Positions 1-64,000 of a stretch of DNA of 64,000 bases are shown here, in pieces. Under the pieces are notes generated by a model. It had not been told where the DNA came from and made no database searches. It saw only the letters and a list, made by a program, of their open reading frames with translations. The stretch is from an uncultured Erythrobacter sp. GTDB taxonomy: Bacteria > Pseudomonadota > Alphaproteobacteria > Sphingomonadales > Sphingomonadaceae. The position numbers and the translations under genes are program-made. The DNA is taken from positions 434,001-498,000 of the forward strand of contig CANNBH010000001.1 in assembly GCA_947502815.1 (NCBI GenBank), written 5' to 3'. Position 1 is the stretch's first letter. The number at the start of each line of letters is the position of its first letter.

Positions 1-392
1 GCTGGTGGATTGCCAAGGGCAAGCAAACTCCAAACTGTCTCCTCTAGAGTGACCAGAGCTGATCCAATACTTTCAGAGTGTCGGCGCAAAAATCTGCTGT
101 CTGCCAAAAATTTTTGGAATATGTTCAGGTGTCGAATCAGAGGCTCATGCGCCTTTGCGAATCACTTTGATTCTGTGTCTGGCCGCAAAATTGCTGATCA
201 TTTTGGGCTAGAAGCCGCAATTTTTACGTGTTTTTACAGATGTCTTTCGAATTTTTTCCGTGAAGCCCAAGCTCTTCTGGCTTTCAAATCGATTTGACGC
301 TCAGCGGGACATGTCGCCGCATAGCGTCAAGACCGCTCTGGCGAACTGTCTGTTGGCGAAAGCTCGCTCTTACCGCTAGAGGCATCGACGCA
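1..392. other. Lower-GC leader region without a supported gene
   Basis: This stretch is visibly richer in A and T than the rest of the window. One frame on + (1-297) is open to the left edge, but it shows no family pattern and no ribosome binding site. Another frame is open from 212 to 379 and ends just before the kinase start at 393; it could encode about 40 residues from a GTG at 260 or 22 residues from an ATG at 311. Neither has a convincing ribosome binding site. It may hold the promoter of the next gene, a short peptide gene, or the decayed end of an upstream gene. I cannot choose. Confidence 0.4.
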
Positions 393-1349
393 ATGGATTG
401 GAAACCAAACCCTCCTCGCCCGCAGGAACCTCTGACTAGCGAACCCTATGACCGTTGGGTTTCGCCAGAAGGGTATTGTCAGGCCGAATTTCACGCGGCG
501 GAGCGCGGCTATTTGCTGCGGTTTCCGGGGCAAGCCGATTTTCTCCTTGAACCCGCTGTCGAAGATGGTTCCTCAGGAGAGCGACCGGTGTCGGATTTTC
601 GCATCACCGGTTGGCCTTCGCCAGAATGCGATGCCAAAAACACGATCAATCTCTACCACAACGCCATTCAACCACTGCTCGGAAACCATTCCGGCGGGTT
701 GTTTCTGCATGGTAGCGCGGTCATGATTGGTGGTGCGCGTGCAGGCACAGACATGGGCCATGGGAACACAGGAATGATCGAAGACGGAGCGGTCGCGTTT
801 CTGGGACTTTCGCGCGGGGGTAAGACAACTCTTGCAGGCTCATTCGCGCGGGCTGGCCAGCCATTCTTAACCGAAGACGTCATCGATTTGCGCCTGCGTG
901 ATGGAAAATATTGGCTGCAGCCCAAACGATCCAAACTGCGCCTCTTTGCCGATAGCGCCCGGTTTCTGTTGGGTGAGGACACAGATATCGTGGACAGCAA
1001 TCTAAAGCAGGACGTTGAGGCCGGTGCGGATTTTCCGTTCACCGATCATGCGGTGCCGCTCAAACAAATCTATGTCTTGGGCACCGATCACCGTGCGCCT
1101 CTTTCGATAAGGCAATATTCTTTGCAAGAGGCCTTGGGCGCGTTGATGCCGCATTCCTTTATCCTCGATGTGGAGGATAAGGCGCGACTAAGAGGACATT
1201 TTGCTCGGCTTGCTGACCTGTCGCAGGACATTGGTTGCTATGCTCTTGACTTTACCCGTGACTACGCGGAATTGCCGCGTGTTCAAGGCGCGGTTCTAGA
1301 TGCCTATTGGTCGGATCATGGCCAGCGGGGCCAGCAATCAGACCATTAG
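393..1349 (+). CDS. HPr-kinase-related protein (HprK-like P-loop protein)
   Basis: A 318-residue protein with the HPr kinase C-terminal fold pattern: HGSAV at about residues 106-110, then a Walker A GLSRGGKTT at about 138-146, then a conserved FLTEDVIDL segment. True HPr kinase/phosphorylases phosphorylate a serine in HPr. Such HprK-like proteins paired with PqqD-like proteins occur in modified-peptide clusters and in EPS-linked cassettes, where they are thought to act on a peptide or partner protein. I chose ATG 393 because TAGAGG lies about 10 bases upstream and the longer N-terminus (from 294) looks non-coding. The PqqD-like gene follows after 38 bases on the same strand. The substrate is unknown. 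Confidence 0.8.
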   Translation: MDWKPNPPRPQEPLTSEPYDRWVSPEGYCQAEFHAAERGYLLRFPGQADFLLEPAVEDGSSGERPVSDFRITGWPSPECDAKNTINLYHNAIQPLLGNHSGGLFLHGSAVMIGGARAGTDMGHGNTGMIEDGAVAFLGLSRGGKTTLAGSFARAGQPFLTEDVIDLRLRDGKYWLQPKRSKLRLFADSARFLLGEDTDIVDSNLKQDVEAGADFPFTDHAVPLKQIYVLGTDHRAPLSIRQYSLQEALGALMPHSFILDVEDKARLRGHFARLADLSQDIGCYALDFTRDYAELPRVQGAVLDAYWSDHGQRGQQSDH

Positions 1350-1387
1350 GTTTGCGCCAAAGTTTTTAAGGGAAATCGGATCTGCTC

Positions 1388-1669
1388 ATGCAGTTAAGCG
1401 ATCGTTTTACAGTCACGCAGGACGTTGTTGCACGCGAAGTGGGCGGCGAAATGGTCTTGTTGGACTTGTCGAGTGGCCAGTATTTCGGCCTCGACCCTGT
1501 TGGGGCAAGAATTTGGGAATTGCTGTCCGAACGGCCTCATAACCTTAGCGACCTGTGCGACTGCGTTGAAAGCGAATTTGATGCCCCTCGCAAACAGATT
1601 GAAGCAGATTTGATCGAGCTGGCGGAACAACTGCGAGCCCAAGAATTGATCGTCGCGGATCCGGCTTAA
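1388..1669 (+). CDS. PqqD-family peptide chaperone-like protein
   Basis: A 93-residue protein with the PqqD fold signature: a beta-rich N-terminus, then LDLSSGQYFGLDP, then GARIWELL and a helical C-terminus. PqqD-like proteins (RRE domains) bind the leader of a ribosomal peptide and present it to a modifying enzyme; in lasso peptide clusters the same role is played by the B1 protein. It follows the HprK-like gene and faces the ABC exporter gene. No leader peptide gene is visible nearby, so its partner could be encoded left of the window. The family call is firm; the role is inferred from context. Confidence 0.85.
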   Translation: MQLSDRFTVTQDVVAREVGGEMVLLDLSSGQYFGLDPVGARIWELLSERPHNLSDLCDCVESEFDAPRKQIEADLIELAEQLRAQELIVADPA

Positions 1670-1681
1670 TCGCTCTTTGAT

Positions 1682-3358
1682 CTACGCTTGGTCTGAGCGG
1701 ACCGGCGTAACACCATCGGCGCTTAACCTTAGGACCCGGTCTGCCAAAGCGAGGCTGGCTGGGCGGTGCGTGATTATAATCACGGTTCGGTCCTTCAACG
1801 CATCGACGCAGCCTTCCACAAAGGCCGCTTCGCTTTCGAGGTCATACATGCTGGTCGCTTCGTCCAAGATGTAGACCGGCGGATCGCACAGCAAGGCGCG
1901 AGCCAAGGCTATACGCTGTCGTTGCCCGCCTGATAGGCGCACCCCGTGATCGCCGATTTCGGTTTCCAAACCATCGGGGAGGGCGGCAATAAATTGCTCT
2001 GCCTGAGCAAGCCTTGCCGCTCTCGCGATGGCATCTTTGTTCAACTGAGATGATTGACCAAAGGCGATGTTGTCCGCGATGGTGCCGTTAAAGAGCAACG
2101 CGCGTTGAGGCACATAGCCAAATTGCCTGCGCAAATCCTGCACCTGAAAATCGGCAATATCGGTGCCATCAAGAGTAATGCATCCAGCGTCTGGCGAATA
2201 AAAGCGCAGCAGTAACCGCACCAGAGTCGATTTGCCCACCCCGTTGTCTCCGGTCAGAGCAACGATCTCGCCCGGTGCAATATTGAGATCCAAGCCAGAA
2301 AGTACGGCGGGTCTGCTGTGGTACCCAAACTCAACACCTTCAAACGCAATCGCGCCTTTGGCCCGGTCCAGTCTCTTGCCCGAATCGTGGCCCGGCTCTG
2401 GTTCCAGCGCGAGGATGTTTTCCAGCCGGGCCAGAGTGCCGCGCGCCATTTGATGCGCGCCGTACATATTGGCGAGCGCGCCAACGGGACGTGTCAGCAA
2501 CGCGGCATAGAGCATGAAGGCAAACAGCTCGCCGGGAGAATTACCCGCTTGCGTCAGTTGTTCGCTTCCCAGCACCAAAACGGCGATCGCAGCGAACGCT
2601 GCCAGAAGCGCCATCACGGGGCCTATAAAGGCACTGAGAGTTGCCTGTCCCACTGCCAAACGGCGAGAGTTTTCGGCTGCCTCGGCAAAGCCGGCGCGGT
2701 GAAAATCTTCGGTCGCAAAGGCTTTGATAGCGGGCAGCATTTCCAAGTCCCGCTCTGCAATTGCAATCAATTCCACTTCTGCGGCGCGAACCTTTCCCGA
2801 AAGCGCGCGCAAGCGGCGACCGGCCAGTTTCATCATCACGACAAAAGCCGGAATCAAAAGCGGAACGATCATCGCCATCACCGGATCAATCCAGAACAGG
2901 ATGGCGACCGCGCCGATTGCCGTCAAAATCATTGCAGGAGCGTTGGCGATTGTGTTCGCCAAAAAGTCGCTCAAAATTCCGACTTCGTATGAGGTCAGAG
3001 CCAAGACATCCCCACGGCGCGCAGCATCGTGAAAGCCAAGTCGCATGATTTGCACATGGTTATAGACCCGCTTTCGCAGCTCTGTCAGGATCGTGGTGGA
3101 GGCCCGTTCTGAAAGAATGGCTGCTGTCACATTGAGGGCAGTCAACGCGGCCAGCGCAATCATGAGCCAAATCAGAGTCTGAGATATGTCGGTCGCTTGC
3201 GACGCGCCGGCTTCACCCGCGAACATGCCGCCCAAAATCTGCGCGGCAAGCCACGGCACGACCAGCGCCGCGCCTGAGCTCAAGACAGTTAGCGCGCTGA
3301 TCACGATCAATTGCCAGCGAAAACGGCGCGCCCATTCTATCCAGAAACCAAAGGTCAC
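1682..3358 (-). CDS. ABC transporter, fused permease and ATP-binding protein
   Basis: A 558-residue half-transporter with an N-terminal six-helix exporter domain (about residues 15-310) and a C-terminal nucleotide-binding domain. Walker A GDNGVGKST is at 370-378, signature LSGGQ at 475-479, Walker B VYILDE at 495-500 and the H-loop histidine lies in IIITHRP. The segment after Walker B reads ATSMYD where most exporters have ATSALD. It is probably a homodimeric inner-membrane exporter of a lipid or peptide. Its start overlaps the stop of the upstream nucleotidyltransferase by four bases (ATGA), so the two form one operon. It converges with the PqqD-like gene, which suggests export of the cassette's product. 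Confidence 0.88.
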   Translation of the reverse strand: MTFGFWIEWARRFRWQLIVISALTVLSSGAALVVPWLAAQILGGMFAGEAGASQATDISQTLIWLMIALAALTALNVTAAILSERASTTILTELRKRVYNHVQIMRLGFHDAARRGDVLALTSYEVGILSDFLANTIANAPAMILTAIGAVAILFWIDPVMAMIVPLLIPAFVVMMKLAGRRLRALSGKVRAAEVELIAIAERDLEMLPAIKAFATEDFHRAGFAEAAENSRRLAVGQATLSAFIGPVMALLAAFAAIAVLVLGSEQLTQAGNSPGELFAFMLYAALLTRPVGALANMYGAHQMARGTLARLENILALEPEPGHDSGKRLDRAKGAIAFEGVEFGYHSRPAVLSGLDLNIAPGEIVALTGDNGVGKSTLVRLLLRFYSPDAGCITLDGTDIADFQVQDLRRQFGYVPQRALLFNGTIADNIAFGQSSQLNKDAIARAARLAQAEQFIAALPDGLETEIGDHGVRLSGGQRQRIALARALLCDPPVYILDEATSMYDLESEAAFVEGCVDALKDRTVIIITHRPASLALADRVLRLSADGVTPVRSDQA

Positions 3359-4512
3359 GCTGCCCCTCCGCGTCGAATCAAACGCCCGGTGGTTTCAATC
3401 AGAAAACGCCCCTGCAACGCAATCGTAGGCCAATTTTTGGAAGCAGGGTATTTCTCGATCAGGTGCGCGCGGGGTGCGAACGCTCGGTTGAGAACCAGCC
3501 GTGCTTTTTTGTGGACCCCGTGTGTTCTTTTAAGGTCCAACCAAAACTGGCTGAGGCTGTCGGAATCAGTGAAATAACTCTCAATTCCGGAATCAAGAGT
3601 TCCCGAACGCAAGCGGTTCATCGCATCGTCCGGCAATTGTGTGCCCAAATCCTCTCGGGCTCCGTCCAGCGCCTCTGCCACCAATGGCCCAATCCCGGTG
3701 CGCGTGCAGTGATCGATCAGCTCTGCCCAATCGGTATCATCCATGCTTTTGGTGAGAAGATCGAAATCGACCGACCACATCAGACGTCTTGGCCCAACTA
3801 GCCTGCCATCCTCTGCGTCATAGCCATGCTGCGCATGCCATTTCTGATTGGTTGTTGCGTGCACCAGCATTGTTGCGATGTTCGGCCGAAATGCGCCCGT
3901 TCCAAGTTCGGGTACAGGATGTTTCTGCGCGAAAAAGCGATCTATTGGAAGGGCACCGTGCAGCACAGGCCGATCGGTCGGTTCCCAGTGCAGATCAATG
4001 GAATGCACGAAAAACCCTGCGGCATCGTGCAGCCAACCTTCTTGATGATAGAGACCGTGGGGGTCGTCTCTCCGATACCAGCCGAGCTCTTCAAAGATTG
4101 CGCGGGTGCGCGTTTGATCGTCTGGACGGACCAACAAATCAGTATCGCCCCGGCGCCGTGCCGCAGGCTCTGCATGAAAGGCGTAGGCGAGGGCAGTCCC
4201 TTTCATCACGATTGAATCAATTCTGGCTTCATCCAAAGCGAGCAGAATTCGCGTCACCGCATCGTGATGCGTCGTTTCCCACAAGACGATCAGGCGCGCC
4301 TCTTCATCCATCCGGTCAAGCAGTCCGGTGGGCCAGTCATCCAATCGGTCTTTGCTGCCGTGAAGAAGCAGGGGGATGCCGTGATAATCGATACGCGACC
4401 ACACAGTTTGCCAAGTGGTCGATTTCTCGACCGACCAGGCAGCCCTATCGCCGCGCCGCAACGTGCGCAAAGTGTCGGCTAGAAACCCATCAATTGACGA
4501 TGTGTCGATCAT
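3355..4512 (-). CDS. Nucleotidyltransferase-fold protein (NTP_transf_5-like)
   Basis: A 385-residue protein with the family pattern of uncharacterised nucleotidyltransferases. There is a helical N-terminus, MKGTALAY at 103-110, the metal-binding RGDTDLLV at 121-128 (two aspartates), and HSIDLHW at 170-176, which supplies a third acidic residue. Members of this family occur next to HprK-like and PqqD-like genes in sphingomonads and in some lasso clusters. The reaction is not established; transfer of a nucleotide to a protein or peptide is an inference from the fold. It is translationally coupled to the ABC exporter and its 5' end faces the rhamnose operon. Confidence 0.75.
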   Translation of the reverse strand: MIDTSSIDGFLADTLRTLRRGDRAAWSVEKSTTWQTVWSRIDYHGIPLLLHGSKDRLDDWPTGLLDRMDEEARLIVLWETTHHDAVTRILLALDEARIDSIVMKGTALAYAFHAEPAARRRGDTDLLVRPDDQTRTRAIFEELGWYRRDDPHGLYHQEGWLHDAAGFFVHSIDLHWEPTDRPVLHGALPIDRFFAQKHPVPELGTGAFRPNIATMLVHATTNQKWHAQHGYDAEDGRLVGPRRLMWSVDFDLLTKSMDDTDWAELIDHCTRTGIGPLVAEALDGAREDLGTQLPDDAMNRLRSGTLDSGIESYFTDSDSLSQFWLDLKRTHGVHKKARLVLNRAFAPRAHLIEKYPASKNWPTIALQGRFLIETTGRLIRRGGAA

Positions 4513-4742
4513 GTTTTCTGCCGTGAGTTATCCGAAAGCAATTGGCGATGTTTTATGCGTAATACACGCGGCTCCAAGCCGTATTGGGCCATATGTTGCC
4601 GTTTGACCAGCACTCTAGCATGGAGGGCGTCCGGCGACGTTATCTGCAAGCTTGCTAAGGGGAGATTAGGTGTTGACCGCTATCAGGCGGGCTGCGATGC
4701 GCAACGCACTCTCAACACGTGCAGAATTTAAGGGCGGGAACA

Positions 4743-5633
4743 GTGGGAAAACCACGTAAAGGCATTATTCTGGCAGGGGGATCGGGCACTCGGCTATATC
4801 CGCTCACAAAGGGCGTTTCGAAACAGCTGATGCCGATCTTTGACAAGCCGATGATTTACTACCCGCTCAGCACGTTGATGCTGGCGGGGATTCAGGACAT
4901 TTTGATCATCACCACTCCAGAAGACGCCGCTCAGTTCAAGCGGGTTTTGGGTGATGGATCGGATTTCGGCGTCAATTTGAGCTATGCTGAGCAACCGCGC
5001 CCAGAAGGGTTGGCGCAGGCGTTTCATATCGGCGCAGACTTTGTGGCTGGCGGGCCTAGCGCGCTGATATTGGGCGATAATATCTTCTATGGGCACGGCC
5101 TTCCCGATCTTTTGAAGAACGCCGATGCACGCGAAAGTGGATCAACCGTGTTCGCCTACCGGGTCAATGATCCAGAAGCGTTTGGCGTGGTTGAATTCGA
5201 TGCAGGCGGCAAAGCCGTTTCGATTGAGGAAAAACCCGCCGCTCCAAAGTCGAATTATGCGGTGACGGGCCTATATTTCTACGACGAAACGGTTGTGGAT
5301 CGGGCCCGGGATTTGGCCCCGTCTCCGCGCGGTGAATTGGAGATTACCGATCTCAACCGCCTCTATTTGGATGAAGGGGCAATGTCTGTCGAGATTATGG
5401 GCCGCGGCTTTGCTTGGCTGGATACCGGAACCCATGCCTCTCTGCTTGATGCTGCCACCTATGTTCGCATCACAGAAGAACGGCAGGGCCTCAAAATCGC
5501 CTGCCCGGAAGAGATCGCGTGGAGCCAAGGTTTCATCAACGATGATCAACTCCGTGCGATCGCAGAGCCGCTGCGTAAATCGGGATATGGCGAATATTTG
5601 TTGAGCCTGCTTGATCGACCGGTGCTGCCTTGA
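4743..5633 (+). CDS. rfbA: Glucose-1-phosphate thymidylyltransferase RmlA
   Basis: A 296-residue cytoplasmic enzyme that makes dTDP-glucose from dTTP and glucose-1-phosphate, the first step to dTDP-L-rhamnose. The nucleotide-binding GGSGTRL is at residues 12-18, followed by [16 protein letters not shown], and the sugar-binding [14 protein letters not shown] and [20 protein letters not shown] segments are intact. I chose GTG 4743 because AAGGGCGGG lies just upstream and the length then fits the family; a GTG at 4719 would add eight residues. It is first in a four-gene operon; its stop overlaps the next start. Confidence 0.96.
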
Positions 5634-6175
5634 AGATCATCGAAACTGATATCCCTGGCCCCCTGATCATCGAACCGCGCGTTTTCGGTGACGAACGCGG
5701 TTTCTTCATGGAGACATGGAACGACGCGGTTTTTCGCGAGGCTGGTCTGAACCTGTCATTTGTTCAGGACAATCACAGCCATTCGCAAAAAGGCGTGCTT
5801 CGCGGACTGCATTTTCAGAATCCGGGTCCGCAGGGCAAGCTGGTGCGGGTCGCTCGCGGAGCGGTGTTTGATGTGGCTGTTGATTTGCGTGAGAATTCTG
5901 AGCATTTCGGCCAATGGGTCGGCGTCGAACTGTCTGCTAAGAACAACAGGATGTTGTGGGTGCCAGAGGGGTTTGCTCATGGTTTCCTGACCTTGAGCGA
6001 CGATACCGATTTCCTGTATAAATGCACCGCTCCCTATGCGCCGCAATCAGAGCATACTTTGGCGTGGGATGACCCATCTGTCGGGATTCAGTGGCCTATC
6101 CGCGATCTTGATCCGATCATTTCTGCAAAAGATGCGGTTGGTCTTTCGCTCGCCGATGTTCAAAAATTTTCGTGA
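5630..6175 (+). CDS. rfbC: dTDP-4-dehydrorhamnose 3,5-epimerase RmlC
   Basis: A 181-residue cupin-fold enzyme that epimerises C3 and C5 of dTDP-4-keto-6-deoxyglucose. The N-terminal [11 protein letters not shown], the [18 protein letters not shown] segment with the catalytic-type histidine at H61, the base-binding [11 protein letters not shown] and the [12 protein letters not shown] region with the active-site tyrosine are all present. The start is TTG 5630, which overlaps the rfbA stop by four bases (TTGA), so translation is probably coupled. Confidence 0.96.
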
Positions 6176-6219
6176 TACCGACCCATGTCTGAGCCAAACA
6201 TTTGCATGAGGATGGTGCC

Positions 6220-7077
6220 TTGAAGGTCTTGATCACTGGCGCAGGTGGACAATTGGGCGGCGCGCTTCAGCGGCTGGCCCCTTCGCATGCCGAAATCAAC
6301 GCTATTGATGTTGGTGATCTTGACCTCACCGACGAAGAAATGCTGCGCAATCGGCTGTCGTCAGAGGCGCCCGACATTATCATCAATGCGGCGGCCTACA
6401 CTGCGGTCGACAAGGCGGAGAGCGAGGAAGACCTCGCGGATGCGATCAATGCGCGGGCCGTGGCGATCATGGCGGAGGCAATGGAGGAACAAGGCGGGAA
6501 GCTGGTTCATGTCTCCACCGATTTCGTGTTCGATGGCACATCTTCCTGCGCTTACAAGCCCGAAGACACGCGCGCGCCGATTAGCGCCTATGGCCGCACC
6601 AAAGCGGCGGGCGAAGATCATGTGCGCGCCTGCGATATTTTGGTCCGCACCGCTTGGGTCTATGAGGCCGGAGGTGCGAATTTTGTCCGCACTATGATCC
6701 GCCTTATGAACGATCGCGATGCGCTCAAAGTGGTGGCCGATCAGATCGGAGCTCCAACCTGGGCAAGCGGGCTGGCGAGCACCATTTGGGGATTGATCGA
6801 TGCTGGTGCTACAGGGATATTCCATCACAGCGATGCCGGCACCGCCAGCTGGTATGATTTTGCCGTTGCAATCGCGGAAGAAGCGCATGCAATCGGCCTG
6901 ATCAACCAGATCCCGGCGATTGAACCCATCACCACTGCAGAATATCCGACCCCGGCGGCGCGTCCGGCATTTTCGTTGCTCGATTGCCGAGCGACCCGCG
7001 AAACGCTCGGCGATGCGCCTGTCCATTGGCGCGTAAACCTGCGCAAAATGCTCAAAAAGGAAGCGGCACTTGGCTAA
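6220..7077 (+). CDS. rfbD: dTDP-4-dehydrorhamnose reductase RmlD
   Basis: A 285-residue short-chain dehydrogenase that reduces dTDP-4-keto-rhamnose to dTDP-L-rhamnose. It shows the cofactor loop TGAGGQLGG near residues 6-14, the STDFVFDG segment and the catalytic YGRTKAAGE motif. I chose TTG 6220 because GAGGATGG lies four bases before it and the protein then begins with the usual KVLITGAGGQLG strand; TTG 6202 would add six residues. It ends eight bases inside the rfbB gene. Confidence 0.93.
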   Translation: MKVLITGAGGQLGGALQRLAPSHAEINAIDVGDLDLTDEEMLRNRLSSEAPDIIINAAAYTAVDKAESEEDLADAINARAVAIMAEAMEEQGGKLVHVSTDFVFDGTSSCAYKPEDTRAPISAYGRTKAAGEDHVRACDILVRTAWVYEAGGANFVRTMIRLMNDRDALKVVADQIGAPTWASGLASTIWGLIDAGATGIFHHSDAGTASWYDFAVAIAEEAHAIGLINQIPAIEPITTAEYPTPAARPAFSLLDCRATRETLGDAPVHWRVNLRKMLKKEAALG

Positions 7078-8119
7078 CCTACTCATCACCGGCGGCGCTG
7101 GATTTATCGGTGGCAATTTCGTGCATTATTGGAATGCGCGCCACTCTGATGATCAGTTGATCGTCTTGGATGCCCTGACATATGCTGGCAATCGATCAAC
7201 CATAGTTGATGCCCCGCACGCTGAGCTTATTGAAGGGGACATCCGTGATCAGGCTTTGGTTGAGAAACTGCTGACAGAGCGTGACATCACAACGATCGTG
7301 CACTTTGCAGCCGAAAGCCATGTTGATCGTTCGATCACTGGGCCAGACGCCTTTATCGACACCAATATTCTGGGCACCAACAGTCTGTTGAAAGCTGCAC
7401 GCAGCGTCTGGCTCGCCGGCGATGGCAAAGATCACCGTTTCCACCATATTTCCACCGATGAGGTGTACGGATCGCTTGGCGATGATGATCCCGCGTTTAG
7501 CGAGACCACGGCCTACGCCCCCAATTCGCCCTATTCTGCGTCAAAGGCGGCGTCCGATCATCTGGTGCGTGCCTATCACCACACCTATGGTTTGAACGTC
7601 ACGACCAGCAATTGTTCGAACAATTACGGCCCGTACCAATACCCTGAAAAGCTAATTCCATTGTTTTTCTTGAACGCCTTGTCAGGCCGCAATTTGCCGA
7701 TTTACGGCGACGGCATGAATGTTCGCGATTGGTTGCATGTTGAGGATCACTGCCGCGGGATTGAGGCATGTTTGACACAAGGGCGACCAGGCGAAACTTA
7801 CAATATTGGTGGCGGTGCAGAATTGCCCAATATGGAAGTGATCGACGCCATTTGCCGTGAAGTCGACCTCGCTATGGAGGAGGTTGATGGATTGGCTGAC
7901 CGCTATCCCGATGCGCCCGCAGCAAAGGGCCTAAAGAGCGACACGCTCAAGACCTTTGTGACGGATCGCGCAGGGCATGATCGGCGTTATGCGATCGACG
8001 AGACGAAGGCGCGCGGTGAATTGGGATATGCGGCGACGCGCACGTTTGACGAAGGGCTGCGTCACACGTTGCGGTGGTATTTGGATAATGAAAGGTGGTG
8101 GCGGCCGCTGCTCGGCTAG
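7070..8119 (+). CDS. rfbB: dTDP-glucose 4,6-dehydratase RmlB
   Basis: A 349-residue extended short-chain dehydrogenase that converts dTDP-glucose to dTDP-4-keto-6-deoxyglucose. The NAD-binding TGGAGFIG is at 7-14, the STDE motif with catalytic aspartate and glutamate at 128-131, and the YSASK catalytic pair at Y155 and K159. The start is TTG 7070, overlapping rfbD by eight bases. This is the last rhamnose gene, placed after rmlC and rmlD rather than first as in many enteric clusters. Confidence 0.96.
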   Translation: MANLLITGGAGFIGGNFVHYWNARHSDDQLIVLDALTYAGNRSTIVDAPHAELIEGDIRDQALVEKLLTERDITTIVHFAAESHVDRSITGPDAFIDTNILGTNSLLKAARSVWLAGDGKDHRFHHISTDEVYGSLGDDDPAFSETTAYAPNSPYSASKAASDHLVRAYHHTYGLNVTTSNCSNNYGPYQYPEKLIPLFFLNALSGRNLPIYGDGMNVRDWLHVEDHCRGIEACLTQGRPGETYNIGGGAELPNMEVIDAICREVDLAMEEVDGLADRYPDAPAAKGLKSDTLKTFVTDRAGHDRRYAIDETKARGELGYAATRTFDEGLRHTLRWYLDNERWWRPLLG

Positions 8120-8149
8120 GCACTGAGGCCTCCCTCAATCCGCTGGGTC

Positions 8150-8575
8150 TTAAACTTCCACAGGCTTGGCAGGGTTGCCGCGTACATGGGCGCCGGCTTC
8201 CAAATCACGAATAACGACCGATCCGGGTTCAATTTTGCACCCTTCACCGATTGTGATGCCGGGCATAATGATGGCGCGCGCGCCGATTTTGGTGCCGCGT
8301 CCAATGTGTGTGTCGAGATAGACGCCCCGGGTCATATCGTGCGTTAGGATCGAAGCCTCTTCATCAACAACGCAGTCCTCACCAATCCGAATTCCGCGAG
8401 GCCATGTGCGGTCAATATAGGCAGAGCTCGCAATCCAAGCGCTCTTATGGATCTCCATACCCCAGACATATTTGCGAACCAGCCGATCCAATAATTGTCC
8501 CAAGCTGCGATGCCTCTTAACGCTGGCAATATCGCCCGTTATAGTCTTGGGATCAGGGCTGAGATCGTTAGTCAT
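8150..8575 (-). CDS. Left-handed beta-helix acyltransferase (WbbJ-type)
   Basis: A 141-residue protein made largely of hexapeptide repeats of the left-handed beta-helix acetyltransferase fold ([42 protein letters not shown]), ending with the typical VRGNPAKPV. Such enzymes O- or N-acetylate sugars of surface polysaccharide using acetyl-CoA. I place the start at ATG 8575; the frame continues upstream to 9034, but that part is the antisense shadow of the next gene. It converges with rfbB and diverges from the second acyltransferase with only about 19 bases between start codons. Confidence 0.82.
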
Positions 8576-8594
8576 AAAGGGTGGTTCCACACAG

Positions 8595-9056
8595 ATGCCG
8601 CTTAAGTCTTTAAACCTTCTAAGACCGCTGCGTCTACGCCTTACAGGTATGCGGCGCGCATGGCTGATCCGTAAGCATGGCATCAACCTTTCAGACAGCG
8701 TTAGCCTCTCGTTGACAGCCCGGTTTTTGAGCTCTGAGCAGGGCTCAATTTCGGTTGGGTCAACGACTTTGGTGGCATTCAAATCGTTGTTGATGTCACG
8801 CGACATCGATGGAAACACGCGCCCGGTCAAAATAGGATCGAACTGCTTTATCGGTGGCGGAGCGGTGGTTCTGCCAGGCGTTGAGATTGGTGACAATTGT
8901 ATCGTCGGGGCGGGCGCCGTTGTCTTTGATGATGTGCCAGCCAATTCGATCGCAGCGGGCAACCCTGCGCGAATTATTGCCCGCGACGTTGAAGTGTTGC
9001 CATTTGGCCGACTGCCCGAATCTGTCGAGAACACTCAGAAAATGTGGTTCACCTGA
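8595..9056 (+). CDS. Left-handed beta-helix acyltransferase
   Basis: A 153-residue protein with C-terminal hexapeptide repeats ([33 protein letters not shown]) and the family-typical [11 protein letters not shown] close. The N-terminal 60 residues are less conserved. Together with its divergent neighbour it is expected to acetylate residues of the polysaccharide made by this locus. ATG 8595 was chosen over upstream starts because earlier codons overlap the divergent gene. No strong ribosome binding site is visible, so the start is uncertain. Confidence 0.78.
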
Positions 9057-9160
9057 CTCTAGTAGCACGCATGGTGATGTGTTAGCGGCCTCTGTGAACA
9101 GCGGCGGCGGTGGACCAATCGAATTTGCAAGGTCATCGCGCCAAAGGAAAGAACCCAAAC

Positions 9161-10498
9161 ATGACCAATTCGCGCGTCGGCGCTTCAACCAAGATTGGAT
9201 TTGTAGGGACGTTTGAGGTTGCCAATTTTGGCGATTGCCTGTTCCCAGTGATCTACAAACTCTTGCTGGAACAGCGGGTCTCCGATTGCAAATTTTCCTA
9301 TTATTCGCCTCGATCCGGTATGTCTCCGCTCGGTCACTATGGTCCGGTAAAGGCGCTGCCGGCGACATTGGATGCCCTTGAATTCGATGCGGATGTATTG
9401 ATCCAGTGTGGGGGCGAAACGCTTGCTCTGGGGCACAGTCCGGGAACATACAATTTCCCAGCAAGCACGCTCAGCGCCTTTGCGCGCATGTGGTTTGGCC
9501 CCACCATTGCGGCATCGCGCGGAGACGTGAAATTCTATATTCACAGCGTGGGCATGCCCACCACCGATCTAAAACCGAAATCTGTGATTGCTCGCGGGCT
9601 GAAATATGCCAGCCGTGTAAGCCTGAGAGATGAGGTTTCAGCATCGCGGCTTGAGAATGAATTTCCCGTCGAAGTCGATCCAATGTTCGCCATGTCGACA
9701 TGTTTGGAGCCTGCACAATGGCGGGAAAAGGCGCAGAGCTTCCTTCCATCAGGGTTTGAACCGGGCGGCTATCTTTGCGCTCATATTTCTGCGCCGTACC
9801 TGAGCAATGGCCTGCGCCCTTGGTGTGAACAAATTGCCAGAGCCCATGAAAATTCCGGCTTGCCGATTTTGCTGCTGCCGATTTGCCATTTCCTTTGGGA
9901 CAGGGAGACGTTGGAGGCTGCGCGCTCTGTCTTGGCTGATCTAGGCGTACCGGATTCGGCTATACAGTTCGCAGCGTCGGGGAGCGAAGAAGTCTTGGCA
10001 ACCGCAGCGCTGATCGGAAATGCCGGAGGCATCATTACGACCTCGCTTCACGCGCTGGTTTCGGCGGTGTCATTTGGTGTTCCTTTCGCCGGCTTTGGCG
10101 GAGAGGGAAAAGTGGATGGAAAGCATCGCCAAACGCTTGCCGCTGCTGGGGTTGAGCAAGGCGTGACGCCGCAAATGCAGGAACTGTCGAAGACACTCGA
10201 AGACTCTATGTCGAAGGACCACTTGGGCGCTCGTGATATTGCGAAAACGCGGGCATTGAAGGGGTTTGATGCGCTTGTTACAGACATTGAAGATTGCGCA
10301 GGAGGGGTATCCTCGGCTCCGGCGCCAGTGCCAGATGAGTTGGTAGAAGCGGTGCTCGCCGTTGATCGGCAGCCGACCTTGAACCGTGTATGGGAAGCCA
10401 AGCGCGGATTGCTGCGTTTCATAAAGAAACTGCCGGCCGCGGAAAAAGCATTGGCAACACGCCGCCGATCTCGGCTATTGCGAGATGTCTCGAGCTAA
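9161..10498 (+). CDS. Polysaccharide pyruvyl transferase family protein
   Basis: A 445-residue protein with the pattern of the polysaccharide pyruvyl transferase family: an N-terminal GTFEVANFGDCLFPVIYKLLL strand-loop-helix, a central IQCGGE segment and a C-terminal region with TTSLHALVSAVSFGVPFAGFG. Members add ketal-linked pyruvate from phosphoenolpyruvate to exopolysaccharide sugars, giving them negative charge. ATG 9161 has AAAGGAAAG about ten bases upstream. Its last 14 bases overlap the next gene. The C-terminal 100 residues look less conserved and may carry a locus-specific function. Confidence 0.82.
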   Translation: MTNSRVGASTKIGFVGTFEVANFGDCLFPVIYKLLLEQRVSDCKFSYYSPRSGMSPLGHYGPVKALPATLDALEFDADVLIQCGGETLALGHSPGTYNFPASTLSAFARMWFGPTIAASRGDVKFYIHSVGMPTTDLKPKSVIARGLKYASRVSLRDEVSASRLENEFPVEVDPMFAMSTCLEPAQWREKAQSFLPSGFEPGGYLCAHISAPYLSNGLRPWCEQIARAHENSGLPILLLPICHFLWDRETLEAARSVLADLGVPDSAIQFAASGSEEVLATAALIGNAGGIITTSLHALVSAVSFGVPFAGFGGEGKVDGKHRQTLAAAGVEQGVTPQMQELSKTLEDSMSKDHLGARDIAKTRALKGFDALVTDIEDCAGGVSSAPAPVPDELVEAVLAVDRQPTLNRVWEAKRGLLRFIKKLPAAEKALATRRRSRLLRDVSS

Positions 10499-11972
10499 AC
10501 GGAAGTCGGTGCAAGGCGTCATGGCCACGGTGCAATCAAATGCTGGACAGCTAAGCGCTCCAAAGCGCGCCATTCCGCGTGCGCCCGCTGCGCCTGCTCA
10601 AAAAGTGTCGATCAGGACCGTGCTTCCGCTCGTAATTTTGGCATATTCATTCTTGATATTGCCGATTGAGGTGAAGTTCACTTTTGCCGGTTTTAACATC
10701 TACGCATACCGCGCAACCGTAATTCTACTTTTGGTTCCCGCTTTTTACCGGGCACTTAAGGATATGAATTCATTTAAAATATTTGATGTCTTGATCCTTG
10801 CATCATGTCTATGGACGATTGTCGCATTTACGTATCGGAATGGGTTTGAAGGCGGCTTTCTGCGGTCATTCGCGATCTTTATCGACACCTTCGGAGCCTA
10901 TTTGATCGCTAGGACATCTGTTCGTTCGTTGAGCGACTTGCGTGCCTTTTTGATATTGATCATGCCGGGGGTACTGTTCGCAGGAATATTTCTACTGGTT
11001 GAAAGCATAACGGGCAGGCTGATTTTGCGGCCGCTTTTTGCGAGCGTATTCGGGGCAGCTGTAAACTACGAAGGCGGCGTTGCTCAGGGGGCATTGCAAC
11101 TCTTGTCCGAACGTCGCTTGGGTCTTTTACGGGCGTACAGCACGTTTTCGTATCCGATCCTCGGAGGCACTATTTTGGCCTCGCTCATTCCAATCTATTT
11201 TTTGAGCGGGATCAGGTCTTGGCCTTTTGTCTTGGGGTTGGCGGGCAGTTGCTTTGCGTTCTTCACGGTATCGTCTGCAGCGATAATCGCTCTGGGCTTG
11301 GGTTTTGGCCTCATTATTTTCGACCGTCTCTTGCCTCGGCTTAGACCTCTTAACTGGCACTATGTGATCGGTGTCGGAGTCGTCTATTCGGTTCTGGTCA
11401 ACTTCATTTTGGAAAGCGGCATCGTCGGCGTAATCGGCCGCTTCACATTGAATCCTGCGACTGCCTATATTCGGCGTTTGCAGTGGCAATATGGCACCGA
11501 ATCCATTGCCAATTACCCAATTTTTGGGATCGGATTTGATGAATATGAGCGGGCGGAATGGATGACAGCGGCGATCGATGCCCATTTCCTTTCGATTGGG
11601 ATCAGAGATGGTCTTGCAACTCCGCTCCTGTTGTTCCTGGCCGTGATCCTGATCATGGTTGCGATTGGCAAACGGATTGCGTTGGAGCAAAAGCGGGAAC
11701 GCGACCTGCTCGTCGCCATAAATTTCTCCATCGGAGTGCTCGTCTTTATCTCGATGACGGTGACGTATTTTTCCGAGGCAAATATTTGGTTCATGATGGT
11801 GCTTGGCATTGGCGCCGCATTCGCTGCCGGAAAGCAAGCCGATGGAACACAGCGGATGGTTAGAGTCCGTGTGCCCGCGGATTTCCAAGGAGGACGGTTC
11901 GTTCCCGCCCTAGATCAGAGGCCAGGCGCCGCGTCGATGAACAGTTCTTCTCATCCAAGTCAGACGCGGTAA
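10485..11972 (+). CDS. O-antigen polymerase/ligase-like membrane protein (Wzy-type)
   Basis: A 495-residue protein with a soluble N-terminal stretch of about 45 residues and then roughly ten to twelve hydrophobic segments, a common layout for Wzy polymerases and O-antigen ligases. The sequence itself is poorly conserved, as usual for this class. It lies between the pyruvyl-transferase-family gene and a Wzx-like flippase in one operon. The Wza and Wzc genes downstream in the locus make the polymerase role likely. It would act in the inner membrane on the periplasmic side. Confidence 0.75.
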   Translation: MSRAKRKSVQGVMATVQSNAGQLSAPKRAIPRAPAAPAQKVSIRTVLPLVILAYSFLILPIEVKFTFAGFNIYAYRATVILLLVPAFYRALKDMNSFKIFDVLILASCLWTIVAFTYRNGFEGGFLRSFAIFIDTFGAYLIARTSVRSLSDLRAFLILIMPGVLFAGIFLLVESITGRLILRPLFASVFGAAVNYEGGVAQGALQLLSERRLGLLRAYSTFSYPILGGTILASLIPIYFLSGIRSWPFVLGLAGSCFAFFTVSSAAIIALGLGFGLIIFDRLLPRLRPLNWHYVIGVGVVYSVLVNFILESGIVGVIGRFTLNPATAYIRRLQWQYGTESIANYPIFGIGFDEYERAEWMTAAIDAHFLSIGIRDGLATPLLLFLAVILIMVAIGKRIALEQKRERDLLVAINFSIGVLVFISMTVTYFSEANIWFMMVLGIGAAFAAGKQADGTQRMVRVRVPADFQGGRFVPALDQRPGAASMNSSSHPSQTR

Positions 11973-11981
11973 GATTCGTCC

Positions 11982-13442
11982 ATGTTGGCGCGCAACAGCT
12001 TAATCTCCATGACGGCGAGTGTTGTGCCGGTCGTGGTTACAGTCGTCACTCTTCCGTTTTTGCTGAACGCCATTGGGTTAGAGCGCTACGGCGCGCTTGC
12101 TCTGTGTTGGTTGATTTTGATCTACGTCGGGCAAGCGGATTGGGGGCTGGGTAAAGCGACAACACATTGGGTTGCGCGGACATCGGCAGAGGACCCGGAC
12201 GCTGCTCGTGCGACCATGTTGAGCGGGATCGTGACAGCTCTTGCGGTGGGCTCTGTGATGGCTCTGCTCGCAGGCGGCGTTTCGTGGTTGTTTTTCGCCA
12301 AATTCTTTGACGTCGATGCAGCGCTTCGAGCGGAGCTATTAGGCAGTGTTTGGCTGATCGCTGCCGCCACGCTGGCAACCAGCATTCTTCAGGTCATGTA
12401 CGGAGCATTGGCAGGGAGAGAACGGTTTGTGTCCGCATCGCTGGCGATGATGCTCAGCAACGCGTCTCTTCCTCTTCTTGCGCTTGGCACGGCGATGTTG
12501 GTTGATCCGCGATTGGAGGCTCTAATGTTGGCCTCTTTAGCTGGGCGTTTGTTGGGTGTTGCGGTTGCGGGATCAGATATCTGGTTCTCGCAATTTCGCG
12601 GCCGCCGCACGCAGTTTCAGATTGCGGATTCGCGCAAGCTGTTGAAATTTGGTTTTTGGATCATGTCAGCATCTTTCACAGCGCCGGTGCTGATCACCAT
12701 TGACCGGATGATCATCGGCAGCAACTTGGGCGCTGCTGCGGTCGCCGCTTATACAATCCCCTATCAAATCGTCAGCAGGCTTCAATTGGTGCCGCAATCC
12801 TTGATGAATGTTCTGTTCCCAAGGCTTTCTGTTGCCAGTCAGGAATCGGCGCGGCTGACGTCCTTTCACTATGCAGTGACAATTTCGGCAATGTTCCTAC
12901 CGATCATAGTCGGGTTGATTTTCTTGCTAGAACCGCTGTTGCAATTGTGGCTTGGCAACAAGTTGGACGAACGATCAACATCTGTCGGGATCGTGCTGCT
13001 TTGCGCCTTTCTTTTCACTGCAATCGCGCAATCAATAGCGGTTTTCTTGCAGTCACAAAACGATGGAAAGTTCGTTGCAGCGTTTCAATTGGGCGAGATT
13101 TTGCCCTATTTTGCCTTGCTCGGCTATGCCGTCGCAGAGGGTGGTTTGCTTGGCGTAGCCTTAGTGTTCTTGGCGCGGCGTGTGGTGGAAACCGTGTGCT
13201 TTGTCGCCCGTTCTAAATACGGCAATGGCCGGTTTTGGATGACCCAAATTCCAGCGGGATTGGCGCTAGCCATCGCTCTATTGTTAGAGCCCCATGTCGA
13301 CACGCTGGTCTTACGCATCGCTGTTGGGTCTGCCATTGCGCTAGCCGCGCTTTGCGGCGCCATTTTCGCCGCGCCCGTGCAATTACGATCAATGCTGTTT
13401 GAACAAATGCGTTCGCGGATGCCAGCTTCTCTCAGGAGGTAA
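11982..13442 (+). CDS. Oligosaccharide flippase (Wzx-type)
   Basis: A 486-residue polytopic membrane protein with the polysaccharide flippase pattern: an N-terminal LISMTASVVPVVVTVVTLPFLLNAIG and about twelve hydrophobic helices. It would flip lipid-linked repeat units across the inner membrane before polymerisation. It starts nine bases after the Wzy-like gene and is the last gene of the + operon; an inverted repeat (13443-13480) follows its stop directly. Confidence 0.85.
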   Translation: MLARNSLISMTASVVPVVVTVVTLPFLLNAIGLERYGALALCWLILIYVGQADWGLGKATTHWVARTSAEDPDAARATMLSGIVTALAVGSVMALLAGGVSWLFFAKFFDVDAALRAELLGSVWLIAAATLATSILQVMYGALAGRERFVSASLAMMLSNASLPLLALGTAMLVDPRLEALMLASLAGRLLGVAVAGSDIWFSQFRGRRTQFQIADSRKLLKFGFWIMSASFTAPVLITIDRMIIGSNLGAAAVAAYTIPYQIVSRLQLVPQSLMNVLFPRLSVASQESARLTSFHYAVTISAMFLPIIVGLIFLLEPLLQLWLGNKLDERSTSVGIVLLCAFLFTAIAQSIAVFLQSQNDGKFVAAFQLGEILPYFALLGYAVAEGGLLGVALVFLARRVVETVCFVARSKYGNGRFWMTQIPAGLALAIALLLEPHVDTLVLRIAVGSAIALAALCGAIFAAPVQLRSMLFEQMRSRMPASLRR

Positions 13443-13480
13443 TTCGTGGCGGCAGATGAGTGCATTCCCGCCGCCACGAA
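13443..13480. terminator. Inverted repeat between convergent genes
   Basis: An 11-base perfect inverted repeat (TTCGTGGCGGC and GCCGCCACGAA, loop of 16 bases) begins immediately after the flippase stop codon and lies 16 bases from the end of the convergent spike-fibre-like gene. There is no clear T run on either side, so it may be a weak or factor-aided terminator for both units. Confidence 0.55.
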
Positions 13481-13496
13481 CTGGGTATTGGCGAGT

Positions 13497-15530
13497 TTAG
13501 CTAACCGCGCCGGCCGCTGACGGATCTGCTCGCAAAACGCCACTTAGATCTTGCGCAATCACGGGCGTTTTTAGATTGCTGAGCAGATCGCCAGCCGGAT
13601 CGAAATTGCCGCCAATCGCGTCGACGTACAGTGTTGTGTCATCGCCGCCGATGCTAGTGTCTATACCCCCAAGCGGAGCAATCTGGCCGGCATGGATGTG
13701 GTTGCAAATGAGCGCCACGTCAGAATCGATGGCCCCGCCACCGGATACCGTCATTCCCTTGGCGGCGTTGTTGGCGATCAGGCAATAGATATCACCATCG
13801 TAACCTTTGTCCTGACGTACAAGGACACGCTGGCTGGAAAGTGAGTTGTGCGCAAAAACAACATGGCTGTGATTTTCATCCAACTGGGTGGCGAGCGCTT
13901 CATCCGGGGTACCCATGTTGTTGTAGAACGCATTGCCAATAAACATTGCGTCTTCGATTCCTCCAGATCCCGAAATGAGCATGTTTTGAGCGTCAATTTG
14001 CCAGCCTTGGTTAAAGGCAAAGACGACGTTCTCTTTCGTCGCCGAAAGATTGGTCAATTGGTATAGGTCGGAATGAATGTCGAAATGCGTCGGCAGCGTA
14101 AGTGGCGCAGATTTGGCATCGAGATCAATGAAACCCGAGCCATTGGCTGAGCCGGGGCTTGTCAAAGCGCTGGCGAAACGTGTGTCATCGATCAATGTCG
14201 CCGACCAATCAGGTTGGGAATTTATGAAGTCGACCACGTTTTGAACCGAGTAATTTGTGTCATCCCGGAACGCTTGTTCTGTGCCTAGGATCGCAAAGGT
14301 TGCAACGGAAGCACCATTTTCCTTGAGGGTGATCGACCTGCTGTTGGCGCTGTTGGCCCCGGACAAAGAGATTGTCGCTGTGCTGGCCGCCCCAGAATAC
14401 TGCAACGTCAGTGCATCGATGTTCTGATAGTATGGGAAGCTGGAATGATCGATCATTGTGTTAGCGATCGCACAATCGGCATCTTGTAAAGCATCACTCC
14501 ATGTGCTGCTTGTAACGTTGCCGCGTGCGATAATGGCCTTGTCGCCCCAATCGTTCACATCTTGGATCGCGCAATCTGTGAAATATGCGCCACCTCGGAA
14601 CAGTGAAGGGATAATGTTGCGCGGCCGGCCTCGCCAAAGATCATCGCGACCCCGACTTTGGATGAGGTTGCAGCCATCAAGCCAATGCTGCCGTGCCGTA
14701 CTTTCCGAATAGAACTCTAGCGTTTCGACAAAGTCGATCGTGATGTTGGAACCTTTGAAACGCAACCGGTCATATTGCGGCCGCATCCGAGTGAAATCAA
14801 AGGGCAATGTCGGCGGGGTCTGCGCAAATGTGACTGGGCCGGTTGCTTCGATGGTGCAATAGCCTTCGCCAAAGTGCACGCCGCCGGCTTTGAGCTCGTA
14901 TGTCCCCGGCTGACTGATGGTGATGCGAGGGTGTTCAGCCCCCAATGAACGCAGGAATGAAAACGCAGAGGCCATTGAGTTGAAGTCTGCGCCGCCGCCG
15001 CTCGCCACTGTGACGTCCACATCGTACTCGATGTCAGCCATAACGAATGTGTGCGGCCCGATAATGCGGCTTTGCATGGAATTATCTGACGGCACGGCTT
15101 CAACGTAGACATTGGCCAAGCCATCTGTCGCCGCTGGCTTAGTCAACGTGGCCCACCACCCGAGGACCGAATAGCTTGAGCCATCGGGGCGCAAATACGT
15201 GCGCAAGCTGGGCTCATCCACCTGTGCCATGCCGCCTTCGCAATGGAAAATGACATGGGAAAGACCCAGATTAGTAAACAGCGATCCGCTATTATTGGCT
15301 GCTGCAAAAACGCCAATTGTCATCGCGCTTGTCACTGTTTGACGGGGCGGTTCCAACATTCGGCAAACCGGTTTCGCGGTGCTCCGGTTGGGGGCGGTTG
15401 GAATAGTGGTAAAACCACTCGACGCGGTGCCATCCCAATTTGCTCCCGGAGTAAGCAATGGGTTTGAAGAAGAACCGTACGGAAAGTGGGATCGCCTTGA
15501 AAATGCGTGTCCAAATCCAAAACCCGCCAT
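13497..15530 (-). CDS. Head-spike fibre-like protein (GTA GhsB-like, beta-helix candidate)
   Basis: A 677-residue protein without signal peptide or membrane segment. The N-terminal 30 residues are rich in Gly, Phe, Ser and Asn, as in virion-attachment regions; the middle and C-terminus show many short beta-strand segments with Asn and Gly turns, as in right-handed beta-helix adhesins. It follows the spike-base gene with a one-base overlap (TGATG), so both are cotranslated. By analogy with Rhodobacter GhsA/GhsB, whose head spikes bind the host capsule, it is a candidate receptor-binding fibre. I chose ATG 15530 over TTG 15533. The role is inferred mainly from the partner gene. Confidence 0.6.
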   Translation of the reverse strand: MAGFGFGHAFSRRSHFPYGSSSNPLLTPGANWDGTASSGFTTIPTAPNRSTAKPVCRMLEPPRQTVTSAMTIGVFAAANNSGSLFTNLGLSHVIFHCEGGMAQVDEPSLRTYLRPDGSSYSVLGWWATLTKPAATDGLANVYVEAVPSDNSMQSRIIGPHTFVMADIEYDVDVTVASGGGADFNSMASAFSFLRSLGAEHPRITISQPGTYELKAGGVHFGEGYCTIEATGPVTFAQTPPTLPFDFTRMRPQYDRLRFKGSNITIDFVETLEFYSESTARQHWLDGCNLIQSRGRDDLWRGRPRNIIPSLFRGGAYFTDCAIQDVNDWGDKAIIARGNVTSSTWSDALQDADCAIANTMIDHSSFPYYQNIDALTLQYSGAASTATISLSGANSANSRSITLKENGASVATFAILGTEQAFRDDTNYSVQNVVDFINSQPDWSATLIDDTRFASALTSPGSANGSGFIDLDAKSAPLTLPTHFDIHSDLYQLTNLSATKENVVFAFNQGWQIDAQNMLISGSGGIEDAMFIGNAFYNNMGTPDEALATQLDENHSHVVFAHNSLSSQRVLVRQDKGYDGDIYCLIANNAAKGMTVSGGGAIDSDVALICNHIHAGQIAPLGGIDTSIGGDDTTLYVDAIGGNFDPAGDLLSNLKTPVIAQDLSGVLRADPSAAGAVS

Positions 15531-15796
15531 CAAAGAAGTCCCACCAGATCAGCCGCTGTGGTTCCGCTGGAACGGACGGCGCTGGCTCGAACATCAAGCG
15601 TCATACCGCTTGGGACATTGCGAAAAATAACGTCATCCAAGTTGTCCGCCGGCAAAAGCGTAACATCCCCGCCGGTGCCAACATAGATGGCCTTTGTAAC
15701 GCTGGACAATTCGCCAGCATCACTTGGCGTGATGGCAAAACAATTGCGGGCAGGTGATGTAACGCTGTCAGTGCTGGAATATTTGTCTTGTGGCAT
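15530..15796 (-). CDS. Spike base protein, RCAP_Rcc01079 (GhsA)-like
   Basis: An 88-residue protein that reads like the family of Rhodobacter gene transfer agent head-spike base proteins: SPARNCFAITPSD, then AIYVGTGGDVTLL, then VIFRNVPSGM, then a C-terminal RSSGTTAADLVGLL. In Rhodobacter the base (GhsA) anchors the fibre (GhsB) on the particle head. ATG 15796 has a strong AAGGAG eight bases upstream. No other phage or GTA structural gene is nearby, so the module is detached from a particle cluster. It lies in the middle of the polysaccharide locus, on the strand opposite to its left neighbours. Confidence 0.8.
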   Translation of the reverse strand: MPQDKYSSTDSVTSPARNCFAITPSDAGELSSVTKAIYVGTGGDVTLLPADNLDDVIFRNVPSGMTLDVRASAVRSSGTTAADLVGLL

Positions 15797-15995
15797 AGGG
15801 CAAACTCCTTCGAATCGAAGTGGAACATAAATAGAACACCCTGTGTAGGAAAGTTTTTAATTGCGCCTATGCTTGGCAACAGAATGGTTGCGCTCTTTTG
15901 ATAACGAGGGTGGTGACGAATGGTTTCGTGTCGCCTATTATATGTCTGCAATTTCCAGTTCGGTGCAGTGGCACTAGAAAGTTAGATCGCTTCAA
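15797..15995. other. Divergent intergenic region (spike module and GT2 gene)
   Basis: About 200 bases separate the start of the spike-base gene from the start of the glycosyltransferase gene on the other strand, so promoters for both are expected here. The part close to the spike gene is AT-richer than its surroundings. I could not recognise specific promoter boxes or an operator with confidence. Confidence 0.4.
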
Positions 15996-16940
15996 ATGCT
16001 TGCCCCACCTTCCAAGGCCGACGTTACGGTCATCATAGTAAGCTGGAACACCCGCGAGCTGACATTGAAGGCGATTGAAACGCTCCTGGCAAATGCGGGT
16101 GAAGTCAGCATGCATGTTGTCGTGTGGGACAATGCGTCATCAGATGGCTCAGCGGAGGCGGTGGCAGAGGCGTTCCCGCAGGTCGAATTGGTTGCCTATG
16201 ATGAAAACATTGGTTTTGCCAAGGCGAACAACATTGTCGCGTCGACCGCTCAGACGGAATGGCTGCTGTTGTTAAATCCTGACACGGAAACCCATCCCAA
16301 AGCGATCGAGAACTTGCTGGCTTTTGGTATGAGCAATACCGGCGCGGGCATTGTTGGCGGTCGCACCGTGTTTCCTGATGGCTCGCTCAACCCGGCGTCT
16401 TGTTGGCGCAAGTCAACGCCGTGGAGCCTGTTTTGCAGTGCATTCGGATTGAGCCGCGCTTTTCCAGGCGTCGAATTCTTCAACAGAGAGGCGATGGGGG
16501 GCTGGCGGCGAGATAGTGTTCGCGACGTTGATATTGTCGTGGGTTGCTTCTTCCTATTGCGCAGAGAGCTTTGGGAGGAGCTTGGCGGCTTTAATGACAA
16601 ATATTTCATGTATGGCGAAGAGGCCGATATGTGTTTGAGAGCTGCCAAGTTGGGCTATCAGCCGATGGTCACACCTGATGCCCAAATCATGCATCTTGTC
16701 GGCGCATCAACGAAGCTACGCAGCGAGAAACAGATCCGCCTGATGCGGGCGAGAATGTCGCTTATGCAGGACCATTGGGATCCTGTTTGGCTGCCGCTTG
16801 GGCGTGTCTTGATGTGGATGTGGATTGCCAATCGGCGGGTGGCATCCAAACTGATTTCGCTGGGTTCAAAAGATGATGCCGCAGATGCGGAGTGGCAGAA
16901 GATTTGGGAGGCGCGGCATGATTGGTTGCGCGGGTATTAA
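15996..16940 (+). CDS. Glycosyltransferase family 2 (rhamnosyltransferase-like)
   Basis: A 314-residue GT-A fold enzyme: VTVIIVSWNTRELTLKAIETL at the N-terminus, the nucleotide-binding VWDNASSDGS, FAKANN, the LLLNPDTE metal-binding segment (D-x-D type position) and a C-terminal GCFFLLRRELWEELGGFNDKYFMYGEEADMC block. This arrangement is typical of bacterial rhamnosyltransferases of the WbbL type, which fits the rhamnose operon upstream, but the donor is not proven. It is a single gene on + that converges with the second GT2. Confidence 0.88.
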   Translation: MLAPPSKADVTVIIVSWNTRELTLKAIETLLANAGEVSMHVVVWDNASSDGSAEAVAEAFPQVELVAYDENIGFAKANNIVASTAQTEWLLLLNPDTETHPKAIENLLAFGMSNTGAGIVGGRTVFPDGSLNPASCWRKSTPWSLFCSAFGLSRAFPGVEFFNREAMGGWRRDSVRDVDIVVGCFFLLRRELWEELGGFNDKYFMYGEEADMCLRAAKLGYQPMVTPDAQIMHLVGASTKLRSEKQIRLMRARMSLMQDHWDPVWLPLGRVLMWMWIANRRVASKLISLGSKDDAADAEWQKIWEARHDWLRGY

Positions 16941-16953
16941 TCGCACACAGGTA

Positions 16954-17904
16954 TCACAATTCGCGCGATGTCAGATCCCGCGTCCACGTTGTTCCGCGGC
17001 CGCGCAGCTGGCTTAAACGCGCTTCGACACGGGCGAGTGCTTTCATCGAATAAAAGACCAACAGGCTCAAAGGGGTTGCCCCGCTGCGGAGTGCATAGCT
17101 GACGCCTCCGCCTTGACCGGGGCTTGCGAAATGCGGGCTGGGATGGTCGCGTTTGACTTCAATATTGCCAAGTCGGCGCCGTGCTTCGACCTTGATTTGT
17201 TGCCACGCGGTGCGCGGAGGATGCACAATCGAAAAGACTGCTTGCCCCGCCGCATTCTGTGTCACCAGACGTTTTTCATTGTCGGGAAATCGAGTGTGAA
17301 TCCAGATATCGTCGCCGATTATTTTGGGGAACGGGCCGGCACGATCTAGTGCTTCGCGTGACAGTCCGTAGCAGCCTGCGCCGCCTTTCCCGGCCTTAGC
17401 ATAGGGCTGTTTCAGCCACGCGGCGAAATAGGCTTTGATGAACCAATTGCAGCGTGTGAGATTCAGCCGGATAGCCGGCGCAGCCGTCATCGTGCCTGGC
17501 TCAAGCAGGGCCTCTGCCAGAGCAGCGAGAGACGTGTGTGTGCACTCAACATCCGCATCCAGCACGATGCATGGCTGGTAAGGCGCCTCGCGCAGTCCCG
17601 CGTTTATAGCGTTTGTTTTTGAACCTTCTGCGATGTCTAGAATTCTCGCATCTGGCGCCGACACAGCTGCCAGTTCGGCCGTGCGATCTGTGCACCCATT
17701 GGCTGCGACTATGATTTCAAAAGGATAGGCTGCTGGCGCATCATTCAGCACGGTTTGAAGGCAGCGGGCAATCACCGCCTCTTCGTTATGGGCGGGAATG
17801 ATGACTGTGAAAGGCGCTGGTTTGGTCACTGTCCTTTGGTTCCAATCGGACCGTTTCAAATCGGCAAATGTCAAAATTTGGAACGGAAACGAGAGCCGCT
17901 CCAA
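16954..17904 (-). CDS. Glycosyltransferase family 2
   Basis: A 316-residue GT-A enzyme with FTVIIPAHNEEAVIARCL, VAANGCTDRT and VLDADVECT carrying the metal-binding acidic pair, followed by a hydrophobic C-terminal half with one probable membrane-associated helix (PLSLLVFYSMKAL). It is third in the wza-wzc-GT operon, starting (TTG 17904) three bases after the autokinase stop. A start about 25 codons further in (GTG) is possible. The acceptor and donor sugars cannot be told from sequence. Confidence 0.83.
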   Translation of the reverse strand: MERLSFPFQILTFADLKRSDWNQRTVTKPAPFTVIIPAHNEEAVIARCLQTVLNDAPAAYPFEIIVAANGCTDRTAELAAVSAPDARILDIAEGSKTNAINAGLREAPYQPCIVLDADVECTHTSLAALAEALLEPGTMTAAPAIRLNLTRCNWFIKAYFAAWLKQPYAKAGKGGAGCYGLSREALDRAGPFPKIIGDDIWIHTRFPDNEKRLVTQNAAGQAVFSIVHPPRTAWQQIKVEARRRLGNIEVKRDHPSPHFASPGQGGGVSYALRSGATPLSLLVFYSMKALARVEARLSQLRGRGTTWTRDLTSREL

Positions 17905-17907
17905 ATG

Positions 17908-20124
17908 CTACCGTTCGTGCCGATCCGTGCCATATTCGTAATAGCTGTATTGATAGCCATAGCTTTGGCCCGCTTCCAAAGCCCGATATTTGGTTAGGAT
18001 AAGGCCAAGGACATTGCTGCCCGAACTGCGCAGACGTTTCACTGCGTTGCGAGCTTGTGCAAAGGGAACCTTGTTCGCTTCGAGCACAAAGATTGTGCCA
18101 TCGACGAGGCGGCCCAAGAGTGGTGCATCAGCCAGACCCAATACTGGGCAGGAATCGAATATGATCAAAGAATATTCGTCGCGATATTTAGCGATGAATT
18201 CGCCCATTTCAGCTGAAGCGAGAATTTCCGTTGGGTTGGGCGGGATTGCTCCAATGGGCAGCACTTCGAGATTGTCGTGCACACCCTTAACGATCGCGTC
18301 CTTGAGTTCTGCATGACCGAGCAAGACTTCGATCAAGCCCACTTGTGGTCGCTCCAATTCCAGAAGACGTGCAACCGAAGGACGGCGCAAATCGGCATCG
18401 ATCAACAGCGTCTTGCGTCCTGAACGAGCAAACAATTCAGCAAGCACAACCGCAGTGGTCGATTTGCCCTCAGATTCGTGGGTACTGGTCAACTGAAGAA
18501 CGTTGCGGCTGCGAGGCAGTGAAAACTCAATCGCGGCTTTGATCGAGGCATAGGCCTCCATCAAAGATGTGAAGTTATTCGAACTTTCTACGTCGATGTC
18601 TTTCTCACTCACATGCGGCGTATGGCCGATGAGGGGGACGTCCATTTTCTGCTCGATCTCATCCAGAGACCGGATGCGATCGTCGAACATCTCGCGCAGA
18701 ACCGCCAGACCAGCGGCAAGGCCAATGCCTAAAACAAGCGCTAGTCCAAGGTTCTGGACTAGGCTGGGTGCATATGGTGAACTTGGGACCAAGGCGCCTT
18801 CAATTGTTGTCATGGTGCCGCTGTTTACGTTTGCGGCACTGCTGATCTGATTGAAGCGTTCCAGCAAAGAACGCAGCTGCTGACGCAAAGCTTCGGCTTC
18901 ACGTTCAAGAACGGTGAGCTGAACCATCTCGTCTTGTTCGGCAAGTGAATCGCTGGACAAAGATCCAAGTTCGCCCTGCAAGGCTTGCTCTTGATTCCGC
19001 GCCACGACGAATTCGTTGCGAACTGTCGCTTTGATATCTGCGCTGCTCCGCTCGATCTGAGTATCCAAGATCTCGATTTGAGCGAGCAAATTGGTGATCT
19101 GCGGAAATTCATCGCTGTAACGCTGCCGCAATTCGGCCAATTCTGCGAGCTTCCCTGTGCGGTCCGCCACCAATCCCTGCAAAACGGGGTTGTTTTGAAC
19201 TTCGGGCAATTGTGCGGCCGGCAGGTTTTGAATGGCGCGCCATTTCTGTTCCGCAGCAATCCGTGCAGCCCGCGCCTCGGAAACACGGGAGTTGATATTG
19301 GCAAGGTTCGCCCCGGTTAGGGTTGAGCTTGGGCCCCCTTCTTCGCCAGCCGATGGCTGCAAGAAAATGCCATTGTTTCGAGCATAGGTGTTGGCGGTAC
19401 GCTCGGCCTCTTCGAGGCGGCCTCTTACCACTTCGATTTGTTCGCGCAGATATTCGATAGCGTATTCATTGCCTTCGATGGAATCGCGTGTGTCAGAAGA
19501 AATGAACGCATCAGCATAAGCGTTGGCCATTTCGGCAGCCAAAGCGGGATTGTCTGATCGAAAACCGATTGGGATGACCCAGCTAAGGTCGGGAACATTG
19601 GCCACAACTCCGCCCGTCAGAATTGACGCGGCGATGGAATTCTTCGTAGCGAGCCACTGCTCGTCGGTCATATCGGGAGACCGGCTCTCGTCGATATCTT
19701 GGCCTAATAGGTCATAGCGTTCGCCAAGCTGCCTGTCCGCCACCACAATTTCCGCAAGACTGCGGCTTTTAATCAGTTCAACTTTTGTCGCCAGATAATC
19801 GCCGACCTGGTTGCTGGCGATGCCTTGTTCGACATCTTGACCTTCAAGAATGAACGACCCGTATGGTTCAACGCTGACTTTGGCGGTTGCCTGATACATT
19901 GGCGTCGCAAGCAACGTAATAATCAACCCTGCCGTAAGAGCGGCAAGAACAACTCCAGCAATCAGCCAGCGTTGGCGGAACAAAATGCCGCGCACTGTCG
20001 CGAGATTGATAAGCTGTGTGCCTTGATCGGCCACCACCACCTGATTTTCAGGAAGGTAGGTTTCAATCCAAGTGCCACGGCCATCCGGTTGCTCGGACGG
20101 GTTGATAATAGATCTGTCGTTCAT
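17908..20124 (-). CDS. Polysaccharide co-polymerase / tyrosine autokinase (Wzc/ExoP type)
   Basis: A 738-residue inner-membrane protein that controls chain length and export. A Wzz-type domain has transmembrane helix 1 at about 53-73, a long periplasmic coiled-coil region at about 225-430 and helix 2 at about 457-475. The cytoplasmic BY-kinase domain carries Walker A STHESEGKST (547-556), Walker A' LLIDADLRRP (573-582) and Walker B LIIFDSCP. The C-terminus has a tyrosine cluster (Y722 to Y731) for autophosphorylation. Its start lies four bases after the wza-like stop. No cognate Wzb phosphatase is seen in the window. Confidence 0.93.
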   Translation of the reverse strand: MNDRSIINPSEQPDGRGTWIETYLPENQVVVADQGTQLINLATVRGILFRQRWLIAGVVLAALTAGLIITLLATPMYQATAKVSVEPYGSFILEGQDVEQGIASNQVGDYLATKVELIKSRSLAEIVVADRQLGERYDLLGQDIDESRSPDMTDEQWLATKNSIAASILTGGVVANVPDLSWVIPIGFRSDNPALAAEMANAYADAFISSDTRDSIEGNEYAIEYLREQIEVVRGRLEEAERTANTYARNNGIFLQPSAGEEGGPSSTLTGANLANINSRVSEARAARIAAEQKWRAIQNLPAAQLPEVQNNPVLQGLVADRTGKLAELAELRQRYSDEFPQITNLLAQIEILDTQIERSSADIKATVRNEFVVARNQEQALQGELGSLSSDSLAEQDEMVQLTVLEREAEALRQQLRSLLERFNQISSAANVNSGTMTTIEGALVPSSPYAPSLVQNLGLALVLGIGLAAGLAVLREMFDDRIRSLDEIEQKMDVPLIGHTPHVSEKDIDVESSNNFTSLMEAYASIKAAIEFSLPRSRNVLQLTSTHESEGKSTTAVVLAELFARSGRKTLLIDADLRRPSVARLLELERPQVGLIEVLLGHAELKDAIVKGVHDNLEVLPIGAIPPNPTEILASAEMGEFIAKYRDEYSLIIFDSCPVLGLADAPLLGRLVDGTIFVLEANKVPFAQARNAVKRLRSSGSNVLGLILTKYRALEAGQSYGYQYSYYEYGTDRHER

Positions 20125-20128
20125 TGTT

Positions 20129-20860
20129 TTAGTTGTTGTTCAACGCAGCAACGCCAAAGACGCCGAATGCTGGAAGCGCCTGAAGGAGGTTCTGATAGAA
20201 TACCGAAAGGCCGTTGGTGCCCATCACAACGCGGTCGCCCGGTTGCAAAACAGGGTCGAGCATGGTGCCCTGACTCACTTGGCCATAGTCGAACTTCGCA
20301 ATCAAAACGCCTTGTGGGCTTTCACGGAAAACCGCGATCTGTGATTGATTGGCGGTGTTCTTGGGGCCATCCGCCATTGCAATGGCCGCAGAAAGACGTG
20401 CACCCGGCTGGAATGCGTAAACGCCGGGATCTTCAACCGCGCCTTCGACCGTTACAAGGTGCGATGCATATTCAGAAATGTTCACGCTAACCATCGGTGT
20501 GCGCAGACCTGCTGCCAACAGACGACGAGCGACGTCTTGTTCAAATTGTTTTGTTGTCATGCCTGCAGCTGGGATTGACCCGAGCATGGGCAGGGACACC
20601 GAACCATCAACACCCAAGCGAACATTTTCAGCTGAAAGCTCAGGCTCGCGGAAGACGTTTATCGAAATCTTGTCCGACGCACGAAGCGCGTAAGTCGTTG
20701 CGGGGACATGGCTGTAATTGGCCTGACCCAAATCGCTGCGCGTTTGCGTCGCCGCTGCGCCGATAATTGGCTCAGGCGTAGAAGCACATCCAGCCAAAGC
20801 GACAGCTGCTGAAACGCTAACAAAACCAAGACGTTTGCCGATCGAATTTTTGAAGGTCAC
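20129..20860 (-). CDS. Polysaccharide export outer-membrane lipoprotein (Wza/GumB type)
   Basis: A 243-residue lipoprotein with signal peptide and lipobox LAGC (Cys about residue 25). A Poly_export domain (YALRASDKISINVFREPELS) is followed by SLBB domains (VSVNISEYASHLVTVEGAVEDPGVYAF). It would form the outer-membrane channel that pairs with the Wzc-type protein encoded next. It is the first gene of the minus-strand operon; the 200 bases upstream should hold its promoter. Confidence 0.92.
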   Translation of the reverse strand: MTFKNSIGKRLGFVSVSAAVALAGCASTPEPIIGAAATQTRSDLGQANYSHVPATTYALRASDKISINVFREPELSAENVRLGVDGSVSLPMLGSIPAAGMTTKQFEQDVARRLLAAGLRTPMVSVNISEYASHLVTVEGAVEDPGVYAFQPGARLSAAIAMADGPKNTANQSQIAVFRESPQGVLIAKFDYGQVSQGTMLDPVLQPGDRVVMGTNGLSVFYQNLLQALPAFGVFGVAALNNN

Positions 20861-21068
20861 TTTGTTCCCCTATTTGCGGCGATCTCTTTAAACCGCGCTT
20901 TTACGTAGTGCAACCGCATTCCCTTTGTCTGCACCGACATGGATTGTAATGTTTTGTGTCGATTTGAGACTCGTAAACTGGCTTGCAGGATGATCACTAA
21001 CCGGTATCTGAGAATTTTTGATTACCTTTGCGAAGATGAACAGGGCGCTACAAAAGGACGCTTCACGC

Positions 21069-21629
21069 ATGCCAGAGATGCCAACAATGCTAAGTTTCGC
21101 GGCGGCTGGGTTTTACGCCTTAGTTGCTGTGGCTTGCGGGGTGGCTGCGAGCCGTTCCCGTGCGCACAACCAGCAGGTTTGGCATGGCAGGGCTTGGATT
21201 GCGATCGCGCTTTTGTTTTTGGTGCTCATTCTCTCCCGGCTCTTGAACGCCGAAGAGATCATTCGAGATGATTTGCGTGATTGGCTCCAGTCGGAAGACA
21301 TGTTGGATGGCCGCCGTGTTTGGCAAAGGTGGCTTATCGCCGGGGCAATTTTTGTTGGCGGTGCGGTCGGATTGTTCGCAGGCTATCGGGTTGTCGGGCG
21401 CGTAACTGGCCGCCGCAATGTTGCGGTCGCAATTGCTGCTGGGTCGTCTGGTCTTATGCTGTGCCTGATTGTGCTGCGTTTGATTTCGCTGCACGCAATG
21501 GACCGGCTGCTTTATGGCCCGCTAAAACTGAATTGGGTCGGTGATATTGGCGCAAGTGCCGCGATCATGGCCGCTGCGGCGTATTATATTTGGGTTATTC
21601 GGCAGCCGATCCGTCAGAGACGCCGCTGA
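21069..21629 (+). CDS. Predicted membrane protein of unknown function
   Basis: A 186-residue protein with about five hydrophobic helices (AAAGFYALVAVACGVAA; AWIAIALLFLVLIL; WLIAGAIFVGGAVGLFAGY; SGLMLCLIVLRLISL; IGASAAIMAAAAYYIWVI). An acidic and basic loop (NAEEIIRDDLRDWLQSEDML) lies between helices 2 and 3. ATG 21069 was chosen because AAAGGA lies about ten bases upstream; earlier ATGs in frame lack one. I recognise no family. Its place between wza and wecB suggests a role near the polysaccharide machinery, but this is only context. Confidence 0.65.
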   Translation: MPEMPTMLSFAAAGFYALVAVACGVAASRSRAHNQQVWHGRAWIAIALLFLVLILSRLLNAEEIIRDDLRDWLQSEDMLDGRRVWQRWLIAGAIFVGGAVGLFAGYRVVGRVTGRRNVAVAIAAGSSGLMLCLIVLRLISLHAMDRLLYGPLKLNWVGDIGASAAIMAAAAYYIWVIRQPIRQRRR

Positions 21630-21641
21630 CGCAGATTGGGC

Positions 21642-22784
21642 TTATGCGCAATTGTGATGCTCGGCGATAACGCGTGCAATTTTTCGGCTGGCTTGGCCGT
21701 CGCCATAGGGGTTGTGCGCCTGTGCCATCGCTTCGTATGCGGCACGCTCGTCTAAAAGCTCTGTAACAGCACCCAAAATCTTCGCGCGGTTCGCGCCGAC
21801 CAGCTTTGATGTGCCGGCTTCAACACCCTCCGGGCGCTCGGTGGTATCGCGCATGACCAGCACTGGCTTGCCCAAACTGGGTGCCTCTTCTTGGATACCA
21901 CCTGAATCGGTCAAGACGATTTCAGAGGCCTCCATCATTGCAACGAAATTGAGATAATCGAGCGGTTCAATCAGCGCGACATTGTCGACCCGTGACAAAG
22001 CGGGCTGCATGATTTCAACCACATTGGGGTTGGGGTGCATAGGGTATATGATTGCGACATCTTCCCGCTCAGACAATTGGCCTAAAGCGGCGGCGATATT
22101 TTTCATCCCGTCGCCGAAATTTTCGCGTCGGTGCGCGGTCACACAAATGATTCGTCGCCCTGCAAATCTTTGTTTTAACTGAGTAACAATTGGGCTTAGC
22201 GCCGGGTTCGCAGCGATTTTCGCCCGCGTATCCAGCAGAGCATCGATCACCGTGTTTCCGGTGACGTGAATGGCCTGTTGTGGAACATTCTCAGCCGACA
22301 GAGCATGCGCGGCGCCTTGTGTCGGGGCAAAATGCAAATCGGCCACGGCGCCAGTTACTTTGCGATTCACCTCTTCTGGCCAAGGAGCGTAGATGTCGCC
22401 GCTGCGTAAGCCCGCTTCGACATGGCCTACCGGAATACGGCGAAAATAGCAGGCAAGGGTGGCCATCATTGTTGTCAAAGTGTCGCCATGGACCAAAACG
22501 CGATCCGGCTTTTCCCTATCGAGCGCATCACCAAAACGGGTGACGATCCTTGCCGAAAGCGCATCGAGACTTTGGCCCGCCTGCATCAGGTCGAGGTCAA
22601 TATCGGGCACAATTTCCGCAAGGTCGAGCACTTGGTCCAACATTTCGCGGTGCTGTGCTGTGACAGCAACACGGACGTCAAAGCGATCACTCTTGCGTAA
22701 AGCTGCGACGACCGGGAACATCTTGATGGCCTCTGGCCGTGTCCCAAATGTGACCATAATCCGAGGGCGATTTTGGGTGCTCAT
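21642..22784 (-). CDS. wecB: UDP-N-acetylglucosamine 2-epimerase (non-hydrolysing)
   Basis: A 380-residue cytoplasmic enzyme that interconverts UDP-GlcNAc and UDP-ManNAc. It shows VTFGTRPEAIKMFPVV at the N-terminus, VHGDTLTTMMA, HVEAGLRSGD, VTAHRRENFG and the C-terminal TDSGGIQEEAPSLGKPVLVMRDTTERPE block, all diagnostic. It overlaps the end of wecC by four bases and supplies that enzyme's substrate. Confidence 0.96.
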   Translation of the reverse strand: MSTQNRPRIMVTFGTRPEAIKMFPVVAALRKSDRFDVRVAVTAQHREMLDQVLDLAEIVPDIDLDLMQAGQSLDALSARIVTRFGDALDREKPDRVLVHGDTLTTMMATLACYFRRIPVGHVEAGLRSGDIYAPWPEEVNRKVTGAVADLHFAPTQGAAHALSAENVPQQAIHVTGNTVIDALLDTRAKIAANPALSPIVTQLKQRFAGRRIICVTAHRRENFGDGMKNIAAALGQLSEREDVAIIYPMHPNPNVVEIMQPALSRVDNVALIEPLDYLNFVAMMEASEIVLTDSGGIQEEAPSLGKPVLVMRDTTERPEGVEAGTSKLVGANRAKILGAVTELLDERAAYEAMAQAHNPYGDGQASRKIARVIAEHHNCA

Positions 22785-24085
22785 CCCTTGAGCATGCCGC
22801 GGGTGTCGAACGTCATCTTGCCCACCAGATCTGCCGGCTCCAGGTGTTTAAAAGAGGAGTGATCAACCAAAACGACCACAATCTCCGCCTGAGCGAGCGC
22901 ATCGTCAAGTCCGGTGAGCTTTGCGCCTGATCCAGCGAGTTTTCCGGGTAGCGTTTGGGTGAAGGGCTCTACCACCAGCATGCGCGGGCCAAGGTCAGCG
23001 CAAAGATTTTCGGCAATTGCCAATGCTGGGCTTTCGCGGAAGTCGTCAATATCAGGTTTGAACGCAAGGCCGAGCAAGGCGACTTTGGCTTCGGGAACTG
23101 CGTCGATCAGCGCCCGGATTCGGTTTTCGGTATGGACCGCCTTATGATCGTTCACCTCGCGCGCCGTCTTGACCAACCGCGCCGCCTTCGGGGCGCCAGC
23201 AACCAAGAACCAAGGGTCGACCGCGATGCAATGGCCGCCGACACCCGGACCGGGCTGAAGTATGTTCACCCGAGGATGCCGGTTCGCGAGGCGGATAACA
23301 TCCCAAACATCGACGCCGATTTCGTCCGAAATCATCGATAGTTCATTGGCAAAGGCAATGTTGACGTCTCGAAAACTGTTCTCGACCAGCTTGACTGTCT
23401 CGGCGACGCGCGAATTGGTGATCAAGCAGTCGCCTTTCACAAAGCTCATGTACAAGGCCGCTGCGCGATTGGCGCAATCGGGAGTCATGCCGCCGACCAC
23501 GCGGTCGTTCTGCACCAATTCTTGCACGATTTTGCCCGGCAATACCCTTTCAGGGCAATAGGCAATCGCGATGTCGCCGCCTCGTTCTTCGCCGAATTCT
23601 GGCATTTTCAGGTCTGGTCGAGCTTCTGCAATGATGCTGGCGACCCGCTCTGTTGTTCCAACGGGCGATGTGCTTTCAATGATGATGCATGCGCCGGGCA
23701 ATATATTAGGAGCGATAGAGCGCGCGGCTGCTTCGACGTATGAAATATCAGGTGCCTTATCCGCACCCAAAGGTGTGGGAACGGCGATCATATAGTAGTG
23801 CGCGGCTGGAACATGGGTTGAGGCGACGAGCTTTTTGGAACGGGTGACTTCGTCCACCAGCCTGTCGAGGTCGCGCTCTTCGATGTGAACACCGCCCGCG
23901 TTAACCGTGTCGACCACTTTCGGGGAAACGTCGACACCGCACACATCCCACCCATAACTGGCCAAAACGGCCGCTGTAGGCAGGCCAATATAGCCTAGCC
24001 CGATCACCGCGATTTGGTGATCAGGAGCGGGCTGCGTCGCTGCGTCCGGTCCAAAGGCTGTGGCTGCATCGAATGGGGCGTTCAT
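22781..24085 (-). CDS. wecC: UDP-N-acetyl-D-mannosamine dehydrogenase
   Basis: A 434-residue NAD-dependent dehydrogenase of the UDP-glucose/GDP-mannose family that oxidises UDP-ManNAc to UDP-ManNAcA. The N-terminal IAVIGLGYIGLPTAAVLASYGW binds NAD, the active-site cysteine lies in GPGVGGHCIAVDPWFL, and GLAFKPDIDDFRESPALAI opens the C-terminal domain. Its pairing with wecB makes the ManNAc specificity likely. The polysaccharide is therefore expected to contain an acidic amino sugar. Confidence 0.93.
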   Translation of the reverse strand: MNAPFDAATAFGPDAATQPAPDHQIAVIGLGYIGLPTAAVLASYGWDVCGVDVSPKVVDTVNAGGVHIEERDLDRLVDEVTRSKKLVASTHVPAAHYYMIAVPTPLGADKAPDISYVEAAARSIAPNILPGACIIIESTSPVGTTERVASIIAEARPDLKMPEFGEERGGDIAIAYCPERVLPGKIVQELVQNDRVVGGMTPDCANRAAALYMSFVKGDCLITNSRVAETVKLVENSFRDVNIAFANELSMISDEIGVDVWDVIRLANRHPRVNILQPGPGVGGHCIAVDPWFLVAGAPKAARLVKTAREVNDHKAVHTENRIRALIDAVPEAKVALLGLAFKPDIDDFRESPALAIAENLCADLGPRMLVVEPFTQTLPGKLAGSGAKLTGLDDALAQAEIVVVLVDHSSFKHLEPADLVGKMTFDTRGMLKG

Positions 24086-24201
24086 CGTGGTGTAGTCCTC
24101 GCGCGAAACTTTAGGCAGCGAGGCTATGAACCAACAGGGGTAAATATCGCGTTAGGGAAAGCTGTTTTCTTTGTTGAATTCCAGCCGCTAACCAAAGCAG
24201 T

Positions 24202-24684
24202 TTAAAGCTCACCGCCTTCGATGAAACGGGCGATGGCTTCGTGCAGCTGTTTGGCGGTTGGGGAAAGCGCAGGCTGAGCTTTGCTCATCTCTAAACCAAG
24301 AGCAATGGTTCGCGCTAAGTCTTCCTCTTCAAACGCCACCAACAAGCCGGATCGTCCTTCAAGGTTTCGGACAGTGGCAACTTGGTGATCATTGCGGTGT
24401 TCGCCGTGGTCAAGACGTCTGGGAAACAGCACTATCGGTGTAGAAAAGCGCTGCGCAGTAAGCACTGTTCCTATCCCGGCATGGCTGACAATCAGGTCAC
24501 ATTTCTGCACCAAGCCTTCGAATTCGGAAGGGCTGATCTTCTCCCGCGCCGTCATATTTCTTGGCTGATAATCGCCTCTGCCGGTCTGTGCGATGATTTC
24601 CTTGTCTAGCGTCGGCGCCAATTGATCCATCGCCCTTATCAGACGATCAAAGCCCAATTGCATCCCAACAGTCACCAGAATCAC
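24202..24684 (-). CDS. Glycosyltransferase catalytic half (Alg13/PssE-like)
   Basis: A 160-residue protein that matches the C-terminal catalytic half of a GT28-type glycosyltransferase: ILVTVGMQLGFDRLIRAMD at the N-terminus, then KCDLIVSHAGIGTVLTAQRF and PIVLFPRR. In rhizobia PssD and PssE together form the glucuronosyl-beta-1,4-glucosyl transferase; in eukaryotes Alg13 and Alg14 play the same split roles. It has no membrane segment and needs its partner for docking. It starts inside the end of the partner gene (four-base overlap). Confidence 0.85.
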   Translation of the reverse strand: MILVTVGMQLGFDRLIRAMDQLAPTLDKEIIAQTGRGDYQPRNMTAREKISPSEFEGLVQKCDLIVSHAGIGTVLTAQRFSTPIVLFPRRLDHGEHRNDHQVATVRNLEGRSGLLVAFEEEDLARTIALGLEMSKAQPALSPTAKQLHEAIARFIEGGEL

Positions 24685-25151
24685 AACACTGCTCCGCGAT
24701 ACTTCACGCTTTTGTCATCAGCCAATTCGGGCCATTGGGTGAGACATTGGTGGGCGAAGCGTTTTGACAATTTCCCGCACATGGAAAGCTGTTCGCCATT
24801 CGCAACGCTATCAATCCACAGTGTCTTCGCGCCGATCAACCGCCCTGCCATCAGACAAAAGAAACCCGGCGCAGCCCCCGTGGACAGGACGATGTGGGGC
24901 CGATGCTTGATCACAAGCCTTGCGGCCATAAAACCGCAAAGCAGCGATTTGATTGGTTGATTTTGGTTGCAATCTGGCAAGGTATCGACCGACGTGATGC
25001 CGTGCTGCGTCGCTACATCGGCCTCGGTTGTCGCAAAGCTAACGTCGTATTGATCGAGCACAGGCCGCAGCAACATCATTTGTTCCCAATGACCACCGCC
25101 AGAGGCAACGGCCAACACCTTGCGGCTGGATTTGTTTAAAGACTGCGTCAT
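24681..25151 (-). CDS. Glycosyltransferase membrane-anchor/acceptor half (Alg14/PssD-like)
   Basis: A 156-residue protein with the Alg14/PssD pattern: VLAVASGGGHWEQMMLLRPVL, IVLSTGAAPGFFCLMAGRLIGAKTLWIDSVAN. The hydrophobic stretch in the middle would associate with the membrane. It precedes the catalytic half in a two-gene operon, so the order is D then E as in rhizobial pss loci. It lies at the end of the polysaccharide locus and would add one sugar to the lipid-linked repeat unit. Confidence 0.85.
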   Translation of the reverse strand: MTQSLNKSSRKVLAVASGGGHWEQMMLLRPVLDQYDVSFATTEADVATQHGITSVDTLPDCNQNQPIKSLLCGFMAARLVIKHRPHIVLSTGAAPGFFCLMAGRLIGAKTLWIDSVANGEQLSMCGKLSKRFAHQCLTQWPELADDKSVKYRGAVL

Positions 25152-25296
25152 CGGCTGGTCCCTATTGCCGATTTTTGCAGCCTGTCAACGTGATCTGGCT
25201 CACTGGCTTTGTCCCAGCGCCCTCGCAACGCTTGCTGATACCCTTGCCCTAGGCGGCGCCAATCGGCACACAGCGTCTCAAAGGGAGAATTTGGGT

Positions 25297-26376
25297 ATGA
25301 GCGACAAAAGTGGACCGCTGGTCGGTTTGAAAGTCATTGAGTTCGCGGGCATTGGGCCGGGCCCTCATGTGGCCATGTTGCTCGCCGATCTTGGCGCAGA
25401 AGTTGTGCGGATTGATCGCCCCGGCAGCGCAGTCTCCAATCCGGTTGTGGAGCGGGCCCGGCACCGTGCCAGCGTCGATCTCAAAAGCGCCGAGGGTAAA
25501 GCCTTTTGCCTTGATGCATCGGCCAAAGCGGATGTGGTTCTCGAAGGGTTTCGTCCGGGCGTTATGGAGCGTCTGGGGCTGGGGCCAGATGAATTGCTCG
25601 CCGCCAATCCCGGGCTTGTATATGCGCGGATGACAGGTTGGGGGCAGGATGGACCTCTTGCCCAAGCCGCAGGTCATGACATCAACTATATCGCCATCAC
25701 CGGGGCTCTTGCCGCCGTGGGCAAGCCAGGTGAAACCGCAACACCGCCGCAAAACCTTGTTGGCGATTTCGGCGGCGGTTCAATGTACTGCGCCTTTGGC
25801 ATTATGGCGGCGCTCTATGAACGCGAACGTTCTGGCAAAGGCCAAGTGGTCGATGCCGCGATTGTGGACGGTGCGACCAGCTTGATGAGTTTCTTTTTCG
25901 GATCACGCCATGTGCCATACCTTACTACCGAACGCGGCACAGGAATGTTGAGCGGTGCTGCCCATTTCTATCGCTGCTTTGAATGCGCCGACGGTAAAGA
26001 GATCTCACTGGGTTCGATTGAGCCGCAATTCTATGCCGAACTACTCGCAAAAACCGGCGCGCCAGTAGAGCTGGCTCAGGCGCAGATGAACCCGACCAAT
26101 TGGGATGATTATGCCGATAAGCTGGCGGCTCTTTTCAAGACAAGGCCACAAGCGGAATGGACCGAACTGCTTGAAGGGAGCGATGCCTGTTTCGCGCCAG
26201 TCTTAGGCGTCGATGACGCGCGCGATCACCCGCATATGAAGGCACGCGAAGCCTATGTTGAGCACGAAGGTGAATGGCACACTGCCCCTGCACCTCGGTT
26301 CAGCCGCACACCCGGAGCAGTCCGGTCCAGCGACGATGAAGGCGCGGATGTGGTCGCGTCATGGTCAAAAGGATAA
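25297..26376 (+). CDS. CaiB/BaiF family CoA transferase (alpha-methylacyl-CoA racemase-like)
   Basis: A 359-residue family III CoA transferase or racemase. It shows GLKVIEFAGIGPGPHVAMLLADLGAEVVRIDRPG, the VYARMTGWGQDGPLAQAAGHDINYIAITGAL block and NLVGDFGGGSMYCAFGI, which fits alpha-methylacyl-CoA racemases more than carnitine CoA transferases; the substrate is not settled. ATG 25297 has AAGGGAG eight bases upstream; the longer frame (from 25120) overlaps the divergent gene and looks non-coding. A MaoC hydratase gene follows after six bases. Confidence 0.88.
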   Translation: MSDKSGPLVGLKVIEFAGIGPGPHVAMLLADLGAEVVRIDRPGSAVSNPVVERARHRASVDLKSAEGKAFCLDASAKADVVLEGFRPGVMERLGLGPDELLAANPGLVYARMTGWGQDGPLAQAAGHDINYIAITGALAAVGKPGETATPPQNLVGDFGGGSMYCAFGIMAALYERERSGKGQVVDAAIVDGATSLMSFFFGSRHVPYLTTERGTGMLSGAAHFYRCFECADGKEISLGSIEPQFYAELLAKTGAPVELAQAQMNPTNWDDYADKLAALFKTRPQAEWTELLEGSDACFAPVLGVDDARDHPHMKAREAYVEHEGEWHTAPAPRFSRTPGAVRSSDDEGADVVASWSKG

Positions 26377-26382
26377 TTCGAC

Positions 26383-26832
26383 ATGGCAGGAAAGTTCTTT
26401 GACGAATGGCAGGTTGGCGACCGGATCGAGCACGATATCCGGCGCACTGTAACAGAGACAGACAATCTCCTGTTCTCGACAATGACGCACAACCCTCAGC
26501 CACTTCATCTTGATATAGAGGCCGCCAAGGCAAGCGGATTCGGGCAGATTTTGGTGAATTCCACATTCACTTTTTCTCTGCTTGTCGGCCTGTCGGTTGG
26601 CGACACAACACTGGGCACTCTGATCGCCAATCTTGGCTTTGATAAAGTCGTCACGCCAAAGCCGGTTTTCATCGGAGATACCATGCGCGCGCAAAGCGAG
26701 GTGAAGGAGTTGAGGACAAGCAAATCCCGACCCGAAGCCGGCATTGTTACATTCATCCACGAATTGCTTAACCAGCGCGATGAGGTGGTGTGCCGCTGCG
26801 AACGATCGGCTTTGCTGCAGCGTTCAGCCTGA
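26383..26832 (+). CDS. MaoC-like hot-dog hydratase
   Basis: A 149-residue single hot-dog domain. It contains [32 protein letters not shown], the acidic/His active-site region of MaoC enoyl-CoA hydratases (Asn replaces the usual Asp of the D-x-x-P-x-H motif), and [21 protein letters not shown]. It probably hydrates an enoyl-CoA made or activated by the upstream CoA transferase. It is translationally close to that gene and ends 82 bases before the next one. Confidence 0.85.
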
Positions 26833-26914
26833 TCGCGAGCGCTGCCTAACTGCCTGCTTGACGACCGGTCAGTTTCGGGCGCAAAGTGTTCGAGGGAAAA
26901 AGAGGGAGAAAGCC

Positions 26915-28855
26915 ATGCGCTTGTCATGGAATAAAACCGTGCTTAGGGGCGCCGGAATTGGTGTCTTTGCGACCGCGCTCACCGCATGCGGTGGTCAGGC
27001 CGCGCTGGATGAAGCGCAGACCGGCGATGGCACGGAGACAATCGAACTCGCAGAATTTCCCGACCGCCCATATTGGGGCGACACCCATCTGCACACAGAC
27101 AATTCTGTAGACGCTTTTGGTTTCGGAGTTCGCCTCGGGCCAGAGGCGGCCTTGCGCTTTGCCAGCGGCGAAGAGGTGACGGCGACAACAGGGGCGCAGG
27201 CGAAGCTATCCCGTCCGCTCGATTTTCTCGTGATTGCCGATCACTCTGATGCGCTGGGCGCAACCCGGCGTTTGTATGACGCACCTCGTTGGTACGTGAA
27301 CTGGGTCATCGGCGATGAGACTGTGCTTCGCTGGTATGACATGATGCATGAAAGCCCGGAACAGTCGCAAAGGGCCATCGGCGAGCTGATCACCGCTGCA
27401 GCAAATGGCACCGTTCCGGAAAGCCTGTCTGACCCAGAAACAGCGGCTGAAAACACTAAGGATATTTGGAACACGCATCTCGGCTTGCTCGACCGCTATA
27501 ACCAGCCGGGCACATTCACCGCGCTTGCCGGATATGAATGGACCCGCATGCCAGATGGCAACAATCTGCACCGGGTGGTGATGTTCCGCGATGGCAGCGA
27601 CCGGACCAGCCAAACTGTGCCGTTTCCGGGTCTCAGCACCTCAGCAGAACAGCTGTGGGACTATATGGCGGCCTATGAGGAGCAGACCGGTGGTCAAGTG
27701 CTGGCGATTCCGCACAATGGCAACCTTTCCAATGGTTTGATGTTCGAAACCACAATGCCCGATGGGTCGCCAATGACTGCAGAATATGCGGCCAAGCGTG
27801 CCGCGGCGGAGCCCGTGGTTGAAGTCACGCAGATCAAAGGTGACAGCGAAACCCATCCGTTCCTCTCTCCGAATGACGAGATGGCCGGGTTTGGCGTTAG
27901 CGGTTGGGAGCTGGGCAACCTGCCTCTAACGCAGGAATCCACCCCTGATATGTACGCTGGTTCCTATGCTCGGTCGGCATTGCTCAGAGGCCTTTCGTTG
28001 GAGCAGCAGCTGGGCGTGAATCCCTATTCGTTTGGTATGATCGGATCGACGGACAGCCACACGTCGCTGGCCACTGGGGATGAGGACAATTTCTGGGGCA
28101 AGCACACCGGCAATGAGCCGGCGAACGAGGAACGTGCGCTCTTGGGCCAAAACCTTGGTACCCGAGTTGGGCGTTTTGGCTGGCACTATCTGGCAGGCGG
28201 CTACGCAGCGGCTTGGGCGCGGGGAAACACACGCGCTGAGATTTTTGACGCCTTTGCCCGCCGCGAAGTCTACGCAACAACCGGCCCGCGCATGAGCGTG
28301 CGCATTTTTGGCGGGTTTGATTTCACCGGTCAGGATTGGGATGGTGACTGGGTACGCGCGGGATACACGCGCGGTGTGCCCATGGGCGGCGAATTGACCG
28401 ATCAAGGCAGTGCGCCAACATTCTTGATCAGCGCTTTGAAAGACCCAGACGGCGCCAACCTCGACCGTGTGCAGGTCGTCAAAGGTTGGATCACCGCGTC
28501 GGGTGAAACGCAAGAGCGGGTCTATGATGTCGTATGGAGCGATATGGACATCCGAGTGCGCAGCGGTGGCCGGATCCCAGCGGTTGGCGATACAGTGAAT
28601 CGTGAAGATGCAACCTACACCAACGACATTGGTGCTGCTGAACTACGCACGACATGGGCCGATCCTGATTACCGCGCTGGCCAAAATGCGTTCTATTATG
28701 TCCGAGTGCTGGAGATCCCCACGCCGCGCTGGCCATTGTATGATGCTGCCCGCTTTGGGATTGAACTATCAGAAGACGCCATGGCCGAAGCGGTTGCGCA
28801 AGAGCGTGCGTACACTTCGCCAATCTGGCTGAAATCACCCGTAACGGCTCAGTAA
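26915..28855 (+). CDS. DUF3604 lipoprotein (PHP-like metal-dependent fold)
   Basis: A 646-residue exported protein. A signal peptide ends in lipobox LTAC (Cys about residue 25). The core shows PHP-like metal-binding motifs: GDTHLHTDNS near the N-terminus, VIADHSDALGA and GSTDSHTSLATGDE. These suggest a divalent-metal hydrolase in the periplasm, but DUF3604 has no proven reaction that I know of. ATG 26915 has AGAGGGAGAA just upstream. It is followed after four bases by a parvulin-like gene and a HupE-like gene, a grouping I recall from other marine proteobacteria. Confidence 0.85.
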   Translation: MRLSWNKTVLRGAGIGVFATALTACGGQAALDEAQTGDGTETIELAEFPDRPYWGDTHLHTDNSVDAFGFGVRLGPEAALRFASGEEVTATTGAQAKLSRPLDFLVIADHSDALGATRRLYDAPRWYVNWVIGDETVLRWYDMMHESPEQSQRAIGELITAAANGTVPESLSDPETAAENTKDIWNTHLGLLDRYNQPGTFTALAGYEWTRMPDGNNLHRVVMFRDGSDRTSQTVPFPGLSTSAEQLWDYMAAYEEQTGGQVLAIPHNGNLSNGLMFETTMPDGSPMTAEYAAKRAAAEPVVEVTQIKGDSETHPFLSPNDEMAGFGVSGWELGNLPLTQESTPDMYAGSYARSALLRGLSLEQQLGVNPYSFGMIGSTDSHTSLATGDEDNFWGKHTGNEPANEERALLGQNLGTRVGRFGWHYLAGGYAAAWARGNTRAEIFDAFARREVYATTGPRMSVRIFGGFDFTGQDWDGDWVRAGYTRGVPMGGELTDQGSAPTFLISALKDPDGANLDRVQVVKGWITASGETQERVYDVVWSDMDIRVRSGGRIPAVGDTVNREDATYTNDIGAAELRTTWADPDYRAGQNAFYYVRVLEIPTPRWPLYDAARFGIELSEDAMAEAVAQERAYTSPIWLKSPVTAQ

Positions 28856-28859
28856 AATC

Positions 28860-29663
28860 GTGACGCGCCCTGCCTGGACGCAAGCCAGTTGGCTGCGGGA
28901 GCCGCTGGTTCATTTCATCACCTTAGGCGCAGTGGTCTACCTTGCGCTGACATGGGGCGGGGAGCCGGTTGATCCCGCCTCACGTGTTATTGAGGTGGGA
29001 GCAGAGGAACAGGCGCAGCTGGCGCTCAGTTTTGAAAATGTCATGGGCCGCGCGCCAACCGATGCTGAATTGGACGCGCGAATAGAGCAATTTGTGCGCG
29101 ATGAAGTGCTCTACCGCGAGGCTATCCGGCTCGGCCTTGACCAAGGGGATGCCGTCGTGCGGCAACGCATGGTCGCAAAGATGGACATGTCCGCCAGCGC
29201 CGCCGCTGAAGCTGCTCAACCCGATGAAACGGTCTTGCGCGCCTTTTACGATGCCAACCCCGATCGCTATTCAGGCGAAGTTTTGGTGACGTTTGACCAA
29301 GCGTATTTCACCGAGGAAGCAGCGGCTGCTCAAGCCCTTGGTCGCGGTGCAGTAGAGGGCGAACCGATCAGCCTTCCGAGCAGCGTCGAGGCCGCCAATC
29401 TGCGCGATGTGCAAAGCCGGTTTGGCGAAGTATTTGCGCGTGGCATAGCCGAATTGCAGCCCAGCGATGAATGGCAAGGGCCGATCCAATCCGGCTTCGG
29501 CTGGCACCTTGTGAAACTTTCCGAGCGCCGTGCCGACGTGCTGGAGTTTGAAGCCTTGCGCGACCGAGTCGAAAACGACTGGCGCAGCGAAGAAATTGCC
29601 GCGCGAAAGCTACGCGCTTTTGATCTTCTGCGCAGTGCGTACCGGGTTGAGATCGACCGGTGA
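28860..29663 (+). CDS. Membrane-anchored parvulin-like peptidyl-prolyl isomerase
   Basis: A 267-residue protein with one N-terminal membrane helix (about residues 15-32), a SurA_N-like helical segment (MGRAPTDAELDARIEQFVRDEVLYREAIRLGL) and a C-terminal rotamase-like part (FARGIAELQPSDEWQGPIQSGFGWHLVKLSER). It would assist folding of exported proteins from the inner membrane, possibly the DUF3604 lipoprotein encoded before it. The start is GTG 28860; its stop overlaps the next GTG start by four bases. Confidence 0.8.
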   Translation: MTRPAWTQASWLREPLVHFITLGAVVYLALTWGGEPVDPASRVIEVGAEEQAQLALSFENVMGRAPTDAELDARIEQFVRDEVLYREAIRLGLDQGDAVVRQRMVAKMDMSASAAAEAAQPDETVLRAFYDANPDRYSGEVLVTFDQAYFTEEAAAAQALGRGAVEGEPISLPSSVEAANLRDVQSRFGEVFARGIAELQPSDEWQGPIQSGFGWHLVKLSERRADVLEFEALRDRVENDWRSEEIAARKLRAFDLLRSAYRVEIDR

Positions 29664-30673
29664 GGGACTTGTTTCGCTGGGTCTGTACGGCGTTATTGGT
29701 GGTCATCGCTCAGCCATTGCTGGCTGATGAACTGCGCCCGTCGGTGGTTGAAATGATCGAGCAAGATGCGGCCTCATCGCCCGGCGTTTGGATACTTGAA
29801 TGGAAACTACCGGTCGCCGCGCGGCGCGGACAGGCTGCTGCGCCGCTGGCACGGCCTGTGGTTCCGGCATCGTGCGATATTGTAGGAGAGCCCGTCCGGC
29901 GCGCATCGCCCTTGGCGCTCCTTGGTAGAGCGCAATTGCAATGTAACGGCGGGCTTGCGGGTGAGAGCTTTGGCCTCTCTCAATTGATCGGTAGTTCCGA
30001 TGGGATCGCACGCTTTGTGCCGCAGAACCGGCCTGTGCAATCCTTTCGCTTGACCGCTGCTGCGCCGTCAGCCGTGCTCCTTGCGGAGCCGGATAGACTC
30101 CAAGTTCTGCGGGACTATTTCGTCATCGGTGCCGAGCATATTCTGTTTGGCTGGGATCACTTGCTGTTCGTGATTGCACTGGTCTTGCTGGTGCGATCGC
30201 CATGGTCGGTGGTAAAGGCCGCCACCGCGTTCACCATTGCCCATTCAATCACATTGGTTGCGACCTCCCTCGGTTACACTGGCCTTCCTAGCCGACCAGT
30301 TGAGGCGCTGATTGCGCTGTCGATCGTCTTTTTGGCGGTCGAAGTGGCATTGGTTTTGCGCGATCCAAACAGACAGACGCTCACTCGGCGCGCACCTTGG
30401 CTTGTCGCGTTCGGATTTGGTCTGTTCCACGGCTTTGGATTCGCCGGAGCGCTGGCTGAGATTGGCTTGCCCCAAGGGGAGGTCCTTGCAGCTCTCGTGG
30501 CGTTCAATGTTGGAGTTGAGGCAGGGCAATTGCTTGTTATCGCTTTCCTCATCGCGCTGCTCAAAGCCGCATCGCGTTGGGCGCCCAAAGCAGAAGCGCC
30601 AACGATCCGAGCAATGACATATGGGATCGGGCTAACGGGCAGCTTTTGGTTGATTGAGCGGGTGGTGGGTTAG
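29660..30673 (+). CDS. HupE/UreJ-like membrane protein
   Basis: A 337-residue protein with a signal peptide, a periplasmic N-terminal region of about 130 residues and six or so C-terminal helices. The membrane part carries EHILFGWDHLLFVIALVLLV, FTIAHSITL and HGFGFAGALAEIGLP, the histidine and aspartate pattern of HupE/UreJ nickel or cobalt transporters. In this subfamily the metal role is unproven. Its last three bases overlap the stop codon of the convergent efflux operon. Confidence 0.82.
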   Translation: MRDLFRWVCTALLVVIAQPLLADELRPSVVEMIEQDAASSPGVWILEWKLPVAARRGQAAAPLARPVVPASCDIVGEPVRRASPLALLGRAQLQCNGGLAGESFGLSQLIGSSDGIARFVPQNRPVQSFRLTAAAPSAVLLAEPDRLQVLRDYFVIGAEHILFGWDHLLFVIALVLLVRSPWSVVKAATAFTIAHSITLVATSLGYTGLPSRPVEALIALSIVFLAVEVALVLRDPNRQTLTRRAPWLVAFGFGLFHGFGFAGALAEIGLPQGEVLAALVAFNVGVEAGQLLVIAFLIALLKAASRWAPKAEAPTIRAMTYGIGLTGSFWLIERVVG

Positions 30674-32127
30674 CCCCCATCTACCTCTGCATGCGCTTCA
30701 GCCATCACTTGCGGCGCATCACCGCCCACGGCCTGCCACAAAAGGATCCTCGCCCGTTCGGCTCTTCCAATCGCGCCCGCTGCTTGTTCCCCACTTGAAT
30801 CGGCTGCGCGTCTCGCATCAAGCACTTCAAGAAAACTGGCCAGTCCTGCGCGATAACGGTCGTTGGCTATCAAGGCGGCTCGCTTCAATTGCTCGCTTTG
30901 CTGCACGGCAAGCGCCGCTTCATTGTCAGCGGCGTTGATTAATCCGTAAGCAGCTTCGGCATCGCCCAAAGCCTGAAACACAGCGGCGCGATAGGTCTGA
31001 AAAGCAACCTGTTTGTTGGCGGCGGCACCGTCAATCTCCGCCTCAATCCGCCCAAAATCGAGCAACGGTGCGGCAAGGCCCGATGTCAATGTGCCAACCA
31101 AGGAATCCTCATCGAAAAAGTCCCCTGTTCTAAACGATAAAAGGCCCAACACTGCGGAAAGAGTCAGTCGCGGGAATCGTGCTCGCGCTGTCGCGGCAAG
31201 GTCAGCATCGGCAGCGGCCAGCAGCGCAGCGGCGGATGCGACATCCGGGCGATTGGTGAGCAGCTCTGACGGCAAAGATGCGGGTGGCGATCCCGGATTT
31301 AAGCTTGGACCGCCCTGTTGCAGTGCTGCGTTGACTGTCGCTGCATCTTGCCCGGTTAGCGTAATCAGCCGCCCGGCAATGCGCACCCGTTCGCTTTCCA
31401 ATGCAGCGAGGCGAGAAAGCGACGCGGTTGCGGCGGCTTCGGCGCGAATGCGGTCAAAGCCTGGCGCGATGCCCGCGTCTTCGCGAGTTTGGGCGAGGCT
31501 GGCGAGTTGACGTGCTGCGCTCACATCGCTTTCTATCGCTTTGGCTCGCGCCTCCAAGACACGCCAATCGACGACGCTGCCAGCAATTTCAGCCAGCAAC
31601 GCAATGCGGGCCGCCGCGGCAGAGGCGTTGGCCGCGTCAATTCGAGCGACCGCGGCGCGTTCCTGCGCACGCAACTGCCCAAACAAATCAGCATCCCAGC
31701 TGGCGACAAGGTTTGCGCCATAGGAGGATTGTTCCGCAGGAATGAAATCGGCAGGGCCGTCGCCAAACTGGCCAGTGTTTATGCGGTTGCGCTGAACTGT
31801 CCCCTCGGCGCTGATATTTGGCATGCGTTCTGCATTTGTGCGCCGCGCATTGGCCCTCGCGGCATCAACCCGCGCAAGGGCTTCGTTTAGGCTGGGCGCA
31901 TCCCTTAAAGCATGCCCGATCAATTCAAGAAATGCGGCATCGTCGATCGGCAGCAGGGCATCCAATCCAGCGCGCGATGTGCTGTCGGGCTGGAAAAAGA
32001 AAGCTTCGGGCAGGGCCGGAGCGGGCGTGGCGATTTCAGGAGGTGGACCGCCAGCGCAGGCGCTGAGCGAGGCGATGAGAGCAACTGCGGCAACACGGCC
32101 GCGCAAATTGGAAGCAGCAATCTTCAT
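30670..32127 (-). CDS. Outer-membrane efflux channel (TolC/NodT family lipoprotein)
   Basis: A 485-residue protein with a signal peptide ending in LSACAGG (lipobox) and two outer-membrane efflux repeats rich in alanine (ARVDAARANARRTNAERMPNISAEG; ADADLAATARARFPRLTLSAVLGLL). It would form the outer-membrane exit duct for the adaptor and ABC pump encoded upstream. ATG 32127 has AGGAATGAGGCG upstream; the longer frame overlaps the adaptor gene. Confidence 0.9.
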   Translation of the reverse strand: MKIAASNLRGRVAAVALIASLSACAGGPPPEIATPAPALPEAFFFQPDSTSRAGLDALLPIDDAAFLELIGHALRDAPSLNEALARVDAARANARRTNAERMPNISAEGTVQRNRINTGQFGDGPADFIPAEQSSYGANLVASWDADLFGQLRAQERAAVARIDAANASAAAARIALLAEIAGSVVDWRVLEARAKAIESDVSAARQLASLAQTREDAGIAPGFDRIRAEAAATASLSRLAALESERVRIAGRLITLTGQDAATVNAALQQGGPSLNPGSPPASLPSELLTNRPDVASAAALLAAADADLAATARARFPRLTLSAVLGLLSFRTGDFFDEDSLVGTLTSGLAAPLLDFGRIEAEIDGAAANKQVAFQTYRAAVFQALGDAEAAYGLINAADNEAALAVQQSEQLKRAALIANDRYRAGLASFLEVLDARRAADSSGEQAAGAIGRAERARILLWQAVGGDAPQVMAEAHAEVDGG

Positions 32128-32131
32128 CGCC

Positions 32132-33151
32132 TCATTCCTTTTCATCATCAGCTGTGTCTTCGTTTGACGCGGAACGCTCTTTCGCGGGAATAAAGGCATC
32201 GATCTGTTGACCGACCCGGAACGCGTCGCTTTCGCGCGTCTGCGGCAAGGCAAAGATCAATTGCAAGACGCGCACATCCACCCGCTCTGACGCGCTGTTG
32301 GTCAGTGAGCGTTTGGGCACCACTTGCGGTTCTGCACGGACGAATACCGCTTCGACCTGAATTTCCGCCGCTCCGCGCGGTGACACAATGGCACTCGCGC
32401 CCAGATCAACGCGGCTGGCTTCGTTTTCGTCAATATCAACGCGAACATGCAGCGGATTTGTTTCGCCCATCTGAATAAAGGGCAGGCCGCCGCCGCCTTG
32501 CGTGGAGACAAACTCACCAGGGCGGATGTTGACTGCCAGAATCTCGCCAGCAATCGGTGCGCGCACGGTCAGGCGGCTCAGTTCGGTTTGAGCGCTTGCC
32601 GCCTGTGCTTGTGCTGCATTGAGCCTAGCGCGCGCTACGTTGAGGCGGCTGCTTGCGGAGGCCGCTTCGCCCTCTGCCCGAATGACTTCGCTGCGACTGA
32701 CGGCAGCAGGGTCGGATAGGCTTTGGTACAGGGCAAGCTGCTGTTGAGCGGTCGCCCGAGCTGTCTGTGCCTCACCAATTGCGGCGCGCGCTTCGCTTAT
32801 GGCGGCGCTCGATTCAGCGATCCTAGCTCTTACAGCCCGGTCGTCGACCAAGAAAAGAGGCTGCCCCTTTTCAACTCGGTCTCCAGGGTTGACCCGCAAA
32901 TCGGTCACCAACCCGGAAAGAGCGGAGCCGATATCTATCACTTCGCTCGCTGGCTCCACAATCCCAACGCCTGCTACCCGTGCAGAATTGGCGAGTTCCC
33001 CAGAAGCTTTAGGGGGCTGCCGTTCGGTTTCGGTGATTTCGCGATTGGGCAGTTCATTGTAAATATAGATCCCAGCGCCGATCAGGCCCACGATCGCAAT
33101 GATCGGTAGGATTTGACGAGAGAAACTGAGATTGGAAGGCAAAAGAGCCAT
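32132..33151 (-). CDS. HlyD-type periplasmic adaptor (DevB-like)
   Basis: A 339-residue membrane-fusion protein with one N-terminal transmembrane helix (about residues 13-30), a split lipoyl domain (VGIVEPASEVIDIGSALSGLVTDLRVNPGDRVEKGQPLFLVDDR and RAPIAGEILAVNIRPGEFV) around an alanine-rich coiled-coil hairpin, and a beta-barrel domain. It links the ABC pump to the outer-membrane channel. It lies 23 bases after the ATPase gene and four bases before the channel gene. Confidence 0.9.
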   Translation of the reverse strand: MALLPSNLSFSRQILPIIAIVGLIGAGIYIYNELPNREITETERQPPKASGELANSARVAGVGIVEPASEVIDIGSALSGLVTDLRVNPGDRVEKGQPLFLVDDRAVRARIAESSAAISEARAAIGEAQTARATAQQQLALYQSLSDPAAVSRSEVIRAEGEAASASSRLNVARARLNAAQAQAASAQTELSRLTVRAPIAGEILAVNIRPGEFVSTQGGGGLPFIQMGETNPLHVRVDIDENEASRVDLGASAIVSPRGAAEIQVEAVFVRAEPQVVPKRSLTNSASERVDVRVLQLIFALPQTRESDAFRVGQQIDAFIPAKERSASNEDTADDEKE

Positions 33152-33174
33152 ATTATCCTCGGGCTAAGGTGTGT

Positions 33175-33924
33175 TTAGTGGTCGTCCGGCATTTCTGTGC
33201 CGTCGTGAGTAATCCGCCCATCCTCGAGCACGAGAATGCGGTCAGCGAGATCGAAAATTCGGTTGTCGTGAGTCACGATAATGCACGCGCGATCAGGTGC
33301 TATGGCAACGTCGCGCAGCAAATCCATAACGCGTCTGCCGGAACTGGCATCAAGAGCCGCCGTAGGCTCATCGCATACCACAAGGCGCGGTTCATGAACC
33401 AGCGCACGTGCAATGGCGACGCGTTGTTGCTGCCCCCCTGATAGTTGGTTTGGCAATTTGTTGGCTTGATCACCGATATTGAGCTTTTCAAGCAATTCGA
33501 TGGCTTTGGCTCGGGCGGGTTCGATCGCCATTCCTTGCGCGATCAACGGCACGGCGGCGTTTGCCGCGGCGTCGATAGAGGGAATGAGATTGTACTGCTG
33601 AAAAATGAACCCGATGTTTTCCAGTCGAAAATTGACCAGATCGGCGTCGGACAGGCTGTAGATATCGGTGCCGAACACCTTCACTTCCCCGTCGGTGGGC
33701 CACAAAATTCCGCACATGATAGAGATAAGCGTCGTCTTGCCTGACCCGCTTTCTCCCACGACGAATGTCATCTCACCCGATCGGATATCTGTGTCGATGC
33801 CATGCAGGACCCGGATTACTGATTGGCCAGCCTGAAAATCGCGGGTGATGCCCCGCGCGCAAATTGCCGGCTGGTCGTTGGTCTTGGGTTCGCGCATGAC
33901 AGATTGGTGTTCCACGTCGTTCAT
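33175..33924 (-). CDS. ABC transporter ATP-binding protein (MacB/DevA/LolD type)
   Basis: A 249-residue ATPase with Walker A VVGESGSGKTTLI, signature LSGGQQQRVAIARAL, Walker B RLVVCDEPTAALD and the H-loop VTHDNRIF. It shows the long LolD-type insertion ENIGFIFQQYNLIPSIDA. It powers the permease encoded just upstream; its ATG 33924 overlaps that gene's stop by four bases. The longer frame reaching 34032 is the antisense of the permease gene. Confidence 0.93.
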   Translation of the reverse strand: MNDVEHQSVMREPKTNDQPAICARGITRDFQAGQSVIRVLHGIDTDIRSGEMTFVVGESGSGKTTLISIMCGILWPTDGEVKVFGTDIYSLSDADLVNFRLENIGFIFQQYNLIPSIDAAANAAVPLIAQGMAIEPARAKAIELLEKLNIGDQANKLPNQLSGGQQQRVAIARALVHEPRLVVCDEPTAALDASSGRRVMDLLRDVAIAPDRACIIVTHDNRIFDLADRILVLEDGRITHDGTEMPDDH

Positions 33925-35057
33925 CTGAACACCGACGCTGGTTCGGTGCTCAACACGCTGCGCAAGGCGAGCCAACCTGTGATGGCCAAGATGACAATCA
34001 CCGCAGCCAAACTGATGAGCGGGATTTGCCAAGGGATATAAAACCCTTTGAAGAACGGATTTCCGCTAAAGCTCCACAGAAACACAGCGGTACCGATCAC
34101 ACCCAGAGCGTACCCAACGAAGCCCACCAGCCCGGCTTGAGCAGCGACCATTTTTACAATTTTCGCATTTGTCACACCGATCGCTTTGAGGGCCCCAAAC
34201 TGTTTGATATTGTCTCGGATGAAGAGGCTAAAGGTAAGGCCGACGATCGCCACCCCCACCACGAATCCCAAGACCACAGTGATACCGAAATTCGTCGGAA
34301 TACCGGTATTTTGGATTATAAAATCGACTCCAGCTCGAGCAAATTCTTCGCGGGTCTCGGCCTTCAATCCGGTTTGCGCTTCAATCCTGTCCGCGACTTC
34401 GGCTGCGCTTAGTCCTTCGCTTACTCCAGCTAGAATGAAGGTCAGCCGGTTGCGGGTGCCGGGGACGTAGTTCAGCGCTTGACTATATTTTGTGTAGAGC
34501 ACGACCTGGCTGGTGAAACTTGGGATGGAATCGGCGACACCCCGGATAACGGCGCGTTGATCGTTCAACTCTAGCCGCTGTCCGATTGGATCATCGCCAT
34601 TTTCAAACAGGTTGGACACCCCGCCGTCGTCGATAATCACAGTGTCTGGGCGAGACAGGATGGATTTTTCACCTTCGATGAGGTTTTCTGGCAGGCCTAT
34701 AAGGGTTGCATCATCGACCCCGATTATAGCGACTCCTTCAAGATCACCCGAAGCCGTTCGAACGGAGGCTGCTGCGCGCAAATGCGGCACAGCCCATTCA
34801 ACGCCTGGCACGGATCGCACTTCATCAAGCGCGGTAGCAGGCATTGCGAAGTTGACATCGGTCGTGCGGCTAACGGGGTCCATGATCCACACCTGGGCTT
34901 CTGGAGCGTTGTAGACGCCGCTTGCCCCGCGTTCGACCAAATTGACGAAGATCGTCAATTGCTGCGTGATTAGCAGCGTTGAAAAGGCAATGCCAAACAA
35001 CAGTCCATAGAATTTCTGGCTGTCGCCAGTCAGCATGCGGATCGCAATCCAGAGCAT
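33921..35057 (-). CDS. ABC transporter permease, FtsX/DevC type
   Basis: A 378-residue inner-membrane protein. One helix lies near the N-terminus (KFYGLLFGIAFSTLLITQQLTIFV), followed by a large periplasmic MacB-type domain, then three C-terminal helices (FGITVVLGFVVGVAIVGLTFSLFI; GLVGFVGYALGVIGTAVFLW; IPLISLAAVIVILAITGWLAL). This is the DevC arrangement. ATG 35057 has AAGGACC about nine bases upstream; the longer frame reaches into the operator region. First gene of a four-gene efflux operon. Confidence 0.88.
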   Translation of the reverse strand: MLWIAIRMLTGDSQKFYGLLFGIAFSTLLITQQLTIFVNLVERGASGVYNAPEAQVWIMDPVSRTTDVNFAMPATALDEVRSVPGVEWAVPHLRAAASVRTASGDLEGVAIIGVDDATLIGLPENLIEGEKSILSRPDTVIIDDGGVSNLFENGDDPIGQRLELNDQRAVIRGVADSIPSFTSQVVLYTKYSQALNYVPGTRNRLTFILAGVSEGLSAAEVADRIEAQTGLKAETREEFARAGVDFIIQNTGIPTNFGITVVLGFVVGVAIVGLTFSLFIRDNIKQFGALKAIGVTNAKIVKMVAAQAGLVGFVGYALGVIGTAVFLWSFSGNPFFKGFYIPWQIPLISLAAVIVILAITGWLALRSVLSTEPASVFR

Positions 35058-35112
35058 ACAGTAAAGGTCCTTGCCGAAATGGGGTTGCAGTGCAGGGGGC
35101 AATGCTACAATA

Positions 35113-35147
35113 TTGAACGACACCGTTTAAATGAACGGCTCCGTTCA
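35113..35147. promoter_or_regulatory. Clustered palindromic TetR-type operators
   Basis: Between the efflux operon and the tetR-like gene lie overlapping inverted repeats. TTGAACG (35113-35119) pairs with CGTTTAA (35124-35130) with one mismatch. CCGTT and AACGG flank a third spacing at 35123-35138. TGAACGG (35132-35138) pairs perfectly with CCGTTCA (35141-35147). All half-sites share AACGG. This is the expected binding site for the divergent TetR protein, controlling both units. Confidence 0.75.
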
Positions 35148-35185
35148 AATTGTCAACCTGCCTAATTGGAAAAGGTTCCCGCGCG

Positions 35186-35815
35186 TTGGAAAAAGCTTTG
35201 AAAAAAAAGAAGCCTGGCCGTCCAACCGATCAGGTTAAACGCAGCGCGATCATCGATGCCGCCTCTCGGCGTTTCTTCGAGGAGGGCTTTGCCTCCACCT
35301 CGATCGAACAGGTCGCGGCCGATGCATCTGTCTCGAAGGTGACGATCTACAATCATTTTGGTGACAAACGCGCCTTGTTCGCTGCCGCGGTTGAGCAAGA
35401 ATGCGAAAAAATGCGAGGCTATTTCAATTTGAGCGAGATGCCAGAAGGGTCAATTCGCGAACGCCTCAACGTTATCGGAGAGGCAATGTTTGCATTCCTT
35501 TCACGCCCGGAAATGGTGCAGTTTGAGAGGAGAATAGCTGCGGAAACTGAACACGAGCCCGCCATTGGCCATGCCTTCTTGCAGGCAGGCCCATGGCGAA
35601 TGAAGGCGGCGTTTGCCGAATTTTTGGCTCATGCCAGCGCGAAGGGCGAACTGAATATCCCAGATCCTTTGCTGGCTGCGGAGCAATTTGTGTCCATGGC
35701 GAAGGGTATGGGCGATCTGGAACGCCGGTTTGGGGCGACTCCAACAGAAGAAGAAAATGAGCGCCGAATTGCGGGCGCAGTCGATGTTTTTCTGGCTGCC
35801 TACGCCCCCCGATAG
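35186..35815 (+). CDS. TetR/AcrR family transcriptional regulator
   Basis: A 209-residue repressor. The N-terminus is lysine-rich (KALKKKKPGRPTDQ); the helix-turn-helix follows: IIDAASRRFFEEGFASTSIEQVAADASVSKVTIYNHFGDKRALF. The C-terminal half is the helical ligand and dimer domain, with a TetR_C-type FERRIAAETEHEPAIGHAFLQAG stretch. I chose TTG 35186 because AAAAGG lies about ten bases upstream; TTG 35150 would add 12 residues and reach into the operator. It probably represses the divergent efflux operon and itself, with release by the efflux substrate. Confidence 0.88.
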   Translation: MEKALKKKKPGRPTDQVKRSAIIDAASRRFFEEGFASTSIEQVAADASVSKVTIYNHFGDKRALFAAAVEQECEKMRGYFNLSEMPEGSIRERLNVIGEAMFAFLSRPEMVQFERRIAAETEHEPAIGHAFLQAGPWRMKAAFAEFLAHASAKGELNIPDPLLAAEQFVSMAKGMGDLERRFGATPTEEENERRIAGAVDVFLAAYAPR

Positions 35816-35970
35816 GGTCGGCGTCGCAGGCGATTTCTCTTTCGCAGGCAAGTCCGATCGAAAAATTGGATCACTATGTGCGCAAATTGGGATCATTGCC
35901 GCAGACGCGCATTATCTTGCCATTCACGTGTCCAGTCCTACATTGTCTGGTGACGAAAGGAATCTGACGC

Positions 35971-37932
35971 ATGAGCGATCAAAACGACCCGAACGAACAG
36001 CCCCCTGAAGGGCAAAACCCTTGGGTCAAACAATTGATGATTTGGGGCGGCATTTTCTTGGCGCTGCTCCTGGTGGTGTCTATCTTCCAAGGAGGCAGCC
36101 CGCCGCCTGATACGCAGATCAGATATTCCGATTTCCGTGATCGCGTGGCGGAAGGCAAAGTTGCCGATGTGCAATTGGGCGAGGACTTGATCACGGGGAC
36201 GCTGAAAGATGAGCAAACCTTCAGCACCATTCCTGTGCCAGGCGATTCCCAGCTAACCGCGCTGCTTGAAGATAACGACGTTACGTTCACGGGTAGAGAG
36301 CGGGAGCAACAAAGCGTATTGCTGTTCATTCTCCTCCAGTCCCTGCCGTTTATTCTGATTCTCGGCATCGCATTTTTTGCCCTTCGTCAGGTGCAAAAAG
36401 GCGGCGGTGGCGGCGCAATGGGTTTTGGCAAATCTAAGGCCAAGATGCTCACTGAGCGCCAAGGACGCGTCACATTTGATGATGTCGCCGGAATTGACGA
36501 GGCTCGTGAGGAGCTGGAAGAAATCGTTGAATTTCTGAAGGACCCGCAACGCTTCTCTAAACTTGGTGGTCAAATCCCTAAGGGCGCTTTGCTCGTTGGT
36601 TCCCCGGGAACAGGTAAGACACTGCTCGCCCGCGCTATTGCCGGCGAAGCTGGCGTTCCATTTTTCACCATTTCGGGTTCTGACTTTGTTGAAATGTTCG
36701 TTGGCGTCGGCGCCAGCCGCGTTCGCGACATGTTTGAACAGGCCAAGAAAAACGCGCCTTGCATTGTCTTCATCGATGAAATCGATGCCGTTGGCCGTTC
36801 ACGCGGGCATGGATTGGGCAATTCTAATGATGAGCGCGAACAGACCTTGAACCAATTGCTGGTCGAGATGGATGGTTTTGAGGCCAATGAAGGCATCATC
36901 ATCATCGCGGCAACCAACCGACCAGACGTTCTGGACCCGGCTCTGCTGCGTCCGGGCCGTTTCGATCGCCAAGTTGTTGTCCCGATCCCAGATATCGAAG
37001 GGCGTGAGAAAATCTTGGGTGTTCACATGAAAAAAGTGCCGCTGGCGCCTGATGTGAACCCGCGTACGATTGCTCGCGGAACGCCGGGTTTCTCTGGCGC
37101 TGATCTTGCCAATCTTGTTAACGAAGCCGCTTTGTTGGCGGCGCGACGCAACAAACGCCTTGTGGCTATGCAGGAATTTGAGGACGCCAAGGACAAAGTC
37201 ATGATGGGTGCAGAGCGCCGATCGATGGTGATGACCGAGGATGAGAAGAAGATGACGGCCTATCACGAAGCCGGCCACGCTTTGGTCAGCATTAATGAGC
37301 CGGCATCAGACCCGATCCATAAGGCGACGATTATCCCGCGCGGCCGGGCTCTTGGTATGGTTATGCGTTTGCCAGAGCGAGATAGCTATTCCTACCACCG
37401 CGACAAAATGCACGCCAATCTGGCTGTGGCCATGGGTGGCCGTGTGGCCGAAGATATTATCTTTGGCCACGACAAAGTCTCCAGCGGCGCGTCGGGCGAT
37501 ATTCAATATGCAACCAGCCTAGCGCGCAGCATGGTAACGCAATGGGGTATGTCGGAAAAGCTGGGCCCACTTCAATTTGAAGAGAGCCAGGAAGGCTATC
37601 TTGGGATGGGCCAAACCGCGCGTCTGATGCGCGGGGCGGAGACCAACAAGTTGATCGATTCTGAAATCAAGCGGCTGGTCGAAGACGGGCTTAAGCGAGC
37701 AGAGGAAATCCTGAAAAAGCAAGAGGACAAACTCCATTTGCTGGCTCAGGCGCTGCTCGAATATGAAACGTTGAACGGCGAAGAAATCGATCAGTTGATG
37801 AAAGACGGAAAGATTGACCGTTCGGATGAACCGCGCGGGCCGACTCCGGTAAAACCGGCACAAGGATCCGCCATCCCCAAGGCCGGCAAACGATTTGGCG
37901 GCAAGGGTGGTGAGGCTCCTCAAGGGGCCTGA
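35971..37932 (+). CDS. ftsH: ATP-dependent zinc metalloprotease FtsH
   Basis: A 653-residue inner-membrane AAA+ protease that degrades misassembled membrane proteins and regulators. Helix 1 is at about 22-40 and helix 2 at about 115-138, with the periplasmic domain between. Walker A is GSPGTGKT (210-217; most FtsH have GPPGTGKT), Walker B IVFIDE (265-270), the SRH region lies in [20 protein letters not shown], and the zinc site is HEAGH (432-436). ATG 35971 has GAAAGGAAT upstream. A strong terminator follows (37962-37990). Confidence 0.97.
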
Positions 37933-37961
37933 TTCAGCCTATCAGATGACTTAGAAATTCG

Positions 37962-37990
37962 CGGGCGTCGGGCAACCGGCGCCCGTTTCT
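37962..37990 (+). terminator. Intrinsic terminator of ftsH
   Basis: A 10-base-pair stem (one G-T pair) closed by a GCAA tetraloop, followed by TTTCT, lies 30 bases after the ftsH stop codon. It ends before the convergent DUF3667 gene. Confidence 0.8.
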
Positions 37991-38017
37991 GTATGAGGAA
38001 TGCGGATGAGCGCGGTG

Positions 38018-39127
38018 TCAGAATGCACCAAGCAACAGCAGCAGCTGTAGGAAAACGAGCAGGATAAACTGGATCGAAAATAGCAGCGCGAAAAGTCGCC
38101 AAATCGCCGAAAATCGAGAGAGGCTGTATGTCCCTCTTAGCTGCTTATAGATGTGAAGCGGCACGACAATTGCGAAAATACTCCACCCCCAACCCAGCGT
38201 CAGACCACTCGCACCTGCTAGCGACAAAGCGATGAAGAACAGCGACATAAACGCGAGCGAGTAGGTTACAAAAACCGCGTGGTCGTATGCCTTGAATTGG
38301 CGTCGCCAAAAGAACAGCAGCCAAACCGAAGGCAGGGAAAGCGGAATTAGAAGCCAGCTGAACTTATAGCCATTCGCCTGCAATTTATACAGCATCAGGC
38401 TGGGATTCTCGCGCCACTTCTTGGTTACGCCATTGTCGAAAAACTCGTTCCCCGTGAGATTTACGTTCAGGTCTTTTAGGTCAAACTGGCCATCCTCTAC
38501 AGTGACTTCTTCTCCCTGCGCGGTACCCAATAGCCGCTGTGTCACGGCAAGATTGCGCTCAAGGTCCTCTCGCGAGGTGACCACCGTCACGTTGCCCCCT
38601 TCGACCAACTCATCCAATTCGCTCTGAAGCCTTGTTTCCTCAGCCTCCAGGACTTCGACTGAGGCGGCCTCCAACTGCTCGATCGCGTCGTCCGCACTAA
38701 GGTCGGTGGGCGTCGACAGGCCGAGCATTTGAAATACCGCGAACATCGCAAAAACGCTAAACAGGAACATCGCCATTGGGCTGACGAAACGGGCCCGTTG
38801 CCCGTCAATGTATCGCCGCGTTAGGGATCCCGGGCGGAATGTAAGAAGCGGTAGCGTGTGCCACAACTTTCCATCAAGGTGCAGGACACCGTGCAGCAAG
38901 TCATGGCAGATTGCCGTCAGAGTGCGGTGCAGATGCGCCTTTTGCCCGCACTGCGCGCAGTAATTGCCCGACACCGGTGATCCACAATTGGCGCAGTTCA
39001 TTGCAGACACCTGGTCTGGACCTGATGCGCCATCTAGGCCCGGTGTTCGCCCATTGTCGGGCTCAATTGCCCGCCCGACCAATGCCGCTTCCACTCCGGC
39101 ACCAATTCCGTCACCAATTTCGGACAT
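38018..39127 (-). CDS. DUF3667 family membrane protein with zinc ribbon
   Basis: A 369-residue protein. Near residue 45 it has a zinc-ribbon CANCGSPVSGNYCAQCGQ (four cysteines), then a conserved helical block (DLLHGVLHLDGKLWHTLPLLTFRPGSLTRRYIDGQRARFVSPMAMFLF) leading into the first membrane helix. A soluble acidic region of about 130 residues with coiled-coil character follows, then three or four C-terminal helices. This is the DUF3667 layout; the function is unknown. The first 40 residues before the ribbon are variable, so the start could be later (ATG at MNCANCG). Confidence 0.85.
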   Translation of the reverse strand: MSEIGDGIGAGVEAALVGRAIEPDNGRTPGLDGASGPDQVSAMNCANCGSPVSGNYCAQCGQKAHLHRTLTAICHDLLHGVLHLDGKLWHTLPLLTFRPGSLTRRYIDGQRARFVSPMAMFLFSVFAMFAVFQMLGLSTPTDLSADDAIEQLEAASVEVLEAEETRLQSELDELVEGGNVTVVTSREDLERNLAVTQRLLGTAQGEEVTVEDGQFDLKDLNVNLTGNEFFDNGVTKKWRENPSLMLYKLQANGYKFSWLLIPLSLPSVWLLFFWRRQFKAYDHAVFVTYSLAFMSLFFIALSLAGASGLTLGWGWSIFAIVVPLHIYKQLRGTYSLSRFSAIWRLFALLFSIQFILLVFLQLLLLLGAF

Positions 39128-39229
39128 AGATATGGTCCCTTTTGCCGCAGACCACTGCTTATAATGAAGCGATCCGGCACGCCAAGAGCGATCCTAATTT
39201 TAGAGGCGCATCATTGCCGTCGTTTGGGA

Positions 39230-39961
39230 TCAAAGAGTTGCAAGCTTCCGCTCAATCGCGGTCCAAAGCTGCGCAAAGGCTCTAGACGCCGGAGATCGCG
39301 GAGCGAAGGCGCCGACGGGCCGCTGTTCGACGGCGCATTGTTCAATTGCACTGGCCAACGGTACAACTGGCCAACGCGGATTGGCCGCGCGCGCCTGTTT
39401 GTGCAGAGATCGGCGCATATCGATCATCGACATCACGGGCAAAATTGGCGGGTGCTTTTTACCGCTTCCCCGGACTTCTTTGACCACTTGTTCAAATGCC
39501 CGCGCAGACAGCGGCGATGGCGGCAGCGGAACAATCACAAGGTCCGCCGCTCGCATTACCTGTGCGCTAATTTCATTCAGCACAGGCGGGCAGTCGAACA
39601 GAATGCGATCATAATCCTTGCTCAATCCCCCAACCAGCTTGGCCAGCCGCTTCTTCTTGCCGATCTGATCAAACTGCCGATCAAGCGTGCGAATGCTCTC
39701 ATCGGCTGGAAGCAAATGGAGCTTGGAAAAGTCGGTTTTTTGAATCAGCTTTGCGGGATCACGGTCGAGATCAAAGACGCTTTGCGCGCTGCGTTTTTTC
39801 TTTGGGTCAACGCCCAGCAAAAACCCCGATCCATTCGCAGCGTCGAGATCCCATAACAGCGTCTCTCTGCGGGAGATGCTCGCGGCGCACCATGCCAGAT
39901 TGACCGAAAACGTGGTTTTACCCACTCCGCCTTTCACACTGTAAATTGCAATCGAAGCCAT
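39230..39961 (-). CDS. Orphan ParA-family ATPase
   Basis: A 243-residue ATPase of the ParA/MinD family with the deviant Walker A KGGVGKTT (residues 10-17), a switch I region LLWDLDAANGSGFLLG and Walker B DRILFDCPP. No parB, parS or chemotaxis partner gene is adjacent. Such lone ParA proteins position various cargo in alphaproteobacteria (chemoreceptors, carboxysomes, chromosome sites). ATG 39961 gives the usual start MASIAIYSVKGGVGKTT. It is a single gene between two minus-strand units. Confidence 0.88.
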   Translation of the reverse strand: MASIAIYSVKGGVGKTTFSVNLAWCAASISRRETLLWDLDAANGSGFLLGVDPKKKRSAQSVFDLDRDPAKLIQKTDFSKLHLLPADESIRTLDRQFDQIGKKKRLAKLVGGLSKDYDRILFDCPPVLNEISAQVMRAADLVIVPLPPSPLSARAFEQVVKEVRGSGKKHPPILPVMSMIDMRRSLHKQARAANPRWPVVPLASAIEQCAVEQRPVGAFAPRSPASRAFAQLWTAIERKLATL

Positions 39962-40052
39962 ATCTCTAGCCAGCCCTTTGCGCGCCCAATCTATCACACG
40001 GGATCGGAAGCGGACGCGAGTTCTTACTACACTGAATACACCGCGCCCACGA

Positions 40053-40079
40053 AAAAGGCCGCCAATTTGGCGGCCTTTT
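40053..40079 (-). terminator. Intrinsic terminator of rpoZ
   Basis: A perfect 12-base-pair stem with a three-base loop, ending in a run of five T on the minus strand, lies about 40 bases after the rpoZ stop. The mirrored T run on the plus strand would let it act in both directions. Confidence 0.9.
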
Positions 40080-40116
40080 CATTTCGGGACAGATTGTGTC
40101 CCGTATCGTGCGGCAA

Positions 40117-40461
40117 TTAGCCTTCGTAATCGGCGCCAATTGATGTCGAACGAGTCGGAGCGCTCGCCGTAATACGCAGCGCTTCTGCGGATTGGCTGAG
40201 CGAACCGATTTCATCAGCATCATCTTCATCGTCTGGCAGAATTTTCTGCAGGCCGGTGACGAGCGACTCTTTCAATTCTTTTGGTTTAACAGTCTGTTCG
40301 GCCACTTCGCGAAGAGCCACAACTGGGTTTTTATCGCGGTCGCGCTCGAGGGTCAGTTCAGCGCCGCCTGAGATTTCCCGCGCACGCTGCGCAGCGAGCA
40401 AAACGAGGTCGAAACGATTAGGAATCTTGTCGACGCAATCTTCAACGGTAACGCGTGCCAT
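40117..40461 (-). CDS. rpoZ: RNA polymerase omega subunit
   Basis: A 114-residue small subunit that helps assemble RNA polymerase by binding beta-prime. The N-terminal [33 protein letters not shown] and [12 protein letters not shown] are diagnostic. The acidic and serine/threonine-rich C-terminal tail (from about residue 70) is longer than in enteric omega, as is common in alphaproteobacteria. It has its own promoter and terminator; the usual neighbour spoT/rsh is absent here. Confidence 0.96.
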
Positions 40462-40498
40462 CGTGGGCCTCTTAAATTAGAATGTCAGAGAGGTGCCG

Positions 40499-40527
40499 CA
40501 GTTAGGTGCGCGCAGCATCAGAGTCAA
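40499..40527 (-). promoter_or_regulatory. Probable sigma-70-type promoter of rpoZ
   Basis: On the minus strand TTGACT (40522-40527) is followed by a 17-base spacer and TAACTG (40499-40504), 38 bases upstream of the rpoZ start. The -35 box matches well; the -10 box is only partial, as often in alphaproteobacteria. Confidence 0.55.
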
Positions 40528-40610
40528 GAAAATGCCGCTTGGGTGGGTCCCGCGAAATCGACGCGCTGCCTCCGCTTCAAGCGGGGCAGGTCACCATCAC
40601 ATGCAGATTG

Positions 40611-42125
40611 TCACTCGTCGTCCACGCCCCAGTCGGAGTAATCGCGCATATTGGGCGAGGTGAATTTGGTGAACTCACTCTGGAATAGGAGCGGCACATT
40701 GCCGGTGGAGCCGTGGCGCTGCTTTGCCACGTTGACGGCCGCCTTGTTCTTGATCTGCTCATATTGCTCTTCCCATGCGCGGTATTTCTCGACCGCTTCG
40801 GGAGTGCTGTTGCCGTCGGGGAAATCAGGCCGGCTGGATTCCAGATAATAGTCATCACGGTACACGAACCAGACCATATCTGCGTCTTGCTCAATTGATC
40901 CCGATTCTCTGAGGTCAGACAGCATCGGACGCTTGTCCTCGCGCTGTTCAACCGCACGGCTGAGCTGAGACAGGGCGATCACTGGCACGCTCAACTCTTT
41001 GGCGAGCGTTTTTAGGCCGCGGCTGATTTCTGAAATCTCATTGACACGGTTGTCATTCGCGCGGCCCGATCCCTGCAAAAGCTGAAGGTAGTCGACCACG
41101 ATCAGGCCAATATCGTGCCGCCGTTTCAACCGTCTGGCGCGGGTCCGTAGGCCCCCAATCGTCAATGCGGGCGTGTCATCGATGTAAAGCGGCAATTCGG
41201 CGAGACGCTGGCTGGCGAGCGATAGGTTCTGGAAATCATCGCGGCTCATCTTACCGCTGCGCAGCGCTTCCGAACTGATCTCCGCTTGCTCTGCCAGAAT
41301 ACGCGTCGCGAGCTGGTCGGCGCTCATCTCCAAACTGAAAAAGGCCGCTGGTGAGCCGTAGTTGAACTCCCCGCCATCACGTTCCCATTTCAGATGAGCT
41401 TCTGCGCAATTAAAGGCGATGTTGGTGGCCAGAGCCGTCTTGCCCATACCTGGCCGGCCGGCGAGGATGATCAGATCCGAATCGTGCAGGCCCGCAGTTT
41501 TTTGGTCAATCGTCGCAAGGCCGGTGGTCTTGCCAGAAAGCCCGCCGCCCGAATTCATCGCGGCCTCGACCATCTTAATGGCGGTCAGAGCAGCGTCGCG
41601 AAAAGTGGATGCCTCATTTCCGGTCGCCGCACCCTCGGCGACTTTGAACAGGTCTGCCTCAGCCTGCGAAATGCGGTCCATTGGGTCAGTTTCTTCGGAG
41701 GTGTCGAGCGCACCTTCGACCAAACCACGCCCAACGCTGACCAATTCCCTGAGCAACGCGAGGTCGTAAATCTGCTGGGCCAGCTCGCGCGGAGCGAGCA
41801 GGCCAGCGCCATTGGCGGTGAGCTGGGCCAGATATTTCGGCCCTCCCAGCTCTTTTAGCGCTTCATCTGCTTCAAAGTGCGGGCGCAATGTCACCGGAGA
41901 TGCCGTGGCATTGCGTTCGATCAGAGCCAGGATGCGTGTGTAGATACGGTCATGCAGCGGTTCAAAGAAATGGTGTGGCTGAATCGGGGTTTGCAGTTCC
42001 TCGATCACCCGATTGTCAATCAGAACAGCTCCCAAGAACGCGGCTTCCGCTTCCAAATTGGAGGGCAGTTTGCGCGGTGTATCGGTGCCGTCAGAAACGA
42101 GCGTGAGTTTTTCGGGTTCAGCCAT
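40611..42125 (-). CDS. dnaB: Replicative DNA helicase DnaB
   Basis: A 504-residue hexameric helicase that unwinds DNA at the replication fork. The N-terminal DnaB_N domain covers about 20-125 (NLEAEAAFLGAVLIDNRV). The RecA-like core carries Walker A GRPGMGKT (223-230), Walker B LIVVDYLQLL and the LRESGSIEQDADMVWFVYRDDYY motif. No intein is present. It lies upstream of rpoZ on the same strand with 149 bases between. Confidence 0.97.
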   Translation of the reverse strand: MAEPEKLTLVSDGTDTPRKLPSNLEAEAAFLGAVLIDNRVIEELQTPIQPHHFFEPLHDRIYTRILALIERNATASPVTLRPHFEADEALKELGGPKYLAQLTANGAGLLAPRELAQQIYDLALLRELVSVGRGLVEGALDTSEETDPMDRISQAEADLFKVAEGAATGNEASTFRDAALTAIKMVEAAMNSGGGLSGKTTGLATIDQKTAGLHDSDLIILAGRPGMGKTALATNIAFNCAEAHLKWERDGGEFNYGSPAAFFSLEMSADQLATRILAEQAEISSEALRSGKMSRDDFQNLSLASQRLAELPLYIDDTPALTIGGLRTRARRLKRRHDIGLIVVDYLQLLQGSGRANDNRVNEISEISRGLKTLAKELSVPVIALSQLSRAVEQREDKRPMLSDLRESGSIEQDADMVWFVYRDDYYLESSRPDFPDGNSTPEAVEKYRAWEEQYEQIKNKAAVNVAKQRHGSTGNVPLLFQSEFTKFTSPNMRDYSDWGVDDE

Positions 42126-42272
42126 ACGTGCCTCAATGGTCGCTTGCCCCCGATTCTTGCAAGCCTTTGCAAGCGGAATGTTTGTGCCGAATTGTCACGC
42201 ATGCTGTGGATAGCGGGGATTGCGGAGAGAAGTGGGCGTTGAAACGCTTGAAGTGTGCCCGTTTCATCTGCG

Positions 42273-42794
42273 ATGGCGGATATTACAATGGTGACACTCC
42301 CACCCGATTCCGCGAATACGCACCGTATTGCGCATATCGATCTCGATGAAGAGACGATCCTTTGGCGCAATGCCGATGTTGAACAGGAACGCCGGGTGGC
42401 GATTTTTGACCTTATCGAGGAAAACACATTCAAACCCGTTCGCAGTGTGGAGCGCGGGGCAAAAGGGCCATATCGTCTGAAACTGGCTGTGCTTGACGGA
42501 AGACTGGCGATGGAAATTGCCGATTCCAGCGAAGCGCCGCTTGAAACGCTCTTGATCGGCCTCGCCCGGTTTCGCAGGCCGATCCGCGAATATTTCGCCA
42601 TCTGTGACAGCTATTACCAGGCCATCCGCAAGGCTACGCCAGCAGAGATTGAGACGATCGATATGGCACGGCGCGGCATTCACAACAGCGCCGCAGAGCT
42701 TTTGGTTGAGCGGTTGGAAGGCAAGGTCGAAACCGATTTTGCGACCGCAAGGCGGCTCTTCACGCTGATTTGCGTTCTGCATATCAAAGGATAG
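42273..42794 (+). CDS. UPF0262 family protein
   Basis: A 173-residue protein matching the UPF0262 family restricted mainly to alphaproteobacteria: RIAHIDLDEETILWRNADVEQERRVAIFDLIEENTF, then GPYRLKLAVLDGRLAMEI and the C-terminal DFATARRLFTLICVLHIKG. No signal or membrane segment. Its function is unknown. The start at ATG 42273 fits family length; GTG 42255 would add six residues and neither has a clear ribosome binding site. It lies seven bases before the GH25-like gene. Confidence 0.88.
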   Translation: MADITMVTLPPDSANTHRIAHIDLDEETILWRNADVEQERRVAIFDLIEENTFKPVRSVERGAKGPYRLKLAVLDGRLAMEIADSSEAPLETLLIGLARFRRPIREYFAICDSYYQAIRKATPAEIETIDMARRGIHNSAAELLVERLEGKVETDFATARRLFTLICVLHIKG

Positions 42795-42801
42795 GGCAGA
42801 G

Positions 42802-43524
42802 ATGGCGCGCTCCAGCCGAGCCCGTAGGAAGGGCAATTCGCTCAGCCGCTGGGTGCTGCGTTTTATTGCTTTGATTGCGCTCTTGGCGATCGGGTTTTCT
42901 GTGTGGCTTTGGTGGGATATGCGCAGTTGGCGTCCCGACATCGCACATTATCCAGAGCAAGGCGCGGTTATTGCCAGCGGCGCGTCGGGTGCGCGTTTCG
43001 AAACTTTGGCGGCGGTCGGTGCGGATTTCGTCTATCTCGAATTGGCGGGGGCAGCAGCTGTACCCGATCCCGGTTTTGCCAGCCGACTGTCGGCTGCCCT
43101 TGCATCAGGAATGAAGGTCGGGATTGTGCAGCCGTTTGATCCGTGCCTTCGCGCCGATGAGCAATCCGCACGATTTACCCGGATGGTCCCGCGCAATGTG
43201 CAATTGCTGCCACCCGCGATTGCGCTGCGGCGGACAGCGACAGGGTGCGAACCCGCAGTTAGCGACGCTGCGGTGGAAAGCGAACTGATGACATTGGTCA
43301 ATCAGATAGAATTGCATGCAGGTAAGCCGGTGATCCTAAAGCTGGGCACCGAATTTGAGTCCCGTCATCGCACGGCGCGCAGCACGGCCCGCGATCTTTG
43401 GCTGGAACGTGATAGAGCGAAACCCGATTATGCCGGGAGGCCTTGGCTGTTATGGAGCGCCAACAGTCAATTGATGAGCGAAGCGTCCAAGGAGCCGATC
43501 GAATGGGTGGTGGTGCAGAAATGA
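42802..43524 (+). CDS. GH25-like membrane protein, probably catalytically degenerate
   Basis: A 240-residue protein with a positively charged N-terminus and one membrane helix (about 18-38), followed by a periplasmic domain that follows the GH25 lysozyme order: GAVIASGASGARFETLAAVGADFVYLELAGAAAVPDPGFASRLSAALASGMKVGIVQPF, then LPPAIALRR. In active GH25 enzymes the opening strand carries an aspartate and the later strand an LPPxLDxE motif; here the acidic residues are replaced. It may bind peptidoglycan without cutting it. Its end overlaps the cytidine deaminase gene. Confidence 0.65.
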   Translation: MARSSRARRKGNSLSRWVLRFIALIALLAIGFSVWLWWDMRSWRPDIAHYPEQGAVIASGASGARFETLAAVGADFVYLELAGAAAVPDPGFASRLSAALASGMKVGIVQPFDPCLRADEQSARFTRMVPRNVQLLPPAIALRRTATGCEPAVSDAAVESELMTLVNQIELHAGKPVILKLGTEFESRHRTARSTARDLWLERDRAKPDYAGRPWLLWSANSQLMSEASKEPIEWVVVQK

Positions 43525-43952
43525 TCCTTTCCGACGACATTGCAGAGCGTTTGATCAACGCGGCTAAGGAAGCCGGCGAACGGGCCTATGCCCCATATTC
43601 CGAATATCATGTGGGGGCGGCTTTGTTGTTTGATGATGGCGCAATCATCACTGGCAGCAATGTCGAAAACGCCAGCTATGGTCTCGCGCTGTGCGCAGAG
43701 ACGGTGGCGGTTTCGCGCGCCTTTGGCGAGGGGCGCAGGGGCGGATTGCAAGCGGTTGCCGTGACGGGGCCCTTAGATAAAGGGGACGGCAGCTCGATCA
43801 CTCCATGCGGCCGCTGTAGGCAGGTTCTCAATGAAATTGCGCAATTGGGCGGGACCGATCCATTGGTCCTTTGTGTGGGCACCAATGAAGTGCGCAAAAT
43901 AACGCTATCGGATTTGTTGCCGCACGCTTTTGGTCCCGCTCATTTGGATTGA
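43503..43952 (+). CDS. cdd: Cytidine deaminase
   Basis: A 149-residue zinc enzyme that deaminates cytidine and deoxycytidine to uridine forms in pyrimidine salvage. The substrate-binding NVENASYG is followed by zinc and catalytic residues C64, E66, C102 and C105 in LCAETVA and PCGRCRQ, the homotetrameric type. ATG 43503 has AAGGAG eight bases upstream, so the gene starts 22 bases inside the GH25-like gene; an ATG at 43521 is the alternative. Confidence 0.94.
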   Translation: MGGGAEMILSDDIAERLINAAKEAGERAYAPYSEYHVGAALLFDDGAIITGSNVENASYGLALCAETVAVSRAFGEGRRGGLQAVAVTGPLDKGDGSSITPCGRCRQVLNEIAQLGGTDPLVLCVGTNEVRKITLSDLLPHAFGPAHLD

Positions 43953-43963
43953 GCGGTCTCGGT

Positions 43964-44698
43964 TCAATTGCCGAGCAAATCGCCCAGAGCGCCGCCCAAA
44001 TTGCCAACCGGGTTTTTGCGGAACGTCTGCTCTTCATTGCCGATATAGGCGAAGATGCCGTTGAGCCCTTGGTCGGTCACTGAGCGATTGATGCTTTCGC
44101 GGTTTAGACCGGCACTGCGGATAAAGCTGTGTTGGTCGGCCAAACTATCAAATTGGCGATAAACCCCGGCTTGATCGAGTGCACTATCGATAAGCGGTTC
44201 GAGCCGCGAGTGCAGGCGATCGTTCGAAGATTCGCGCAGATATTGCGTGCCGCCGGTATCTTCGCGGATGATGCTGGGCGCGTCGTCAAAGGAAAGATCA
44301 TCAATGGCATCGCGAAAGATCGGCTTGGCCTCGCCCGCAGCGGCTCCGGTTGCATCGTTGATGGTTCGTGTCAGGCCATCCAGCACACCAAGACGGTTGC
44401 CAGCGCTCATCAGCGAACCCAGCAATCCGCTGCTTCGACCGCCCACAATGGGGAGACCAATACGAATGTCTTCGTCACCATAGAAAGTGCCGGGTTGGGC
44501 GAGCTTGTCGAGCGCATTGTCGCTTGCTTTGCCTAGGATCGAGCCAAGGCCCAAGCCCCCTCCGCTGCTGCGTCCGCCAAACAGGCCCTGAGCGCTCGCC
44601 ATGCTAGGGAAGATCGTCAGGCTTGCGCCCGTGCCGATTCCTGCAAGCAAGGCTCTCCGCCCAATCATGTGCCCAGAAAGTTTGCGCGATCCATTCAT
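43964..44698 (-). CDS. DUF4197 family exported protein
   Basis: A 244-residue protein. The N-terminus has a twin-arginine-like signal (IGRRALLAGIGTGASLTIFPSMASA) followed by a glycine- and serine-rich linker. The domain shows KASDNALDKLAQPGTFYGDEDIRIGLP near the front and a C-terminal SVTDQGLNGIFAYIGNEEQTFRKNPVGNLGG, which fits DUF4197. The function is unknown; the protein is probably periplasmic. ATG 44698 has AGGGAGACGG upstream. Confidence 0.85.
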   Translation of the reverse strand: MNGSRKLSGHMIGRRALLAGIGTGASLTIFPSMASAQGLFGGRSSGGGLGLGSILGKASDNALDKLAQPGTFYGDEDIRIGLPIVGGRSSGLLGSLMSAGNRLGVLDGLTRTINDATGAAAGEAKPIFRDAIDDLSFDDAPSIIREDTGGTQYLRESSNDRLHSRLEPLIDSALDQAGVYRQFDSLADQHSFIRSAGLNRESINRSVTDQGLNGIFAYIGNEEQTFRKNPVGNLGGALGDLLGN

Positions 44699-44783
44699 AA
44701 TCCGTCTCCCTTTGTGTGGCTTAATACCACAGTTTGAGCCGGTTAGAGGGGTAAAATTGTGTAACGCGTCGTCAGCGCAGCAT

Positions 44784-45917
44784 TCAGGCCGTTTCAAGCC
44801 ACTCGGCCAGCGCTGCAAGGCAATCACGCGCCAGCAATTTGCAGCGTTCCGGAGACCACCCTTGTTCAGGTTCTGGGAAATCGGCCAAATCCTTATACGG
44901 CATTTCCAGCGTCATTGCGCAGGCGCCAAAGCGTTCAGCGACCTGATTGGTGCTGATACCCAAATTGGCCCGGCCAGCAGGCGTTTTGGGATAACCAAGC
45001 TTGGTTTGGAAATCGGGTGTACGGCGGTCCAAAATGCGTTGATAGCGATAGAATTGCTCGCCGAGTTCATCGCTCCAGCGCGGGATGCCTTCATATCCTG
45101 CTAGGAACACTGCCGGGATTGCTTCATCGCCGTGCACGTCCATTGCGTAATCCACGCCCGTTTCATCCATGCGGTTGCGGATCGCGAGCACCTCGGGCGA
45201 TTTTTCCGCGCTGGGTTCTGCCCATTCGCGGTTAAGGTTGGTGCCGACGGCATTGGTGCGCAAATGGCCACGCCGCGATCCATCCGGATTACAATTGGGC
45301 ACAACATGCAAACGGCAATGTTTGCGCAAGGCGCGCGCCACGGGATCTGTCGGATCGGTTAGGCATTCGATTGCGCCTTCCATCCACCATTCCGCTTGGG
45401 TCTCTCCGGGATGTTGCCGAGCATAAAGCCAGACTTTGGTGTCGCCTTCACCCATTTCCAACATGTCCAACGGTTGGCCGTCCAACGTTGTTGTCAGCCG
45501 GATGAGATCAACACCTTCACAGGTGGCTGCCTCAGAGATCAGATCGTGATGCCGTTCCATCGAGTAAGGGGCGAAATAGGCAAACCAGCTGATGGAAGAT
45601 GCTGGCGTGTACCGAATGGTGAGCGTGCCATTGTCTTCATGCTTGTCAAAACTGCTGGGGGTGCGCTCCCAGTATTCGCGGTCTTCCGAAACGCAGGCAT
45701 CGTAATCAGGCCATCCGCCCGGAAAGGCGCTGTCATTGAGGCCCGTGATTTTCAGCTCGACCTCTTCGCCGACCGCGCCGGTCAGCCGAAAATGAAACCA
45801 CTGCGCAAATTCGGCCATATGGTCCTTTGGGATGGCCAATTTGGCGGTGCGTCCGTCAATCGACAGCACTTCGATATTGCCGCTGTCAAAGGCAGCGTCG
45901 ATTGCGATTTCGGTCAT
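44784..45917 (-). CDS. M14 family metallocarboxypeptidase (cytosolic CPP/M14B-like)
   Basis: A 377-residue protein with an N-terminal beta-sandwich (about 1-125) and a zinc carboxypeptidase domain. Zinc ligands are H169 and E172 in [13 protein letters not shown] and H262 in AMDVHGDE; the catalytic glutamate is in MTLEMPYKD. The beta-sandwich N-domain and absence of a signal peptide place it with the cytosolic carboxypeptidase-like subgroup, whose bacterial substrates are not well known. Confidence 0.9.
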
Positions 45918-45971
45918 TTGGGTCCTTAAATTGCAGGATCAGCGGATGGCTGGTCGAAATGATTGGACGCC

Positions 45972-46622
45972 TTATTGGCCCGAAGATTGCGGCACGTCGA
46001 GGTCCTTGACGTCGATTGTCACCGTTTCGCCATTCCCGCCGGGAAAGTCGCTGAACAAGGCCGCGGCGAGCGTGCGAGCGCTTGCATCAAGATCGGCATA
46101 AGGAGACTTCATAGAAACAAGCTGCTGAGCGCGCCCTTCCCATAGGCTGCTGCCATCAGGTCCCGTGATGCGCACAGACAATTCTGACAGAACCCGCGGC
46201 CCCGCATCTCCGCCACCCAAATTAAGACCGATTCCCACACCGCCACCAAATCCGCCGCGTAATCCCGTTCCGCCGCCTACACCAACACTAACCGGGCCGC
46301 GTGATGTGGTGGGTGCATCGATCGGATTGCGGCTGGTGCGGATAGAGGCGAGGTTGGCAGCCTGAGCCGAGCCATCAAGCACCACTTCATAGCCAAGCCC
46401 TGCCAATTCATCGGCCACCGCAGCGGCAAAAGCGTTGCGGGCACTTTGGTTGTCCATCGCTTCGGGAAATTCAATAGTGATCGTTCCCTGACCAAGGACG
46501 GCCGGTTGCTCCGCGACGAAGCGGGTGACTTCGACAGGGCCAGTGTATGTGCTGGCGCAGGCGGACAGCCCGGCAATGCTCATTGCCAGCAAAGCGGCGC
46601 GAGTAATGGGGGAGTGGAGCAT
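45972..46622 (-). CDS. DUF4136-like lipoprotein
   Basis: A 216-residue exported lipoprotein: signal peptide ending in LSACAST (lipobox). The N-terminal RFVAEQPAVLGQGTITIEFPEAMDN is followed by a VADELAGLGYEVV segment, a glycine-rich stretch (GVGGGTGLRGGFGGGVGIGLNLGGG) and a C-terminal strand region with the DLDASARTLAAALFSDFPG motif. The pattern resembles DUF4136 lipoproteins. The function is unknown. ATG 46622 has AAAGGAT upstream. Confidence 0.75.
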   Translation of the reverse strand: MLHSPITRAALLAMSIAGLSACASTYTGPVEVTRFVAEQPAVLGQGTITIEFPEAMDNQSARNAFAAAVADELAGLGYEVVLDGSAQAANLASIRTSRNPIDAPTTSRGPVSVGVGGGTGLRGGFGGGVGIGLNLGGGDAGPRVLSELSVRITGPDGSSLWEGRAQQLVSMKSPYADLDASARTLAAALFSDFPGGNGETVTIDVKDLDVPQSSGQ

Positions 46623-46750
46623 GGCTTTTATCCTTTGTGTGACCCTTTTTACAGGGCGAACTATAGGGCGGACGTTCATCTGTGCAAAACGCAGCACTGC
46701 TGGCAGGTGTGTTCACCCTTTCTCAGGCCATTGCTGATATGCGGCTGTTT

Positions 46751-47800
46751 ATGTCTGAGACGTTAAAACAATCAAAGCCCGACGGTGATCGGCCGTGTGT
46801 TCTTGTCACTGGCGGTGCCGGTTATATCGGTAGTCATGCCGTTCTTGCACTTAAAGATGCAGGATGGCGGGTCGCGGTCATCGACAATTTGACGACGGGC
46901 TTTCGCTTCGCCGTGCCCGATGGAGTGCCATTCTACGAAGGCGACATCGAAGATGGCGCGCTGCTGGCGCAGATTTTCGAAAAAGAGCAGATTGGCGCGA
47001 TCATGCATTTTGCAGGCTCGATTATCGTGCCTGAAAGTGTCGCTGATCCGCTCAAATACTATCACAACAACACCGTAAAAAGCCGCGCGTTGATCGAAGC
47101 AGCCGTGAAGGGAGGGCTGCCGCATTTCATCTTTTCCTCGACCGCCGCGACTTACGGTGTGCCTGAAGTTTCGCCGGTGGACGAAGATACGCCGAAAATT
47201 CCGATCAATCCGTATGGTTGGTCAAAATTGATGACTGAGCAAATGCTGGCCGACACGTCCTTCGCTCACGATATCAATTTTTGTGTCCTGCGATATTTCA
47301 ACGTCGCAGGGGCTGATCCCAAAGGGCGATCTGGTCAATCAACCGCAGGCGCGACACATTTGATCAAAGTTGCTCTGGAAACGGCATTGGGTAAGCGGCC
47401 TTCGGTTAGCGTGTTTGGAACGGACTACGACACACCCGATGGCACAGGGGTGCGGGACTATATCCATGTCAGCGACTTGGCTTCGGCCCATGTTCTGGCA
47501 CTCGAAGCGTTGATCGACCAACCCGCACGCTCTCTCACCATGAATTGCGGTTATGGTCAGGGCTTTTCTGTGCTTCAGGTGCTCGACGCGGTTGACCGTG
47601 TCACCAACCTCGAAATTAAACGCGTTATGGAACCGCGGCGTGCCGGGGATCCGGGGTCCTTGATCTCCGATCCGTCGCGCATCCGTTCTACCATCCCATG
47701 GCAGCCGCAGCACGACGATCTCGACACGATCATCGCCCATGCCTTGCAATGGGAGAGGGCGCTTGCAGAGAAGTCGCCCACTTCTAGGGGAAATGGTTGA
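46751..47800 (+). CDS. galE: UDP-glucose 4-epimerase
   Basis: A 349-residue NAD-dependent epimerase that interconverts UDP-glucose and UDP-galactose. The NAD-binding GGAGYIG is at about 21-27, followed by the family motifs FSSTAATYG and NPYGWSKLMTEQ with the catalytic tyrosine and lysine, then LRYFNVAGADP. I placed the start at MSETL (46751), which still leaves about 15 residues before the core; earlier starts are possible. It lies well away from the polysaccharide locus but could feed it. Confidence 0.92.
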   Translation: MSETLKQSKPDGDRPCVLVTGGAGYIGSHAVLALKDAGWRVAVIDNLTTGFRFAVPDGVPFYEGDIEDGALLAQIFEKEQIGAIMHFAGSIIVPESVADPLKYYHNNTVKSRALIEAAVKGGLPHFIFSSTAATYGVPEVSPVDEDTPKIPINPYGWSKLMTEQMLADTSFAHDINFCVLRYFNVAGADPKGRSGQSTAGATHLIKVALETALGKRPSVSVFGTDYDTPDGTGVRDYIHVSDLASAHVLALEALIDQPARSLTMNCGYGQGFSVLQVLDAVDRVTNLEIKRVMEPRRAGDPGSLISDPSRIRSTIPWQPQHDDLDTIIAHALQWERALAEKSPTSRGNG

Positions 47801-47825
47801 CGCGGGGCGATTCGCCGCTTAGGTG
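47797..47825 (+). promoter_or_regulatory. Probable promoter of rpmJ
   Basis: TTGACG (47797-47802) overlaps the galE stop codon and is followed by a 17-base spacer and TAGGTG (47820-47825), 65 bases upstream of rpmJ. The rpmH promoter candidate has the same design (TTGACT, 17, TAGTGG). Confidence 0.5.
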
Positions 47826-47890
47826 CGCCCCTTGAAATTAGCGGCATCGCAGAACGCCTGCGGTGCCTGTTTTATTCTCGGGAAATAGTC

Positions 47891-48016
47891 ATGAAGATCC
47901 GTAACAGCCTCAAGTCGCTGAAAAACCGCCACCGCGATTGCCGCGTGATTCGCCGTCGTGGGCGCACTTACGTCATCAACAAGACCAATCGCCGCTTTAA
48001 AGCCCGTCAGGGCTAA
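47891..48016 (+). CDS. rpmJ: Ribosomal protein L36, zinc-ligand-free (C-minus) type
   Basis: A 41-residue highly basic protein: [17 protein letters not shown], then [21 protein letters not shown]. It is the L36 form without the four zinc-binding residues (only one cysteine), as is usual in alphaproteobacteria. It sits in the 50S subunit. ATG 47891 is preceded by GGGAAATAGTC. Its own promoter lies upstream and two strong inverted repeats lie downstream. Confidence 0.94.
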
Positions 48017-48031
48017 GCCAGGCACTATGGC

Positions 48032-48053
48032 CGATCGCCTTTAAAGGCGATCG
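48032..48053. terminator. Perfect 22-base palindrome after rpmJ
   Basis: An uninterrupted palindrome (11 bases each half, centre TTTAAA) begins 15 bases after the rpmJ stop. It could fold as a hairpin, or as DNA be a protein-binding site. No T run follows directly. Confidence 0.5.
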
Positions 48054-48063
48054 AGGATTAGCA

Positions 48064-48095
48064 GCGGCCCGCCTCCATCAAGGAGAGCGGGCCGC
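48064..48095. terminator. Strong GC hairpin upstream of the HAD gene
   Basis: GCGGCCCGC (48064-48072) and GCGGGCCGC (48087-48095) pair perfectly, with a CTCC/GGAG inner stem. It lies just before the GAGGAG ribosome binding site of the HAD gene. It may end rpmJ transcripts or shape the HAD leader. Confidence 0.5.
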
Positions 48096-48115
48096 AGCTG
48101 TTTGAGGAGCAAGAA

Positions 48116-48721
48116 TTGACCAAGGCCGTGGTTTTCGATGTCGGCAGGGTGCTGTTTGATTGGCAGCTGCGCGCGTTGTTTGAAAAGATCATTGAAGATC
48201 CAGGCGAACTCGATTGGTTTTTGTCCAACGTCGTTACGGAAGACTGGCATTTCCAGCATGATCGCGGGGTCTCTTTGGGGGAGATGTTACCAGCCCGCAT
48301 CGCTGAATTTCCTGATCAGGCGCTGCGTCTCGCCGCCTATGCCGCGCGGTTCAATGAAACCGCCGCAAATCCCGTCGATGGCGTTCATGACATTGTCTAT
48401 CGCCTGAAAGAGGGCGGAGCGGCGCTGTTTTGCCTGACCAATTTCGGTGACGAATTGTTTGCTCAATTTCGCCGCGAGCATGCAATTTTTGACATGTTTG
48501 AGGATATTGTCGTTTCGGGCGCTGAAAAGATCGCAAAGCCAGACCCGCGGATCTACCAAATCGTCGAAGAGCGAAGCGGCCGGGCGGGCAATGCGCTGTT
48601 TTTCACCGATGACAACCCTGACAACATCGCCGCTGCCAATGCGCGTGGTTGGGATGCGCATCTGTTTACCGATGCGGCAACGTTGGAGGCGCAGCTAACG
48701 CGCGCGGGCTTTCTCAATTAA
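48116..48721 (+). CDS. HAD family phosphatase (YihX-like)
   Basis: A 201-residue HAD-IA hydrolase. The nucleophile motif is VVFDVGRVLFDW, motif II lies in CLTNFGDELF, and motifs III/IV are in GAEKIAKPDPRIYQIV and FFTDDNPDNI. DxGxVL variants like YihX dephosphorylate sugar phosphates such as glucose-1-phosphate; the substrate here is not known. The start is TTG 48116 with GAGGAG six bases upstream. Confidence 0.9.
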   Translation: MTKAVVFDVGRVLFDWQLRALFEKIIEDPGELDWFLSNVVTEDWHFQHDRGVSLGEMLPARIAEFPDQALRLAAYAARFNETAANPVDGVHDIVYRLKEGGAALFCLTNFGDELFAQFRREHAIFDMFEDIVVSGAEKIAKPDPRIYQIVEERSGRAGNALFFTDDNPDNIAAANARGWDAHLFTDAATLEAQLTRAGFLN

Positions 48722-48723
48722 AA

Positions 48724-48765
48724 ACCCCCGGTCGCAGCGTCTGGGGAACGTGCTGCGCCGGGGGT
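48724..48765 (-). terminator. Intrinsic terminator of the CC_3452-like gene
   Basis: A 14-base-pair stem with one bulged base lies right after the HAD stop. Read on the minus strand it ends in TTTTT, so it is best placed as terminator of the convergent small-protein gene (stop at 48832), although it can fold in both transcripts. Confidence 0.65.
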
Positions 48766-48809
48766 CATAAATGCCTTAACGTCTGGAGAGCGACGGCTTC
48801 GGCAAGGTT

Positions 48810-48827
48810 GCGGGGGCGAACCCCCGC
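48810..48827 (-). other. Short GC hairpin with tetraloop
   Basis: GCGGGGG, CGAA, CCCCCGC: a perfect seven-pair stem, with a TTCG loop on the minus strand, just after the stop codon of the small-protein gene. It may stabilise the 3' end of that transcript. Confidence 0.5.
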
Positions 48828-48831
48828 GGGA

Positions 48832-49179
48832 TCAGTTGCCGTTGCAACGCGTCAATTTGTCTTCAGCCAACGCTTCGCCGTCTGCGGTAAAGCTAACGAT
48901 TTCGCCAAACTCACGGGCAAGGCCGCGGCAAACGCGTGAGGGACGCGAAGTGCCTTTATTGGCTACACAAGTCGTGCCTGCGCAATTCCATGCGACGCCG
49001 CCGGCGACTGCGCGATTGTCATCGGCTGGCTGCGCCAGCGTGGCGGTGTAATAAGGGGCGCCTTGCGCGGACAATGGCGCAGCCGAGGTCGCGATGCCAA
49101 AGCTGAGCGTGGTATAGGCGAGTGCGAAGACGAGACCGAAAAAGCGGCTTGTGCGGGGGAGGGAGAGGGAGAGGGTCAT
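48832..49179 (-). CDS. Small exported protein, CC_3452-like
   Basis: A 115-residue exported protein. A signal peptide (SRFFGLVFALAYTTLSFGIATSAAPLSAQ) is followed by a small domain with four cysteines: AYYTATLAQPADD-like opening, GVAWNCAGTTCVA, SRPSRVCRGLAREFGEI and a final RCNGN. This fits the small CC_3452 family of sphingomonads and Caulobacter, function unknown; the cysteines probably pair in the periplasm. ATG 49179 has AAGGA about nine bases upstream; a GTG lies just before it. Confidence 0.8.
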   Translation of the reverse strand: MTLSLSLPRTSRFFGLVFALAYTTLSFGIATSAAPLSAQGAPYYTATLAQPADDNRAVAGGVAWNCAGTTCVANKGTSRPSRVCRGLAREFGEIVSFTADGEALAEDKLTRCNGN

Positions 49180-49296
49180 CACATTTGTCCTTGTTAATTG
49201 GGGTTAATCGGGTTTTGTCGTTCGGGGTTCGATGCAATTATCTGGCTCGAAAGTTTTCGATCTGAAACCAGTTGCGAATCACTACCTATGTGATTA

Positions 49297-49310
49297 GGTT
49301 GCAGGTTGCA
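49297..49310. repeat. Tandem GGTTGCA repeat upstream of the HxlR gene
   Basis: Two direct copies of the 7-base unit GGTTGCA stand about 115 bases before the HxlR start and run into TTGCAAC, which makes a partial palindrome. It is a possible regulator site for this gene or for the divergent small-protein gene. Confidence 0.4.
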
Positions 49311-49425
49311 ACTAAAAACTGAATTTATTTTGTGCCGAATGTGACGCCGATAATGCCCATAGAGTTGGGTCGCCATTTGCGATTGAGGCCGAAGCCGCTA
49401 GAAAGGTTGCAGCGAAAGGACTGAT

Positions 49426-49980
49426 ATGGGCGATGTTAGAGAACCACTGCGTGAGCTAATTGATTGCGGTTTGCCGCAAGCACTTGAAGTTATGGGAGAA
49501 CGCTGGTCTTTCATGATCCTTCGCGCCAGTTTCAATGGGCTGAAGCACTTTGAGGAGTTTTTGAGTGAGCTTGGGATAGCGCGCAATATTCTCTCCAATC
49601 GCCTCGCCAAACTGGTTGAACACAGTATTTTAAAGCGCGAACCTTGCGCGGATGATCGACGAAAGATTGAATATCGCCTGACGGGTAAAGGGTATGACCT
49701 GCTTCCTGCCATGATCTCTCTGCGCCAATGGGGCCAGAAATATGGTTCGGAATTTGTGTCCGAAGATCCCGTGTTGGTTGATAAGGCCGATCGTTTGCCG
49801 ATTGGGCCTGTATCTATCCTTGCCCATGACGGCCGCGTCTTGAGCCATGAAGACTTGTGGATGATCCGCCGAGAAGACCTTGGCAAAAGGGTTGATGGCT
49901 CCCAAGCGGTTGAGGGCGAAGGCACGCAAACCGGCGACGTTGTCGATATCGAGGCTGCTAGGAAAGTTGCTTCCGCCTAA
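49426..49980 (+). CDS. HxlR family transcriptional regulator
   Basis: A 184-residue winged-helix regulator. The HxlR pattern is complete: ALEVMGERWSFMILRASFNGLKHFEEFLSELGIARNILSNRLAKLVEHSILKREPC, then DDRRKIEYRLTGKGYDLLPAMISLRQWGQKYG. The conserved cysteine near the N-terminus (IDCGLPQALE) could sense oxidants or aldehydes. The C-terminal 70 residues are an extension beyond the DNA-binding domain. Its targets are not evident. Confidence 0.9.
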   Translation: MGDVREPLRELIDCGLPQALEVMGERWSFMILRASFNGLKHFEEFLSELGIARNILSNRLAKLVEHSILKREPCADDRRKIEYRLTGKGYDLLPAMISLRQWGQKYGSEFVSEDPVLVDKADRLPIGPVSILAHDGRVLSHEDLWMIRREDLGKRVDGSQAVEGEGTQTGDVVDIEAARKVASA

Positions 49981-50022
49981 TTTTCGTTGCCCTCTTCCCT
50001 AATTTTAGGACCAGCCAAACCA

Positions 50023-51807
50023 ATGAGCGTTGCCGCTGGCCCTGATCTCAAAGAAATTTTGCGTTCCACATTCGGGTTTACCGGGTTTCGTGGTCAGCAA
50101 GAGGCGGTTGTTACGCGCATCTTGTCCGGCGAGCACACGCTCGCCTTGATGCCAACCGGCGCCGGCAAATCGCTGTGCTATCAATTGCCGGCGTTGGCCC
50201 GTCCGGGAACGGCGATTGTGATATCGCCGCTTATCGCTCTTATGCATGATCAAATCCGCGCAGCCAAAGCTGTTGGCATTCGAGCGGCTTCGATGACCTC
50301 TGCCGATATGGATCGGGCGGAAACAGCAGATCGGCTGTGCGCTGGCGAACTCGATCTGCTGTATGTTGCTCCAGAACGGGCCACCACGCCTGGGTTTCAA
50401 TCACTGCTGAACAATGCCGACATTGCGCTGTTCGCGATTGATGAGGCGCATTGTGTATCGGAATGGGGGCATGACTTCCGTCCAGATTATCGCGGCCTGC
50501 GCCCGATGCTCGATCATTATGAGTATATTCCGCGCCTTGCCCTGACGGCGACGGCAGATGAGGTAACCCGTGCAGACATTTTGCGTCAGTTGGGCATTCC
50601 CGATGCAGGCCTGATCAAAGCAGGGTTTGATCGTCCCAACATCCGCTATGCAATCAGCCCGCGCGATAATGTTGGCAAACAGATTGCCGACTTTATCAAC
50701 CGCACTCCCGGTGCAGGGATTGTCTATGCGCAGAGCCGCAAAGCGACCGACGATCTGGCGCAAAAACTGGCGGCAACGGGGCGTCCGGTAGGGGCTTACC
50801 ACGCTGGCCTTCCGCCAGAAGAGCGGGCCGCGACGCAGGCCGCTTTTGTCCAGTCCGAGGACATGGTGATGGTGGCAACCATCGCGTTCGGTATGGGGAT
50901 CGACAAACCTGATGTGCGTTTTGTCGTTCACGCTGGTCTGCCCAAATCAACCGAGTCCTATTACCAAGAAACAGGCCGCGCGGGCCGCGATGGCGATCCG
51001 GCCGAGGCGCAGATGTTTTGGAGCGCCAACGATTTTGCAAAAGCGCGCCAATGGCTCAGCGATGTTGAAGAGTCGCGTTTGGAAAGCGAGCGGGCACGGC
51101 TGAATGCGCTTGCGGCTTTGGTGGAAAGCGCCGGATGCCGGCGCGCGATCTTGCTTAGGCATTTCGGCGAGGATCCGCCCAGAACATGCGGCAATTGCGA
51201 CAATTGTCTAGAGCCGCCGCAAGTGTTGGATGTGACCGAAATTGCCCAGAAATTGCTGTCAGCGGTTTACCGCACTGGGCAGAGTTTTGGCATTGGCCAT
51301 ATCGAAAAAGTGCTTCTGGGCCGAGACGACGATCGTGTGCGCCAAAGGGGGCACGATGCGCTTTCGGTCTTTGGGATACTAAGTGCGGATCAGGCACCAC
51401 TGCTGCGCCCTGTCATGCGCAGCTTGATGGCGTATGAAATGTTGGTGACGACGGAGCATGGCGGTTTGGCGCTCGGTTCAAAAGCAGCCGATGTGCTGCG
51501 CGGCAATCGGGCGGTTGCAATTGCTGAACCGCCAAAGAAGCGCAGTCGCCGCGAAAAAGCAGGTGCAGTGCCCAATCCTGTTGGTGATCCGCTGTTCGAT
51601 GCCCTGCGTGAAAAGCGTAAGAACCTGGCCAGTGAGCACAGCGTGCCTGCCTATATAATCTTTCACGACAGCGTGCTGCGGGCCATGGCGAGCGAGCGGC
51701 CGGGCACACTGGCCGCGTTGGGCGAGATTCAAGGTGTTGGCGGGAAGAAGCTAGACACTTGGGGCGAGCAATTTCTGAGTGTCATTGCAGAATTTGAAGC
51801 AAGCTAA
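50023..51807 (+). CDS. recQ: ATP-dependent DNA helicase RecQ
   Basis: A 594-residue superfamily 2 helicase of recombination repair. Walker A PTGAGKS is at 44-50, the DEAH box lies in FAIDEAHCVSEWGHDFRP, and helicase motifs IV-VI end in QETGRAGRDG. The zinc-binding domain is CRRAILLRHFGEDPPRTCGNCDNC, then the RQC winged helix (GQSFGIGHIEKVLLGRDDDRV), and a C-terminal HRDC domain. ATG 50023 fits the family; the frame is open from 49987. Confidence 0.96.
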   Translation: MSVAAGPDLKEILRSTFGFTGFRGQQEAVVTRILSGEHTLALMPTGAGKSLCYQLPALARPGTAIVISPLIALMHDQIRAAKAVGIRAASMTSADMDRAETADRLCAGELDLLYVAPERATTPGFQSLLNNADIALFAIDEAHCVSEWGHDFRPDYRGLRPMLDHYEYIPRLALTATADEVTRADILRQLGIPDAGLIKAGFDRPNIRYAISPRDNVGKQIADFINRTPGAGIVYAQSRKATDDLAQKLAATGRPVGAYHAGLPPEERAATQAAFVQSEDMVMVATIAFGMGIDKPDVRFVVHAGLPKSTESYYQETGRAGRDGDPAEAQMFWSANDFAKARQWLSDVEESRLESERARLNALAALVESAGCRRAILLRHFGEDPPRTCGNCDNCLEPPQVLDVTEIAQKLLSAVYRTGQSFGIGHIEKVLLGRDDDRVRQRGHDALSVFGILSADQAPLLRPVMRSLMAYEMLVTTEHGGLALGSKAADVLRGNRAVAIAEPPKKRSRREKAGAVPNPVGDPLFDALREKRKNLASEHSVPAYIIFHDSVLRAMASERPGTLAALGEIQGVGGKKLDTWGEQFLSVIAEFEAS

Positions 51808-51818
51808 ATCGGCCCTGT

Positions 51819-52505
51819 TCAACCGGAAAGCACGGGCAAAGCATCCTCAGGGCGGTAACTATCCGTCAGTTTGTTGGCCAGATCCCGCGTCAACAAAGCG
51901 TTCAAAGCATTGCCTAGGGCCGGATACTTTGTGCCCAATTCCCGCAACGCCGTCTCATCCCATGCAATATAGCGCGTGCCGGGCATCGCCGTGGTCGTAG
52001 CGGTCGCATCCTTCTGCAGAACAAACGCGACCTCACCAACGAAATTGCCATGCGGAAGAGTAAAGCTGTGCGCACCTTTTTCGACCATTACAGCGCCGTC
52101 AAAAATGAAATAGAGCGCCGAAGTCGGCTGCCCTTCCCGCGTTAGAGTGGCGTCTTCGTCAGGTGCAACATGTTGCCAATGGGCGATCTTCAACATGCGA
52201 CGAAATTGGCCCGGCGTTAGCGTTTCAAAGGCCTGGAACAGTCGTTTCTCATCATCCGAAAGGCGGAGCCTCGTCCGCTCCAAAATCACTTGGGCCAAAA
52301 CATAGACATTGACCGAGATTAGAAAGAATCCGGTTATCACCGCATCCCATAAGGGCGGGGTGGTGCCTAACCAGTAATAGAAATTGAATACGATGCTCGA
52401 CACAATGATCATAACGCGCAGTTTCAACTCGTCGCGAATGAAATAGCCGATCAGAAGGATCGTAGCGGCGATATAGTTGAGCCAGGCTGGGTCAAAAATT
52501 GTCAT
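51819..52505 (-). CDS. Popeye-like membrane protein with cNMP-binding domain
   Basis: A 228-residue protein. Three hydrophobic helices (about 9-23, 30-47, 53-72) are followed by a cyclic-nucleotide-binding beta-barrel (FQAFETLTPGQFRRMLKIAHWQHV, then TREGQPTSALYFIFDGAVMVEK, then GNFVGEVAFVL). This three-helix plus cNMP domain order is that of Popeye-domain proteins. The phosphate-binding cassette keeps GE (158-159) but lacks the usual arginine. It converges with recQ and may sense a nucleotide or act as a membrane adaptor. Confidence 0.78.
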   Translation of the reverse strand: MTIFDPAWLNYIAATILLIGYFIRDELKLRVMIIVSSIVFNFYYWLGTTPPLWDAVITGFFLISVNVYVLAQVILERTRLRLSDDEKRLFQAFETLTPGQFRRMLKIAHWQHVAPDEDATLTREGQPTSALYFIFDGAVMVEKGAHSFTLPHGNFVGEVAFVLQKDATATTTAMPGTRYIAWDETALRELGTKYPALGNALNALLTRDLANKLTDSYRPEDALPVLSG

Positions 52506-52550
52506 GCGATCCTCCTAGCAGACAAAAGCACCGTCCAATCAAGCCGGCTG

Positions 52551-54047
52551 TTATCTACGACCAATCATTTGGCGGTAAGAAAGGGCCTCTGCGATGTGGA
52601 TGCGGCCCACCTGATCTCCTCCGGCAAGATCTGCGATGGTTCGCGCCACTCGCAACATTCGGGTATAGCCGCGCGCGGACAGACGCAGTTTTTCCGCCGC
52701 TTGCAGCATTAGGGCTCTGCCATCATCATCGGGGGACGCGTAAGTTTCCAAGTCTTGTCCCTCCAATTCTGCGTTTGAGCGTACGCCTCTGTCGGCGGCC
52801 TTCGCCCGCGCCCAAGCAACCCGGCGGGCCACTTCTTCGCTCCCTTCGGCTGGAGGTGGCAAGGTTAGATCCATCGCAGTCACAGCCGCCACTTCGACAT
52901 GGAGATCAATTCGGTCGAGCAGCGGCCCGGACAGGCGCGCTTGATATTCGGTCGCACAGCGTGCGCCTCGAGCGCAGACATGACCCGGCTCACCCGCATG
53001 GCCACATCGGCACGGGTTCATTGCGGCAATCAACTGGACCCGCGCGGGGAAAGAGACATGTGCATTGGCACGCGCCACATCAACTTGGCCCGTTTCAAGC
53101 GGTTGGCGCAAAGAATCGAGCACGGCCCGTTGGAATTCTGGCAATTCGTCAAGGAATAGGACGCCCAAATGTGCGAGGCTTACTTCGCCAGGGCGAACTT
53201 TAAGCCCGCCGCCGGTCAGCGCCGCCATGCTGGCCGAATGGTGCGGCGCGCGGAAAGGGCGGCTGCGGCTGATCCGGCCTGACGACAGCATACCCGCGAC
53301 CGATTGCACCATCGACACTTCGAGAGCCTCTGATGGAGAAAGTTCAGGCAGGATGCCAGACAGACAGCTGGCGAGCAGGCTTTTGCCCGAACCAGGCGGC
53401 CCCATCATCAACAAATTGTGGCCGCCCGCTGCGGCGATTTCCATCGCACGCTTGGCAGTTTCTTGCCCCTTTACCTGTTTAAGGTCAGTCGCAGGCGGTG
53501 CCGGTTCCACATCACCGCGGACCGGATCAGGCAAAACCTGCGTCCCTTTCAGATGACCCAAAAGGCTCGCCAAATCGTTCGGGGCCAGAACCGGAATGCC
53601 GCTCGCCCACTTTGCTTCGGATCCTTGTTCTGCGGGGCAGATCAATCCGGCGTCAGCACTGCTCGCATGCAACGCGGCGATCAACACGCCGGGTGATGCG
53701 ACCACGCGCCCATCCAATGACAATTCCCCCACCGCTATCCAGTCGCCCAATTGCTCTGCATCGGTAACGCCCATCGCTGCGAGCAATGCCAGCGCAATGG
53801 GCAAGTCATAGTGCGAGCCGTCCTTGGGCAGATCGGCAGGCGAGAGGTTAATCGTGATTCGTTTGGGGGGCAGAGCAAGGCCCATTGCAGAAAGCGCCGC
53901 CTGAACCCTCTCACGGCTTTCGCTAACCGCTTTGTCCGGCAAGCCAACAATCGCGAAACGGGGCAGGCCTGAAGCCACTTGGCATTGGACTTCAACCTGA
54001 CGCGCCTCAAGCCCCAGATAGGCAACAGTTCTTACTACCGCTACCAA
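52551..54047 (-). CDS. comM: YifB/ComM family AAA+ ATPase
   Basis: A 498-residue Mg-chelatase-like AAA+ protein. The N-terminal part (about 1-180) has the ChlI-type Lon-S5 fold (GLPRFAIVGLPDKAVSESRERVQAAL), then Walker A GPPGSGKSLL, Walker B VLFLDELPEF and a zinc-ligand-like CRCGHAGEPGHVCARGARC. The C-terminal domain carries LSARGYTRMLRVARTIADL. In naturally competent bacteria ComM promotes branch migration during transformation; here the role may be similar. Confidence 0.94.
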   Translation of the reverse strand: MVAVVRTVAYLGLEARQVEVQCQVASGLPRFAIVGLPDKAVSESRERVQAALSAMGLALPPKRITINLSPADLPKDGSHYDLPIALALLAAMGVTDAEQLGDWIAVGELSLDGRVVASPGVLIAALHASSADAGLICPAEQGSEAKWASGIPVLAPNDLASLLGHLKGTQVLPDPVRGDVEPAPPATDLKQVKGQETAKRAMEIAAAGGHNLLMMGPPGSGKSLLASCLSGILPELSPSEALEVSMVQSVAGMLSSGRISRSRPFRAPHHSASMAALTGGGLKVRPGEVSLAHLGVLFLDELPEFQRAVLDSLRQPLETGQVDVARANAHVSFPARVQLIAAMNPCRCGHAGEPGHVCARGARCATEYQARLSGPLLDRIDLHVEVAAVTAMDLTLPPPAEGSEEVARRVAWARAKAADRGVRSNAELEGQDLETYASPDDDGRALMLQAAEKLRLSARGYTRMLRVARTIADLAGGDQVGRIHIAEALSYRQMIGRR

Positions 54048-54205
54048 GACTCAATCCCCCAATGCCAAAAAATGACCCAATTCCTAGGCTGCTGATAATG
54101 TAGAGTTAATGGAAGTTTGTCGAGTACTTAGGCAGGGCTACGAAAGGACTTCGAAAGTATAAACTTTGGCAAAGTTTGAACCCGCGCGCCGGTATCCACG
54201 GCAGT

Positions 54206-55264
54206 ATGAAATGCATCGCAGCTCTTTTCGCGCTTTTCCAGCTAGTCTTTGGTGCTGGTCTCGTTCTGGCACAAATGCCGGCCGAGTATGCGGCGGGCCA
54301 GTCTGGAAGTGTGCGGACGGTTGAAACAGAAAGCTGGCTTGAAGAATGGGATCCCGCGACGGGCCAATGGGTTAAAGTTGATGGTGAGCCCGCTGCAGAC
54401 GGATCATTTGATACGATTCCAACGGTTACGACAACCTTCGTCAATGGCGCAGTGGTTTCTGAAGCCCGCGCCGCGGCGCGTTATGCGCAGCCAGATATGC
54501 GCCGAGGGACCGCGCCAATGCTGGGGCAATATGGTCCCTTTGTTGTGACTAGCCCAAACAGCGCGTCCATAATTGGCTCCACAGATAGCGCCAGCCCCGC
54601 ACATTTTGACGCGATGCTGCGCGATTTCCCTCAGCTTGCCGTGCTCAACATGGTCGAGGCACCGGGCACCAGCAACGATATTGCCAATCTCGCCGTGGGA
54701 CGGCGGATTCGCGAAGCGGGGATCGCGACCCATGTGCCCAGCACAGGGTCAGTGCGGTCAGGTGCGGTGGAGCTTTTCCTTGCCGGCACGTCTCGCACTT
54801 TGGAACGCGGCGCGCAATTTGCCGTGCATTCTTGGCTTGATAACCACGGACGCGAGGCTGATGATTTTGCGTCCAACCACCCTGCGCATCGGCTTTATCT
54901 CGATTACTATGTTGAAATGGGTATGAGCGAAACTCGCGCCCGTGAGTTTTATGCCATGACGAATTCGGTCCCGCATTCGAGCGCGCTATGGCTAAATGCG
55001 AATGACATGCGCCCATGGATTGCGCCGCAGATTGAAACAATGCGGGCGCCTTTGCGCAGCCCAGCAAGGCGGGCGCTTGGATCAAACGGCGACGCGCGCA
55101 TCGCGCTTGCCCTAGAAAGTTCAAGGCCCGCATTTCTTGCGATTGCGGTCGAACCCCTACCCGAGGTGCAGATTGATTGGAACGCGGCGGCCCCCTTGGC
55201 CAGCGCACCCGTCATCGCCTACAGCGATTTGAGCGCAATGAACCTTGCTCGATTTGGTGTGTGA
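54206..55264 (+). CDS. Exported ClpP-like (COG3904-type) protein
   Basis: A 352-residue protein with a signal peptide (ALFALFQLVFGAGLVLA). After a linker, a ClpP/crotonase-like domain runs from about 108 to 280: FVVTSPNSASIIGSTDS, a central NDIANLAVGRRIREAGIATHVP, SGAVELFLAGTSR with candidate nucleophile S186, and FAVHSW with H208. In related periplasmic proteins the serine and histidine form a protease-like dyad. The substrate is unknown. ATG 54206 was chosen so that the signal peptide starts normally. Confidence 0.7.
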   Translation: MKCIAALFALFQLVFGAGLVLAQMPAEYAAGQSGSVRTVETESWLEEWDPATGQWVKVDGEPAADGSFDTIPTVTTTFVNGAVVSEARAAARYAQPDMRRGTAPMLGQYGPFVVTSPNSASIIGSTDSASPAHFDAMLRDFPQLAVLNMVEAPGTSNDIANLAVGRRIREAGIATHVPSTGSVRSGAVELFLAGTSRTLERGAQFAVHSWLDNHGREADDFASNHPAHRLYLDYYVEMGMSETRAREFYAMTNSVPHSSALWLNANDMRPWIAPQIETMRAPLRSPARRALGSNGDARIALALESSRPAFLAIAVEPLPEVQIDWNAAAPLASAPVIAYSDLSAMNLARFGV

Positions 55265-55268
55265 TCTC

Positions 55269-55297
55269 TTGACTCATCCCGCGCAATCCCATAGTGG
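55269..55297 (+). promoter_or_regulatory. Probable promoter of the rpmH operon
   Basis: TTGACT (55269-55274), 17-base spacer, TAGTGG (55292-55297), about 130 bases before rpmH. It starts right after the stop of the preceding gene, leaving a long leader. Confidence 0.55.
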
Positions 55298-55428
55298 CGC
55301 GCGGCTTACAGGGGTGTTTCTTGCAGTTGTTTAAAGCGAGTGTAAGAGACGCATCCAAACCATGGCCGCCCTGCCAAGACCGCCCAACGGTTTAGCAAAC
55401 AGGGCCAGACCAGTATTTTGAGGACGAT

Positions 55429-55563
55429 ATGAAGCGGACTTTCCAGCCTAGCAATCTCGTGCGTGCCCGTCGGCACGGTTTCTTCGCGCGCAAAAAGACG
55501 CCAGGTGGCCGCAAGGTCCTTCGTGCGCGTCGCAATCGCGGCCGCAAGAACCTTTGCGCGTGA
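55429..55563 (+). CDS. rpmH: Ribosomal protein L34
   Basis: A 44-residue basic protein: [18 protein letters not shown], then [25 protein letters not shown]. It belongs to the 50S subunit and opens the conserved rpmH-rnpA-yidD-yidC-engB operon. ATG 55429 has TTGAGGA upstream. It is too short to stand out by length but the match is unmistakable. Confidence 0.98.
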
Positions 55564-55685
55564 TTTCCCGGCGCCCTTAGGCGCCGAACGCGAATTTTCC
55601 GACCCGCTATGCCAAAGTGCACAGCGGCGGCGAGTTACCGCGCTTGCGGGCTCCTCATAGGGGCCCGTTTGGTTTATGGGGCGGT

Positions 55686-56111
55686 ATGATTTCAACGCTT
55701 ACCAAGCGCGCTGATTTTTTGGCAGCCAACAAGGGCTTGCGCAACGCGCGGCCGGGCTTCGTGCTCCTTACTCGGCCAAACGGCGGCGAAGGCGTTCGGT
55801 TTGGTGTCACTGTTACCAAGAAAATCGGCAATGCGGTGGTTCGCAATAGGATGAAGCGGCGGTTCCGCGAACTGCTTCGCGATGCGCTTGTGCAAGAGGG
55901 GCTTGCTGATCACGATCACGTGTTGATCGGCCGCGCAGGCGGGGTTGAGCGCGATTTTAGGATTATGGCTGAGGAATTGGGCAAGGCGTTGGCCCGTGCG
56001 CAACAGGGCAAAGGCGATCCTGCACGAAAATATAGGCGGGATGGCAACAAGCACCGCGCCTCAAGCACCGGAAACCAGCAGGCAAAACCCTCAAGTGTAG
56101 GACCGTCGTGA
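55686..56111 (+). CDS. rnpA: Ribonuclease P protein component
   Basis: A 141-residue protein subunit of RNase P, which trims tRNA 5' ends with the RNA subunit. It shows [13 protein letters not shown] at the N-terminus and the signature [22 protein letters not shown]. The last 25 residues are a basic, disordered extension. ATG 55686 fits; its stop overlaps the GTG start of yidD by four bases. Confidence 0.95.
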
Positions 56112-56317
56112 AGCACATCATGATTTTTATCGCCCGATGCTGGCAGCTTGGTCCGTCGCGAATCATTCCGCCCACATGCCGCTTTTCACCATCGTGCAGC
56201 CACTACGCGATTGAGGCGCTCACCAAATATGGTGCTCTCAAGGGTGGATGGCTTGCTGCAAAGCGGCTAGGGCGCTGCCATCCATGGGGAGGGCATGGCC
56301 ACGACCCGGTCCCGTAA
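56108..56317 (+). CDS. yidD: Membrane protein insertion efficiency factor YidD
   Basis: A 69-residue protein with the family core [49 protein letters not shown], preceded by a short amphipathic or membrane-binding helix. It supports YidC-dependent insertion. It starts with GTG 56108 inside the rnpA stop and precedes yidC by 68 bases. Confidence 0.95.
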
Positions 56318-56385
56318 GGGGCTGGAACGCGGGGTCGTCGCACCCATATACCACACTTAACGAATCGCAGTTTTAGGGCAAAATC

Positions 56386-58197
56386 TTGGACAACCAACGC
56401 AATCTCCTGCTCGCCGTCGTGCTTTCCGGCTTGCTTTTTCTCGGTTGGGATTTTGGCATGCGGTATTTTTACCCGCAGCCTGAAGTCACTGCTCCTACAG
56501 AAGTGGCCGCGAGCGAGGCCGCTTCGGGCGGCTCTGGCGCAGCCAGCACGAGCGGCACATCAGTGGCCGGGGCAGAGGCGGATGCTCTCTCTGATGCCGC
56601 GCCTGTGCCTCAGGGACCTGTCGATATGGATACCGCACTGGCGGATCCGAATCGGGTGACCATCGACGCCCCTCGCGTCGCCGGATCGATCAATCTGGTT
56701 GGCGCTCGGATCGATGACATTGTGCTCAAAGATTACGATGAGACCGTTGGCAAGGATAGCGACCCAGTGCGCATCTTTGCGCCTGAGAGAACAGATGGAC
56801 AGCATTTTGCTGAGTTTGGTTTCCGTGTTGGCGGCGAAGTCATGGCCAGCAACCTCATTTGGCAGGCTGATGGCGATAGTCTGACGCCGGACACTCCCGT
56901 CACTTTGTCGCGCGAAGATGCCAATGGCATCACCTACCGCGTTCGCTTTTCGATCGACGATCAATTTATGATCACAGCTGAGCAATCGGCCCAAAACACC
57001 GGCGAAACCGCCGCGATCATTCAACCCTTCGCCTTTATCAAACGCACCAGCGTTACCGCGACGCCGGATCAATTCATCGCACACGCTGGACCAATCGGTG
57101 TGTTCGGCGGCACGTTGCGCGATCCGCACGCTTATCATGAATTGGCGGAGCTGGGCCGTTGGACTCCGGATGGAGAGGCGTCTTGGCTTGGATTCGCCGA
57201 TGATTACTGGCTGTCTGCCCTTGCTCGCGGCGACGGTCAGACCGATATCGCTGGGTTCCAGTCTGAAAACAATGATCTGTTTCGCGCGATACTGCGCTAC
57301 GAGCCGCAGACGCTGGCTGCGGGCGCAACGCTGACAGAAACCACGCAATTGTTTGCTGGCGCGAAAGAAAGCGCCGTCCTTGATCAATATGAAGATGGCG
57401 GCATCACATATTTCGGCAAGGCGATCAGCTGGGGCTGGTTCGAATGGTTTGAAAAGCCACTGTTGCTGCTGCTGCTTTTCTTCAACAACCTGGTTGGGAA
57501 TTTCGGCGTTGCGATCATCCTTTTGACCGTGGTCATTCGCGGTTTGTTGTTCCCGATTGCGCAGAAACAATTTTCTTCCATGGCTGCGATGAAAGCTGTG
57601 CAGCCAAAAATGAAGGCGATCCAAGAGCGCTACAAGGATGACAAGCAACAACAGCAGCAAGAGATAATGAAGCTGTATAAGGAGGAGAAGGTCAATCCAC
57701 TGGCCGGGTGCCTCCCGCTGGTCATTCAGATTCCGATCTTCTTTGCGCTCTATAAGGTCCTGATCCTGTCGATTGATATGCGGCATGAGCCGTTCTTGTG
57801 GATCACCGACCTTGTTGCACCTGATCCCGCGAACCTTGCCAATCTGATCGGCCTAATCGGCATCAATGTGCCTGAGTTCTTGATGATCATCTTTGGCATT
57901 GGCGTTTTGGCTGTTCTGCTGGGCATTACGATGTGGCTGACCTTCAAGCTCAACCCATCTGCGATGGACCCAATGCAGCAGCAGATTTTCAATTTGATGC
58001 CATGGATATTGATGTTCGTGATGGCCGGCTTTGCTTCTGGCTTGCTGCTCTACTGGGTAACATCGAACATTCTAACCTTGGCTCAGCAAAGCTATCTCTA
58101 TTCAAAGAACCCGCAATTGCGCGCGGCAGCGGAAAAAGAGAAAGCCGACAAAGCCCGTGAGCAAGAGCGCGAGAATCAGGCCAAGGGTGAGGCGTGA
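56386..58197 (+). CDS. yidC: Membrane protein insertase YidC
   Basis: A 603-residue inner-membrane insertase. Helix 1 at about 5-22 is followed by a linker rich in Ala, Ser and Gly and a large periplasmic beta-domain (about 65-335). The conserved C-terminal core begins near LLLLLLFFNNLVGNFGVAIILLTVVIRGLLFPI and includes KVNPLAGCLPLVIQIPIFFALYKVL. The C-tail (from about 575) is lysine- and glutamate-rich. The start is TTG 56386 after TTAGGGC; its stop overlaps the engB GTG start by four bases. Confidence 0.96.
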   Translation: MDNQRNLLLAVVLSGLLFLGWDFGMRYFYPQPEVTAPTEVAASEAASGGSGAASTSGTSVAGAEADALSDAAPVPQGPVDMDTALADPNRVTIDAPRVAGSINLVGARIDDIVLKDYDETVGKDSDPVRIFAPERTDGQHFAEFGFRVGGEVMASNLIWQADGDSLTPDTPVTLSREDANGITYRVRFSIDDQFMITAEQSAQNTGETAAIIQPFAFIKRTSVTATPDQFIAHAGPIGVFGGTLRDPHAYHELAELGRWTPDGEASWLGFADDYWLSALARGDGQTDIAGFQSENNDLFRAILRYEPQTLAAGATLTETTQLFAGAKESAVLDQYEDGGITYFGKAISWGWFEWFEKPLLLLLLFFNNLVGNFGVAIILLTVVIRGLLFPIAQKQFSSMAAMKAVQPKMKAIQERYKDDKQQQQQEIMKLYKEEKVNPLAGCLPLVIQIPIFFALYKVLILSIDMRHEPFLWITDLVAPDPANLANLIGLIGINVPEFLMIIFGIGVLAVLLGITMWLTFKLNPSAMDPMQQQIFNLMPWILMFVMAGFASGLLLYWVTSNILTLAQQSYLYSKNPQLRAAAEKEKADKAREQERENQAKGEA

Positions 58198-58907
58198 CGC
58201 TTCCCGAAAATTCAGGGCTAGAGCAGCCGGGTTCCGGCCCTTCTGATGATGCAGCAGAGCGTGAGCAGTTGCGCCGTGAACGTGCGGCCTCGCGGCTGTT
58301 CTCAGGCAGGGTGGACTTCCTGCTTTCGGCGCCGCAACTGAAATTCCTGCCAGAACCAACTGTACCAGAGATCGCCTTTTGCGGACGATCCAATGTTGGC
58401 AAAAGCTCGCTGCTCAACGCTTTGACAGGGCGTAAATCGATTGCGCGTGCGTCTGTAACGCCGGGGCGGACGCAAGAACTGAACTTCTTTGAGGTGGGCG
58501 ATCCGCTACTCCTGCGGCTCGTCGATATGCCGGGATACGGTTTTGCCAAAGCCCCGGTGAAAATCGTCGATCGCTGGAAAAAACTGGTCAAAAGCTACCT
58601 GCGCGGTCGGCAAGTGCTCGCGCGCAACCTGGTGCTGATCGATAGCCGTCATGGCCTTAAAGATGTCGACCGCGAGATGATGAAAATGCTCGACGAAGCA
58701 GCGGTTGGTTACCGGATAGTCTTGACGAAAACCGACAAGATCAAAGCGTCCGAGTTGGACCGGGTTGCCAATCAAGTCGCTGACGAATCGCGCAAGCACC
58801 CTGCGGCTTTCCCTGAAATGCACCTCACCAGCAGTGAAAAAGGCATGGGTATCGAAGCGTTGCGTGCTGCGATTGTCGCCGATGCTTTGGGTGAAAGCGT
58901 GCTCTAA
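58194..58907 (+). CDS. engB: Ribosome biogenesis GTP-binding protein EngB (YihA/YsxC)
   Basis: A 237-residue small GTPase that helps assemble the 50S subunit. G1 GRSNVGKS is at 64-71, then VTPGRTQELNFFEV (G2), DMPGYGFAKAP (G3), TKTDKIKASEL (G4) and LTSSEKGMGIEALR (G5). It has about 40 residues before the GTPase core, somewhat longer than in enteric YihA. Last gene of the rpmH operon. Confidence 0.95.
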   Translation: MTLPENSGLEQPGSGPSDDAAEREQLRRERAASRLFSGRVDFLLSAPQLKFLPEPTVPEIAFCGRSNVGKSSLLNALTGRKSIARASVTPGRTQELNFFEVGDPLLLRLVDMPGYGFAKAPVKIVDRWKKLVKSYLRGRQVLARNLVLIDSRHGLKDVDREMMKMLDEAAVGYRIVLTKTDKIKASELDRVANQVADESRKHPAAFPEMHLTSSEKGMGIEALRAAIVADALGESVL

Positions 58908-58926
58908 ACTTGAGTGTGAATGGAGC

Positions 58927-59958
58927 CTATGCTCTTGCCCGTTTAGCCTCGCGGAAAGACACCAGTCTGCCGCTTTCTTCATCCCATAGTGTCAGCACCA
59001 TCGAACGCACAGCATCCGTGGCGGAAAGCCGGTTGAATGTTTGCAATTCAGGGTGCGATTTCAGCACGTCGGGCAGTCGATAGAACGGAATACGGCTCGC
59101 CAAATGGTGCACATGATGGATACCGATATTCCCGGTAAACCAGCGCAGGATGCCGGGCAAAGCAAGATAGGAGCTGCTGCCCATCGCTGCCTCATGAAAC
59201 GACCAACCCTTCTTCCGTTCCCAATAGGCGTGCTCAAATTGATGCTGAACGTAAAAGAGCCACACGCCCACTGAGGCCGCCGTTAACAAGACCGGGAGGA
59301 ACACAATCAGCGTAGCGAACAGGCCAAACACTATTGTGAGCGCAATCAGGATCGCCGCCGTCACGAGGTTCGTGCCCATCGCGCTGATCCAGTATTTCCA
59401 CCCCTCTCGCATCAGCCCAATCGGCAGGCGATGACGCACCAGAAACAGATACGCTGGTCCCAAACCCATCAGGATCGCGGGGTGACGATAGAGCCGATAA
59501 AGCAGCTTGTTTCCCCATCCTAGCTGAGAATATTCTCGCACGGTAAGCGTGTCGACATCGCCAAATCCGCGCGCGTCCAAATTGCCAGTGTTGGCGTGGT
59601 GCAACGCGTGGGATCGTTGCCAGCAATCATAAGGGGTGAGAGTCAATGTGCCCATCGCGCGGCCCAACCAGCGGTTCCACGATTTCTTCTTAAAATAGGA
59701 ACCATGCCCGCAATCATGTTGAATGATGAACAACCGCAAAAGCAGCATTCCGGCTATCGGCGTCAGAGCCAATCCGGAGTAATATCCAGCCTCCACAGCG
59801 AACAGCATAGCGGCAAAAGTTGCCATGAATGGGACCAATGTGATCGCCAATTCCCAGACGCTTCGAGCGCGATTGGGCGAGGTGTAAGCGTTTAAGTCCT
59901 TTGCCAAACTGCGCGGATCAGGGCGATCTTGGGCGGGAACAATATTAGAATGCGGCAC
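58927..59958 (-). CDS. Membrane fatty acid desaturase
   Basis: A 343-residue di-iron membrane desaturase. The three histidine boxes are HDCGH, HALHH and HHVHH, arranged around two pairs of hydrophobic helices; the protein ends in a short soluble C-terminus. It inserts a double bond into an acyl chain (or oxidises a similar lipid) in the membrane. GTG 59958 was chosen since AAAGAGG lies six bases upstream; the longer frame adds 18 unrelated residues. Confidence 0.9.
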   Translation of the reverse strand: MPHSNIVPAQDRPDPRSLAKDLNAYTSPNRARSVWELAITLVPFMATFAAMLFAVEAGYYSGLALTPIAGMLLLRLFIIQHDCGHGSYFKKKSWNRWLGRAMGTLTLTPYDCWQRSHALHHANTGNLDARGFGDVDTLTVREYSQLGWGNKLLYRLYRHPAILMGLGPAYLFLVRHRLPIGLMREGWKYWISAMGTNLVTAAILIALTIVFGLFATLIVFLPVLLTAASVGVWLFYVQHQFEHAYWERKKGWSFHEAAMGSSSYLALPGILRWFTGNIGIHHVHHLASRIPFYRLPDVLKSHPELQTFNRLSATDAVRSMVLTLWDEESGRLVSFREAKRARA

Positions 59959-60021
59959 GCGGACCTCTTTGAATGATAAGCCGAACAAACCTATAGCGTT
60001 GCCGCCGCACAAAGCGAGGGG

Positions 60022-60453
60022 TCATCGGGCAAACAATTGATCCGGATCGGCGAAGGCCTTGAACTCCAGCGCATTGCCTGCCGGATCGCGCAAGAACATC
60101 GTGGCTTGCTCGCCCGGCTTTCCTGCAAAACGGACTGTTGGCGCGATGACAAAATCAATGGCGGCCGCCTCCAACCGATCAGTCAGTGCGCGCCAATCGT
60201 CCATCCCCAACACCAATCCAAAATGCGGCACCGGAACGCCGTGACCATCGACGTGATTGGTGGCGCGATCCCCACCATGATCCCCGGCGCTATCGGGCGC
60301 CAGATGCGCGACGATTTGATGCCCATGAAAATTGAAATCAATCCATTCATCTGAACTGCGCCCTTCGCTGCAGCCTAGCAGTTCTCTATAAAACACACGC
60401 GATGCATCAAGGTCATTTACAGGAAAGGCGAGATGGAATGGGGCAAGGGCCAC
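60022..60453 (-). CDS. VOC (glyoxalase/bleomycin resistance) family protein
   Basis: A 143-residue protein with two beta-alpha-beta-beta-beta modules of the VOC fold: [25 protein letters not shown] at the N-terminus and [21 protein letters not shown] at the C-terminus. The histidine and glutamate at the ends fit metal binding. The reaction is unknown. It starts 64 bases after the desaturase's upstream end, on the same strand, but no shared role is evident. Confidence 0.88.
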
Positions 60454-60594
60454 AAAGTGTACTCCGGAATGAATGCCGCTTCGTAACCCGTTCAGCCTCG
60501 ACAGCGAAACACTGAATATCTAGAACCCGCAAAATTCCCGAAAAGCGCTGCCACAAAAGCGGTGTTTTCACGCAAGGTGGAGCGTCACAATCTC

Positions 60595-61257
60595 ATGAAG
60601 CTGATTATCGGCAATAAGAACTATTCAAGCTGGTCGCTGCGCGGCTGGCTCGCGGCAAAGCAATCGGGGATTGCGTTTGAAGAAATCACTGTCCCGATGC
60701 TGGGCGAACAGTGGGAAAAGCGCAAAGAGACCGACGATTTTCAGCCCTCCAGCGGCAAAGTGCCGATTCTGTGGGATGGCGACAATGTCATTTGGGATAG
60801 TTTGGCGATCATGGAATATTTGGGTGACAAGGTCGGGCGCGACCGGTTTTGGCCCAAAGACGAAAGCGCGCGCGGGATGGCGCGTGCAATGGTCGCAGAA
60901 ATGCATTCATCCTACATGTCGCTCCGCGGTGAAATGCCAATGAATGTGCGGCGCCGCATTCAGCTGCAAAACGTATCCGATCAAACCCGCGCCGATGTTG
61001 TTCGCATCCTTGGCCTTTGGGCTGAGGCGCGCGCACGCCATGGCAGCGCCGGGCCGTTTCTGTTCGGCACGTTTGGCGCCGCGGATATATTCTATGCTCC
61101 CATTGTTTCGCGCTTTTTGACGTATGGCATCGGCGTGCCCGGCTTTGCGCAAAGTTATATGCAGGCGGTTTGGGAGCACACTTGGATGGAAGAGTGGATC
61201 GCTGCATCCGAAAGTGAAGAATGGGTCATCGAACAATACGAAGCGGTTGGCGCATGA
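60595..61257 (+). CDS. Glutathione S-transferase family protein
   Basis: A 220-residue protein with an N-terminal thioredoxin-like domain (KLIIGNKNYSSWSLRGWLAAKQSG; IPVMLG-type cis-proline region at KVPILWDGDNVIWDSLAIMEYL) and a helical C-terminal domain. The YSSWS motif supplies the active-site serine position of the maleylacetoacetate-isomerase or zeta-like group. ATG 60595 with AAGGTGGAG about 12 bases upstream. Its stop overlaps the next start. Confidence 0.9.
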   Translation: MKLIIGNKNYSSWSLRGWLAAKQSGIAFEEITVPMLGEQWEKRKETDDFQPSSGKVPILWDGDNVIWDSLAIMEYLGDKVGRDRFWPKDESARGMARAMVAEMHSSYMSLRGEMPMNVRRRIQLQNVSDQTRADVVRILGLWAEARARHGSAGPFLFGTFGAADIFYAPIVSRFLTYGIGVPGFAQSYMQAVWEHTWMEEWIAASESEEWVIEQYEAVGA

Positions 61258-62147
61258 AACCGGTAATCGCGGCGATTTGCGCTCTTGCAGTGCTGCTCCC
61301 AGCTCCCGCCAGCGCTTGGGGGTTTTACGCGCATCAAAAGACGGCAAAGATCGCCGAGGCCAATGTTTCCCCTGCCGCGCGTGCGGAGATTCGCCGCTTG
61401 ATGCGATCAGAAGCGCTGATCGGAACCGCCGAATGCGACCTTTCAACGATCGAAGACGCAAGCGTTTGGCCCGATTGCATACGCCGATCATTCTGGCGCT
61501 GGGGCTACACAGCGTCGTGGCATTATCGCACGACCCCGATTTGTGAGGCCTATAACCCGCGCGCCAATTGCTCTGGCGGCAATTGCGTGACTGCCCAGAT
61601 TGAGCGGAACCACCGCATCCTTGCCGACGAAAGCTTGCCCGATCACGTCCGGTTGCAGGCGCTTGCCTTCATGGTCCATTTTGCCGGCGACATTCACATG
61701 CCGTTGCATTCGGGCGACAAGGATGATCGCGGCGGCAATGATCGGGAAACCGATTATGGCATCGTACCGGGGCTGAATTTGCATTGGATCTGGGATGGGC
61801 CATTGGCAGAGCGCGCGATTAGCGATCCGGCCGATCCCGTGGTGCGACGTTACACAGCGGAAGAGCGCAGGAATCTTGTCCAACCAGCAACAATTCGTGG
61901 GTCCCTTGGTCCTGCCGATTGGGGCCGCGAAAGTTGGGAGATCAGCCGCGATTTCATCTATCCCACAGCCTTTGACACAGACAATGTGTGCGAGACCGAA
62001 TTGCCGCGAGAGACCGCGCTAACCCAAGAGGACATCGTGCGCGGCGTGCCCATTGCTAAACGGCGGGTGCAACAGGCGGGGCTGCGCATTGCAGACTTGC
62101 TTGAAACCGCATTTGCCCCGGGGCCTTTGCCGGAGCCGGAACGATGA
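61254..62147 (+). CDS. S1/P1 nuclease family protein
   Basis: A 297-residue exported zinc nuclease. The signal peptide ends at about residue 21 so that the mature protein starts with the tryptophan W22, which together with H27 ligates zinc in this family. Further ligands lie in SWHYRTTP, FMVHFAGDIHMPLHSGDKDDRGGND and LHWIWDG. It cuts single-stranded nucleic acid in the periplasm or outside. ATG 61254 overlaps the GST stop; it ends four bases inside dapE. Confidence 0.92.
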   Translation: MKPVIAAICALAVLLPAPASAWGFYAHQKTAKIAEANVSPAARAEIRRLMRSEALIGTAECDLSTIEDASVWPDCIRRSFWRWGYTASWHYRTTPICEAYNPRANCSGGNCVTAQIERNHRILADESLPDHVRLQALAFMVHFAGDIHMPLHSGDKDDRGGNDRETDYGIVPGLNLHWIWDGPLAERAISDPADPVVRRYTAEERRNLVQPATIRGSLGPADWGRESWEISRDFIYPTAFDTDNVCETELPRETALTQEDIVRGVPIAKRRVQQAGLRIADLLETAFAPGPLPEPER

Positions 62148-63301
62148 GCCTTGCCCTCGATTACGCCAAGCGGTTGATTGCTGAAACCAGCGTTACGCCT
62201 GCAACGGGCGCTGTCTTTGACGCGATGGAGGCGATGCTCACGCCGCTGGGCTTTGACATCCATCGGTTCCAGCGCGGCGACGGTGCGGCTGGCACAGATG
62301 AGGCCCCGGTAGAGAATCTTTTTGCCATCCGGCGCGGACCGGAAGGATCAAACCACTTTGCCTTTGCCGGGCACTTAGACGTCGTCCCACCGGGCGACGG
62401 GTGGGAGAGCGATCCATTCGAGCCGACCGAGCGGGGCGAATTGCTCTACGGGCGCGGCGCGGTCGATATGAAAGGCTCCATCGCCTGCATGGTCGCGGCC
62501 ATGCATGACGTACCTCAAGACGCAGGCACGGTTAGTTTCATCATCACTGGCGACGAAGAAGGCCCTGCGCTGTACGGCACGCGGGCCTTGATCGATTATA
62601 TGAATGCAGAGGGTCTCTGCCCCGATTTGTGTCTTGTGGGGGAGCCCACAAGCGTCAATCAGTTGGGGGATATGATGAAGATCGGTCGTCGCGGATCGGT
62701 CAACATTTGGCTGACTGTTGATGGGACACAGGGCCACGTTGCCTATCCCCATCTGGCCGACAACCCGATCCCCAAACTGGTGGCCATGCTGGCAGAGCTG
62801 GATGAATTGGTGCTCGACACGGGAACCGACTGGTTTCAGCCGTCGAACCTTGAAATCACCGATATGGAAGTCGGCAACACCGCGCACAATGTCATCCCAG
62901 CGGTGGCCAAAGCGCGCATCTCGATCCGTTTTAACGACGTGCATTCCGGCGCGAGCCTGTCTGAACGGGTTGGGGCGATCGCAGAAAAACACGGCGGACG
63001 CGCCTTGCCGATTATCTCGGGCGAACCGTTTCTGACATCGCCCGGCCCATTCTCCGAAATGCTCGCGGCGGGGATTGAGGTGGAGACCGGGATCAAGCCG
63101 GAGCAATCGACCACCGGCGGCACATCCGATGCGCGCTTCCTACGCGCGGTTTGTCCCGTGATCGAATTTGGCCTTTGCAACGCGACCATGCATAAGCGTG
63201 ATGAAGCGGTGGCCATCCCAGACTTGGATGCGTTAGCCCGAATTTTCGCCCGCGCGGCCATTGGTGCGCTTGCCCTTGATACAACACAAACCGAGGCGTG
63301 A
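62144..63301 (+). CDS. dapE: Succinyl-diaminopimelate desuccinylase
   Basis: A 385-residue di-zinc M20 enzyme of lysine and peptidoglycan precursor synthesis; it releases succinate from N-succinyl-LL-DAP. Metal and catalytic residues: H77 and D79 in GHLDVVPPGD, D109 in GRGAVDMKGS, E138/E139 in TGDEEGPALYGT, the glutamate in VGEPTS and a C-terminal histidine in NATMHKRDE. The start ATG 62144 overlaps the nuclease stop. Confidence 0.95.
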   Translation: MSLALDYAKRLIAETSVTPATGAVFDAMEAMLTPLGFDIHRFQRGDGAAGTDEAPVENLFAIRRGPEGSNHFAFAGHLDVVPPGDGWESDPFEPTERGELLYGRGAVDMKGSIACMVAAMHDVPQDAGTVSFIITGDEEGPALYGTRALIDYMNAEGLCPDLCLVGEPTSVNQLGDMMKIGRRGSVNIWLTVDGTQGHVAYPHLADNPIPKLVAMLAELDELVLDTGTDWFQPSNLEITDMEVGNTAHNVIPAVAKARISIRFNDVHSGASLSERVGAIAEKHGGRALPIISGEPFLTSPGPFSEMLAAGIEVETGIKPEQSTTGGTSDARFLRAVCPVIEFGLCNATMHKRDEAVAIPDLDALARIFARAAIGALALDTTQTEA

Positions 63302-63338
63302 CCGCAAAGCCGCGCCTCACCCCAACGAAAGCCCGAAC

Positions 63339-64000
63339 ATGAAAACATGGTTTGCAATTCCTCTATGGCAGCGTGTCATTGGCGCGCTCATCTTGGGCAT
63401 CATTGTCGGGCGCTTTTGGGGGCCAGAGGCGGCTAGCATTAAGATTATTGGCGACGTCTTCATCGGCTTCATCAAGATGCTGGTCGTGCCGCTGATCTTC
63501 TTCAGCCTTGTCGCGGGCGTTGCCGCGATTGGTGATCTGCGAAAGTTGGGCAGTGTTGGTTGGCGGGCGCTCTTGCTGTTTGTCGTCAGCGGCCAGATTG
63601 CGGTTTGGCTGGGTCTTGGTCTGGGTACTTTGATTCAACCGGGGGCAGGGGTGGATACCTCGTCGCTGCAAAAGGGGCCCACACCGCCGCCCAACGATAC
63701 GACATGGCAAGACATGATCATGGGTATGATCCCGGAAAGCCCGGTTCAGGTTATGGCGGACGTCAATGTCCTGCCGCTCATCGTCTTTGCCTTGCTGATC
63801 GGGATCGGCATTTTGATGGCGAAGGAAGAGGGCGAACCCGTCCTCAAAATCTTTGAAAGCGGCAGCGTGGTCATGCAAAAAGTGACCATGATCGTCATGG
63901 AGCTGACCCCGTTTGGCGTCTTTGCGCTCATGGCGTGGGTTGCTGGCACGCTGGGCCTCGATGCATTGGCGGCTTTGGGTAAGCTTGTGGCGCTCAATTA
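63339..64000 (+). CDS. Dicarboxylate/amino acid:cation symporter, 5' part
   Basis: The first 220 codons of a DAACS-type carrier, cut by the right edge of the window. It shows the family's early pattern: a first helix (IPLWQRVIGALILGIIVG), the conserved DVFIGFIKMLVVPLIFFSLVAGVA, and further helices including VLPLIVFALLIGIGILMA and VMELTPFGVFALMAW. It imports C4-dicarboxylates or glutamate/aspartate with protons or sodium; which is not clear from this part. No stop is reached. Confidence 0.9.
   Translation, partial: MKTWFAIPLWQRVIGALILGIIVGRFWGPEAASIKIIGDVFIGFIKMLVVPLIFFSLVAGVAAIGDLRKLGSVGWRALLLFVVSGQIAVWLGLGLGTLIQPGAGVDTSSLQKGPTPPPNDTTWQDMIMGMIPESPVQVMADVNVLPLIVFALLIGIGILMAKEEGEPVLKIFESGSVVMQKVTMIVMELTPFGVFALMAWVAGTLGLDALAALGKLVALN

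Follow-up and report, generated by a model that had tools for sequence, protein, structure and literature searches.

Why do the genes for a DUF3604 protein, a parvulin-like protein (PPI) and a HupE/UreJ_2 protein lie so close together in an uncultured Erythrobacter sp.? In the window, that is, the whole 64,000-nucleotide stretch of DNA that was analysed, these genes (Table 1) are separated by only 4 bases (28856-28859) and then overlap by 4 bases (GTGA, 29660-29663), confirming the tight three-gene unit described in the original prediction. The PPI start codon is the first possible one after an in-frame stop at 28842. The CoA-transferase and MaoC genes upstream of the trio were seen in same-genus regions only (23 regions tested). 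The trio itself was found again in distant genomes with its gene order changed, and hence reflects neither chance nor local synteny alone.

Table 1. Positions in the window of the three genes and of conserved motifs in their products
Feature	Position	Strand	Details
DUF3604 gene	26915..28855	+	ATG 26915, stop 28853-28855; 646 aa
PHP motif I, WGDTHLH, residues 54-60 (H58, H60)	27074..27094	+	both histidines invariant across an alignment of 56 DUF3604 proteins
PHP C-terminal motif, DSH (D380, H382)	28052..28060	+	both residues invariant across the same 56 proteins
PPI gene (parvulin-like)	28860..29663	+	GTG 28860, stop 29661-29663; 267 aa
HupE/UreJ_2 gene	29660..30673	+	GTG 29660, stop 30671-30673; 337 aa
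HX5DH motif of the HupE/UreJ family (H160, D166, H167)	30137..30160	+	alignment of 31 proteins

The three proteins

The DUF3604 protein matches PF12228 over profile positions 3-590 of 591 (802 bits against a gathering score of 20.4, E 3e-241). It is a predicted lipoprotein, with a Sec/lipoprotein signal and the lipobox LTAC at residues 22-25 (Cys25), and its AlphaFold2 model (pLDDT 92) comprises a PHP-fold hydrolase domain and a C-terminal Ig-like beta domain. In a VIA-align comparison, the model resembled the PHP phosphoesterase TM0559 (2anu; Z 16.7, rmsd 3.7, 214 residues), BVU_3505 (Z 16.5), RNase AM (Z 9.0) and the PHP domain of Pol III alpha (Z 7.3-8.1), and all 11 matches listed above Z 7 were PHP proteins. 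The PHP fold rests on this second look and not on Foldseek, which by itself gave no PHP match at E <=0.001; a search of the sequence against PDB chains gave no match at E up to 1. Besides the motif residues in Table 1, D66, D109, H110, E208, H219 and H267 are further invariant candidates in the 56 sequences. We take the invariant His, Asp and Glu residues, by motif, to be putative metal ligands. DUF3604 is predicted to have the fold of a PHP-type metallohydrolase, and its conserved residues follow a metal-centre pattern; the modelled fold and motifs support the earlier suggestion of a PHP-like metal hydrolase. The core shares its fold and its HxH, DH, E, H, DxH motif pattern with the PHP phosphoesterases named above; unlike them, DUF3604 is exported, is larger and has a C-terminal Ig-like domain. 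Judging by record titles, DUF3604 is present in several phyla, and in the literature searched it is named once only, in a table of transposon insertions. A protein of plasmid CP099604, encoded in a gene run with a PPI-HupE pair, is a sub-threshold match to CehA/McbA-type PHP hydrolases (42 bits, cut-off 80). A CehA-type link for DUF3604 was rejected, since this protein and DUF3604 have no detectable homology (hhalign probability 3%).

PPI matches PF13145, Rotamase_2 (56 bits against 27, E 9e-15), and has profile matches to SurA, PrsA and HP_0175. Parvulin isomerases have two active-site histidines. In 29 aligned PPIs, including that of the window, the second (H216) is invariant; the first is replaced by Gln in the window protein and in 22/29 overall, and is His in 7/29. 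These figures were taken from the alignment because a regular expression for the parvulin histidines gave mis-hits too. Gln at the first catalytic position makes the term “isomerase” doubtful. Hence, the Rotamase domain of the predicted “parvulin-like isomerase” stands, but the active-site histidine pair does not. From these sequence features, PPI may be a membrane-anchored, parvulin-like periplasmic chaperone of the SurA/PrsA type, with a doubtful isomerase role. Its N-terminal anchor is presumably as in PrsA-like foldases. PPI has the PPIC/Rotamase domain and the profile match in common with SurA/PrsA-type chaperones but differs in the loss of the first histidine from the window protein; unlike the general chaperones SurA and PrsA, it is tied to one enzyme family.

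HupE matches PF13795 (157 bits, E 4e-46) and is a probable metal carrier. A signal peptide is followed by a periplasmic beta domain (residues ~23-140) and a helical permease domain (~146-336; AlphaFold2 pLDDT 90). In the HX5DH motif, H160 and H167 are invariant and D166 is conserved in at least 90% of the aligned proteins. In a comparison of models, which concerns overall fold only, the periplasmic domain resembles ZrgA (Z 9.8) and PA4063 (Z 8.4). These two are among the matches listed for the beta-rich domain, and the Ang-1 structure is absent from those listed. A sequence-only PDB search with HupE found no usable relative. A match of the permease domain to Tic214 of TOC-TIC (Z 10.1) was left unused, being below the telling level for helical bundles.

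HupE is a known nickel permease, for which uptake has been proposed (PMC12537917). The window protein shares the HupE_UreJ_2 permease domain, HX5DH and a preceding exported domain with the anglerases Ang-1 and Ang-2, in which an N-terminal His1 metal site is reported to be fully conserved (PMC12537917). In contrast, the window HupE lacks this His1: cleavage by pattern between PLLA and DELRP gives a mature N-terminus of Asp, and the protein is of a separate type that goes with PPI and DUF3604. Among trio-type HupE proteins with an assigned start, the mature N-terminus reads DE in 34/71 and HE in 18/71; cleavage was assigned by pattern, with no signal-peptide program, which left 20 of 91 trio-type rows and 20 of 44 other rows unassigned, the 44 including six weak or partial ones (L040, L052, L106, L111, L124 and L161).

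Association across genomes

Among 398 Pseudomonadota genomes, taken as a single draw, a strong DUF3604 match was found in 26 (one of them, G221, with a remnant), the PPI type in 26 and both in 25 (Fisher P 2e-37, with relatedness between genomes not corrected), the last spread over 12 families. Three genomes with weak PF12228 matches (G091, G189 and G302) and PPI matches below 200 bits, the best of which reached 76.3, were left out of this count. Pairwise distance correlations, for the 77 of 87 loci kept after near-duplicate removal, were 0.80 (DUF-PPI), 0.81 (DUF-HUP) and 0.88 (PPI-HUP), against a permutation maximum of 0.23. The association of DUF3604 with the PPI-HupE pair is therefore strong, and it supports the joint role originally claimed: absence of co-occurrence, which had been named as refuting that role, was looked for and not found. 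Co-occurrence speaks for a shared role but not for a mechanism.

Among 40 HupE regions without DUF3604 within ~5 kb, selected from a longer list of HupE matches, three contained PPI and a HupE of the trio type (E <1e-110). PPI was absent from the remaining 37, whose HupE matched at 3e-29 to 8e-66. This shows that trio-type HupE is distinct from other HupE_UreJ_2 proteins and that PPI and HupE form a tight pair.

DUF3604 and the pair also occur apart. For 27 loci with DUF3604 alone, the assembly contained a PPI of >200 bits elsewhere in 21, a weaker, partial PPI match (117-155 bits) in four and no PPI match in two; G360 and G321 are further cases in which DUF3604 and the pair are unlinked. A single PPI-HupE pair can occur with two or three DUF3604 genes. 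The 25 shared genomes hold at least 36 full DUF3604 and at least 29 PPI genes, which are lower bounds because up to three DUF3604 and six PPI candidates were scored per genome (G379 has six DUF3604 candidates, three of them scored). DUF3604 copies outnumber PPI copies in 6/25 genomes, which makes PPI-HupE look like a helper unit that also serves in trans. The opposite is seen in G221 only, where DUF3604 is a remnant, with the last part only and a stop. DUF3604 is frequent on rhizobial plasmids; 79 plasmid records have it and 77 have PPI, the two being counted separately and not record by record.

Gene order, surveyed over three complete sets (23, 80 and 34 loci), varies between loci, opposite strands included; the thresholds leave the weaker HupE matches L106 and L124 uncounted, and the 80-locus set, the top 80 among 578 confirmed matches, favours close relatives. 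There are exceptions to the association: G405 has the pair but no DUF3604, and in G181 a divergent DUF3604 occurs with no pair. At two loci with no DUF3604 nearby, relatives of the pair lie beside a PHP-like protein, nikR and a TonB receptor (L236), or beside two arginase-family proteins with signal-like N-termini and the urease accessory protein UreD (L269). A Microvirga plasmid was rejected as a pair-only exception, as an unlisted DUF3604 is present in two overlapping frames. L161, a candidate DUF3604-HupE fusion, reads as a scar joining a DUF3604 start to a HupE end.

At L270 and L271, additional PF04955 permeases adjoin the trio; blastp homologues were also found at L137 and L153. Across 121 loci, neighbours included arylsulfatase (10), DUF1254 (11), adenylate cyclase (9) and an AraC regulator (6), each 0/37 in control HupE loci, in a comparison biased by queries picked from recurrent neighbours of the same loci and by controls from other genera. 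For the 121, 30 close-relative loci were omitted, and plasmid stretches L269 and L272, without DUF3604, were included.

Metal context and regulation

A need for nickel by urease or hydrogenase, considered as the reason for HupE, is unsupported in its own genome, where NiFe hydrogenase gave no match and urease only one below the cut-off (E 6e-4). Ten of the 25 shared genomes had a strong urease match (E <1e-30), and four had a hydrogenase match above the cut-off (best E 1e-18). Zur, NikR, MntR, Mur and Pho boxes were not enriched over shuffles in 145 upstream stretches, and a riboswitch search of 20 loci returned tRNAs only. At a degenerate DUF3604 locus, cobW-type GTPases and DUF1826 come next, and the intervening gap contains a Zur-like box.

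Proposed function and alternatives

What might the trio do? We propose a conserved functional module, with DUF3604 as the client and the PPI-HupE pair for its putative folding and metal handling, a proposal on which our own judgement is evenly balanced. DUF3604 would be a client enzyme that reaches the periplasm unfolded. Tethered to the inner membrane, PPI would hold and fold it, acting like SurA or PrsA as a chaperone and not as a true isomerase. The periplasmic domain of HupE and its HX5DH permease domain would handle a divalent metal for the PHP site, and metal loading would be coupled to folding. Since known HupE proteins probably import metal and DUF3604 is Sec-exported, periplasmic supply would call for HupE to transport in reverse or to act by capture.

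More tentatively, the pair may be a dedicated periplasmic metallocentre-maturation system, in which a degenerate-parvulin chaperone and a HupE-type permease fold and metallate several exported PHP paralogues in trans, with rarer branches serving CehA-like PHP or exported arginase-family proteins. A folding and metal-handling role of the pair for DUF3604 is favoured by the relatives of the pair that, with no DUF3604 nearby, adjoin other exported enzymes (L236 and L269), by the extra permeases next to the trio and by the modelled resemblance of the HupE periplasmic domain to zinc-binding ZrgA and PA4063. Against it stand the missing His1 metal site of anglerases in the window HupE, the lack of metal-regulator box enrichment and of riboswitches, and the exceptions: G405, G181, L236, L269 and, among the DUF3604-alone assemblies, the two without PPI and the four with weaker matches.

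The best of the alternatives, which we nonetheless regard as rather unlikely, is metal or nutrient scavenging. Outside the cell, DUF3604 would cleave an organophosphate or a metal-chelating ester; HupE would import the freed metal and PPI would fold the exported parts. The goal would be uptake, and DUF3604 would not be a client of HupE. This is consistent with the nickel permease known in the HupE family and the resemblance of its periplasmic domain to zinc proteins, with the plasmid pairs beside nikR and a TonB receptor or beside UreD and a TonB receptor, and with the cobW-type GTPases, DUF1826 and Zur-like box that follow the degenerate DUF3604. However, metal-regulator boxes are not enriched upstream of the trio, and several DUF3604 paralogues per pair, with sulfatase and DUF1254 neighbours, resemble a catabolic family of enzymes more than a metal scavenger. 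The sulfatase and DUF1254 neighbours, adenylate cyclase and the AraC regulator, together with the frequency of DUF3604 on rhizobial plasmids, suggest a catabolic module, in which secreted DUF3604 would hydrolyse an ester or phosphodiester bond of some compound from the environment and HupE would have changed to carry non-metal cargo. We consider this improbable, as HX5DH and other HupE family residues stay conserved and the neighbour comparison behind it is biased in queries and controls. Passive linkage through shared ancestry, with no joint role, would fit the upstream CoA-transferase and MaoC genes, also mostly retained within the genus, but is very improbable, being contradicted by the altered gene orders, the placement on opposite strands, the co-occurrence of unlinked genes and the almost complete sharing of presence over 12 families.

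Significance

The DUF3604/PPI/HupE trio seems to be a small, undescribed helper system for an exported enzyme. The regular partners of DUF3604 give a direct route to its study, namely co-expression of all three proteins. The trio would also bear on what HupE_UreJ_2 proteins do when encoded away from hydrogenase and urease clusters, and on how exported metalloenzymes obtain the right metal.

Arrangement of the trio in the window

The genes for a DUF3604 lipoprotein, a parvulin-like protein (PPI) and a HupE/UreJ_2 protein were all confirmed at the positions and with the spacing of the original prediction. PPI opens with a short stretch plus one hydrophobic segment (REPLVHFITLGAVVYLALTW), and the Rotamase_2 domain comes next. 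HupE combines a signal peptide with a periplasmic and a helical domain. The HupE gene (+) and an outer-membrane efflux gene (-) stand head to head at 30670-30673, where their stop codons overlap (TAG at 30671-30673 on the + strand, TAA at 30670-30672 on the - strand).

Coordinates of the three genes in the window
Gene	Position	Features
DUF3604	26915-28855	lipobox LTAC, Cys25
PPI	28860-29663	parvulin-like gene; 4-base gap separates DUF3604 from PPI
HupE/UreJ_2	29660-30673	4-base overlap with PPI

Recurrence in other genomes

The original prediction was to stand or fall on co-occurrence of the three genes elsewhere, and recurrence was found at both locus and genome level. Among relatives, PF12228 (DUF3604) matched in 21 of 61 genomes. 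The trio was complete in 19 of 23 fetched regions around these matches, in the order DUF3604-PPI-HupE (18) or DUF3604-HupE-PPI (1), and DUF3604 stood alone in four. The best 80 of 578 DUF3604 loci in a contig scan across species comprised 47 with the trio (six in the order PPI-HupE-DUF3604), six with DUF3604 and PPI, and 27 with DUF3604 alone. In the six with DUF3604 and PPI, a contig edge follows PPI closely at three loci (L064, L072 and L074), the fetched stretch runs out at L096, and L106 and L124 have a weaker HupE match. The trio also occurs in records titled Cyclobacteriaceae (L094), Microseira wollei (L107) and Prosthecobacter (L113). A phylum-wide search added 34 regions, 24 with the trio and 10 with DUF3604 alone. 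Among them, one PPI-HupE pair and its DUF3604 are on opposite strands, and one DUF3604 is inverted. At locus L161 (4719-5717, - strand), a single reading frame joins a DUF3604 N-terminus to the C-terminal half of HupE without PPI, and is likely a deletion scar of a DUF3604-PPI-HupE operon.

Three profiles, PF12228, PF13795 and A6 for PPI, were run on one draw of 398 Pseudomonadota genomes. PF12228 matched in 29 genomes (E <1e-20, “strong”, in 26) and PF13795 in 118 (over the cut-off in 96). PPI scores fell into two classes, >200 bits in 26 genomes, and at most 76.3 bits. Strong DUF3604 and high-scoring PPI were common to 25 genomes with 12 family labels (Fisher P 2e-37, uncorrected for relatedness of the genomes), and all 25 have a HupE_UreJ_2 match; in one, G221, only a broken remnant of DUF3604 is present. 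Two genomes depart from this pattern: G181, with a divergent 691-aa DUF3604 and no PPI, and G405, with PPI-HupE and no DUF3604. Among 40 selected HupE_UreJ_2 regions with no DUF3604 within ~5 kb, only three (G360, G321 and G405) have PPI and the trio-type HupE, and G360 and G321 encode DUF3604 elsewhere in the genome, apart from the pair. A PPI search covered the assemblies of 31 loci, four of them already with PPI; the other 27, all DUF3604-alone loci from the contig scan, gave PPI >200 bits elsewhere in 21 assemblies, a weaker partial match (117-155 bits) in four (G467, G472, G475 and G479), and no PPI match in two (G466 and G474). The association of DUF3604, PPI and HupE is firm.

In the open-access literature searched, the sole mention of DUF3604 found was one entry of a transposon-insertion table in PMC11925237, and PF12228 was not mentioned; the terms HupE, UreJ, peptidyl-prolyl and operon came together only in PMC11633204, an unrelated paper. 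As this search covered mainly open-access papers, an earlier description is possible.

Predicted properties of the proteins

The AlphaFold2 model of DUF3604 (pLDDT 92, 56 sequences) aligns with the PHP phosphoesterases TM0559 (Z 16.7, rmsd 3.7, 214 residues) and BVU_3505 (Z 16.5), and less closely with RNase AM (Z 9.0) and Pol III alpha (Z 7.3-8.1). Residues 460-644 weakly match many Ig-like domains. H58, H60, D66, D109, H110, E208, H219, H267, D380 and H382 are invariant in a PHP pattern, and we infer that they are metal ligands. A simple pattern search of 153 DUF3604 N-terminal stretches, which may contain sequence upstream of the start codon, left 10 without a clear core and found a lipobox-like site in 71 of 143 and an RR-like pattern in 13 of 143. 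These counts suggest that Sec export is the rule for DUF3604, in which case metal loading would take place outside the cytosol.

The PPI profile finds matches in SurA, PrsA and HP_0175. Two aligned positions correspond to the two catalytic His of parvulins. The first is Gln in the window, and Gln in 22 and His in seven of 29 aligned proteins, the window included; the second, H216, is invariant. The best interpretation of PPI is an anchored chaperone.

The HupE model (pLDDT 90) has a beta-rich periplasmic domain, which best matches zinc-binding ZrgA (Z 9.8) and also zinc-binding PA4063 (Z 8.4); its helical domain carries HX5DH. In structure, the permease domain (model residues 145-337) most resembles Tic214 of the chloroplast TOC-TIC complex (Z 10.1, rmsd 3.9, 180 residues), a likeness that may reflect just a common helical arrangement. 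PMC12537917 describes HupE_UreJ_2 proteins whose exported “anglerase” domains bind metal (Cu or Ni) and have a fully conserved N-terminal His; its main text contains neither “DUF3604” nor “peptidyl”. The window HupE may work like an anglerase, but lacks this defining feature, because its predicted mature form starts with Asp (DELRP, after LLA). By pattern-based assignment, trio-type HupE starts with DE in 34 and HE in 18 of 71 cases, and His comes first in at least 17 of 24 other HupE proteins.

A probable helper pair for DUF3604

The pairwise distances of the three proteins correlate at 0.80-0.88 across 77 loci (permutation maximum 0.23), as expected for co-inherited genes. Gene counts across the 25 shared genomes are at least 36 for full DUF3604 and 29 for PPI; DUF3604 outnumbers PPI in six, the reverse holds in G221 only, and several loci (such as L067, L084, L092 and L113) have tandem DUF3604 genes alongside one pair. 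The DUF3604 surplus and these tandems fit better with a pair that helps a single client or several than with a fixed three-protein complex. PPI and HupE likely help DUF3604. Help with folding and metal handling is the best reading, with roughly even chances of being right. Supply of metal to the periplasm by HupE is unproven and opposed to the proposed direction of HupE transport.

Further partners

PF04955 HupE_UreJ permeases join the trio at some alphaproteobacterial loci (two over the cut-off at L270; one over and one slightly under at L271), with blastp homologues at L137 and L153. An exported-looking protein also recurs beside the alphaproteobacterial trio (L237:7612-8808 and L271:6212-7288), with blastp homologues at L111, L127, L137 and L141. 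The proteins of L237 and L271 each have ACxxC near the N-terminus and no Pfam match; their sizes are 398 and 358 aa. At L271, on a Rhodobacteraceae SC52 plasmid (CP049029), DUF3604 is shortened to 206 aa and shares a gene run with PPI and three HupE-like genes, of which one scores slightly under the Pfam cut-off; downstream, behind a Zur-like box, are DUF1826 and two GTP-binding genes (cobW-type in the one tested). DUF1254, sulfatase, adenylate cyclase and AraC neighbours each occur in 6-11 of 121 loci versus none of 37 controls, in a comparison whose queries were chosen from these same loci.

Relatives of the PPI-HupE pair also occur without a nearby DUF3604. On plasmid CP099604 (L236; PPI 185 bits, HupE 296 bits), the pair adjoins a secreted protein (4092-6197) that bears PHP-like motifs and matches CehA/McbA below the threshold, and an 888-aa spermidine-synthase-like membrane protein (6273-8936); nikR and a TonB receptor lie upstream of the gene run. 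A more distant pair (L269:7974-9795; PPI 173 bits, HupE 224 bits) lies behind molybdopterin-dehydrogenase subunits on a Novosphingobium sp. RL4 plasmid (NZ_CP141945), with UreD, a TonB receptor and two arginase-family proteins with signal-like N-termini within 16.8 kb. Both cases suggest a possibly wider role of the pair in serving exported metalloenzymes.
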